Part shown: positions 1 to 34,029 of the stretch, piece after piece
Layout of the letters: each line of letters starts with the position of its first letter
Position numbering within the stretch: the first letter of the stretch is position 1
Assembly (NCBI GenBank): GCA_002070605.1
Contig: MWDO01000030.1
Span: 1 to 34,029 of the forward strand
Reading direction: 5' to 3'
DNA length: 34,029 bases
Origin: Spirochaetes bacterium ADurb.Bin133
GTDB lineage: Bacteria; Spirochaetota; GWE2-31-10; MWDO01
Translations under genes and position numbers: made by a program
The notes under the pieces: generated by a model
Database searches by the model: none
What the model was told of the DNA's origin: nothing
What the model saw: only the letters and a program-made list of their open reading frames with translations

Positions 1-6
1 TGAGGC

Positions 7-75
7 TGTATTTATAGACGATAGATTAAAATGTTAAAAAAAAACAAAGATTATCGTTGACTTTTACCATAGATG
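7..75. repeat. Left copy of a 69-bp inverted repeat at the window ends
   Basis: Bases 7-75 are the exact reverse complement of 33961-34029. The match includes a run of nine A (nine T at the other end) and the motif TTGACTTTTACCATAGATG. Beyond position 75 similarity continues only loosely (CGTCGAATT versus TGTCAAATT), merging into the dispersed CATATG repeat family. Six further bases (1-6) lie outside this copy, so the repeat continues past the right end of the contig. Confidence 0.95.
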
Positions 76-160
76 CGTCGAATTTTTATGCGACAATTGT
101 CGCGCGTTATCGACGCGTCGCATATGTGTCAATTTTCCCATCCCAAAAAAACCGACGGGC
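76..160. repeat. Palindromic repeat cluster upstream of thiC
   Basis: Three palindromes are packed together: GCGACAATTGTCGC (90-103), CGACGCGTCG (111-120) and the family core GTCGCATATGTGTCAATTTT (117-136). The block ends with CCCAAAAAAACCGACGGG (142-159), the right-end module also seen at 4846-4862 and about 8972-8988. No open reading frame and no TPP riboswitch consensus was recognised between this block and thiC. Confidence 0.8.
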
Positions 161-262
161 TGCCGTTAATTTTCCCTTTCTTGCGCGTCAAAATAATTAA
201 AATACCTATTTCAAAATTTCATTAAATTTGATAGACTATCCAAAAAACGATAAGGAAGCAAA

Positions 263-1537
263 ATGACCCAATTATCTTCTGCGAAAAATAATATAATTAC
301 CGACGAGATGCGAAAAGCCGTAGAATCCGAGCCGTTATCTCTGGAGGTATTTAGAGACTACATTTCAAAAGGCTACATTGTTATTCCAAAAAATATCAAT
401 CATAAATTTGAGCCGGTCGCCGTAGGCAAAGGGACGTATATAAAAGTCAACGCAAATATAGGAATATCGTCAAAAAAATCTTCTTTAGACGAGGAGTTAA
501 AAAAGCTTCAGGTTGCGACCGAGGCCGGAGCGCATTCAATAATGGATTTGTCGACATGTAACGATTTCTATTACGTTAGGGAGATAAGAAGGGAGATTAT
601 CAAACAATCAAAAATTATGGTTGGAACGGTTCCGATTTACGAGATATCGACAAAAATGTTTGCTGAAAAAAAAGAGATCAACCGGATTTCAGATAAAGAT
701 ATTTTGGAAATTATAAAGATCCAAGCGGAAGAAGGGGTGGATTTCATGACCATTCATGCGGGAGTTACGCAGGATGTTATGAGACGATTACAAAATGATC
801 CCAGAGTTTGCGGCATAGTTTCGCGCGGCGGCTCGATGATCGCCGAGTGGATGAAATTCAATAATAAAGAGAATCCTTTTTTGACTCTTTTTGACGAGAT
901 ACTGGATATAGCTTATCAATACGACGTTACGCTAAGCCTTGGCGACGGGCTTCGTCCGGGGTCGACAATCGACGGAACGGATAGGGCTCAGATACAGGAG
1001 CTGATCGTACTCGGCGAACTTGTCGATCGCGCCCGCGACCGGGGAGTTCAAGTTATGGTTGAAGGTCCCGGTCATATAAATATTTCCGACGTTGAGATGA
1101 ATATTAAGTTAGAGAAGCGCATTTGTAACGAAGCGCCGTTTTATATATTGGGACCGGTAGTTACCGACTGCGCTCCGGGATACGATCATATTACGGCGGC
1201 TATAGGCAGCGCCATTGCCGGAGTCGCGGGAGCGGATTTCTTATGTTACGTAACCCCGGCGGAGCATCTACATTTACCGGAGTTGCAAGACGTTCGCGAC
1301 GGGGTTATATCTTCCGTAATCGCCGCGTTTGCCGCAGATTTATCGTTAAATAAAGGCAACTCTAGAGAGAGGGAGATGAAAATGGCTAAAGCCAGAAAAG
1401 AGATTAACTGGGGCAATATGTCAAATTTAGCGCTTGATAAAGGTAAAGTCGATGCGGCTATTGAAACATATCAATTAAAAAAATCAAGCGAGTGCAGTAT
1501 GTGCGGAGAATTCTGCTCGTTTAAAAGAAATTATTAA
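263..1537 (+). CDS. thiC: Phosphomethylpyrimidine synthase ThiC
   Basis: ThiC converts aminoimidazole ribotide to hydroxymethylpyrimidine phosphate in thiamine synthesis, using radical SAM chemistry and a 4Fe-4S cluster. The 424-aa product has the family blocks in order: IMDLSTCNDF, VGTVPIYEI, MTIHAGVT, GIVSRGGS, LSLGDGLRPGS, VMVEGPGH, VTDCAPGYDHI and YVTPAEHLHLP. The C-terminal cluster motif is CSMCGEFC, i.e. C-x2-C-x3-C; to my knowledge this spacing is usual in the short clostridial/archaeal-type ThiC, while the long E. coli type has C-x2-C-x4-C. An AAGGA ribosome site lies 6 bases before the ATG. The next gene starts 17 bases after the stop, so the two may be co-transcribed. No other thiamine genes are in the window. 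Confidence 0.96.
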   Translation: MTQLSSAKNNIITDEMRKAVESEPLSLEVFRDYISKGYIVIPKNINHKFEPVAVGKGTYIKVNANIGISSKKSSLDEELKKLQVATEAGAHSIMDLSTCNDFYYVREIRREIIKQSKIMVGTVPIYEISTKMFAEKKEINRISDKDILEIIKIQAEEGVDFMTIHAGVTQDVMRRLQNDPRVCGIVSRGGSMIAEWMKFNNKENPFLTLFDEILDIAYQYDVTLSLGDGLRPGSTIDGTDRAQIQELIVLGELVDRARDRGVQVMVEGPGHINISDVEMNIKLEKRICNEAPFYILGPVVTDCAPGYDHITAAIGSAIAGVAGADFLCYVTPAEHLHLPELQDVRDGVISSVIAAFAADLSLNKGNSREREMKMAKARKEINWGNMSNLALDKGKVDAAIETYQLKKSSECSMCGEFCSFKRNY

Positions 1538-1554
1538 TAACGCGGAGGAGAGTA

Positions 1555-4254
1555 ATGAAAAAAAAAGGTTCTTTTTTTAAATTTCTGTTAAAATTTGTCG
1601 TTTTGTTTTTTTCAGTTATACTGATAGCCGTCGGCGCTCTTTATTTGTATTTTCGAATAACCAAAATTGACGAGAAAAAGTATATTCCGTCGGATTTTAT
1701 GGGGTATATAAAGATCGATTCTATGGAGAAAGTATATTCAAATTTAATAGATTTACGAGCTTTAGACGTAATTCTTACCAATAAAGAGTATTATTCCGTT
1801 TACAAAGCTATTTTGGATTTTAGAAGTTCAAATTTGTCAAAGAATTTTCTTTTGAAATCGTTGATCAATATGAAAGCAAATGTTATCGTTGATAAAGAGA
1901 CCTCCTTTTCGATACTCGTCGATCTTGGTTTTAAATCGGTTTTGTTAAAAGTTCTGCCTTTGGCTCAATCAATTATTGGGAAAACCGATAAATATTCGCT
2001 CGAATCCGTTAAGAAAAACGATTATACTATCTATAGATTAGAACTATACGCTTCCAAGCAAGTCTATTATTTTTCAATAAAAAACAACCTGCTTTTATTT
2101 TCATTTTTTGAGAAAAATATAGATAAAATATACGAATCCGCGGCGAATAATAGCGTTATTTATAATAACGGTAATTATTATTATGCTAGTAATCAAATCA
2201 GAAAGGACGGTATAGCGGAGCTGTATATCGACACGGACGCGCTTTTCGACGCTTATAAAAGCGGTTCGAAAGAGTTAAGATCAATTTTTGATAAATTCAA
2301 ACTCGTGGATATTTCCGCCGCTTCTTTAAAAATAAGCAACGAAGAGCTGTTTTTGCAGACGTTTACGCAGTCGTCTACCGACGTAGAGTTGATAAAGAAA
2401 TTTCTGGATTATTCGCCGGGCCCGGCGAGCGTCGCAAAATATTTACCCGAGGATACTAACGTCTACGCGTCGATAAATTTTAAATCGTTTGAGGAATTTT
2501 ATAAAGTTTTTCTAACGCTTCAAGAAGGTAAATACGACGAAACGGTAGAGAAAATAAATTTAATGTCGAAAGCCTTGTTGCAAATGGACATTAATGAAAT
2601 TCTTTTTAGCTGGATAGGCTCCGAAGTCGGCCTGTTTACTTCGAGCGTATCAAACTCGCCTTCGATTTTTTTAAAAATTAAAGATAAAGATGGGCTTTTC
2701 AACGTCTTGAAAAAATTAGCGGATACAATTTTTTTTAACGAGTCTTCGCAAATTGAATTCGAGGGGGTAACGCTAAATAAGATCGGAATACCCGATTTTA
2801 TACAAGCGGTTTTATCTTTATTTGTAAAGGGATTCGACGCCCCTTATTATCTCATTAAGGACGATTTTATATTTTTTTCTATGGATATGGCTTCGTTGTC
2901 TAATCTTGAAAACAGATTCAAAAACGACAAAACCCTAATTTTTGAAAAAGCATATAAAAATGTTTCGAGTAGGATTGAGAAAAACGGAAACGTTTTTGTC
3001 TATTTCAATCTCGGGATCTCTATTCCTAAAATTTTACAATCCGACGATATGATATCAAAGTTGATACGGCTTTACGAAAAAGGGGCTTTGTCGTTAAATA
3101 TTAATGGCGATAGAATCAAAATTGATTTTGCCGCTCGGGGAATAAACGAGATAAAAACGAGGGCTTTTCCCGGATTTCCAAAGTACGTCAAGAAAGGAAT
3201 CGCGACCGATATTATCTGCATGGATATAACCGGTTCAAAGTTGCCGGAACTTATCTATATTAATAAGGAAAATAAAATTGTGGTCGCCGATCTTAATAAT
3301 CAGCCGATATTTGATTCGCCGCAGAAAATAAACGAGGAGATAAACGCAAATCCCGCTATTTTTGATTTTAATAAAGACGGAAAATATGAATTTGCTTACG
3401 CTTCTACCAAAGGGAAGCTCTATTATTATAATTCGGTTTTAGAGTTGGAAGATAATTATCCTCTGGATTTAACGGTAGACAATTCTTTTCCGCCGGTTCT
3501 ATATGGAAATAAATTTTTAGGATTCGATAAAAATGAAAAAAAATTGTATCTGGCCGGAATAGACGGAATTAAGAACTATATTGATTTTGAATTTAAGTCT
3601 CCGCTTCTTTCGGCGCCGACGATTTTTAAAAAATTCCTATCTATCTATCCAAAGAGTTTTAGCGGGACGGTTTATCTGACGGACGCCGATTTTAATATCT
3701 TAAAAGGATGGCCCTGCGAAGGGGGAGGGATAGGATTTGGTTCTCCTCAAATATCGGACGTCGACCGCGACGGAAATATCGAAGTTGTTTATCTGTCTCA
3801 GTCCGGAATACTTAACGTATGGAATAAAGAAGGGGAAAGATGCGGGGGGAGTCCGTTTAAATTAGACGGCGTGTATTATACCCAACCTGTTATAGGCGAC
3901 GTTACGGGCGACAAAAAGCCGGACATATGCGCATTGTCCAAGGACGGCGTCTTAACGATATTGTCGCATAACGGCGACGTTTTGTTATCAAAGAAAATCA
4001 AAGAAGCCGACGGGAAAGAGAGAAAATTACTGCTATTCGACGCAAACTCCGACGGTAAAAGCGAAATATATATCTACGGCGATAAAAATACGGTTATAGC
4101 TTTAAACGGCGCCGGCGAGTTATTGCCGGGATTTCCGGTTGCCGGAAGCGGCAAGCCCTGTTTTACAGATTTTAATTTCGACGGTATCTACGAAATGGCG
4201 GTAGGAAGCTACGATAATAATATTTACGTCTATTCGGTAGTTGTCGGCAATTGA
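1555..4254 (+). CDS. Membrane-anchored protein with C-terminal FG-GAP-like repeats
   Basis: An 899-aa protein of unknown function. Residues about 8-32 form one hydrophobic segment after a Lys-rich start, so it is probably a signal anchor with the rest outside the cytoplasmic membrane. Residues 40-530 are alpha/beta and resemble DUF3352-type proteins only loosely (IPSDFMGYIKIDS start). From about residue 560 onward there are repeated Asp-rich calcium-loop-like motifs: DFNKDGKYEF, DVDRDGNIEV, DVTGDKKPDI, DANSDGKSEI and DFNFDGIYEM, as in integrin-type FG-GAP beta-propellers. A good GGAGGAG site precedes the ATG. It follows thiC by 17 bases, but nothing in the protein suggests a thiamine role. 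I infer a structural or binding protein of the periplasm or surface. Confidence 0.8.
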   Translation: MKKKGSFFKFLLKFVVLFFSVILIAVGALYLYFRITKIDEKKYIPSDFMGYIKIDSMEKVYSNLIDLRALDVILTNKEYYSVYKAILDFRSSNLSKNFLLKSLINMKANVIVDKETSFSILVDLGFKSVLLKVLPLAQSIIGKTDKYSLESVKKNDYTIYRLELYASKQVYYFSIKNNLLLFSFFEKNIDKIYESAANNSVIYNNGNYYYASNQIRKDGIAELYIDTDALFDAYKSGSKELRSIFDKFKLVDISAASLKISNEELFLQTFTQSSTDVELIKKFLDYSPGPASVAKYLPEDTNVYASINFKSFEEFYKVFLTLQEGKYDETVEKINLMSKALLQMDINEILFSWIGSEVGLFTSSVSNSPSIFLKIKDKDGLFNVLKKLADTIFFNESSQIEFEGVTLNKIGIPDFIQAVLSLFVKGFDAPYYLIKDDFIFFSMDMASLSNLENRFKNDKTLIFEKAYKNVSSRIEKNGNVFVYFNLGISIPKILQSDDMISKLIRLYEKGALSLNINGDRIKIDFAARGINEIKTRAFPGFPKYVKKGIATDIICMDITGSKLPELIYINKENKIVVADLNNQPIFDSPQKINEEINANPAIFDFNKDGKYEFAYASTKGKLYYYNSVLELEDNYPLDLTVDNSFPPVLYGNKFLGFDKNEKKLYLAGIDGIKNYIDFEFKSPLLSAPTIFKKFLSIYPKSFSGTVYLTDADFNILKGWPCEGGGIGFGSPQISDVDRDGNIEVVYLSQSGILNVWNKEGERCGGSPFKLDGVYYTQPVIGDVTGDKKPDICALSKDGVLTILSHNGDVLLSKKIKEADGKERKLLLFDANSDGKSEIYIYGDKNTVIALNGAGELLPGFPVAGSGKPCFTDFNFDGIYEMAVGSYDNNIYVYSVVVGN

Positions 4255-4275
4255 GCGCAATAATGAGTTTAAAAT

Positions 4276-4719
4276 ATGGTTGAAATAAAAAATAATAATT
4301 CATCATTATAATTAAAAATAGTAAATTATCAGTTTCCGGAAACAAATGATAAAGATTATGATGGCAATTGGTTATTAGTTGAAATAAGAGTTAATATTGA
4401 TGATTTAAATTGGAAAAAAACAGATCCTTCTTTACTAACTTGGGAATTTAATGAAATATCAGAATGGTTTTATAATTTATCTAAAGATATAAACCCGAAA
4501 TGGAAAGAATTAGTGTTTATTGAACCAAATATTCGATTTGATTATGATAAAAATGATAAAAAAACTGTGGTTATCATATATTTTGATCTAGAATTATTAC
4601 CGGATAATTGGGATAAAAATAAAGAATGTTTTATTAAATTTGAATTAACAAAAGAAGATTTATATAATATTGGCAAAATGTTTGAAGAAGAATTAAATAA
4701 ATTTCCAATTAGGAAATAA
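4276..4719 (+). pseudogene. WapI-family immunity-like gene interrupted by an in-frame stop
   Basis: An ATG at 4276 opens a frame that reads 11 codons (MVEIKNNNSSL), meets TAA at 4309-4311, and then continues in the same frame without another stop to 4719. The continuation reads LKIVNYQFPE, then GNWLLVEIRV, PSLLTWEFNEISEWF and FIEPNIRFDYD. This pattern (YQFP, NWL, LLTWE, F-EPN) resembles the WapI-type immunity proteins that protect against secreted polymorphic toxins; the family call is from memory of the motifs. The only intact ATG frame left (4513-4719, 68 codons) covers just the C-terminal half. One base change would restore about 147 codons. Codon use is much AT-richer than in thiC, suggesting acquisition. 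No toxin gene is adjacent. Confidence 0.7.
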
Positions 4720-4752
4720 ACTATCCGCGTCAAAAACGACAACCAATAGCGA

Positions 4753-4862
4753 CCCGTCGGTTTTTTGAAAATTCGACGCATATGTTAAGGATAAAAATCG
4801 ACTCATATGCGTCATTTTAAAGGAGCTGTATCAAAAGTTGTCATTCCCCAAAAACCGACGGA
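4753..4862. repeat. Complete MITE-like element with inverted ends
   Basis: The element begins CCCGTCGGTTTTTTG (4753-4767) and ends CCCCAAAAACCGACGG (4846-4861); the two ends share CCGTCGGTTTTT as an inverted repeat. Inside are two CATATG modules (GACGCATATG near 4784 and CTCATATGCGTC near 4803). It is about 109 bp with no coding capacity. No clear target-site duplication was seen. This is the only copy in the window with both ends well preserved. Confidence 0.75.
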
Positions 4863-4899
4863 GTAAGTTGATTTATTTTATTGAGGTTTTTATATTATT

Positions 4900-5379
4900 A
4901 TGATAGAAGAGAAACAATTTTTTTTTAATAAAAGTAAGAAGATTTTTAAAGATGAGTATTGTAATCTACCTTCAACAATTTTAAACAAGCCATTTATTGA
5001 ATATAATAATTATAATTCAATACCGGAGATAATAATTTTAAGAATTTTAACTAATGAATATAATTTAAAAGGTTTTTGGGTTGATACGTTTCACAAAAAA
5101 ATTAGATATTCTTTAGATGAGTGTGAAAATATTAAAAATTTTCCAATTGAAATAAACAATATAATAAATCAGATAATAAGAAAAAATAATAATAAAATAT
5201 CGGGATGTTGGGATTTAGTACTATATGATGATTTTGGAAATATTAAATTTGTTGAAATAAAAGGGATTCCTTCTAAAGATAAATTGAGGTTAGCTCAAAT
5301 GGAATGGTATGAAAATTCATTAAAAATTGGATTAAAAGATGAAGATTTTTTAATTGTTGTTTGGGACTATAATAAGTAA
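4900..5379 (+). CDS. Small VRR-NUC / PD-(D/E)XK nuclease-like protein
   Basis: A 159-aa soluble protein. The C-terminal half has the layout of a VRR-NUC-type nuclease: WDLVLYDDFG with D105, then FVEIKG with E119 and K121 (E-x-K), then Q133 and W136 in LAQMEWY, as in the family's D...ExK...Q order. E43 in an N-terminal helix could be the additional acidic residue. Known members act on DNA in repair, phage or toxin settings; which applies here is not shown. The start lacks a strong ribosome site (GAGG ends 13 bases upstream). It lies between two repeat copies and shares the very AT-rich codon use of the broken immunity gene before it, so it may have arrived with it. It could be a stand-alone nuclease or a catalytic domain left from a toxin. 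Confidence 0.55.
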   Translation: MIEEKQFFFNKSKKIFKDEYCNLPSTILNKPFIEYNNYNSIPEIIILRILTNEYNLKGFWVDTFHKKIRYSLDECENIKNFPIEINNIINQIIRKNNNKISGCWDLVLYDDFGNIKFVEIKGIPSKDKLRLAQMEWYENSLKIGLKDEDFLIVVWDYNK

Positions 5380-5628
5380 CAACAAAACTGCAACTAACAG
5401 CCGGTTGTCGGCTTCGGCGGATTACCGCCTACGCATAAATTGACGGCGATTTGGGCAGCCCGTCGGTTTTTTTGGGGCGGGGTAAAAATTAATGCGCATA
5501 TGCGCCTGATTAATTTTACTTGAATAAAAATAAAAATTAAAATTGTAAAATTCCAAAAATTTTATTCATTTTTGTAAAGCGTTTTCATTTTTTTGTTGTT
5601 ATTAATAATTAAAAAAAAAGGAAATTAT
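5380..5628. other. Spacer with two hairpins and a left repeat end
   Basis: Two GC-rich hairpins follow each other: AGCCG-GTTGT-CGGCT (5399-5413) and GGCGG-ATTA-CCGCC (5416-5429). Then comes the left-end repeat module CCCGTCGGTTTTTTTGGGG (about 5459-5477) and the core AATGCGCATATGCGCCTGATT (about 5492-5512). No matching right end lies nearby. The hairpins have no U-run and are not convincing terminators. Confidence 0.6.
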
Positions 5629-6123
5629 ATGCTACACAGATACCATTTTGTTTTGAATTATCAACTTAAAGCAAGGCTAATTGACGAGGCTTCAAAAAGA
5701 AATCTAAGCGCGTCAAAATTTGTAAGATATATCTTCAAGAAATTAGATTTTGTTCTGGAACAAATTCAACTAAAAGCCTCCCCAACTTTCTTCAAATATC
5801 AAATAATCCAAGCGGATGAAAATTTAACGTTGAATCTAGATAAAGAGTGTTATTTTTGGATTTCAGAAATTCAGGATTGCCTTAAAATGTATAGCAAAGC
5901 GCAGTTGGTTCGGACAATTTTACAGTTTTTCTTCGATTTAAAAGACCTATTGGAGAATAAAACATTCGTATCATTTCTCCAAGCGTGGAGTAAAAGCTGG
6001 GAAGAAGAAAAGAAAAATAAAAGGAAATGGGATAAGTCGCATATGTGCCTGATCCAATCGCAAAAATCCGCAATACTATCGAAATCGGCCAGTCATGAAC
6101 TATGCGAAATACTTCTAATCTGA
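5629..6123 (+). CDS. Ribbon-helix-helix-like hypothetical protein
   Basis: I chose ATG 5629 (164 aa) over an in-frame ATG at 5593 because AAAGGAAA lies just upstream and the stretch before it is low-complexity. The N-terminus (YHFVLNYQLKARLIDEA, SKRNLSASKFVRYIFKKL) has the strand-helix-helix spacing of small MetJ/Arc-type DNA-binding proteins, with the typical S-x-S-x-F-V-R turn. The middle is helical and repeats a similar pattern (YFWISEIQDC, MYSKAQLVRTILQFFF), so the fold may be duplicated. After about residue 134 the frame runs through a CATATG repeat copy (6036-6054), so the last 30 residues are probably not native. It converges on ddl, 20 bases away. No function is recognised beyond possible DNA binding. 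Confidence 0.5.
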   Translation: MLHRYHFVLNYQLKARLIDEASKRNLSASKFVRYIFKKLDFVLEQIQLKASPTFFKYQIIQADENLTLNLDKECYFWISEIQDCLKMYSKAQLVRTILQFFFDLKDLLENKTFVSFLQAWSKSWEEEKKNKRKWDKSHMCLIQSQKSAILSKSASHELCEILLI

Positions 6124-6143
6124 TATCCCTCGTTATATAGCGA

Positions 6144-7289
6144 TTATCTTTTTGCCCCTTTTGAGCCGCCAATTTTTTTTAAGATATCCGAGTCGTATCT
6201 GTAAATATTTTTCTTTTTATCGTCGTTTTCTTTTATAGATTCTTCTATCGTAATATCTATTAATCTTGAGAAATCAACTCCTTTGGGTTCCCATAAATAG
6301 AAGCTGAAAGATCCGGGTATCGTATTTATTTCATTAACATAGACTTTTGTCTTATCTGAATTTAAGAGATAATCAATCCTCGCGACTCCTTTTACGTCTA
6401 CCGCTCTGCATATTTTTTTTGAAAAGTCGATTATACGATCCTTAATTTCTTCAGATATTTCGGCCGGAATTTTTCTGGTCATAGCCGCCATACTCTGTTT
6501 CCCCGATTTGGAACTGTTACTCAGATACTTATCGGCGAAGCTCAAAAACTTCTCCCATCTAACCGGTTCTTCCATCTCTGAGATCAGTATCTCTCCGCCG
6601 CTTTTCAATACCGAACAGTTAACTTCGTTAGCGTTTTCAACCCCTTTCTCGATTAAAATTCTTTTATCGTAATTTGACGCTATTTCTACTCCTTTTATCA
6701 ATTCCTCTTCATTATTAGCCATAGATATTCCTATCGACGAGCCGAGATTAGAGGGTTTTATAAAGACGGGGTAATCCAAAGTGTAGTGAACTTTATTTAT
6801 CCACCCTCTTTTATCGTTTTTCCATTCGTCTCTGGTAAGCCAAAGGTATGGAAGTATAGGAAGCCCCATTCCGGATAAAATTTTCTTCATTACTATCTTA
6901 TCCATCCCGGTCGCAGAACCAATGACGCCCGGACTTGAATAAGGTATATCCAATAGTTCAAAAAAACCTTGAAGTTTTCCGTCTTCGCCGTAATTACCGT
7001 GGCAAGCGATTATAACCGCGTCCAACTTTCCCAGCGCATTCTTACCGTCCCGTTTGTTGAAGGATGGAAAAAAATGTTTAGCCTTCCGCTTATTGACGTC
7101 CCAATCCTCATATAACTTTACATTTTTCAGATTGTCGCCGGAATACCACTCTCCGTCTTTGGCGATATATACCAGGCTAACGTTATATTTCTCCTTATCT
7201 ATATTTTCATAAATCTGAAGACCGGTAATAATAGAAACTTCGTGTTCCACCGATACTCCGCCAAAAACAATTCCTATATTTTTTTTCAT
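6144..7289 (-). CDS. ddl: D-alanine--D-alanine ligase
   Basis: This ATP-grasp enzyme joins two D-alanines for the peptidoglycan stem peptide in the cytoplasm. The 381-aa protein shows the N-terminal GGVSVEHEVS block (residues 11-20), the ACHGNYGEDGKLQG block, KPSNLGSSIGIS for ATP binding, and the C-terminal metal motif NEINTIPGS. The loop motif DKYLS keeps the Lys-Tyr pair found in ligases specific for D-Ala rather than D-lactate. An AGGAAG site precedes the ATG. argG ends 29 bases upstream, so the two are probably one transcript although their pathways differ. Length is slightly above the common 300-370 aa, with a Lys-rich tail (DDKKKNIYRY). Confidence 0.95.
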   Translation of the reverse strand: MKKNIGIVFGGVSVEHEVSIITGLQIYENIDKEKYNVSLVYIAKDGEWYSGDNLKNVKLYEDWDVNKRKAKHFFPSFNKRDGKNALGKLDAVIIACHGNYGEDGKLQGFFELLDIPYSSPGVIGSATGMDKIVMKKILSGMGLPILPYLWLTRDEWKNDKRGWINKVHYTLDYPVFIKPSNLGSSIGISMANNEEELIKGVEIASNYDKRILIEKGVENANEVNCSVLKSGGEILISEMEEPVRWEKFLSFADKYLSNSSKSGKQSMAAMTRKIPAEISEEIKDRIIDFSKKICRAVDVKGVARIDYLLNSDKTKVYVNEINTIPGSFSFYLWEPKGVDFSRLIDITIEESIKENDDKKKNIYRYDSDILKKIGGSKGAKR

Positions 7290-7318
7290 AGTCGCTTCCT
7301 TAATACTAACGAATTAAA

Positions 7319-8527
7319 TCAATCTTTCTGAACCAAAGATTCTATTCCAATTTGCAATCCAAAAAGGTTGATAAATCCTCTGGAGTCTTTATGGCTGTAG
7401 TTGTCGCCCGTAGCAAACGAAGCGATGTCGGCGTCGTATAGAGAATATTTTGAATCTCTACCGGCTATAATAATATTTCCTTTATATAGCGCGAGTTTAA
7501 CCGATCCCGTTGCATATTTCATCAATTCCCGAATAAAAGTCTCCATTGATCTTCGCAAATTTGTAAAATATTTTCCGTTATAAACCATTTCCGCATACTG
7601 AGAAGATAGATTGTTCACAACTTTTAACGAATCCTTATCCAAAACCATCATCCTTAACTCTTGTAACGCGGCGTATAAAATCGTTCCGCCGGGCGTCTCG
7701 TAAACCCCATGGCTTTTCATTCCTACCAATCTATTCTCCAAAATGTCGGATCTTCCGACGCCGTTTTCTCCCCCAATCTTATTGAGATAAGTCAAAAGCT
7801 CGACGCCGCCCATTTTCTTACCGTCGATTGAAACGGGGATTCCTTTTTCAAACCCGATCGTAACTTCCGTTTCGCGATCCGGAGCGTCTTTAGGGGATCT
7901 GGATAAAACAAACATTGCCTCGTTCGGGCGGTTTGCCAGATCCTCAAGCTCGCCCCCTTCGTGACTGATATGCCAGATATTTCTGTCTCTTGAGTAAATC
8001 TTAGTCTCGCTTATGCCGCCTAAATCTATATTTTTTTTCTTAGCGTATGCGATAGCGTCTTCGCGCGATTTGATATCCCAGATTCTCCAGGGAGCGATAA
8101 CTTCGAGTTTTGGAGCCAACGATTTATACGTCAATTCAAAGCGAACCTGATCGTTCCCTTTACCCGTGCATCCGTGAGCCAAAGCGTCGCACCCCTCTTT
8201 TAGAGCTATCTCTACCTGTTTCTTAGCCTGCAGCGGTCGGGCGATAGACGTGCCGAGCATATATTTATTTTCATACAGAGCGCCGCACATAGCCATCGGG
8301 AAAATATACTCCTCCACGAATTCTTTTCTCATATCCGCCAAATAAAATTTTGACGCTCCGGTTTTCTTCGCTTTTTCTTCAAGCCCGTCGGTCTCTTCGC
8401 CTTGCCCAACGTCTACGCATACAGCGACGATCTCGGGATTATTATAATTCTCTTTTAGCCATGGTATAATTATCGACGTATCCAATCCGCCCGAATAAGC
8501 CAAAGCTATCTTCTTTACTCCCCCCAT
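7319..8527 (-). CDS. argG: Argininosuccinate synthase
   Basis: ArgG condenses citrulline and aspartate with ATP in arginine synthesis. The 402-aa length is normal. Motifs: the PP-loop AYSGGLDTS (residues 10-18), HGCTGKGNDQVRFE, APWRIWDIKSREDAIAYA, SRDRNIWHISHEGGELE and LNKIGGENGVGRSD. The ATG has an AGGAG site 8 bases before it. It is the first gene of an argG-ddl unit. No other arginine gene is nearby, so the rest of the pathway must be elsewhere. Confidence 0.97.
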   Translation of the reverse strand: MGGVKKIALAYSGGLDTSIIIPWLKENYNNPEIVAVCVDVGQGEETDGLEEKAKKTGASKFYLADMRKEFVEEYIFPMAMCGALYENKYMLGTSIARPLQAKKQVEIALKEGCDALAHGCTGKGNDQVRFELTYKSLAPKLEVIAPWRIWDIKSREDAIAYAKKKNIDLGGISETKIYSRDRNIWHISHEGGELEDLANRPNEAMFVLSRSPKDAPDRETEVTIGFEKGIPVSIDGKKMGGVELLTYLNKIGGENGVGRSDILENRLVGMKSHGVYETPGGTILYAALQELRMMVLDKDSLKVVNNLSSQYAEMVYNGKYFTNLRRSMETFIRELMKYATGSVKLALYKGNIIIAGRDSKYSLYDADIASFATGDNYSHKDSRGFINLFGLQIGIESLVQKD

Positions 8528-8797
8528 AAAAAACTCCTATATTTTGATAACGCTGTTATTTTTAAAAACAAAAAAACGTCCTTGTAACATATAATATTTA
8601 AAAAAAATAATCAACAATTATAGAATACTTTACGTTATTTATTCGACTACTATCCGCATCTACAGTTCGTGTAAAACTGCGCGAAATATTTAAATGATTA
8701 GATTAAAAAAACGAGTTTGCATAAGTAAATAAAAGAAATACGGAGTTTTTTTTTATTTAAAGTTATAATAATTTGTATATTTTTTTTAAAGTTTATA
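8528..8797. other. AT-rich spacer upstream of argG, no gene seen
   Basis: The first part should hold the argG promoter on the minus strand; a TATAAT on that strand lies near 8612-8620, without a convincing -35. The remainder is A/T-rich without a supported reading frame, RNA motif or repeat copy. Confidence 0.4.
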
Positions 8798-8805
8798 TTG
8801 ACTCT

Positions 8806-8915
8806 TACCGAATTTTTAAACTGTCGGGCGTGTAGCTCTTTTCCCCTCCCAGTTAATCTATATTGCCCGGCGGCCTTAATAAGGCAAAGACCCCGATAAC
8901 ATCGGGGTCTTTTTT
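8806..8915 (+). ncRNA. Candidate small RNA with a C-rich loop
   Basis: Three consecutive stems can be drawn. GTCGGGC (8823-8829) pairs with GCCCGGC (8865-8871), closing a 35-base loop that contains CCCCTCCC (8843-8850). GCCTT-AAT-AAGGC follows (8873-8885). A strong terminator ends the unit (8886-8915). There is no reading frame. The loop sequence CCUCC is complementary to a Shine-Dalgarno core, as in known C-rich regulatory RNAs of Firmicutes. The 5' end is unknown: TATATT at 8794-8799 with TTGTAT at 8773-8778 would start it near 8806, but this is weak. Confidence 0.5.
8886..8915 (+). terminator. Rho-independent terminator
   Basis: AAAGACCCCGAT and ATCGGGGTCTTT form a 12-bp perfect stem around the loop AAC (8898-8900), followed by a T run. 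Because of the flanking A and T runs it could work in both directions. On the plus strand it ends the candidate small RNA, about 150 bases before the phosphatase gene. Confidence 0.92.
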
Positions 8916-8918
8916 ATT

Positions 8919-9000
8919 ATATATGCGTCATTTTTTTAAATTGACACATATGGAACAGATATTTTCTATTTCCCAAAAAACCGACGGGTTACATTTGAAA
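8919..9000. repeat. Right half of a dispersed repeat copy
   Basis: It holds ATATGCGTCA, then TTGACACATATGGAACAG, and the right end CCCAAAAAACCGACGGG (about 8972-8988). The stretch from ATATGGAACA onwards aligns with 19322-19375, including the bases after the right end (TTACATTTGAAATAATT here, TTATATTTGAAATTATT there), so the repeated unit extends beyond the CCGACGGG motif. Confidence 0.75.
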
Positions 9001-9004
9001 TAAT

Positions 9005-9033
9005 TTGACAATAACCGTAATAAATATTATACG
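9005..9033 (+). promoter_or_regulatory. Sigma-70-type promoter for the phosphatase gene
   Basis: TTGACA at 9005-9010 matches the -35 consensus. With a 17-base spacer the -10 is TATACG at 9028-9033; TTATAC one base earlier is an alternative. It sits directly at the outer edge of a repeat copy. Confidence 0.55.
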
Positions 9034-9066
9034 TATTATACAGTATAAATATAAAGCAATAATCCA

Positions 9067-10179
9067 ATGAAAAAAATAGTCGTCATAGATAGCGGTAATT
9101 TATTAAATCAAAATTTTATAGAATCTTTGCGATTAAAAAAAGATTACTCTATCGAGATCAATCCTTCGATTCCTCATAACGGCGCATTTGTAATATACGC
9201 GACGGAGAAAACTGTATCAAATTATAACGACTACCTTAACTACGATTTTATTATAAAAGTCGATCCTCAAACAAAATCTATATCGAATTACGCAATAGTC
9301 CCAAAAAACAGTCTGAAAATTAGAACTATAAATATGATTATCGAAAAGTTAAATATAGAGATTATTAAGGGTAGCAGAGCTAATTTTAATGAAAACGATT
9401 TGAATATCGCCGAGATTATAAAGGAAAAAAAACTGATTGAACAAGAGAATAAAAATTTTCATAAGGAACTTACATTCGCTTCAGAACTACAAAAAACCCT
9501 TTTGCCAAAACGCTATCCAAAAGAAGATAAAATCAGATTTGCTTCAAAGTATTTACCTACGGCTTACATCGGCGGCGACTTTTTCGACGTTGAGCAAATA
9601 GACGACGATCGCGTCGCCGTTTTTATAATCGACGTTAGCGGTCACGGTATCAAATCGGCGATAATAGCGTCTCTTGTAAAAACATTTTTTGAAAAAGAGA
9701 TAATCAACGCCCCCTCGCCTAAAGATTTTTTTGAAAAACTTAACGAGGAATTTATAAGAAACTTTCGCGACGAAGATTTCCTAACATGCTTCCTTATTGT
9801 TCTCGATTTCAAAGAGATGAAAGCCGTCTACTCTTCGGCCGCTCATCCAAATACAATTTTAATAAAACGCTCGGGGCTTATCGAAGAACTAAAAACGGAG
9901 GGATTTATAGTCGGAATGTTTGAAAACACAAAGTATTACAATATCGAAATAGATATCCATTCGGGAGATAAATTTATCCTATATACCGACGGTATAATCG
10001 AGGTTTTTGGCGAAAATAACGAGCAATACGGTAAAGAGAGATTCGCGTCAAACATAGAGTCGCTAAAAAATAACGATATAGAAGATCTTGCCGACGGCAT
10101 ACTGGCAGAACTGCTATTCTTCTCCAAAGAACCGACGTTCGAAGACGATCTTACGCTGTTGCTGTTTGAGATATTGTAA
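9067..10179 (+). CDS. PP2C-type (RsbU/SpoIIE) serine phosphatase
   Basis: A 370-aa cytoplasmic protein. Residues 145-370 form the phosphatase domain, with metal-binding GGDFFDV (D171), DVSGHG (D189), YTDGIIE and the C-terminal DDLTLLLFE. Such enzymes dephosphorylate anti-sigma-factor antagonists in partner-switching pathways. Residues 1-100 are alpha/beta and may be a degenerate receiver domain (MKKIVVIDSGN start), but no clear phosphorylation pocket is visible. A coiled-coil linker (about 112-145, IIKEKKLIEQENKNFHKEL) joins them, as is common in this group. No anti-sigma factor or antagonist is next to it. The ATG has no clear ribosome site. The start is favoured because the upstream promoter is close and the next ATG would cut the first strand. 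Confidence 0.85.
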   Translation: MKKIVVIDSGNLLNQNFIESLRLKKDYSIEINPSIPHNGAFVIYATEKTVSNYNDYLNYDFIIKVDPQTKSISNYAIVPKNSLKIRTINMIIEKLNIEIIKGSRANFNENDLNIAEIIKEKKLIEQENKNFHKELTFASELQKTLLPKRYPKEDKIRFASKYLPTAYIGGDFFDVEQIDDDRVAVFIIDVSGHGIKSAIIASLVKTFFEKEIINAPSPKDFFEKLNEEFIRNFRDEDFLTCFLIVLDFKEMKAVYSSAAHPNTILIKRSGLIEELKTEGFIVGMFENTKYYNIEIDIHSGDKFILYTDGIIEVFGENNEQYGKERFASNIESLKNNDIEDLADGILAELLFFSKEPTFEDDLTLLLFEIL

Positions 10180-10239
10180 CTTACATAAAACGGAATTATT
10201 ACCGTACGGTATATTATTTTATTACGCTATGAGGTATGA

Positions 10240-11226
10240 ATGTTTTATAATTGCGACTGTATTGAAGGCGCTAAAAAATATCTTCCGGATAATTCGATAG
10301 ATTTAATTATAACAGATCCTCCGTACGGAATCGACGGCAATAAACTAGATAAACATTATAATAGAAATGAGAATAATGTTATTGAAGGGTATGTAGAAAT
10401 TCCAAAAAGCGAGTACGCCGATTTTACGGAAAAATGGATTGGACAAGCGGAGAGAGTTCTCAAACCCGGAGGTTCAATATATATTGTTTCCGGTTATACT
10501 AATTTAAGACATATTTTAAATTCGCTTGCAAATACCAAATTAATTGAAAAAAATCATATAATATGGAAATATAATTTTGGCGTTTATACAAGCAAAAAAT
10601 TTATATCTTCGCATTACCATATTTTATACTATGTAAAGCCCGGCGAAAAACCGACGTTCAATACGTTTGCATTTTATTCCGACTCGGAAAAAAGCGCAAA
10701 CGGCGGCTCGTTAAACTATCAGGACAGAGAGGACGTCTGGATAATAAATCGCGAATATAAACCGGGCAAAATAAAAAATAAAAATGAATTGCCAAAAGCT
10801 CTCTTATCAAAAATGATACTATACTCTAGTAATCCAAACGACCTAATTTGCGATTTTTTTTTAGGCAGTTTCGCTACGGCTAAAGTCGCTATCGCTCTTG
10901 GTCGCAAAGCGCGCGGTTTTGAAATTAATAGCGACGCCTTTTTATATCAAATCAAGCAAATTAAAAATATTCAACCCGGATGTATGCTAGATGAATTGAG
11001 AGAAGTTCCTCCAAATAAAATGACTAACAGAGGCAAATCTTTTAATTCTAATGAAATAATAAATATTCTTAAAGATTTTAAAATTTTAATAAATTCGGGT
11101 CAAACTAAAAAAAGCGCTATAAATAGTTTATCAGAAAAATATGGAAGAGGTTACTGGTCGATTCTTAAAATTATCGACGGAACGACAAATAAAAGTTCGG
11201 GAAATAAAAATATTGATACAAATTAA
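10240..11226 (+). CDS. Orphan DNA methyltransferase (DPPY type, beta-class order)
   Basis: A 328-aa enzyme. The catalytic motif IITDPPYGID is near the N-terminus (residues 23-32), and the S-adenosylmethionine-binding region follows in the C-terminal half (DFFLGSFATAKVAIALGRKARGFEIN region). This IV-TRD-I order is that of beta-class amino-methyltransferases (N6-adenine or N4-cytosine). The region between them (about 60-180) would be the target recognition domain. A C-terminal extension after about residue 235 is Lys/Asn-rich and ends in a helix-turn-helix-like stretch (SAINSLSEKYGRGYWSILKII). GAGGT precedes the ATG by 4 bases. No restriction enzyme is adjacent, so this is an orphan. The target site cannot be read from the sequence. 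Confidence 0.88.
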   Translation: MFYNCDCIEGAKKYLPDNSIDLIITDPPYGIDGNKLDKHYNRNENNVIEGYVEIPKSEYADFTEKWIGQAERVLKPGGSIYIVSGYTNLRHILNSLANTKLIEKNHIIWKYNFGVYTSKKFISSHYHILYYVKPGEKPTFNTFAFYSDSEKSANGGSLNYQDREDVWIINREYKPGKIKNKNELPKALLSKMILYSSNPNDLICDFFLGSFATAKVAIALGRKARGFEINSDAFLYQIKQIKNIQPGCMLDELREVPPNKMTNRGKSFNSNEIINILKDFKILINSGQTKKSAINSLSEKYGRGYWSILKIIDGTTNKSSGNKNIDTN

Positions 11227-11897
11227 CTTGAGACCTTCCCGTTGTCTTTCTTCCTATTGAGATAAGTTTTTAACGCTCCAAAAAGAGTAATAATAACTAA
11301 AACCGATAACGCAATTATCAAGCCCGTCATTTTAAAATAAGTTATTACCGAGACAATCGCTCCGGCGCATACGACGCCCAAAAATATAAAGAATATAGAT
11401 TTGAGATAAGATAGCTTTAATAAATATGCGATTAGCGAACCGGTCCAGGCGCCGGTAACCGGAAGAGGAATCGCGACAAAAAACGCCAATCCGAGCTCCT
11501 GAAACTCCTCGACGGATTTACTTTTAGCGATTGTTCTCGCAAAAAGTTTGTCAAAAAAAACGTCGAAAACTTTAAATCTTCTAAGAAATTTCTCAACATA
11601 TTTGAATAGAAACAGAACAAAGAAAATCGGAATCATATTGCCTATTATCGACAATAGTATTACAAGGAACCAATTCAGTTGAAAAGCGATTATTCCGATC
11701 GGAATCGCGCCTCTCAGTTCCACTATAGGAAGCGTCGATATCAAAAGAATAACGATATAAGGATCGATTCCGGCGTCTTTAAATTTATTTGCAATTCTCA
11801 ATCCCAATCCGTCTCCGCTAACGTCCGCCGACGACATTATTACGCTTAATAGACAAAATACTACCGTTAATAAGATAAAATTATCTGTTTTTTTCAT
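11223..11897 (-). CDS. Small multidrug export (SMP, COG2426) family membrane protein
   Basis: A 224-aa membrane protein. It begins with a hydrophobic leader (FILLTVVFCLLSVIM). The family signature LPIVELRGAIPIGI follows, then GNMIPIFFVLFLFKYVE and LPVTGAWTGSLIAYLL. Four or five membrane segments are visible, with a short cytoplasmic loop (RRFKVFDVFFDKLFARTI). The family was named for drug export, but its true substrate is not established. Its ATG overlaps the stop of the epimerase gene by 4 bases, so the two are translationally coupled. It meets the methyltransferase tail-to-tail with a 4-base overlap. Confidence 0.82.
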   Translation of the reverse strand: MKKTDNFILLTVVFCLLSVIMSSADVSGDGLGLRIANKFKDAGIDPYIVILLISTLPIVELRGAIPIGIIAFQLNWFLVILLSIIGNMIPIFFVLFLFKYVEKFLRRFKVFDVFFDKLFARTIAKSKSVEEFQELGLAFFVAIPLPVTGAWTGSLIAYLLKLSYLKSIFFIFLGVVCAGAIVSVITYFKMTGLIIALSVLVIITLFGALKTYLNRKKDNGKVSS

Positions 11898-12820
11898 GTT
11901 TTCCCTTTATTCTTGAAATACTCAATAGTTCTCGCAAGTCCGGTTTCAAAACCGTACAGTTCGACTCTATTCAACTCTTTCAACTTCGAAACGTCGGCGA
12001 AAGAGCGTTTGACGTCGCCGGCTCTGGTCGGTTTGTATTCTACTTTTGAGTTCGAATTAGTCAATTTTATTATTTTTTGAACAAGATCGTTTATCGTAAT
12101 CTTTTCTCCGTAGCCGAGGTTATAATAGCCGACGCCCGAATTTGAAAGTTCGTAGATATATTTAACGAGGTCTTTAACGTAAATAAAGTCTCTCGTCTGT
12201 TCTCCGTCGCCGAATATCGTAATCGTATCCCCTTTTAACGCTTTTGAGATAAAAATAGGAACCGCCGCGGCGTATTTGGAATTGGGATTCTGTCTGTCGC
12301 CGAACACGTTAAAAAATCTCGTTACCACCCCTTTAAATCCATGTATTTTCGTAAACATCTTTATGTAATACTCGCCGCTCAATTTTGAAATAGCGTAAGG
12401 CGATATAGGATTCGGCGTCATATCAAGCGTTTTCGGACACTCTTCGCTATCGCCGTAAACCGCCGCCGAGGATGCGAATACTATATTTTTAACGTTATTT
12501 TTTAGCATCGCGTTTAGAAGATTAATCGTTCCCAGAGTGTTGACCTCTTCGGTATGCTTTGGCTTTTCCACGCTTTCCGGAACGCTTATTTCGGCGGCGA
12601 AGTGATAAACTCTAGAACTTCCCTTTACGCTTTCGCATAACGTCTCAAAATCCGATATATCCCCGTTTATAAATTTAACATTCGGAATGCTATTAATATT
12701 CTCGATAAAACCGCTTTTGAGATTGTCGTAAACTACTACTTCAAAATCTAGAGAAGACAGAAGCTCCGCCAAATTTGATCCGATAAATCCCGCTCCGCCG
12801 GTAATAAAAATTTTTTCCAT
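11894..12820 (-). CDS. NAD-dependent sugar epimerase (GalE-like)
   Basis: An extended short-chain dehydrogenase of 308 aa. It has the nucleotide-binding GGAGFIG (residues 8-14), the catalytic SSAAVYG region (S118), YAISK with Y142 and K146, and RFFNVFGDRQNP. It probably interconverts UDP-sugars (UDP-glucose/galactose or their N-acetyl forms) for surface glycans. The DxD-like specificity residues do not let me choose the substrate, so no gene symbol is given. AAGGAT precedes the ATG. It is the first gene of a two-gene unit with the SMP protein and is divergent from the glycosidase gene. Confidence 0.88.
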   Translation of the reverse strand: MEKIFITGGAGFIGSNLAELLSSLDFEVVVYDNLKSGFIENINSIPNVKFINGDISDFETLCESVKGSSRVYHFAAEISVPESVEKPKHTEEVNTLGTINLLNAMLKNNVKNIVFASSAAVYGDSEECPKTLDMTPNPISPYAISKLSGEYYIKMFTKIHGFKGVVTRFFNVFGDRQNPNSKYAAAVPIFISKALKGDTITIFGDGEQTRDFIYVKDLVKYIYELSNSGVGYYNLGYGEKITINDLVQKIIKLTNSNSKVEYKPTRAGDVKRSFADVSKLKELNRVELYGFETGLARTIEYFKNKGKT

Positions 12821-12946
12821 AAAAATATCCTTATTTTAACGATCTCGACGCAAAAAATATTTCTTAAAAACGAAATTAATAGTATAATAAACAATAAATT
12901 TGCGCTATATATAGCATAATTATTAAATAACTTAAAGGATTTTAAC

Positions 12947-14167
12947 ATGAAAAAAATATTTTTTCTACTCCCTCTCTGCGCGGCGCTATTAAGCTGCTCG
13001 ACTGTTTCAAAAGTAAAAAAGGATTTCACTCCTCTAGAGGTAAAGGAGGAGTACTTCGGGATGCACTATCACGACATATTTGAAAAGGAGAATAAAGATC
13101 TCGTTAAAATTGTCGATTCAAAATATTGGAGACTTTGGGACTCCGGGACTTTATGGGCGGACTTGGAGCCGTCGAACGATCAATGGAATTTCGAGCGTCT
13201 CGATTTTATGGTTGAAATAGCTAAAGAGAACGAAATAGAGTTGGTATTTACTTTGGGAGTCGGTCCCGACTGGGCTTGTCGCAAACCAATTATCAAATCC
13301 GGTTACGGCGGCAACTCGACGACAAGCCCCCCTTATATGGAACATTGGAAAGATTACGTTAAAACTCTCGGCGAACGTTACAAAGGCGCGATCAAATATT
13401 GGGAAATTTGGAACGAGCCGAATTTTATATGGTTCTACGCCGGAACGGCAGGTTATTTAGCCGAATTGACAAAAGAGGCGAGCGTTATCCTTAAAAATAT
13501 CGATCCGGATAATAAGATAGTCGCCCCATCGATTACCGGCTGGAAAGGGGAACCGTTCGGACTCTGGTGGTTAGACGCATACCTTTCTTACGGAGTCGCC
13601 GACTATGTAGATATAATTGGATTTCATTTATATACCGGCAAACTTTACCAACCTGAAGATATGGTTTATCACATAACCGAGTTGAAAAAACTTCTCAAAC
13701 GCCGAAAAATAGACAAGCCTATCTGGAATACCGAGGGGGCTTTTACTACCAAAAACGTATACGGCGACGACGCGATAAAAGCTATGGCTAAGATGCACAT
13801 AATCCAATTGGCGCTGAACGTCGACAGATTCTACTGGTACGCTTTTAACAACAATCTGTTTGGTTCGCTTTACGATAAAAAGGAAAAAAAACTGAATAAA
13901 ACCGGCGAGGCGTATATATCTCTAATGAAGTATCTTGAAGGGAAGAAAATCGTAAGTATAGATAATAAGAATAGCGTATGGATATTTGAAATTGATAACG
14001 GAAGCAATAAAGAGGTTATTCTTTGGAGCGAGAAGAAAAAAGATATTTACAAATGCTCGGACGAATTTATCGGAAAAATTATTGAAAATATATCCGACGG
14101 CAAATCGTCGTTGATAAAAGATAATAATATTGAACTAGGCAAAGTTCCATTAATAATTAAATTTTAA
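12947..14167 (+). CDS. Lipoprotein glycoside hydrolase, clan GH-A (GH39-like)
   Basis: A 406-aa secreted lipoprotein. The signal peptide ends at lipobox LLSC with C17. The body is a TIM barrel of clan A: YWEIWNEPNF supplies the acid/base E157, and PIWNTEGAF supplies the nucleophile E263. Other strands are visible (LVFTLGVGPDW, DIIGFHLYT, WYAFNN). The overall pattern is closest to GH39/xylosidase-like enzymes, but the substrate is not shown. AAAGGA precedes the ATG. It sits among epimerase and glycosyltransferase genes, so it may act on the cell's own glycans or on host/plant polysaccharide. A 12-bp palindrome GCTATATATAGC (12904-12915) lies in the divergent promoter region. Confidence 0.8.
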   Translation: MKKIFFLLPLCAALLSCSTVSKVKKDFTPLEVKEEYFGMHYHDIFEKENKDLVKIVDSKYWRLWDSGTLWADLEPSNDQWNFERLDFMVEIAKENEIELVFTLGVGPDWACRKPIIKSGYGGNSTTSPPYMEHWKDYVKTLGERYKGAIKYWEIWNEPNFIWFYAGTAGYLAELTKEASVILKNIDPDNKIVAPSITGWKGEPFGLWWLDAYLSYGVADYVDIIGFHLYTGKLYQPEDMVYHITELKKLLKRRKIDKPIWNTEGAFTTKNVYGDDAIKAMAKMHIIQLALNVDRFYWYAFNNNLFGSLYDKKEKKLNKTGEAYISLMKYLEGKKIVSIDNKNSVWIFEIDNGSNKEVILWSEKKKDIYKCSDEFIGKIIENISDGKSSLIKDNNIELGKVPLIIKF

Positions 14168-14186
14168 TACATTATATAAATATTTA

Positions 14187-14214
14187 TTGATTTTTTTTTT
14201 TTTATTGATATAAT
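14187..14214 (+). promoter_or_regulatory. Sigma-70-type promoter of the FG-GAP/OmpA gene
   Basis: TTGATT (14187-14192), a 16-base T-rich spacer and a consensus TATAAT (14209-14214) are followed by an AAGGAG ribosome site at 14236-14241 and the ATG at 14247. The poly-T spacer could affect promoter strength if its length varies. Confidence 0.7.
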
Positions 14215-14246
14215 CGGAACTATAATTTTTTTAGCAAGGAGAAAAT

Positions 14247-15752
14247 ATGAAAAAATTTTATCTATCAATTGCTCTGATAGTAGCTCTATCGTCGATAGCG
14301 TTACAATCGCAAACCCTCAATTTGGTCGATCTACTCGACACGGGCAAAGGCAATTACGACGTAACGAGAGTCGGGGAAAGAATGGTAGTCGGAGACGTTA
14401 ACGGCGACGGAAAAGACGACGTTATAACGATGTACGACTATCTTGCGTCTCACGCTAAGTTACACGTGTTTATTTCTAACGGAAAAACCGTTAATTCGTC
14501 CGTTGATTGGTACGATTCGGGAGCCGGCAACTACGACTTAACCAGAGTCGGTCCAAGAATAACATGCGGCGATTTTAACGGCGACGGAAAAGACGACGTT
14601 GCAACTATGTACGATTATACAAATAATCAAGCTCAAATCCACGTTTTCTTGTCAAACGGATCCTCTTTTACTCATAACGTTTGGTGGGATTCCGGAGAAG
14701 GCAACTACGACGCTTCAAAAATCGGTTCCAGAATCGGATCCGGAGATTTTGACGGCGACGGAAAAGACGACATAGCCGTTATGTACGAATATGCTAACAA
14801 CTTAACCAGAATTCATGTATTCAAGTCAACCGGTTCCGCTTTTGAACAAAGTTCATGGTATGATTCCGGAGAAGGCAACTACGACGCCTTGAGAGTAGCG
14901 GGAAGATTTGCAGTAGGCGATTTTAACGGCGACGGAAAAGACGACGTATTAGTTATGTACGACTATCTCGGAAGCAGAGTTCAAATCCACGGTTTTGCGT
15001 CAAACGGTTCGGCTTTTACTCAATCTTCATTGATGGATTCGGGAGCCGGCAACTACGATCCTACCAGAGTTTTGGATAGATTCGCAGTAGGCGACGTTAA
15101 CGGCGACGGAAAAGCGGACGTTATAACAATGTACGATTATCTGGCTAACGAAGCTAAACTACACGTATTTGCCTCGACCGGAACAGCTGTAAAGCAAGTA
15201 GCTTCATGGGAATCCGGAAAAGGCAACTATACTGCCGCGTCTATCGCCAATAGATTTGTAGCGGGCGATATAAACGGAGATAAATTAGCCGACATAGTAT
15301 CTATTTACATGCTACTCGGTTCGCAAGCTAAAGTCCAGGCTTTTATGGCAACGGCGGAAAAAACAACTACTTCCGCTCCTTACGCTTCTATAGCCGAAGC
15401 CTTTAAAGTTAACGCTCCGATCTACTTCGTAGCCGACACTACGGATTTATTGCCGGGCGAAAACGCTAAATTACAAAAGATTATCTCTTACATCAATACG
15501 AACTATTCTGGCTCAAGTTTTTCTTTAACAATCGAAGGACACTGCGCTAGCGTAGGTAGACCTAATGACGAAAAAGCTCTCAGCGAACAAAGAGCTAACA
15601 AGATCAAGTCGATGATAGTTAATCAAGTAAAAGGCAAAACCGCTAATATTACGACTATTGGCGCCGGAGCCACAAAAGAAGCGATCAGCAATCCTACAAA
15701 GGAAGAGATGGCTAAAAATAGAAGAATCGAAGTTACCGTTACGGCGGAATAA
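14247..15752 (+). CDS. Secreted FG-GAP repeat protein with OmpA-like C-terminal domain
   Basis: A 501-aa protein. A signal peptide is present (residues 1-22, MKKFYLSIALIVALSS start). Residues 33 to about 373 contain six repeats of 58-59 aa. Each carries GNYD near its start, then a GDVNGDGKDDV-type calcium loop and MYDY, consistent with one beta-propeller. The last repeat is degenerate. Residues about 385-501 resemble an OmpA peptidoglycan-binding domain: IYFVADTTDLLP, IEGHCASVG and the closing NRRIEVTV. The protein is therefore likely periplasmic or outer-membrane associated and tethered to peptidoglycan. Strong own promoter and terminator indicate a single-gene, probably abundant transcript. 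Confidence 0.88.
   Translation: MKKFYLSIALIVALSSIALQSQTLNLVDLLDTGKGNYDVTRVGERMVVGDVNGDGKDDVITMYDYLASHAKLHVFISNGKTVNSSVDWYDSGAGNYDLTRVGPRITCGDFNGDGKDDVATMYDYTNNQAQIHVFLSNGSSFTHNVWWDSGEGNYDASKIGSRIGSGDFDGDGKDDIAVMYEYANNLTRIHVFKSTGSAFEQSSWYDSGEGNYDALRVAGRFAVGDFNGDGKDDVLVMYDYLGSRVQIHGFASNGSAFTQSSLMDSGAGNYDPTRVLDRFAVGDVNGDGKADVITMYDYLANEAKLHVFASTGTAVKQVASWESGKGNYTAASIANRFVAGDINGDKLADIVSIYMLLGSQAKVQAFMATAEKTTTSAPYASIAEAFKVNAPIYFVADTTDLLPGENAKLQKIISYINTNYSGSSFSLTIEGHCASVGRPNDEKALSEQRANKIKSMIVNQVKGKTANITTIGAGATKEAISNPTKEEMAKNRRIEVTVTAE
14343..15365 (+). repeat. Six tandem ~174-bp coding repeats
   Basis: These are the DNA form of the six FG-GAP repeats. The segment GGCGACGGAAAAGACGACGT and close variants recur every 174 bases. 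Repeat identity is high enough in the first five copies that recombination between them could change copy number. Confidence 0.85.
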
Positions 15753-15776
15753 TCGTCTCTTTATTTATCAAATAAA

Positions 15777-15808
15777 AAAACTGCCCTCGAAAAGGGCAGT
15801 TTTTTTTT
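15777..15808 (+). terminator. Rho-independent terminator after the FG-GAP/OmpA gene
   Basis: CTGCCCT (15781-15787) pairs with AGGGCAG (15793-15799) around CGAAA, extended by flanking A and T runs, with nine T following. It ends 25 bases after the stop codon. Confidence 0.93.
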
Positions 15809-15868
15809 GACTTTTGTCGTATAAAGTATTATTGTTTTTTACTACATTATATATAATGGGTTACTCTG

Positions 15869-16984
15869 ATGAAAAAAATAGCGATAATTACCAATATGAT
15901 GTCGTTTTATCGGCTAGATTTGTTTAACGAGCTTGCAAAAAACAGATATTACAAATTCCATTTTATATTTTCTTCAGAGACGGAAAAAAATAACAGAATT
16001 TGGGAGATCAATAAAGATAAGATAGATTTTGAATATACTATACTAAATTCAAAAAGCGTTATAAAAAAAAGTAGGGGTATAATTGAGACAAGAGTTATAA
16101 ATATCCCAAAAGCCGTATTTAAAACGCTCAAAAAAATCGATCCCGACGTTATAATCGCCTCGGAATACAACCTTACCAGCGTAAAAAGTTTTTTTTACGC
16201 CAAACTGCGCAGAAAAAAATTCATATCGTGGTCGGACGGAACGCTAAATTCTGAGAGATTTATCTCGAAACCGCAATTGTTTATAAGAAAATTTATTTGT
16301 AAAAAAGCGGATTATTTCATCGCGTCGAGTACGGAAACCAGAGAGGCGCAAATAAAATACGGGGCAAATAAAAATAACATCGCGCTATCTTTTCTCGCAA
16401 TCGACGTCGAAGCTTTTATTACCGCTCTTCAGAAATTGACAAAAAATTCAAACGATGCGCCTAGAATTTTATTTTGCGGATACTTATTAAAACTAAAAGG
16501 GGTCGCTAACCTATTAAGCGCGCTAAAAGATATTCAAACAGACTTTATACTTGATATAATCGGCTCGGGCGAGGAAGAAAAAAATTTACGGGACCTTGCT
16601 AAAAAATATTCCTTAGAAGATAAGGTTATCTTTCATGGATATAAAAATCGGGAGGAAATAGTAAAGTTTTATAAAAACGCCGATATTTTTATATTTCCCA
16701 GTTTGAACGACGCTTTCGGATTAGCGCTAGTCGAAGCTCTCGCCGCGCGTTTACCTATAATCGCCTCAAAATACGCCGGAGGGGCGCGCGATACCGTCCT
16801 TGAAAATGAAAACGGATATATTATCGATCCTGAAAATACAGATAAATTTAGAGAAAAAATTGAGATTTTATTAAGAGACGAAAAATTACGGAAAATTATG
16901 GGCGAGAAATCATTTAGATTATCCGAGAAATTTTTTCTTAAAAACGTAGCGCGCGGATTTTTCGAAGCGATTGAGAAATGCTAA
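15869..16984 (+). CDS. Glycosyltransferase family 4 (GT-B fold)
   Basis: A 371-aa cytoplasmic or peripheral-membrane enzyme that transfers a sugar from a nucleotide donor. The C-terminal donor domain has GYLLKLKGVANLL (204-216), LDIIGSGEEEKNL, VIFHGYKNREEI and the nucleotide-binding FGLALVEAL with D281-x7-E289. The N-terminal acceptor domain (ITNMMSFYRLDLF) is typical. TATAAT at 15852-15857 lies only 12 bases before the ATG, with no obvious ribosome site, so the transcript could be nearly leaderless. The next glycosyltransferase starts 13 bases after its stop, so they form a unit. Confidence 0.9.
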   Translation: MKKIAIITNMMSFYRLDLFNELAKNRYYKFHFIFSSETEKNNRIWEINKDKIDFEYTILNSKSVIKKSRGIIETRVINIPKAVFKTLKKIDPDVIIASEYNLTSVKSFFYAKLRRKKFISWSDGTLNSERFISKPQLFIRKFICKKADYFIASSTETREAQIKYGANKNNIALSFLAIDVEAFITALQKLTKNSNDAPRILFCGYLLKLKGVANLLSALKDIQTDFILDIIGSGEEEKNLRDLAKKYSLEDKVIFHGYKNREEIVKFYKNADIFIFPSLNDAFGLALVEALAARLPIIASKYAGGARDTVLENENGYIIDPENTDKFREKIEILLRDEKLRKIMGEKSFRLSEKFFLKNVARGFFEAIEKC

Positions 16985-16997
16985 TAAGGATATAACT

Positions 16998-18158
16998 ATG
17001 AATATACTTCTCGTTCATAACTACTATAAAATTAGAGGCGGCGAGGACTCGGTTTTTGAAAACGAATCCGCCGAGCTTGAAAAAAGAGGTCATAAAGTTA
17101 TCAAATACGTTAAAAAGAATTCTGAGATCGATAAGTATAATTTTTTTCAAAAAATACTATTTTTCCCAAGATCCGTATATAATTTTAAAACCGTCGACGA
17201 TCTAAAAAAAATCCTAAAAAACGAAACTATCGACGTCGCTCATATACACAACGTTTTCCCGCTAATATCCCCTTCTATATATAGATTTTTTAAGAAAAAA
17301 GGCTTTAAAACAGTTCAAACGATTCATAACTACAGATTTTTGTGTCCAAACGGGCTTTTTTTCAGAAACGGAAAAGTCTGCGAACTTTGCGTCGGGGAAT
17401 ATTTTTATAATGCGGTAAAACATAAATGCTATAAAAATTCTAAAATATTTTCGCTTCTTTACTCTGCAATAATAAAACTAAATTATAACGTATTTAGAAA
17501 CTTCATCGACGGATATATAGCTCTTACGAAATTTACTAAACTAAAACTGGTCGATTCGGGATTTAGCGCGGACAAAATATTTATTAAAGCCAACGGCATG
17601 GCGGATAAACGCCGGTCTTTTTCGGAAAATAAAAAATACTTTCTATATATAGGGAGATTATCCAAAGAAAAAGGGGTAGATTTTTTACTGGATAGCTTTT
17701 CAAATATGAAAGATAAAAATTTGATAATTGCCGGGGATTACTCAAAATCGCCGGAATACTTTGAAAAATATAAAGATTGTCCAAATATAAATTTTTTCGG
17801 CTTTGCCGACGAAACGCAAAAAGAGACTCTCATTAATGAGTCGCTTGCGATTATAGTTCCGTCCGTGTGTTACGACAACTACCCCGTCGCTCTTGTAGAA
17901 GCTTTTAGAGCGGGTATAACCGCCGTCGGCAGCTCTATCGGAGGAATTCCTTACATTATCTCCGACGGCGTAAACGGCGAACTTTTTGAACCGAACAATT
18001 TTGAACAATTTAAATCCAAGATTGAAAAATTGTATAACAATGAAGAGCATAGAAGAAAACTAAGCGAAAACGCCCGCTCGACTTTTTTAGAAAAAATGGA
18101 ATTTTCAAAAAATATAACTATTCTCGAAGAGATATATAAAAAAACAAATATTTCCTAA
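16998..18158 (+). CDS. Glycosyltransferase family 4 with Cys-rich acceptor domain
   Basis: I chose ATG 16998 (386 aa). AAGGA lies 8 bases upstream and the protein then begins MNILLVHNYYKIRGGEDSV, a typical GT4 start. An in-frame ATG at 16971 would overlap the previous gene. The acceptor domain has the motif HNYRFLCPNGLFFRNGK followed by CELC and a fourth Cys, seen in a subgroup of GT4 enzymes. The donor domain has FLYIGRLSKEKGVDFLL, NINFFGFADE and a degenerate E-x7-E region (YDNYPVALVEAF). It is likely co-transcribed with the first GT4 and adds a sugar to a surface glycan; flagellin glycosylation is possible from the next gene but not shown. Confidence 0.9.
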   Translation: MNILLVHNYYKIRGGEDSVFENESAELEKRGHKVIKYVKKNSEIDKYNFFQKILFFPRSVYNFKTVDDLKKILKNETIDVAHIHNVFPLISPSIYRFFKKKGFKTVQTIHNYRFLCPNGLFFRNGKVCELCVGEYFYNAVKHKCYKNSKIFSLLYSAIIKLNYNVFRNFIDGYIALTKFTKLKLVDSGFSADKIFIKANGMADKRRSFSENKKYFLYIGRLSKEKGVDFLLDSFSNMKDKNLIIAGDYSKSPEYFEKYKDCPNINFFGFADETQKETLINESLAIIVPSVCYDNYPVALVEAFRAGITAVGSSIGGIPYIISDGVNGELFEPNNFEQFKSKIEKLYNNEEHRRKLSENARSTFLEKMEFSKNITILEEIYKKTNIS

Positions 18159-18181
18159 AAAAAATTTGATACTTCCGATAA
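18156..18181 (+). promoter_or_regulatory. Sigma-28-like flagellar promoter
   Basis: TAAA (18156-18159, overlapping the stop codon of the upstream gene), 15 bases, then CCGATAA (18175-18181). The FliA consensus is TAAA-N15-GCCGATAA; here the spacer is one shorter if the leading G is counted as T. A second CCGATA at 18220-18225 has a poorer -35. Confidence 0.65.
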
Positions 18182-18268
18182 TATTTGCGCTATTAATTAA
18201 ATTTTATAACATTGCGCTTCCGATACATAACTATAAGATATATAAAATAATAATTTGCGAGGCAACTT

Positions 18269-19129
18269 ATGATTATCAATCACAATATGGAAGCTGTTTT
18301 TTCCCATAGACAGTATAAAATGATCGGAAATAATCTTAAAAAGGATATCGATAAACTAACCTCCGGAGTAAAAATTAATTCCGCAAGCGACGACGCGGCA
18401 AATCTCGCCGTATCCGACAAAATGCGAAATCTCATAAAAGGCGCGTACCAAGCCGAGAGAAACGCCGAAAACGGAATATCTTTCGTTCAAACGACTGAAG
18501 GATATCTCGACGAATCTCTTAGTTTGGTTCAGCGTATAAGAGAATTATCTATACAAGCGTCGAACGGAGTTTTGAACGACGAAGATCGAGTTTACATTCA
18601 AGTTGAGATAAGCCAATTGATCGACGAAATAGATAGAATAGCTTCCACCGCGCAATTTAACGGACTTAATATGCTAACCGGCAGGTTTTCAGACATAACC
18701 AAGCCGGCAAACAATCCGACCTCTTCTATGTGGTTTCATTTGGGCGCCGGTATGGATCAAAGGGAACAATTCTTTATAGGAACCGTAACTTCCAAAGCTC
18801 TAAAATTGAGGGACTCGGCGAATAATATATTATCCCTCAAAAACGAATCCGCTTCAAACGCTTCGATAGCGGATATAGACGCGGCTATAAGGAAACTTAA
18901 CAGTCAACGCGCCGATCTTGGAGCTTATCAAAACCGACTCGAATCCGCTCTAAAAAAGATTTTATCCGAAGCGGAAAATCTGCAAAGCGCCGAGTCGATT
19001 ATACGAGACGCCGATATGGCGGACGTGTCGGTAAATTACGCAAAAAATAAAATATTGCTTGAAACGAGTAATTCGTTCATTGCTCAAGCAAATATAAAAA
19101 ATATGCGGGTATTTAATTTCATAAAATAA
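18269..19129 (+). CDS. flaB: Periplasmic core flagellin FlaB
   Basis: A 286-aa flagellin of the spirochaete core type. The N-terminal coiled region starts MIINHNMEAVFSHRQYK and continues LTSGVKINSASDDAANLAVSDKMR. The middle has FNGLNMLTG and the spirochaete block WFHLGAGMDQREQFFIGT. The C-terminal region has LNSQRADLGAYQNRLESAL and ends NIKNMRVFNFIK, more divergent than the usual VLSLLR-type ending. There is no hypervariable outer domain, as expected for filaments kept in the periplasm. GCGAGG lies 6 bases before the ATG. It has its own sigma-28-like promoter. No other flagellar gene is in the window. Confidence 0.95.
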   Translation: MIINHNMEAVFSHRQYKMIGNNLKKDIDKLTSGVKINSASDDAANLAVSDKMRNLIKGAYQAERNAENGISFVQTTEGYLDESLSLVQRIRELSIQASNGVLNDEDRVYIQVEISQLIDEIDRIASTAQFNGLNMLTGRFSDITKPANNPTSSMWFHLGAGMDQREQFFIGTVTSKALKLRDSANNILSLKNESASNASIADIDAAIRKLNSQRADLGAYQNRLESALKKILSEAENLQSAESIIRDADMADVSVNYAKNKILLETSNSFIAQANIKNMRVFNFIK

Positions 19130-19196
19130 CTGCATAGCCGCGCTTTTCTTACCGGCGTATCCGAGTAATATTTTATCTATTTGTCTAGCTCTATAT

Positions 19197-19372
19197 GTAC
19201 CCCGTCGGTTTTTTGAAAGCGCCCCATATGTGTCAAAATAAATTCGACGCATATGTGTCAATTTTTTATCGAGGGGCGGAACGCTGCATATAGCTCCATA
19301 TGTGTCAAATTTTATTCGACGCATGTGGAACAAATATTTTTTATTCTCAAAAAAAAACGCGGAAGTTATATT
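19197..19372. repeat. Repeat cluster after flaB (degenerate right end)
   Basis: The left end CCCCGTCGGTTTTTTG (about 19200-19215) is followed by four CATATG-type cores: CATATGTGTCAAAA near 19226, GACGCATATGTGTCAATTTT near 19247, CATATGTGTCAAATTTT near 19298, and GACGCATGTGGAACAA near 19318. It ends CTCAAAAAAAAACGCGG, a decayed right end. Total about 170 bp, longer than the 109-bp element at 4753. The 366-base spacer holds nothing else before the promoter at 19390. Confidence 0.8.
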
Positions 19373-19389
19373 TGAAATTATTAAATCGA

Positions 19390-19418
19390 TTGACTTTTTC
19401 AGATATTTAAATTAAAAT
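19390..19418 (+). promoter_or_regulatory. Sigma-70-type promoter of the metal importer operon
   Basis: TTGACT (19390-19395), 17 bases, TAAAAT (19413-19418). It lies just outside the preceding repeat copy. No clear Zur or Fur box was recognised between it and the start codon at 19496. Confidence 0.65.
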
Positions 19419-19495
19419 TGCGACCGCTTGTAATACATAATCGAAATTTCTGAAACCGTTATGTTTTTCTTGATCTGTATACCCGGGAGGAATGT

Positions 19496-20458
19496 ATGTC
19501 GATAAAAAAAATAAAACTTCTTATTACGATTACCATGATTAGCGCGTCTATATTTTCATGTATAAAAAACGAGACGACCGATAAAATTTCCATATCCGCA
19601 AGCGTTTATCCTTTATACGAATTTGCGAAGGCGGTAGGCGGAGAAAAGGTCGAAGTTTCGATGATATTGCCGCCGGGAACCGACATACACTCTTACGAGC
19701 CAAAGCCAATGGATCTTGTTAGAATTAACTCTTCCGATATATTCATTTATATTTCAGAGTATCTCGAACCATGGGCAAAAGAGATAGTCGATTCGACCAT
19801 TAATTCTCATATTTCTATTATTAAGGCTTCGGAAGGGATTACTCTTACCGAATCCGAACATAACCATGAACATAGCCATAAAGAAGAGGGAGAGGATGCC
19901 GATAACGACGATCATAGCGATCTATCTAAAGATCCGCATATCTGGCTCGATTTCGAAATATGTCAAACCATCGTCGACAAATTGCTAAACGAATTAATCA
20001 AAATTGATCCGTTAAATTCGGAATATTATTTAAATTCCGCCGGATTATACAAACAAAAGTTAGAGGAGCTTGATAAAAAGTATATCGCCGTCATAAATAG
20101 ATGCCAATCGAAAACTATCATAACCGGCGGGCATTTTGCTTTCGGACGTATGGCGAAAAGATACGGACTCAACCACATATCGCCGTATCGCGGTTTTACG
20201 ACGGACGCCGAACCCTCTCCGCAAGTTATAGCGTCGATGATAGATATGATCAAACGGGATAATATAGAATACATATTTTTTGAAGAACTTTTACGTCCGA
20301 AAGTCGCCGAAGCTATATCCGCGGAAACGGGCGTTAAACTGGAATTACTCCACGGAGCTCACAATATTTCTAAAAAAGAGTTTCGGGATCAAACGTCTTT
20401 TATAAGCATAATGGAAGAAAATCTTGAAAAATTAAAGAAAGGTCTCAAATACCAATAA
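19496..20458 (+). CDS. znuA: Zinc/manganese ABC transporter substrate-binding lipoprotein (ZnuA-like)
   Basis: A 320-aa lipoprotein with lipobox SIFSC (C22). It shows the family core (SVYPLYEFAKAVGGEKVEVS, LPPGTDIHSYEP, DPHIWLDFE, GGHFAFGRMAKRYGL) and an acidic His-rich loop at about 120-145 (EHNHEHSHKEEGED, DDHSD) typical of zinc-binding members. It would capture Zn(II), possibly Mn(II), in the periplasm and hand it to the permease. GGGAGGAA precedes the ATG. Its stop codon shares one base with the start of the ATPase gene. The zinc assignment rests on the His-rich loop and is an inference. Confidence 0.88.
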   Translation: MSIKKIKLLITITMISASIFSCIKNETTDKISISASVYPLYEFAKAVGGEKVEVSMILPPGTDIHSYEPKPMDLVRINSSDIFIYISEYLEPWAKEIVDSTINSHISIIKASEGITLTESEHNHEHSHKEEGEDADNDDHSDLSKDPHIWLDFEICQTIVDKLLNELIKIDPLNSEYYLNSAGLYKQKLEELDKKYIAVINRCQSKTIITGGHFAFGRMAKRYGLNHISPYRGFTTDAEPSPQVIASMIDMIKRDNIEYIFFEELLRPKVAEAISAETGVKLELLHGAHNISKKEFRDQTSFISIMEENLEKLKKGLKYQ

Positions 20459-21177
20459 TGAAACAGATAGAGGTTAGAAATTTATCGGTAAAGTATCAAA
20501 ACGCGATAATATTGAACAATATTAATTTCACCGTAGACAAAGGCGATTATATAGCCGTAGTCGGTCCAAACGGCTCGGGCAAAACGACTCTAATAAAAAC
20601 GCTATTAGCTCTTATTGAAAAAAGCGAAGGGAAAATAGAGTTTTCGACAAAAAAAATCGGTTACTTGCAACAGAAAATCTCCATTGCCGACTCAAATTTT
20701 CCTTCAAACGTTCGAGAAATTATAAGAAGCGGGCTATTGATAAATAAAAAAAGCAAAATATACTCTTCAATCGATAATGAAAAAGTAGATAGTATAATCG
20801 AAAAATTAGGCATAGAGGATATAAAATATAAACTTATCGGCAAACTGTCGGGCGGGCAGATTCAAAAAGCTCTTTTAGCCAGAGCGATTATTAGCGATCC
20901 CGATATCCTGATATTAGACGAACCTACGACCGCGCTAGATCCAAACAGCAGAGATTTTTTTTACAACTATATAAAAGAGTTGAATGAAAAGGAGAATAAA
21001 ACTATTATCCTTGTTTCGCACGATATAGGCGCGGTCGGTAAGTTTGCTAAAAAAATACTTTATTTAGACAGGGTCGTTATATTCTACGGAACTTTTTCCG
21101 AGTTCTGTCATTCAAGCGATATGACTAAATATTTTGGGAATATATCTCAGCATTTTTTTTGTCAAAGGCATAACTAA
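20458..21177 (+). CDS. znuC: Metal ABC transporter ATP-binding protein (ZnuC-like)
   Basis: A 239-aa ABC ATPase. Walker A GPNGSGKT is at 36-43, the Q-loop near Q71, signature LSGGQ at 130-134, Walker B LILDEP at 151-156, and the switch His in LVSHDIG. It powers the importer from the cytoplasmic side. The start (ATG at 20458) overlaps the TAA of znuA, and znuB begins one base after its stop, so the three genes are tightly coupled. Confidence 0.92.
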   Translation: MKQIEVRNLSVKYQNAIILNNINFTVDKGDYIAVVGPNGSGKTTLIKTLLALIEKSEGKIEFSTKKIGYLQQKISIADSNFPSNVREIIRSGLLINKKSKIYSSIDNEKVDSIIEKLGIEDIKYKLIGKLSGGQIQKALLARAIISDPDILILDEPTTALDPNSRDFFYNYIKELNEKENKTIILVSHDIGAVGKFAKKILYLDRVVIFYGTFSEFCHSSDMTKYFGNISQHFFCQRHN

Positions 21178-21178
21178 A

Positions 21179-22006
21179 ATGGAATTAATCTCGCTTCTAC
21201 TCAAATCGGTTCAATACGAATTTATCCAAAAAGCTCTATTATCCGGAACTTTTCTTGCTATAAGTTCGTCTCTATTGGGGATATTTTTAGCGCTTCAAAG
21301 AAAGTCTCTCATTAGCGACGGCTTATCTCACGTAAGTTTTGCCACGGCGGCTTTAGCGCTTCTTATAGGTTTATCTCCGCTTATTATATCCCTGCCTTTA
21401 GTGATACTAGCTTCAATTTTAATCAATAAACTCGTAAGCCACGCCCATATTTATAGCGACTCTGCGATAGGATTGGTATCTTCGCTCAGCATTGCCGTAG
21501 GCGTATTAATTGTTAACGTCGGATCCGGATTTAACGTCGATATATACAGCTACCTATTTGGAAGTATTTTGGCTATCAGCCCAATTGAAACGGCGCTCTG
21601 TATAGCCGCCTCATTAATTACGATAGTTCTCATCATAATTTTTTTTAACGATCTATTTTTGATCTCTTACGACGAAGACTATGCGCGCATATCCGGCATT
21701 AACGTCAAAATGTTGGATTTAACGTTCAGCATAGTCCAGTCTGTAGTAATAGTCGTCGGAATAAAAATTGTCGGAGCAATGTTAATATCCAGTTTAATTA
21801 TTTTCCCGGCAATTACCTCTCTTCAAATAGCTCGAAGTTTTAAATCTATGATCGTATTTTCAGTATCAATATCGCTACTATCCGTAATAATCGGAATATT
21901 TTCATCGTTTGTTTTTAACGCTCCGACCGGCGCTACGATCGTACTTCTCAATGGAATTTTGTTTTTAATATTCTTTATTCTAAATAAAATATTTAAATTT
22001 AAATAA
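21179..22006 (+). CDS. znuB: Metal ABC transporter permease (ZnuB-like, ABC-3 family)
   Basis: I chose ATG 21179 (275 aa, MELISLLLKS start) because it follows the znuC stop directly; an in-frame ATG at 21134 would overlap znuC. About eight hydrophobic segments are present, with the family blocks LQRKSLISDGLSHVSFA and FNDLFLISYDEDYARISGI, and LLISSLIIFPAITSLQIA. Weak AAAGG lies 10 bases upstream, and translational coupling to znuC is likely. Confidence 0.92.
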   Translation: MELISLLLKSVQYEFIQKALLSGTFLAISSSLLGIFLALQRKSLISDGLSHVSFATAALALLIGLSPLIISLPLVILASILINKLVSHAHIYSDSAIGLVSSLSIAVGVLIVNVGSGFNVDIYSYLFGSILAISPIETALCIAASLITIVLIIIFFNDLFLISYDEDYARISGINVKMLDLTFSIVQSVVIVVGIKIVGAMLISSLIIFPAITSLQIARSFKSMIVFSVSISLLSVIIGIFSSFVFNAPTGATIVLLNGILFLIFFILNKIFKFK

Positions 22007-22013
22007 TCCGGCG

Positions 22014-22042
22014 TTGATATATTTTATTTTTAATGGTATTAT
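22014..22042 (+). promoter_or_regulatory. Sigma-70-type promoter
   Basis: TTGATA (22014-22019), 17-base spacer and TATTAT (22037-22042) lie ahead of the small membrane protein gene, which has a GAAGGGG ribosome site. Confidence 0.6.
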
Positions 22043-22073
22043 ATCGAATATCTACAATCCGAAGGGGTAAATT

Positions 22074-22643
22074 ATGCAGGAAAAATTGAACAAAACTATC
22101 GTTTTTTTAATCAGATTTTCGATTGTTATGCTGATTGCCGGGCTTGCGATTGGATTTATAAGCCAATTTACGTCGAAAGTGATATTCAAATCTATCCCTA
22201 TGGAGGCGCAGGTTTTTGCAGAAAGAAACATGTCTACCCTCCACGGTCATATAATAATTATCGGTTTTATAGTTCCTATGATACTTGCTTTTACAACTAA
22301 CTTTGTGAAAAACAATATAGCGATAAATAGGGGACGCGTCAAAAGACTTCGTATCGCTTTTAAGTGTTACGTCGCCGGAAGCGTTTTGACCCTTTTTTTG
22401 TCGACATACAAAGGGCTTTTTTATCTTGTCAAATTATCTCAAGATATTTCGATACCGCTGGACGATATCGACGCAGCCCTATTTTTCGGCAATCATATTT
22501 TTCGCTCTATTATTTACTCTATAGCCCATCCTCTGTTTGCTTTCGCTCTGCTTTGGTATTTTCTAATATTATGGAAAGGTCTAGGGGTCATAAAAACAAG
22601 GGCGGGAGCGCCGCGTCCCTTGTCTAAGAGGAGTAGAGGTTAA
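22074..22643 (+). CDS. Small integral membrane protein (DUF2871-like)
   Basis: A 189-aa protein with four hydrophobic segments: about 8-30, 52-75, 98-120 and 145-170. Notable are STLHGHIIIIGFIVPMILAF in the second segment and two later His residues (FGNHIFRSIIYSIAHPLF) within or near the membrane. His in these places is reminiscent of heme-copper or cytochrome-like small membrane proteins and of DUF2871, but I cannot assign a function. Its stop overlaps the end of ppk on the other strand by 4 bases. Confidence 0.65.
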   Translation: MQEKLNKTIVFLIRFSIVMLIAGLAIGFISQFTSKVIFKSIPMEAQVFAERNMSTLHGHIIIIGFIVPMILAFTTNFVKNNIAINRGRVKRLRIAFKCYVAGSVLTLFLSTYKGLFYLVKLSQDISIPLDDIDAALFFGNHIFRSIIYSIAHPLFAFALLWYFLILWKGLGVIKTRAGAPRPLSKRSRG

Positions 22644-24754
22644 GTTATATCGGGATTTTTCTTCGGAATAAACTTTTTGATTACCTCTTTTTCTCTTTGC
22701 TTAGCTTTTTCTCTTTCAAGAGTCATATTGTATATCTCAACTTGACTTCTGATTTTCTTTTCGGAAGCGTCCGGTTTGATCCTCTTATAAGAGCCGTCGG
22801 GGGTAAGAATTCTCGCTTTAGTATTATCGCTTAGAGTAATTTTCATAAGATTCATTACCTCTCTTTTTATATCCTCGTCCTCTATCGGGAACAACGTCTC
22901 AATCCTTCTGTCAAAATTTCTCTCCATCCAATCGGCGCTAGAAAAATATAAATTCTCGTCTCCGCTATTATAAAAGTAGAATATTCTTGAATGTTCGAGA
23001 AATCTATCGACAATACTTATTACCTTGATATTTTCGCTAAGATTTTTAACGGAAGGTTTTAAACAACACATTCCGCGCACGACCAGCTGTATTTCTACTC
23101 CGGCTTTCGACGCTTCGTACAACTCCTTGATTATCTTGCCGTCTACAAGAGAGTTCATTTTAGCGATAATCTTACCCTTTCCGCCGGATAGCGCGTTATT
23201 TTTTTCTATTGTAATTTTGTCTATAAAAAAATTCCTCATATCCAACGGCGCGCAGACCATTTTTTTCCATCTGGGCGGCTCGGAATATCCGGTCAATAGG
23301 TTGAATATAGCCGAAGCGTCTCTTCCATAAGACTTCTTTGAGGTAAATAATCCAAGATCGGTATAAATGCGCGCGGTCTTATCGTTGTAATTGCCGGTCG
23401 ATAGATGAATATACCTTTTTATACCGTCGTCTTCGTCTCTAACGACAAGCGCTATTTTACAGTGAATCTTAAGCCCCACGATCCCGTAAACTACGTGGCA
23501 ACCTACCTGTTCGAGCTGCTTTGCCCAGTTGATATTTTGAGCTTCGTCGAACCTCGCTTTTAGCTCTACTACTACGGTTACCTGTTTTTTATTCTCCGCG
23601 GCTTTCTTTAGCGCAGCTATAATAGGAGAATCTCCGGAAGTTCTATATAAGGTCATTTTGATAGCCAAAACTTTTGGATCGACGGACGCCTCTTCTATAA
23701 ATCTCGTTACCGGGTCAAAAGACTCGTAAGGATGAGATAAAAGCCAATCTTTTTTAGCGATTATACTAAAAATACTCTCTTTTTCATTCTGAAATTCGAA
23801 AGGCAATATAGGCGGCAGAGAGACGTCTTTAAGATGTTGATAACCTCTGACTGTCGCAATTTGCATAAATGAAGATAGATCTATAGGTCCTTCTATATCA
23901 AAGAAAAAGCCTTCGTAAAAATTTATATTTTCCTTCAAAAACGACTTAATATCTTCGCTCGTATCAGACTGGCATTCAAGTCTTATCGGTCTACCCTTCT
24001 CTCTCTTCTTAAGCTGTCCCTCTATCTCAAGAAGCAAATCTTCCGCGCCCTCCTCGTCTATCGACAACTCGGCGTCTCTCGTTATTCTAAAAATTGCCGA
24101 ATCCAAAACGTTGTAGCCCCTAAAAAAATACGATACAAACAGCTTAATTAATTCTCCCACAAAAATATAATTTTTTGAATTTCCGCCGTCCGGAATAAGA
24201 ATAAACCTATCGTCTGTCGGATACGGAATTATCGCGTATTTTATCTCCTTTTTCTTTGGGTCTTCAATCTTCACAAGAATATTTAAAGATTTGCCGGATA
24301 AAAAAGGAAACGGATGAGACTGATCTACAGCCATCGGAGTAAGTATTAAAAAATGTTTTTTTAGAAATAAATTTTTTAAAGATTCCAAGTACATTTCGGG
24401 AATCGTTTTCGCCGTATAAAAGTTGAACCCTTCGTTTCTCATTTCGGGAATTATATCGTTATTAAAGCATTCGTATTGCTTCTTAACCAGCTCGTGGACT
24501 CTCAAATTTATTTTTGAAAGAATATCGCCGGGAGTCTGTCCGGACATATCTTTTATCTGAAAGTCGGATTTTACCTGCGAGATTAGTCCGGAAATTCTGA
24601 CCATAAAGAATTCGTCAAGATTATTTGAAAAAATTGATAAAAATTTTAGACGCTCCAGGAGAGGATTTGACTTATCCAGTCCCTCCTCCAATACGCGATA
24701 GTTAAACTCTAACCAGCTCAACTCCCTGTTAAAAAAAAAGTCGGCGTTTTTCAT
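22640..24754 (-). CDS. ppk1: Polyphosphate kinase 1
   Basis: Ppk1 reversibly transfers the gamma-phosphate of ATP onto polyphosphate. The 704-aa length is typical. N-terminal NRELSWLEFNYRVLEE, ATP-binding and catalytic regions (MTLYRTSGDSPIIAAL, VELKARFDEAQNINWA, GLKIHCKIALVV) are present. The phosphoacceptor His lies in RYIHLSTGNYN. The closing EIYNMTLEREKAKQREKEVIK tail is highly charged. It starts 3 bases after the ppx stop, so the polymer-making and polymer-cutting enzymes are coupled. Confidence 0.95.
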   Translation of the reverse strand: MKNADFFFNRELSWLEFNYRVLEEGLDKSNPLLERLKFLSIFSNNLDEFFMVRISGLISQVKSDFQIKDMSGQTPGDILSKINLRVHELVKKQYECFNNDIIPEMRNEGFNFYTAKTIPEMYLESLKNLFLKKHFLILTPMAVDQSHPFPFLSGKSLNILVKIEDPKKKEIKYAIIPYPTDDRFILIPDGGNSKNYIFVGELIKLFVSYFFRGYNVLDSAIFRITRDAELSIDEEGAEDLLLEIEGQLKKREKGRPIRLECQSDTSEDIKSFLKENINFYEGFFFDIEGPIDLSSFMQIATVRGYQHLKDVSLPPILPFEFQNEKESIFSIIAKKDWLLSHPYESFDPVTRFIEEASVDPKVLAIKMTLYRTSGDSPIIAALKKAAENKKQVTVVVELKARFDEAQNINWAKQLEQVGCHVVYGIVGLKIHCKIALVVRDEDDGIKRYIHLSTGNYNDKTARIYTDLGLFTSKKSYGRDASAIFNLLTGYSEPPRWKKMVCAPLDMRNFFIDKITIEKNNALSGGKGKIIAKMNSLVDGKIIKELYEASKAGVEIQLVVRGMCCLKPSVKNLSENIKVISIVDRFLEHSRIFYFYNSGDENLYFSSADWMERNFDRRIETLFPIEDEDIKREVMNLMKITLSDNTKARILTPDGSYKRIKPDASEKKIRSQVEIYNMTLEREKAKQREKEVIKKFIPKKNPDIT

Positions 24755-24757
24755 GAA

Positions 24758-26290
24758 CTAATCCTTTTTAATTTTCAATCGTAGAGAAACTCCAAACAAA
24801 GTCTCAAAAAAAACCTTTTTATGGCGAAACGAATACAATTCGGTAAATATTTGACCTTTAACGTATGCGACTATAATTAATGAATTCGGTTTATCTTTTA
24901 TAACTCTGATGTTTTTTACCAATTGCAGATGAGTATTGTCCAAGCTGTCGGCGATTCGTAAAATTGACGACAATTTCATGACGATCATCCTATCTTTTGG
25001 GGAGAGTTCCATATAGTCGGGATGCGTGGATTTTGGCTCAGAATTTCTGTGATATCTGGCTACGTTTGCGATTATATTTTTCTCTCTCTTTTCCAGGTAA
25101 AAAAAATCCTGAGATTTTATGATATACATAGAGTGTTTGTGATGAGACGAATCCGATAGAGAAGAGCCGATATCGTGAAGAATAGAGGCGATCGTTAAAT
25201 AAGCTTTCTCTTTATCGCATAATTGATGAAATTCTTTAGTCTCGTCAAATATTTTTAAAGCGAGATTCGTTACCTTTAAAGCGTGTTTTTCGTCAAAATT
25301 CAATCTTCGCCCGATATTTATCGCGGTAGTTTTGAACTGTATCTTATATTTGTTAAAAAAATCCATTTTATCCGGCGAATCTATGACGCTCAGCGCCACT
25401 CCGTATCGAAGATTTACCTTTGGAATATAAATTTTATCGCACTCAAAAAAGTCTATCACTTTCGAGAACATGAATATGATCGGGTGAAACGTATCCGTAT
25501 AGTCGTAAGGGACGTTCATTTTATGGACGATCTCGTCGTCGGAAAAACTGTAAATTTTTGAACAAAATTCTTCAAGATCTTTTTTGTTGATATAATTTTC
25601 ATTTTCGCTTGAATTTAATATTTTCGTTAAAAGTTCAAGTTCAGGTCCTATCCCGTATATTGCGCTAACTTTTGACGCCGGTATTTCCCGCTTTAAATTG
25701 CGAAGTTCCCTCTCCACCGCCGCTTTCAGATAATTAAAAAAACCTTCTTCGGCATTGGGAGCGTCGCTGAATATCATCTTCATTTTTAACGCGCCCATAG
25801 GCAGAGACCTTGAAAAAACAATACACTTTCTATTGAATATTGAAATTTCGACCGTCCCGGAACCGATTTCTACAATCGCTTGATATTCGTCGTTTCTTTT
25901 AAATTTGTTAAGTAAATTACTATTAATTGCGTTATATACGTATTCCGTCCCTTTAGTAGTTGAGATAATCTCTACGACCAATCCTGCGTTGGAGAAAATA
26001 TTATCAATAAATATATCTACATTAGAAGCGTCTCTCACAGCCGTCGCCGCGACCGCATAAATTTCTTCCGCCTTGTACTCGTCGCATAAGTTTTTATAAT
26101 TTTTCAAGATAAGGATGCACTGATTTATAGTCGACCGCAATATTTTTCCTTTATTGAAAACATCCTTGCCAAGTCTTACCTGTTGCCTCAATTCTTCTAA
26201 AATTGAAATTTTACCGTCGATAACCTCGACGATCGACATCCTTATTGCTCTCGAGCCTATTTCTATGACCGATAGTACCCTTTTATTCAA
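24758..26290 (-). CDS. Ppx/GppA exopolyphosphatase with HD domain (TTG start)
   Basis: A 510-aa member of the Ppx/GppA group, which removes terminal phosphate from polyphosphate or hydrolyses pppGpp. The actin-like ATPase core has VIEIGSRAIRMSIVE near the N-terminus and IVEIGSGTVEIS in the second lobe. The C-terminal part (about 325-500) has HD-type residues (ASILHDIGSSLSDSSHHKHS), as in long members. The start is a TTG at 26288-26290 with AGGAG 7 bases upstream; the first ATG would delete the first phosphate-binding loop. The ppk gene follows 3 bases after the stop, which favours the polyphosphatase role. Confidence 0.88.
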   Translation of the reverse strand: MNKRVLSVIEIGSRAIRMSIVEVIDGKISILEELRQQVRLGKDVFNKGKILRSTINQCILILKNYKNLCDEYKAEEIYAVAATAVRDASNVDIFIDNIFSNAGLVVEIISTTKGTEYVYNAINSNLLNKFKRNDEYQAIVEIGSGTVEISIFNRKCIVFSRSLPMGALKMKMIFSDAPNAEEGFFNYLKAAVERELRNLKREIPASKVSAIYGIGPELELLTKILNSSENENYINKKDLEEFCSKIYSFSDDEIVHKMNVPYDYTDTFHPIIFMFSKVIDFFECDKIYIPKVNLRYGVALSVIDSPDKMDFFNKYKIQFKTTAINIGRRLNFDEKHALKVTNLALKIFDETKEFHQLCDKEKAYLTIASILHDIGSSLSDSSHHKHSMYIIKSQDFFYLEKREKNIIANVARYHRNSEPKSTHPDYMELSPKDRMIVMKLSSILRIADSLDNTHLQLVKNIRVIKDKPNSLIIVAYVKGQIFTELYSFRHKKVFFETLFGVSLRLKIKKD

Positions 26291-26316
26291 ACAAAGTCTC
26301 CTAATAAACGAATAGA

Positions 26317-27297
26317 TTACTTTAAGTAATTTTTATTTTCTTCCAGCGAAGTAAACCAAGCCGCTCCAAGAGCTACCGCGTCGTCGCCAAGTTCGGCTTT
26401 GATTAGAGCTACGCCGTTTGCGCCGTCGGCGATAGAATAAGACTTCATATTTTCCTCTACCATCGGAGTAAAAACCTCTCCCATCTCCTCTATCAATCCT
26501 CCGCCAAGAACTATCGCTTCGACTCCTACGACGTCGACCAGATTGGCGCACGCAATACCGATAGTTTTTGCCGCCTTGTTTATAGCTTTCACGACAACCT
26601 CGTCTTCCATTTCATAACATTTTCTAAGAGCCGAAGAACCTACCGTTTTTCTCCAATCGGGCGATATATCGGACAGAGCGGTTTTCTTCCCTTTTTTCTC
26701 CACTTGCTTTTTAATATAATTAATAATGCCGACTTTGCCGGCGATCGCTTCGAGACATCCCGACTTACCGCAATTACACATAGGACCGCCGATTTTAACT
26801 ATCATATGTCCTATCTCTCCGGCGGTATAGCTTACCCCGCGGATTACCTTGCCGTCTAAAATATACCCTCCGCCAATTCCTGTGCCGACAAACAGCCCGT
26901 AAACGTGCTTATATTTTCTAGCCGATCCCAACGAATACTCTCCAAATATCCCCATATTAACGTCGTTATCCATAAACATAGGTTTGTTGATTTTTCTTTT
27001 TAATATCTTAAGAAATTCTACATTTTTCATACCGAGATTTGGAGCGTATTTTAAAATTCCCAGATCTACGTTTACGGACGAAGGAACGGCTAAACCCAAA
27101 GCCGTTATATCTTTCTCGGCAATTCCCGATAGTTTTAACGATTCTAAATAACAATCCGCGATCTTAACCGCAAGTTTATCCGCGTCGTTTTCGCCTTCCG
27201 TCTTTATCTTATATCTGCCAAGAACTTTTCCCGTTTCGTCGATAACGATCGCATATATCTTTGTTCCGCCCAGATCAATTCCGCTATAATATTTCAT
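26317..27297 (-). CDS. ROK-family sugar kinase (glucokinase-like)
   Basis: A 326-aa kinase. The N-terminal phosphate loop GIDLGGTKI (5-13), the sugar-binding FMDNDVNMG, VGTGIGGGYILDG, and the ROK zinc motif CNCGKSGCLEA are all present. It most likely phosphorylates glucose or a related hexose with ATP. It lies 26 bases upstream of ppx and 30 bases downstream of the ferritin-like gene. The zinc motif is usual for ATP-dependent ROK glucokinases; polyphosphate-dependent glucokinases generally lack it, so use of polyphosphate is not supported despite the neighbours. GGAG precedes the ATG. Confidence 0.9.
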   Translation of the reverse strand: MKYYSGIDLGGTKIYAIVIDETGKVLGRYKIKTEGENDADKLAVKIADCYLESLKLSGIAEKDITALGLAVPSSVNVDLGILKYAPNLGMKNVEFLKILKRKINKPMFMDNDVNMGIFGEYSLGSARKYKHVYGLFVGTGIGGGYILDGKVIRGVSYTAGEIGHMIVKIGGPMCNCGKSGCLEAIAGKVGIINYIKKQVEKKGKKTALSDISPDWRKTVGSSALRKCYEMEDEVVVKAINKAAKTIGIACANLVDVVGVEAIVLGGGLIEEMGEVFTPMVEENMKSYSIADGANGVALIKAELGDDAVALGAAWFTSLEENKNYLK

Positions 27298-27319
27298 AAT
27301 TTTTACTCCGATTATTTTT

Positions 27320-27351
27320 TAAGATTATTAAGCTTTAAGATTATTAAGCTT
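27320..27351. repeat. Perfect 16-bp tandem duplication at the ferritin-like gene's end
   Basis: TAAGATTATTAAGCTT occurs at 27320-27335 and again at 27336-27351. The stop codon (27328-27330) is in the gene-distal copy. Without the duplication the protein would end KLNNLKK rather than KLNNLKA, so length is unchanged. Confidence 0.9.
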
Positions 27352-27792
27352 AATGAAGTGATTTCTCTCCTCCGCAATTATCTTATCGATAAGTTCGACC
27401 TCGGAAGCCGATACCAACCCCTTCATCTCCATATAATAATGTATCGTATCCAGCTCTCTTTTGATAGCAAAGTCTAGCGCCGCCTCTTTTGTGTCAATTT
27501 TTTCTATCTCTTTTTCAAGATTATCTTTTACAAAGACAATATTTTCGGCAAAAGCCCTCAAATACGCAAAGTATTCGTCGGGAAAACTCTCGGCAGGATC
27601 GTATTTGTTAAAACTTTTCAGACCGTTTTCAAAAAAAACTCTATGGCTGACTTCTTCGTCGGCTAAATCGTTAAAAAGAGCCGATACAGCTTTATCTTTA
27701 AATTTTTTTGAAAATTCTCTGTAAAATTTCTCTCCATCCGACTCTATTTTTATTGCAAATTGATAAATTTCCGAAGCGTTAAACGTCGACAT
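27328..27792 (-). CDS. Ferritin-like (rubrerythrin-type) diiron protein
   Basis: A 154-aa four-helix protein without a rubredoxin domain (no CxxC). Diiron ligands can be placed in KIESDGEKFYREF (E17, E21) and DEEVSH (E47, H50), and again in the second pair of helices (FAIKRELDTIHYY and AEERNHF). Such proteins reduce peroxide or handle iron and oxidative stress in anaerobes. GGGAGG precedes the ATG. It is the first gene of the ferritin-ROK-ppx-ppk1 unit. Its last codons lie in a 16-bp tandem duplication. Confidence 0.85.
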   Translation of the reverse strand: MSTFNASEIYQFAIKIESDGEKFYREFSKKFKDKAVSALFNDLADEEVSHRVFFENGLKSFNKYDPAESFPDEYFAYLRAFAENIVFVKDNLEKEIEKIDTKEAALDFAIKRELDTIHYYMEMKGLVSASEVELIDKIIAEERNHFIKLNNLKA

Positions 27793-27921
27793 ACGCCCCT
27801 CCCGTATATTTTTTTTAGCAGACCTAATATATTTAACATTACATAAAATTAGCGTATTTTACAATATTTTTTTAAAAAATTCCAAAAAAATAATAGATTT
27901 TTTTTATTATATTTATTATAA

Positions 27922-27941
27922 TAACGATAAATTTATCGTTA
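27922..27941. promoter_or_regulatory. 20-bp perfect palindrome ahead of the HDOD gene
   Basis: TAACGATAAATTTATCGTTA is a perfect palindrome ending 10 bases before the ATG at 27952, in the divergent spacer with the ferritin-like gene. It could be an operator, or a hairpin that hides the start region. The ribosome site of the HDOD gene (TTAAGAG) is weak. Confidence 0.55.
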
Positions 27942-27951
27942 CGTTAAGAGC

Positions 27952-29427
27952 ATGGAAAATATAACTATTAGCGACAATGAAATTAAATATTATATCGATA
28001 AAGGCAAACCTATCGTATTTAAAGATAGCAAAATATCGAGAGAGTTAGAGGACGGTCTTGTCGACGTTTTGGCAAAAATTTTATCGCATCTCGGCAAAGA
28101 AAAAATTTCAGATAGTCTGGGTTACTGCTTAAGAGAATTAATTAATAACTCGAAAAAAGCAAATTTAAAGAGAGTGTTTTTTCTGGATCAAAACCTCGAT
28201 ATTAACGATAAAACTCATTACGATAAAGGTATGTCGCTTTTCAAAGAGAAGGCGTTTTCAAACTTAGACTATTACCTCGATTTAATGGAAGAAAAAGAGT
28301 ATTACGTTCAGACGTATTACCGTATGCTCAAAAACTGTTTAAACATTATTATTTCAAACAACGCTCAGATTTTACCTCAAGAGTTGGAGAGAATTAATCA
28401 GAAAATTTCTAAAGCCAAAATATTTAACTCGGTCGAAGAAGCTATGCGCCTTGTTTTTGACGACACCGAAGGAGCCGGTTTTGGAATAGTAATTATTATC
28501 TTGATACTAAAAAAAATCGGCATAAGCGATAAAAATTTTGCTATAGCTACGGAGAAGGGCTTTACTCACACTCGAATAGCTATACCTCTTGATTTAGTTA
28601 CCGAGGAGGATGAAAATTTTATCGGCGACTCTCTCATAGATGAAATTAATTCTATCCCTCAATTTCCCGATCACATACTTACCTTGTCAAAGATGCTCTC
28701 TCATAAGGACGTCAATATCAAAGAGGTAACCGATATTATCAAAAAAGATCCCGCTCTTACTATGGATATATTAAAAATGGCCAACTCGGCTCATTACAGA
28801 CGATTAAATAAGATTGAAAGAGTCGATCTTGCTATAAGCATTATCGGCATCAGAGGGTTAAAATCGCTAATTGACACAATTGGCGCAAAAAAATCTTTAG
28901 AGCAAAAGTACGCTAACGAAGAGATGCAAGCTCTATGGTCTCACAGTTCTAACGTCGCGGCCGTATCTTCAATTTTATGCGAAAATTTTAGGTTGTTAGA
29001 CTTTGGCGAATACGCTTATATCGGCGGACTTCTCCACGATATTGGCAAGATCGTTATAAAAGGGTTGCGCTCCGATACCGTAGATAAATTATTAGAAATC
29101 TGTAAAGACAAGAAAATTCCCGCGATAGTTATTGAGAAACTATTGGAAGGGACAAATCATCCGGTTATCGGCGCTAAAATGGCGGAGAAATGGCAATTAA
29201 CCGATACTATAGTCAAAATCATACGTTATCATCACAATCCTCTCGGCGCTCCCGAAGAAGTTAGAAAATTATTAGAATTAATTTATTTGGCTCACATAAT
29301 TGTAGATGAAATTTTTAAAACCGAAGCCGTTTTTGAGTTTAAAGACGAAATATTAGAGATTTACAATCTTAACTCCAACGATAAATACAAAGAACTGACA
29401 TTATACGTCAAAAATAAAATGAGATAA
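27952..29427 (+). CDS. HDOD-domain protein with N-terminal histidine-kinase-like ATPase domain
   Basis: A 491-aa cytoplasmic protein. Residues about 230-430 form an HDOD domain: INSIPQFPDHILTLSKML, KKDPALTMDILKMANSAHY, RVDLAISIIGIRGLKSLI and an HD pair in GGLLHDIGKIVI. Residues 1-215 look like a GHKL ATPase fold: N-box RELINNSKKAN (E62, N66), and a G-box-like DDTEGAGFGIVII (170-182). The final strands read FTHTRIAIPL. Known HDOD proteins act in signalling and motility; the ATPase-like half would suggest a sensor or anti-sigma-like regulator. No receiver or PAS domain is seen. EF-G2 follows 50 bases later with a repeat fragment between. Confidence 0.82.
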   Translation: MENITISDNEIKYYIDKGKPIVFKDSKISRELEDGLVDVLAKILSHLGKEKISDSLGYCLRELINNSKKANLKRVFFLDQNLDINDKTHYDKGMSLFKEKAFSNLDYYLDLMEEKEYYVQTYYRMLKNCLNIIISNNAQILPQELERINQKISKAKIFNSVEEAMRLVFDDTEGAGFGIVIIILILKKIGISDKNFAIATEKGFTHTRIAIPLDLVTEEDENFIGDSLIDEINSIPQFPDHILTLSKMLSHKDVNIKEVTDIIKKDPALTMDILKMANSAHYRRLNKIERVDLAISIIGIRGLKSLIDTIGAKKSLEQKYANEEMQALWSHSSNVAAVSSILCENFRLLDFGEYAYIGGLLHDIGKIVIKGLRSDTVDKLLEICKDKKIPAIVIEKLLEGTNHPVIGAKMAEKWQLTDTIVKIIRYHHNPLGAPEEVRKLLELIYLAHIIVDEIFKTEAVFEFKDEILEIYNLNSNDKYKELTLYVKNKMR

Positions 29428-29446
29428 AACATTTTTTTTATACTAT

Positions 29447-29467
29447 ACCCCCGTCGGTTTTTTGGGA
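29447..29467. repeat. Solitary repeat end providing part of the EF-G2 leader
   Basis: CCCCCGTCGGTTTTTTGGGAG is the left-end module of the dispersed repeat without any internal CATATG core. Its final GGGAG lies 11 bases before the ATG at 29478 and is the only Shine-Dalgarno-like sequence there. Confidence 0.75.
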
Positions 29468-29477
29468 GAGAAATTTT

Positions 29478-31502
29478 ATGGACAATTCTAAATTCATAAG
29501 AAATTTTGGGATTATAGCTCATATAGACGCCGGCAAAACGACGACCACAGAGAGAATGCTGTATCTTGCGGGAGCTAATCGCCGTTTGGGCGAAGTCGAC
29601 GACGGCACCGCCGTTACGGACTGGATGGAAGAAGAAAAAGAGCGCGGAATAACCATAGTATCCGCCGCCGTAAGTTGCGTCTGGAAAGACTCTCTATTTC
29701 ACATTATAGACACGCCGGGACATGTGGATTTTACAGCCGAAGTCGAAAGAACTCTTAGAGTGCTCGACGGAGCGGTTGTAGTCTTTTGCGGAGTCGCCGG
29801 CGTTCAAACGCAATCTCTTACCGTATGGCTTCAAGCCGACAAATTTCATATACCCCGTATCATTTTTATTAATAAACTCGATAGAATGGGCGCAAATTTT
29901 GAAAATGTTGTAAACGAGATACAATTAAAACTAAACAAAACGCTATTATTAATTAATATCCCATATTACGAGAACGACGTTTTATCCGGAGTTATCGATC
30001 TGATTACAATGAAGCTTGTTATCTACAACGACGACGGTTTTGTAAAATTAGAGAGCGACATCCCCTCCGAATTTAGCGATAGCGCGAGGAATTTTAGAGA
30101 TAAACTTATCGACGCCGCTACTCAATTTGACGACGAACTTCTTGAACTAATTTTAAACGATAACGCTACCGAAGAAGATATAATAAAGTCTATAAGAGCC
30201 GGAGCGCTTAGTTTAAAATACGTCCCTGTTTTTTGCGGAGCCAGTTATAAAAATATAGGCGTAACAAATTTACTGGACGGCGTCGATAACTACCTGCCTT
30301 CGCCCGACGATATAGGATACTGCGAAGGACTAATATTAAAAAAAGGAATTAGGGAGAAGATTTTTTTTAACGAAGACGATAAGCCCGTAGTTTACATCTT
30401 TAAAACTCAATTTAATAAAGAAAAAGGACTCATGTCTTACGTCCGGATTTATAAAGGATCGATCTCTACGGGCGATACTATTTACAACGCCCGAACAAAG
30501 AAAAAAGAACGTATTCACGATATACTCAAAGTTTTTTCAGATAAATTTGAGCGAATCGATAAAGCCGAATCGGGAAGCATCGTAGTGTTGATAGGATTAA
30601 AAAACTCCGCAACCGGAGACACGCTATCAAATGAAAACGATCAAGTAATATTGGAAACTCTGGTTTTTCCCGAGCCGGTAATATTTGTTAAAGTCGAACT
30701 CAAAAACTCTATAGATGCCGAAAAATTTAATCTCGCTTTATCGCGCCTTTTGTTGGAAGACCCGACAATTTCTTGTAAAGAGGACAAAGACGCCGGGCAG
30801 ATATTAATAGGCGGTATGGGCGAGCTGCATATTGATATTTTCCTTGAAAGAGTCAGGCGCGAATATAACGTCGATTTGAAAAGCGGCGCTCCTCAAGTTA
30901 TTTATAGAGAAACTCCCAAGAAGTCCGGCTCGTACGTTTACGAATTTGACAAAAAAATATCCGGCGCCGTTAACCGCGCGACCGTTTCGTTGAAAGTCTC
31001 GCCGCTGTCAAACGGCGAAGGGGTAAAAATAATTAATAACGCAAATGCGTTAAATTATCCGACGGAAGCGCTAGACGCCATTAATTCGGGAATAAAAGCG
31101 GCTCTTTTATCCGGTCCGGAAGGGGCCTATCCCGTGGTAGATATTCAAATCGAAATAGAAAATATAGAATACGACGTTTCAAAAACCAACCTACTCGCTC
31201 TGGAAGCAAGCTCTAATTTGTGTCTATCGTATCTACTGCGCGACGTCGAAACATATCTATTAGAGCCGGTTATGAAATGCGAAATCGACATTCCCGGAAA
31301 TTATACCGGATCGGTTATCGGAGATTTGCAAAGCAGAGGGGGGATCGTTATAGATATAGTGAAAAAATACGATAACGACGTGGTCGTAGCAAAGTCTCCG
31401 CTAAAAAAAATGTTTGGCTATACCACCTCGCTTAGAAGTTTGACTCAAGGACTCGGGACATTTACTATGGAGTTCTTAGAGTTTGCAAAGAAAATAGAAT
31501 AG
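29478..31502 (+). CDS. Elongation factor G paralogue, EF-G2 (ribosome-recycling) type
   Basis: A 674-aa translational GTPase. G1 is AHIDAGKTT (14-22), switch I is KERGITI, G3 is DTPGH and G4 is NKLD, followed by RMGANF. The later EF-G domains are present through the closing domain V (RGGIVIDI, FGYTTSLRSLTQGLGTFTMEF). The block GEVDDGTAVTDWM followed by SAAVSCVW resembles mitochondrial EF-G2 (DDG, TVTDFM, SAAVTF) rather than canonical EF-G (GEVHEG, ATMDWM, SAATT). In spirochaetes two EF-Gs exist and the second works with RRF in ribosome recycling, as shown for Borrelia EF-G2. The subtype call is from memory of motifs. It is not next to rpsL/rpsG, as expected for the paralogue. Confidence 0.85.
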   Translation: MDNSKFIRNFGIIAHIDAGKTTTTERMLYLAGANRRLGEVDDGTAVTDWMEEEKERGITIVSAAVSCVWKDSLFHIIDTPGHVDFTAEVERTLRVLDGAVVVFCGVAGVQTQSLTVWLQADKFHIPRIIFINKLDRMGANFENVVNEIQLKLNKTLLLINIPYYENDVLSGVIDLITMKLVIYNDDGFVKLESDIPSEFSDSARNFRDKLIDAATQFDDELLELILNDNATEEDIIKSIRAGALSLKYVPVFCGASYKNIGVTNLLDGVDNYLPSPDDIGYCEGLILKKGIREKIFFNEDDKPVVYIFKTQFNKEKGLMSYVRIYKGSISTGDTIYNARTKKKERIHDILKVFSDKFERIDKAESGSIVVLIGLKNSATGDTLSNENDQVILETLVFPEPVIFVKVELKNSIDAEKFNLALSRLLLEDPTISCKEDKDAGQILIGGMGELHIDIFLERVRREYNVDLKSGAPQVIYRETPKKSGSYVYEFDKKISGAVNRATVSLKVSPLSNGEGVKIINNANALNYPTEALDAINSGIKAALLSGPEGAYPVVDIQIEIENIEYDVSKTNLLALEASSNLCLSYLLRDVETYLLEPVMKCEIDIPGNYTGSVIGDLQSRGGIVIDIVKKYDNDVVVAKSPLKKMFGYTTSLRSLTQGLGTFTMEFLEFAKKIE

Positions 31503-31744
31503 TCCTGTTTGATACCCCCCCCCGCCGCATATGCGTCAATTTTTTTATCGGCGGCGCGTCCCGTCCCATATGTGTCAAATTTTCATCAGGAAGCGACGCG
31601 GCGCGTATGCGTCCAATTTCTCTCGGGGAGCGAGGAAATAAAAACCGCAGGGTTTGGTCTGTCTAAAAGAACTCCTCCAATTTCCTATTTCTATTCAGTT
31701 TAGACCATACTCTTCAGATTCCATTAACTTTGCATAATCGTCTA
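31503..31744. repeat. Repeat cluster after EF-G2
   Basis: CATATG-type cores occur at about 31528-31541 (CCGCATATGCGTCAATTTTT), 31566-31583 (CCATATGTGTCAAATTTT) and 31604-31620 (GTATGCGTCCAATTTC). CGCCG and CGGCG around the first core could form a stem. The segment 31607-31631, ending CTCTCGGGGAGC, recurs inverted at 33940-33963. The rest up to 31744 shows no gene. Confidence 0.75.
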
Positions 31745-33853
31745 TTACTCTAAACTTAATTTAACTATCTTTACCTTTCTATTACTACACCCGTTAGTTA
31801 TCAATGAACAGCCATCGGCAACTACTAATGATAATATAGCTTCAGACGGTAACGTAGGGAAGGTAGAATTAGCAAAATATGGGGTAAAACTAAAATACCT
31901 ATTATTGGGAGATTGTTGTCCGCTTAGAGAATTTACCGCATTATAAACCAAAATTTCATCAGTCCAGTTACCGTCTCTTTTTGCCTTTGCTTTGATTTTA
32001 ATATCGGTATAACTACCGTTTTGTATATGCTCTTGCCAAGCTACATATATATCCCCATTCGATAATAGCGTCATCTGTCCATAAAGCGCTCCGGACGTTA
32101 TCGACGTTATTAACTCCTCCGTCCCATTTTTTCCATTCATATAGTATAGATTTTTGAAGTCGGTTGAAGATAAAATAAAATGAATATTTTCATCTGTATC
32201 ATATCTGGTAGACAGAACCGCTCTACCATTTCCCCAATTTGGTTCAAAATCAGTCCATGCGCCGTAAGAGCCAAATGCCGATTTCTTTGAAAACATTCTA
32301 TTAGTAGCTGTATAATCGCAAATTAAAGCATAAATATCGTTATTTGATTTCTTTATTACTGAAACTAAAATATTTTTATTCTGATCCACATTACCCGATA
32401 ATACCGAGATGTCTACGATATCCGATAAAGACGAGTCGACAGTATTATAAATTCTTTCCCTTAAATAAGCTCCATAAGAATACCATCCGTCCTCCTGATA
32501 GAATATATGTAAATTATTATTACCGTCGCGCAACAATTCCGAATACGGCACATTTTTTGGACCTTGATCCCAAGACGTTACATTTGTCTCTATAGTTTTA
32601 ACATTACTCCATGTATCGTCGGATGAATTGTACTTTAAAAGATAGTAGTTAAAAGATCTGGTATAAGAGTTTATATCCATAAATCCAACTAAAGAGTACA
32701 AATCCTCTCCCCCGGAAAAAGATGCCGTTGCAAATACTTTTGTATCATTCATAACAAGTTTTGTTGTCCAAGAACCATTTTTCCTCAAAGCTTGCCAAAG
32801 TTGAGTTCCAACGGGATAAAAATAAATCAGATCCCCATTAGAAAATTGATAAAACTCTGAAAAATTCCTTCTATAACCCCCCGCCCCTACATTCGGCATA
32901 TCAAATCTCCAAGCATCTCCCCAGTTTGACAAGACATTTGTAAATGTATAATTTGTAATTAAATCAATTTCATCGGATACTATCAAACTCATAGTTCCCC
33001 CTACCGTAGTCGTCGTGGTCGGAGCTATTGTGGTCGTAGTAGTCGACGTAGTAGTAGTCGGAGCTATTGTGGTCGTAGTAGTAACGCTTCCAGATTGACC
33101 TCTCGTAAGGCGAAACCCAATAGCGCGCCACTACTGCGCCATGGGTAGACGTCGACGCGCCGGTAGCCGACCTGACAATAGTAAGCATTGTCATACCAAC
33201 TTCCGCCGCGAATATGCCGGTAAGACCCGCCGTCCGGACCTGCCGGGTCCATTACACCGCTCTGTAGGTCTCCGCACCAGTCCCAGACGTTCCCCGACAT
33301 ATCGCATATGCCAAGCTGATTCGGCTTCTTTGTTCCGACATTATGAGTCTTATAGCCGCTATTATCCCAGTACCACGCTACCTCGCCGGATGCCGTCGCG
33401 CTGCCATAATCGGCGGATGCTCCCGACATAAAATTTGTAGGAGTCCAGCTCGACCCGTCTTGATACCGAGCGGCGTACTCCCACTCCGCTTCGGTAGGCA
33501 GTCTAAATCCGTCTGCAGACCAATTAACGTAGGGTTTATCCTCGCTACCGGCGGTAGTATTGACGCTCTCCGTATTAGTCGACTTTTTCAACAGAGTCGT
33601 AAAACCGGAGTCGCTCCAGTAAACGGGGGTAAGATCCGGGTCGTTTGTAAGATTGTAATACTCCGTATAGGCGTTGCGCCATACTATACAGTCTCTCCAA
33701 TTAACATAAGTTACAGGATCGCTACTTGTATTATCTCCGCCATTATCCCATTTGTCCGGCGTTAGCAAAGGTATAACCGCCGGATGTTGTAGCCCAGTTT
33801 TTTACCTCACTCCATAACCCATAAGTTACCTCGTATTTACCCATCAATGATAC
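31745..33853 (-). pseudogene. Broken SUMF1 domain / Thr-rich linker / beta-propeller protein gene
   Basis: One gene appears split over three frames. First frame: MGKYEVTYGLWSEV from 33844 to SGGYTFANAG near 33755. Second (to about 33113): KWDNGGDN, VTYVNWRDCIVWRNAYTEYY, RLPTEAEWEYAARY, CDMSGNVWDWCGD and IRGGSWYDNAYYC, the C-terminal core of an FGE-sulfatase-like (SUMF1) domain. Third: after a shift in GGGTTT the sequence continues FRLTRGQSGSV, a Thr-rich linker (two 39-bp repeats at 33021-33082 encoding TTTTTIAP), then the 415-aa frame from 32992 to 31745, a repeat-rich beta protein like BNR/sialidase propellers (FYQFSNGDLIYFY, LLSNGDIYVAWQE). The usual SUMF1 start and any signal peptide are missing; the 5' side runs into repeats. 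Frame 1 to 2 requires one extra base here, 2 to 3 one missing base. True decay and assembly errors are both possible. Confidence 0.75.
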
Positions 33854-33887
33854 AATATTTTTATCATTATGGCAACCTTTTCTTCGC

Positions 33888-33963
33888 TTGGAATGACGCA
33901 TATGTGTCAAAAATAAAACCGTTGCATATGCGTCGCTATGCTCCCCGAGAGAATTTGACACAT
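33888..33963. repeat. Repeat cluster at the 5' side of the SUMF1 gene
   Basis: ATGACGCATATGTGTCAAAA (about 33893-33912) and GTTGCATATGCGTCGC (about 33921-33936) are family cores. GCTCCCCGAGAGAATTTGAC (33940-33959) is the inverse of 31611-31631 with one indel. It abuts the right-hand terminal repeat. Confidence 0.8.
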
Positions 33964-34029
33964 CTATGGTAAAAGTCAACGATAATCTTTGTTTTTTTTT
34001 AACATTTTAATCTATCGTCTATAAATACA
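33961..34029. repeat. Right copy of the 69-bp inverted repeat at the window ends
   Basis: Exact reverse complement of 7-75; the match runs to the very last base. See the left copy. Confidence 0.95.

Follow-up and report, generated by a model that had tools for sequence, protein, structure and literature searches.

A putative sigma28-controlled small RNA of spirochaetes with a loop complementary to ribosome-binding sites of early flagellar genes and ftsZ

The locus and its sigma28-type promoter

Within the window, that is, the whole 34,029-nt stretch of DNA that was analysed, an intergenic locus with its own promoter lies between argG (argininosuccinate synthase, 7319-8527, - strand) and a gene for a SpoIIE-type phosphatase (9067-10179, + strand). 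A sequence-only reading had proposed a structured small RNA at 8806-8915, and these coordinates hold: the + strand folds with -40.0 kcal/mol versus -24.6 ± 3.4 kcal/mol for shuffled sequences (z -4.5), none of 200 being as good. The stem that had been described as closing a C-rich loop exists, but it is longer than the 7 pairs given to it; its 5′ arm (8822-8835, +), which covaries in homologues, forms 14 pairs with a 3′ arm (8858-8872, +) that contains one bulged base, and together they close a 22-nt loop (8836-8857). Inside this loop lies the core UUCCCCUCCCA (8841-8851, +), the proposed pairing site, with CCCCTCCC at 8843-8850. The second short hairpin and the terminator with a 12-bp stem that had been noted downstream were both recovered, the former with 5 pairs and a 3-nt loop (8873-8885, +) and the latter as an intrinsic terminator (8886-8915, +) composed of a 12-pair stem (8886-8912) and a T run. 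The T run is present only on the + strand, and the terminator is strand-specific in homologues too.

In agreement with the same reading, 8806-8915 lacks a credible reading frame, since those present start with TTG and span just 20-46 codons, and homologues are distinguished by indels in their stems, which also bears against a reading frame. Chance could be excluded as the origin of the motif, because the window contains the 20-mer around the loop once and shuffled sequences do not contain it at all, and because a DNA search found it unchanged in another genus of the family as well as in a different family of the order. Neither the window nor any of 16 homologous loci gave a score above the gathering threshold of an Rfam 15 family, and a relaxed Rfam search gave only sub-cutoff matches that rested on the terminator (RsaE, 17.9 bits versus a cut-off of 79). 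A tRNA or tmRNA remnant was rejected as the identity of the RNA. A cis leader of argG was considered, since the complement of the loop motif lies upstream of argG on the strand of argG in two genomes; this reading was dropped, since the terminator, the promoter and the covarying structure are all on the opposite strand and the neighbours change in other genomes. We regard it as near certain that 8822-8915 (+) is a small RNA gene of ~95 nt, its transcription being inferred, as no transcript has been seen. A sigma28-type box and a terminator of its own, without a reading frame, are what is expected of a trans-acting base-pairing sRNA, and the locus fits this definition.

The promoter was absent from the sequence-only reading and supplies the context of the RNA. 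Its sigma28 (FliA)-type -35 element TAAAGTTT (8787-8794, +) and -10 element ACCGAATT (8807-8814, +), the latter assigned by sequence and spacing, form the arrangement TAAAGTTT-N12-ACCGAATT, from the position of which a transcription start at ~8820-8823 (+) is inferred. The E. coli sigma28 consensus is TAAAGTTT-N11-GCCGATAA, with a spacing of 21; the two commonest spacings in the spirochaete family, counted from the first T to CGA, are 21 and 22 bases, and the window copy has 22, the more frequent of the two. The combination of T[TAC]AA and a downstream CGA[TA] was found upstream of 71 of the 74 copies collected, versus 3.1 expected from shuffling, and the promoter sequence had been left out of the covariance model that collected them. 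The boxes also match the mapped sigma28 promoter of Treponema denticola flaB2 (-35 TTAA / -10 CCGATAA; PMC9481697), and a flagellin gene in the same genome as the RNA (L189) has nearly the same -10 element, CTTAAGGAATTTATTGAAATTCCGAATTTT. The window's own genome encodes FliA (E 6e-82), as do genomes throughout the phylum apart from groups f36 and f49 (best match only ~1e-34), and no significant RNA copy was found in either of these two groups. Control of the RNA by sigma28 is a strong inference from promoter sequence, and its dependence on sigma28 in vivo is likewise inferred. A flagellin gene (18269-19129), the product of which has flagellin N- and C-terminal domains, lies in the window 9 kb from the RNA gene; the sigma28-like promoter upstream of it, TAAA-N15-CCGATAA (18156-18181, +), served as an internal comparison and is not part of the RNA.

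Homologues across Spirochaetota

Across Spirochaetota, 74 distinct copies from some twenty families were collected. The core motif was searched in 393 genomes of the phylum, where one-letter variants of it turned up repeatedly (TTCCCCTCCCAGTTTA) and suggested that the family was wide. A covariance search in relatives, which had been suggested as a check on the locus, was made with a model of the hairpin alone, without promoter or terminator; it found 47 of the 393 genomes at E < 1e-3, and the weaker matches proved on inspection to have the same promoter and terminator. Among Treponema-family genomes, a pattern joining the -10 box, the stem start and the loop was matched by 37 of 127, versus 0 in a reversed control; a few of the 37 are chance matches. 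No copy was found in the 1,139,633-base genome G058.

The covarying stem, the almost invariant loop core and the terminator are common to the 74 copies, and the second hairpin is present in most of them. The stem varies in sequence, with up to six pair types at single positions, around a loop core that is retained. Among 53 non-redundant copies, the pairing energy of the 5′ arm is -20.2 kcal/mol with its own 3′ arm versus -12.0 kcal/mol with foreign arms, and a median of only 4% of foreign arms pair as well as the own arm. The outer loop letters are group-specific (AGUUUACU, AAUCACU or CCCAC). One copy (L092, in genome G010) carries an extra hairpin (GGGAGCACGAAAGTGCTCC) inside the loop, directly after its C-rich core CCCCTCCCA. 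Matches of an 18-mer in Synergistaceae, Neobacillus and Smithella records were rejected, being without promoter or terminator and as numerous as expected by chance, and the weak model hits L097, L102, L104, L106 and L109-L114 were excluded on the same ground. Literature searches, which did not cover subscription papers, found no earlier report of such a spirochaete RNA.

Complementarity of the loop to translation starts

The fliF Shine-Dalgarno (SD) sequence, GGGAGGGG, is a complement of the loop core. The complement TGGGAGGGGAA was searched in 20 genomes, and GGGAGGGG followed by ATG in 11; among the matches listed, many lay close together upstream of fliA and on its strand. Read from the operons, these sites are the SDs of fliF, ftsZ, fliO, fliI, fliP and fliE, a representative set of which was confirmed by Pfam. 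At fliF, GGGAGGGG is present in 32 of 40 RNA-positive versus 4 of 30 RNA-negative genomes (Fisher p 3e-8). This p value takes no account of kinship, dependence having been handled only by counting families, and genome-level p values are too small because the genomes are related; the fairer contrast is that between families (17 of 19 RNA-positive versus 4 of 18 RNA-negative), the figures of which depend on which genomes were drawn. The mean loop duplex at fliF is -19.8 kcal/mol in genomes with the RNA versus -10.6 kcal/mol in those without, whereas the generic anti-SD energy differs little (-11.0 versus -9.6). Uninterrupted Watson-Crick runs have a median of 10 in RNA-positive and of 4.5 in RNA-negative genomes, and six fliF sites match all 11 loop-core bases.

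The association has exceptions in both directions. Some RNA-positive genomes are without a perfect fliF site (G368, G184, G008 and the T. denticola-like G025), and the RNA-negative families f10, f16, f18 and f40 have GGGAGGGG at fliF (genomes G015, G024, G032 and G116; loci L364, L358, L348 and L356). These families may carry a diverged or undetected copy of the RNA, or their fliF site may have another cause.

In an orthologue table of the ftsZ-to-fliA region, GGGAGGGG was found at fliF in 8 of 9 genomes (the remaining one, G370, having the site at the start read from the operon), at ftsZ in 6 of 8, fliO in 6 of 19, fliI in 3 of 9, fliP in 3 of 19 and fliE in 2 of 9. About 30 other genes of this region, with similar SD strength, have it in 0-1 genomes each; the ftsZ statistics come from eight genomes only. 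Genome-wide, where targets were sought by pattern search only and without a whole-genome ranking, 4 of 9 sites in G374 and 4 of 6 in G297 fell at ftsZ or flagellar starts among the matches listed. Flagellin mRNAs were rejected as the main target, their SD (AAGGAGG or AAGGAGGG) giving weak loop duplexes, and no recurrent gene was found, among the matches listed, as a single long mRNA target (at least 15 of 16 bases). A conserved single-stranded seed complementary to translation-start regions is a further mark of trans-acting base-pairing sRNAs, and UUCCCCUCCCA meets it against the SDs of fliF, ftsZ and fliO. We infer strongly that the loop targets early flagellar mRNAs and ftsZ; pairing in the cell is likewise inferred, without experiment.

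In the window's own genome, fliE and fliQ carry exact GGGAGGGG, and fliF has GGGGGGGG, for which 9 pairs including G-U wobbles were computed (-20.2 kcal/mol). Most GGGAGGGG starts of this genome are non-flagellar among the matches listed, and include rsmH (also in G002), a gyrA/parC-like gene and a rubrerythrin-like gene (start 27792). More widely in the window's family, a GGGAGGGG start was seen at rsmH/mraW, with which the division cluster begins, in two genera (L290, L291), and at type II topoisomerase subunits, gyrA/parC-like (L281) and, by eye, parE/gyrB-like (L292).

The comparative evidence backs both interpretations offered by the sequence-only reading, a small RNA and an anti-SD role of its C-rich loop, by the covarying stem, the kept loop and the terminator in relatives for the one and by the complementarity of the loop to fliF and ftsZ SDs for the other. 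Relatives that kept the terminator and lost the upstream stems and the C-rich loop would have refuted it, and no such loss was seen. The local targets that it had named are mostly not supported. The rubrerythrin-like gene does have the full GGGAGGGG (27796-27803, - strand) and is the only window gene with a complete loop match, but it is just a possible target, because the site was not found at this gene in G002; znuA has GGGAGG, and at the start of the 899-aa gene both GGGAGG and GGAGGGG are absent. Matches recur instead at early flagellar genes and ftsZ, in other parts of the genome.

Proposed circuit, competing explanations and related RNAs

In flagellar systems, it is established that FliA becomes active upon completion of the hook-basal body, and the same is inferred here. 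The late-flagellar sigma28 (FliA) polymerase would make the RNA once the hook-basal body is complete, as judged from the promoter, and the stable stem would present the loop core. The loop could then pair over 8-11 bases with GGGAGGGG-type SDs of early flagellar mRNAs, with fliF (MS ring) as the main target and fliO, fliP, fliQ, fliI and fliE (export gate, ATPase, rod junction) as further ones, and likewise with the ftsZ (cell-division) mRNA. An occupied SD is predicted to block ribosome binding, which would amount to a late-to-early flagellar feedback, with fewer new basal-body starts and the early programme ended while flagellins are made, and to a brake on division via ftsZ. We consider it probable (about 0.76) that the locus encodes a trans-acting RNA of the late flagellar stage, controlled by sigma28, which blocks translation of ftsZ and of early genes for the basal body and export, where transcription, in vivo sigma28 dependence, pairing and repression are inferred. 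Computation has demonstrated the gene with its structure and promoter box, and also that loop and target sequences are coupled across genomes. The RNA is probably a signal to the cell that no new flagella should be built, and nothing of this has been shown at the bench; pairing at the SD predicts repression and does not prove its direction.

A sigma28-dependent sRNA with a general anti-SD loop, lightly repressing many mRNAs among which fliF and ftsZ are not special, is unlikely. In its favour, the loop resembles the anti-SD loop CCUCCUCCC of alpha-r14/NfeR1, chance copies of the complement elsewhere often lie at gene starts, and the GGGAGGGG starts of the own genome are a mixed list. However, such a loop would not lead one to expect the concentration of the site at fliF and ftsZ in many families, its absence from the ~30 neighbours with equal SD strength, its much lower frequency in RNA-negative genomes, or the extra G residues outside the stretch that pairs with 16S rRNA. 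We find it improbable that the loop binds a protein, such as a C-rich-RNA binder or a CsrA partner, and that GGGAGGGG marks where a protein such as CsrA binds and not where an RNA pairs. In favour of this, GGGAGGGG includes GGA, the CsrA core, and can therefore also be read as a CsrA site; the loop core hardly changes over very long distances, CsrA-like hairpins occur in spirochaete flagellin leaders, and CsrA sites have been reported near flaB SDs of T. denticola (PMC9481697). Still, exact complementarity between loop and sites extends to as many as 11 bases, a match that protein binding does not need, and the sites are in no obvious hairpin loop.

Because direction cannot be read from sequence, pairing could in principle activate instead of repress, or the RNA could be a decoy for another RNA; both seem very improbable, since pairing over an SD beside the start codon normally blocks initiation, as established for Campylobacter jejuni CJnc230 on flgM (PMC11187230). 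Hardly any credence is left for the possibility that the locus is just a terminator or leader, with a stem that arose fortuitously and without a role as a regulatory RNA. Intergenic terminators are indeed common and the neighbouring genes differ between genomes, but a terminator needs neither its own promoter nor the covarying stem, near-invariant loop and second hairpin found across the 74 copies, by which this explanation is already contradicted.

Spirochaetes build a fixed number of periplasmic flagella near each pole. The RNA may link completion of a flagellum to two starts, that of another flagellum (fliF, fliO and related genes) and that of division (ftsZ), and thus form an ancient spirochaete counting or checkpoint circuit kept across classes through co-evolving loop and SD sequences; we offer this only tentatively and would rate it slightly below an even chance. 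The RNA offers a concrete and testable circuit for flagellar number and its tie to division, running from a late sigma factor through an sRNA to the translation of the MS ring and FtsZ. Since copies appear to be present in cultured free-living species, it is open to experiment. To our knowledge, few sRNAs are conserved throughout a phylum together with a promoter of recognisable class and a constant set of targets.

The RoxS/RsaE, Yfr1 and 6C RNAs have C-rich single-stranded loops like that of the spirochaete RNA, and belong to other phyla with other promoters and targets. Among RNAs of flagellar systems, E. coli MotR, FliX, FlgO and UhpU (PMC10578931) are comparable in being FliA-dependent sRNAs that tune flagella synthesis post-transcriptionally. 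They are UTR-derived, however, whereas the spirochaete RNA has its own promoter, and MotR and FliX pair inside coding sequences, with Hfq, on flagellin and ribosomal-protein mRNAs, in contrast to an anti-SD loop with matches at fliF, fliO and ftsZ. The sigma28 promoter expected of a sigma28 flagellar sRNA is met by sequence match and family spacing (dependence in vivo being inferred); no sequence relation to these four RNAs and no Rfam match was found, and membership in their homologous, UTR-derived group is not met. Closest in regulatory logic is the C. jejuni set, in which FliA-dependent sRNAs are aimed at earlier (sigma54) flagellar genes. It comprises the sigma28-dependent ncRNAs CjNC1 and CjNC4 (PMC4626219), deletion of which gave no phenotype (PMC4626219), as well as CJnc170 (FlmR) and the RpoN-dependent CJnc230 (FlmE), the anti-SD stretch of which pairs with the flgM ribosome-binding site (PMC11187230). 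These RNAs differ in being limited to Campylobacter, in their sequences and targets, and in having no link to fliF or ftsZ. The rhizobial alpha-r14/NfeR1 RNAs (PMC10746234) similarly present an ultraconserved C-rich anti-SD loop on stable stems of variable sequence, but they have three such hairpins, a nitrogen/symbiosis context and no sigma28 control, and belong to Alphaproteobacteria. With one C-rich loop, CCCCUCCC, and no Rfam match, the spirochaete RNA does not meet the three-hairpin definition of that group. Its inferred function is like that of the E. coli and C. jejuni sigma28 sRNAs and its seed is presented like that of alpha-r14/NfeR1, and it is a member of none of them, since sequence, anatomy and targets differ.

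A separate observation concerns the flagellin loci of the phylum (L166-L195, e.g., L172 and L184), where a leader hairpin with an AAGGAUG loop (e.g., GGCAAGGATGCC) stands before a CAAGGAGG(G) SD, 20-60 nt ahead of the start codon. This resembles a double CsrA site, and it is kept in different families.
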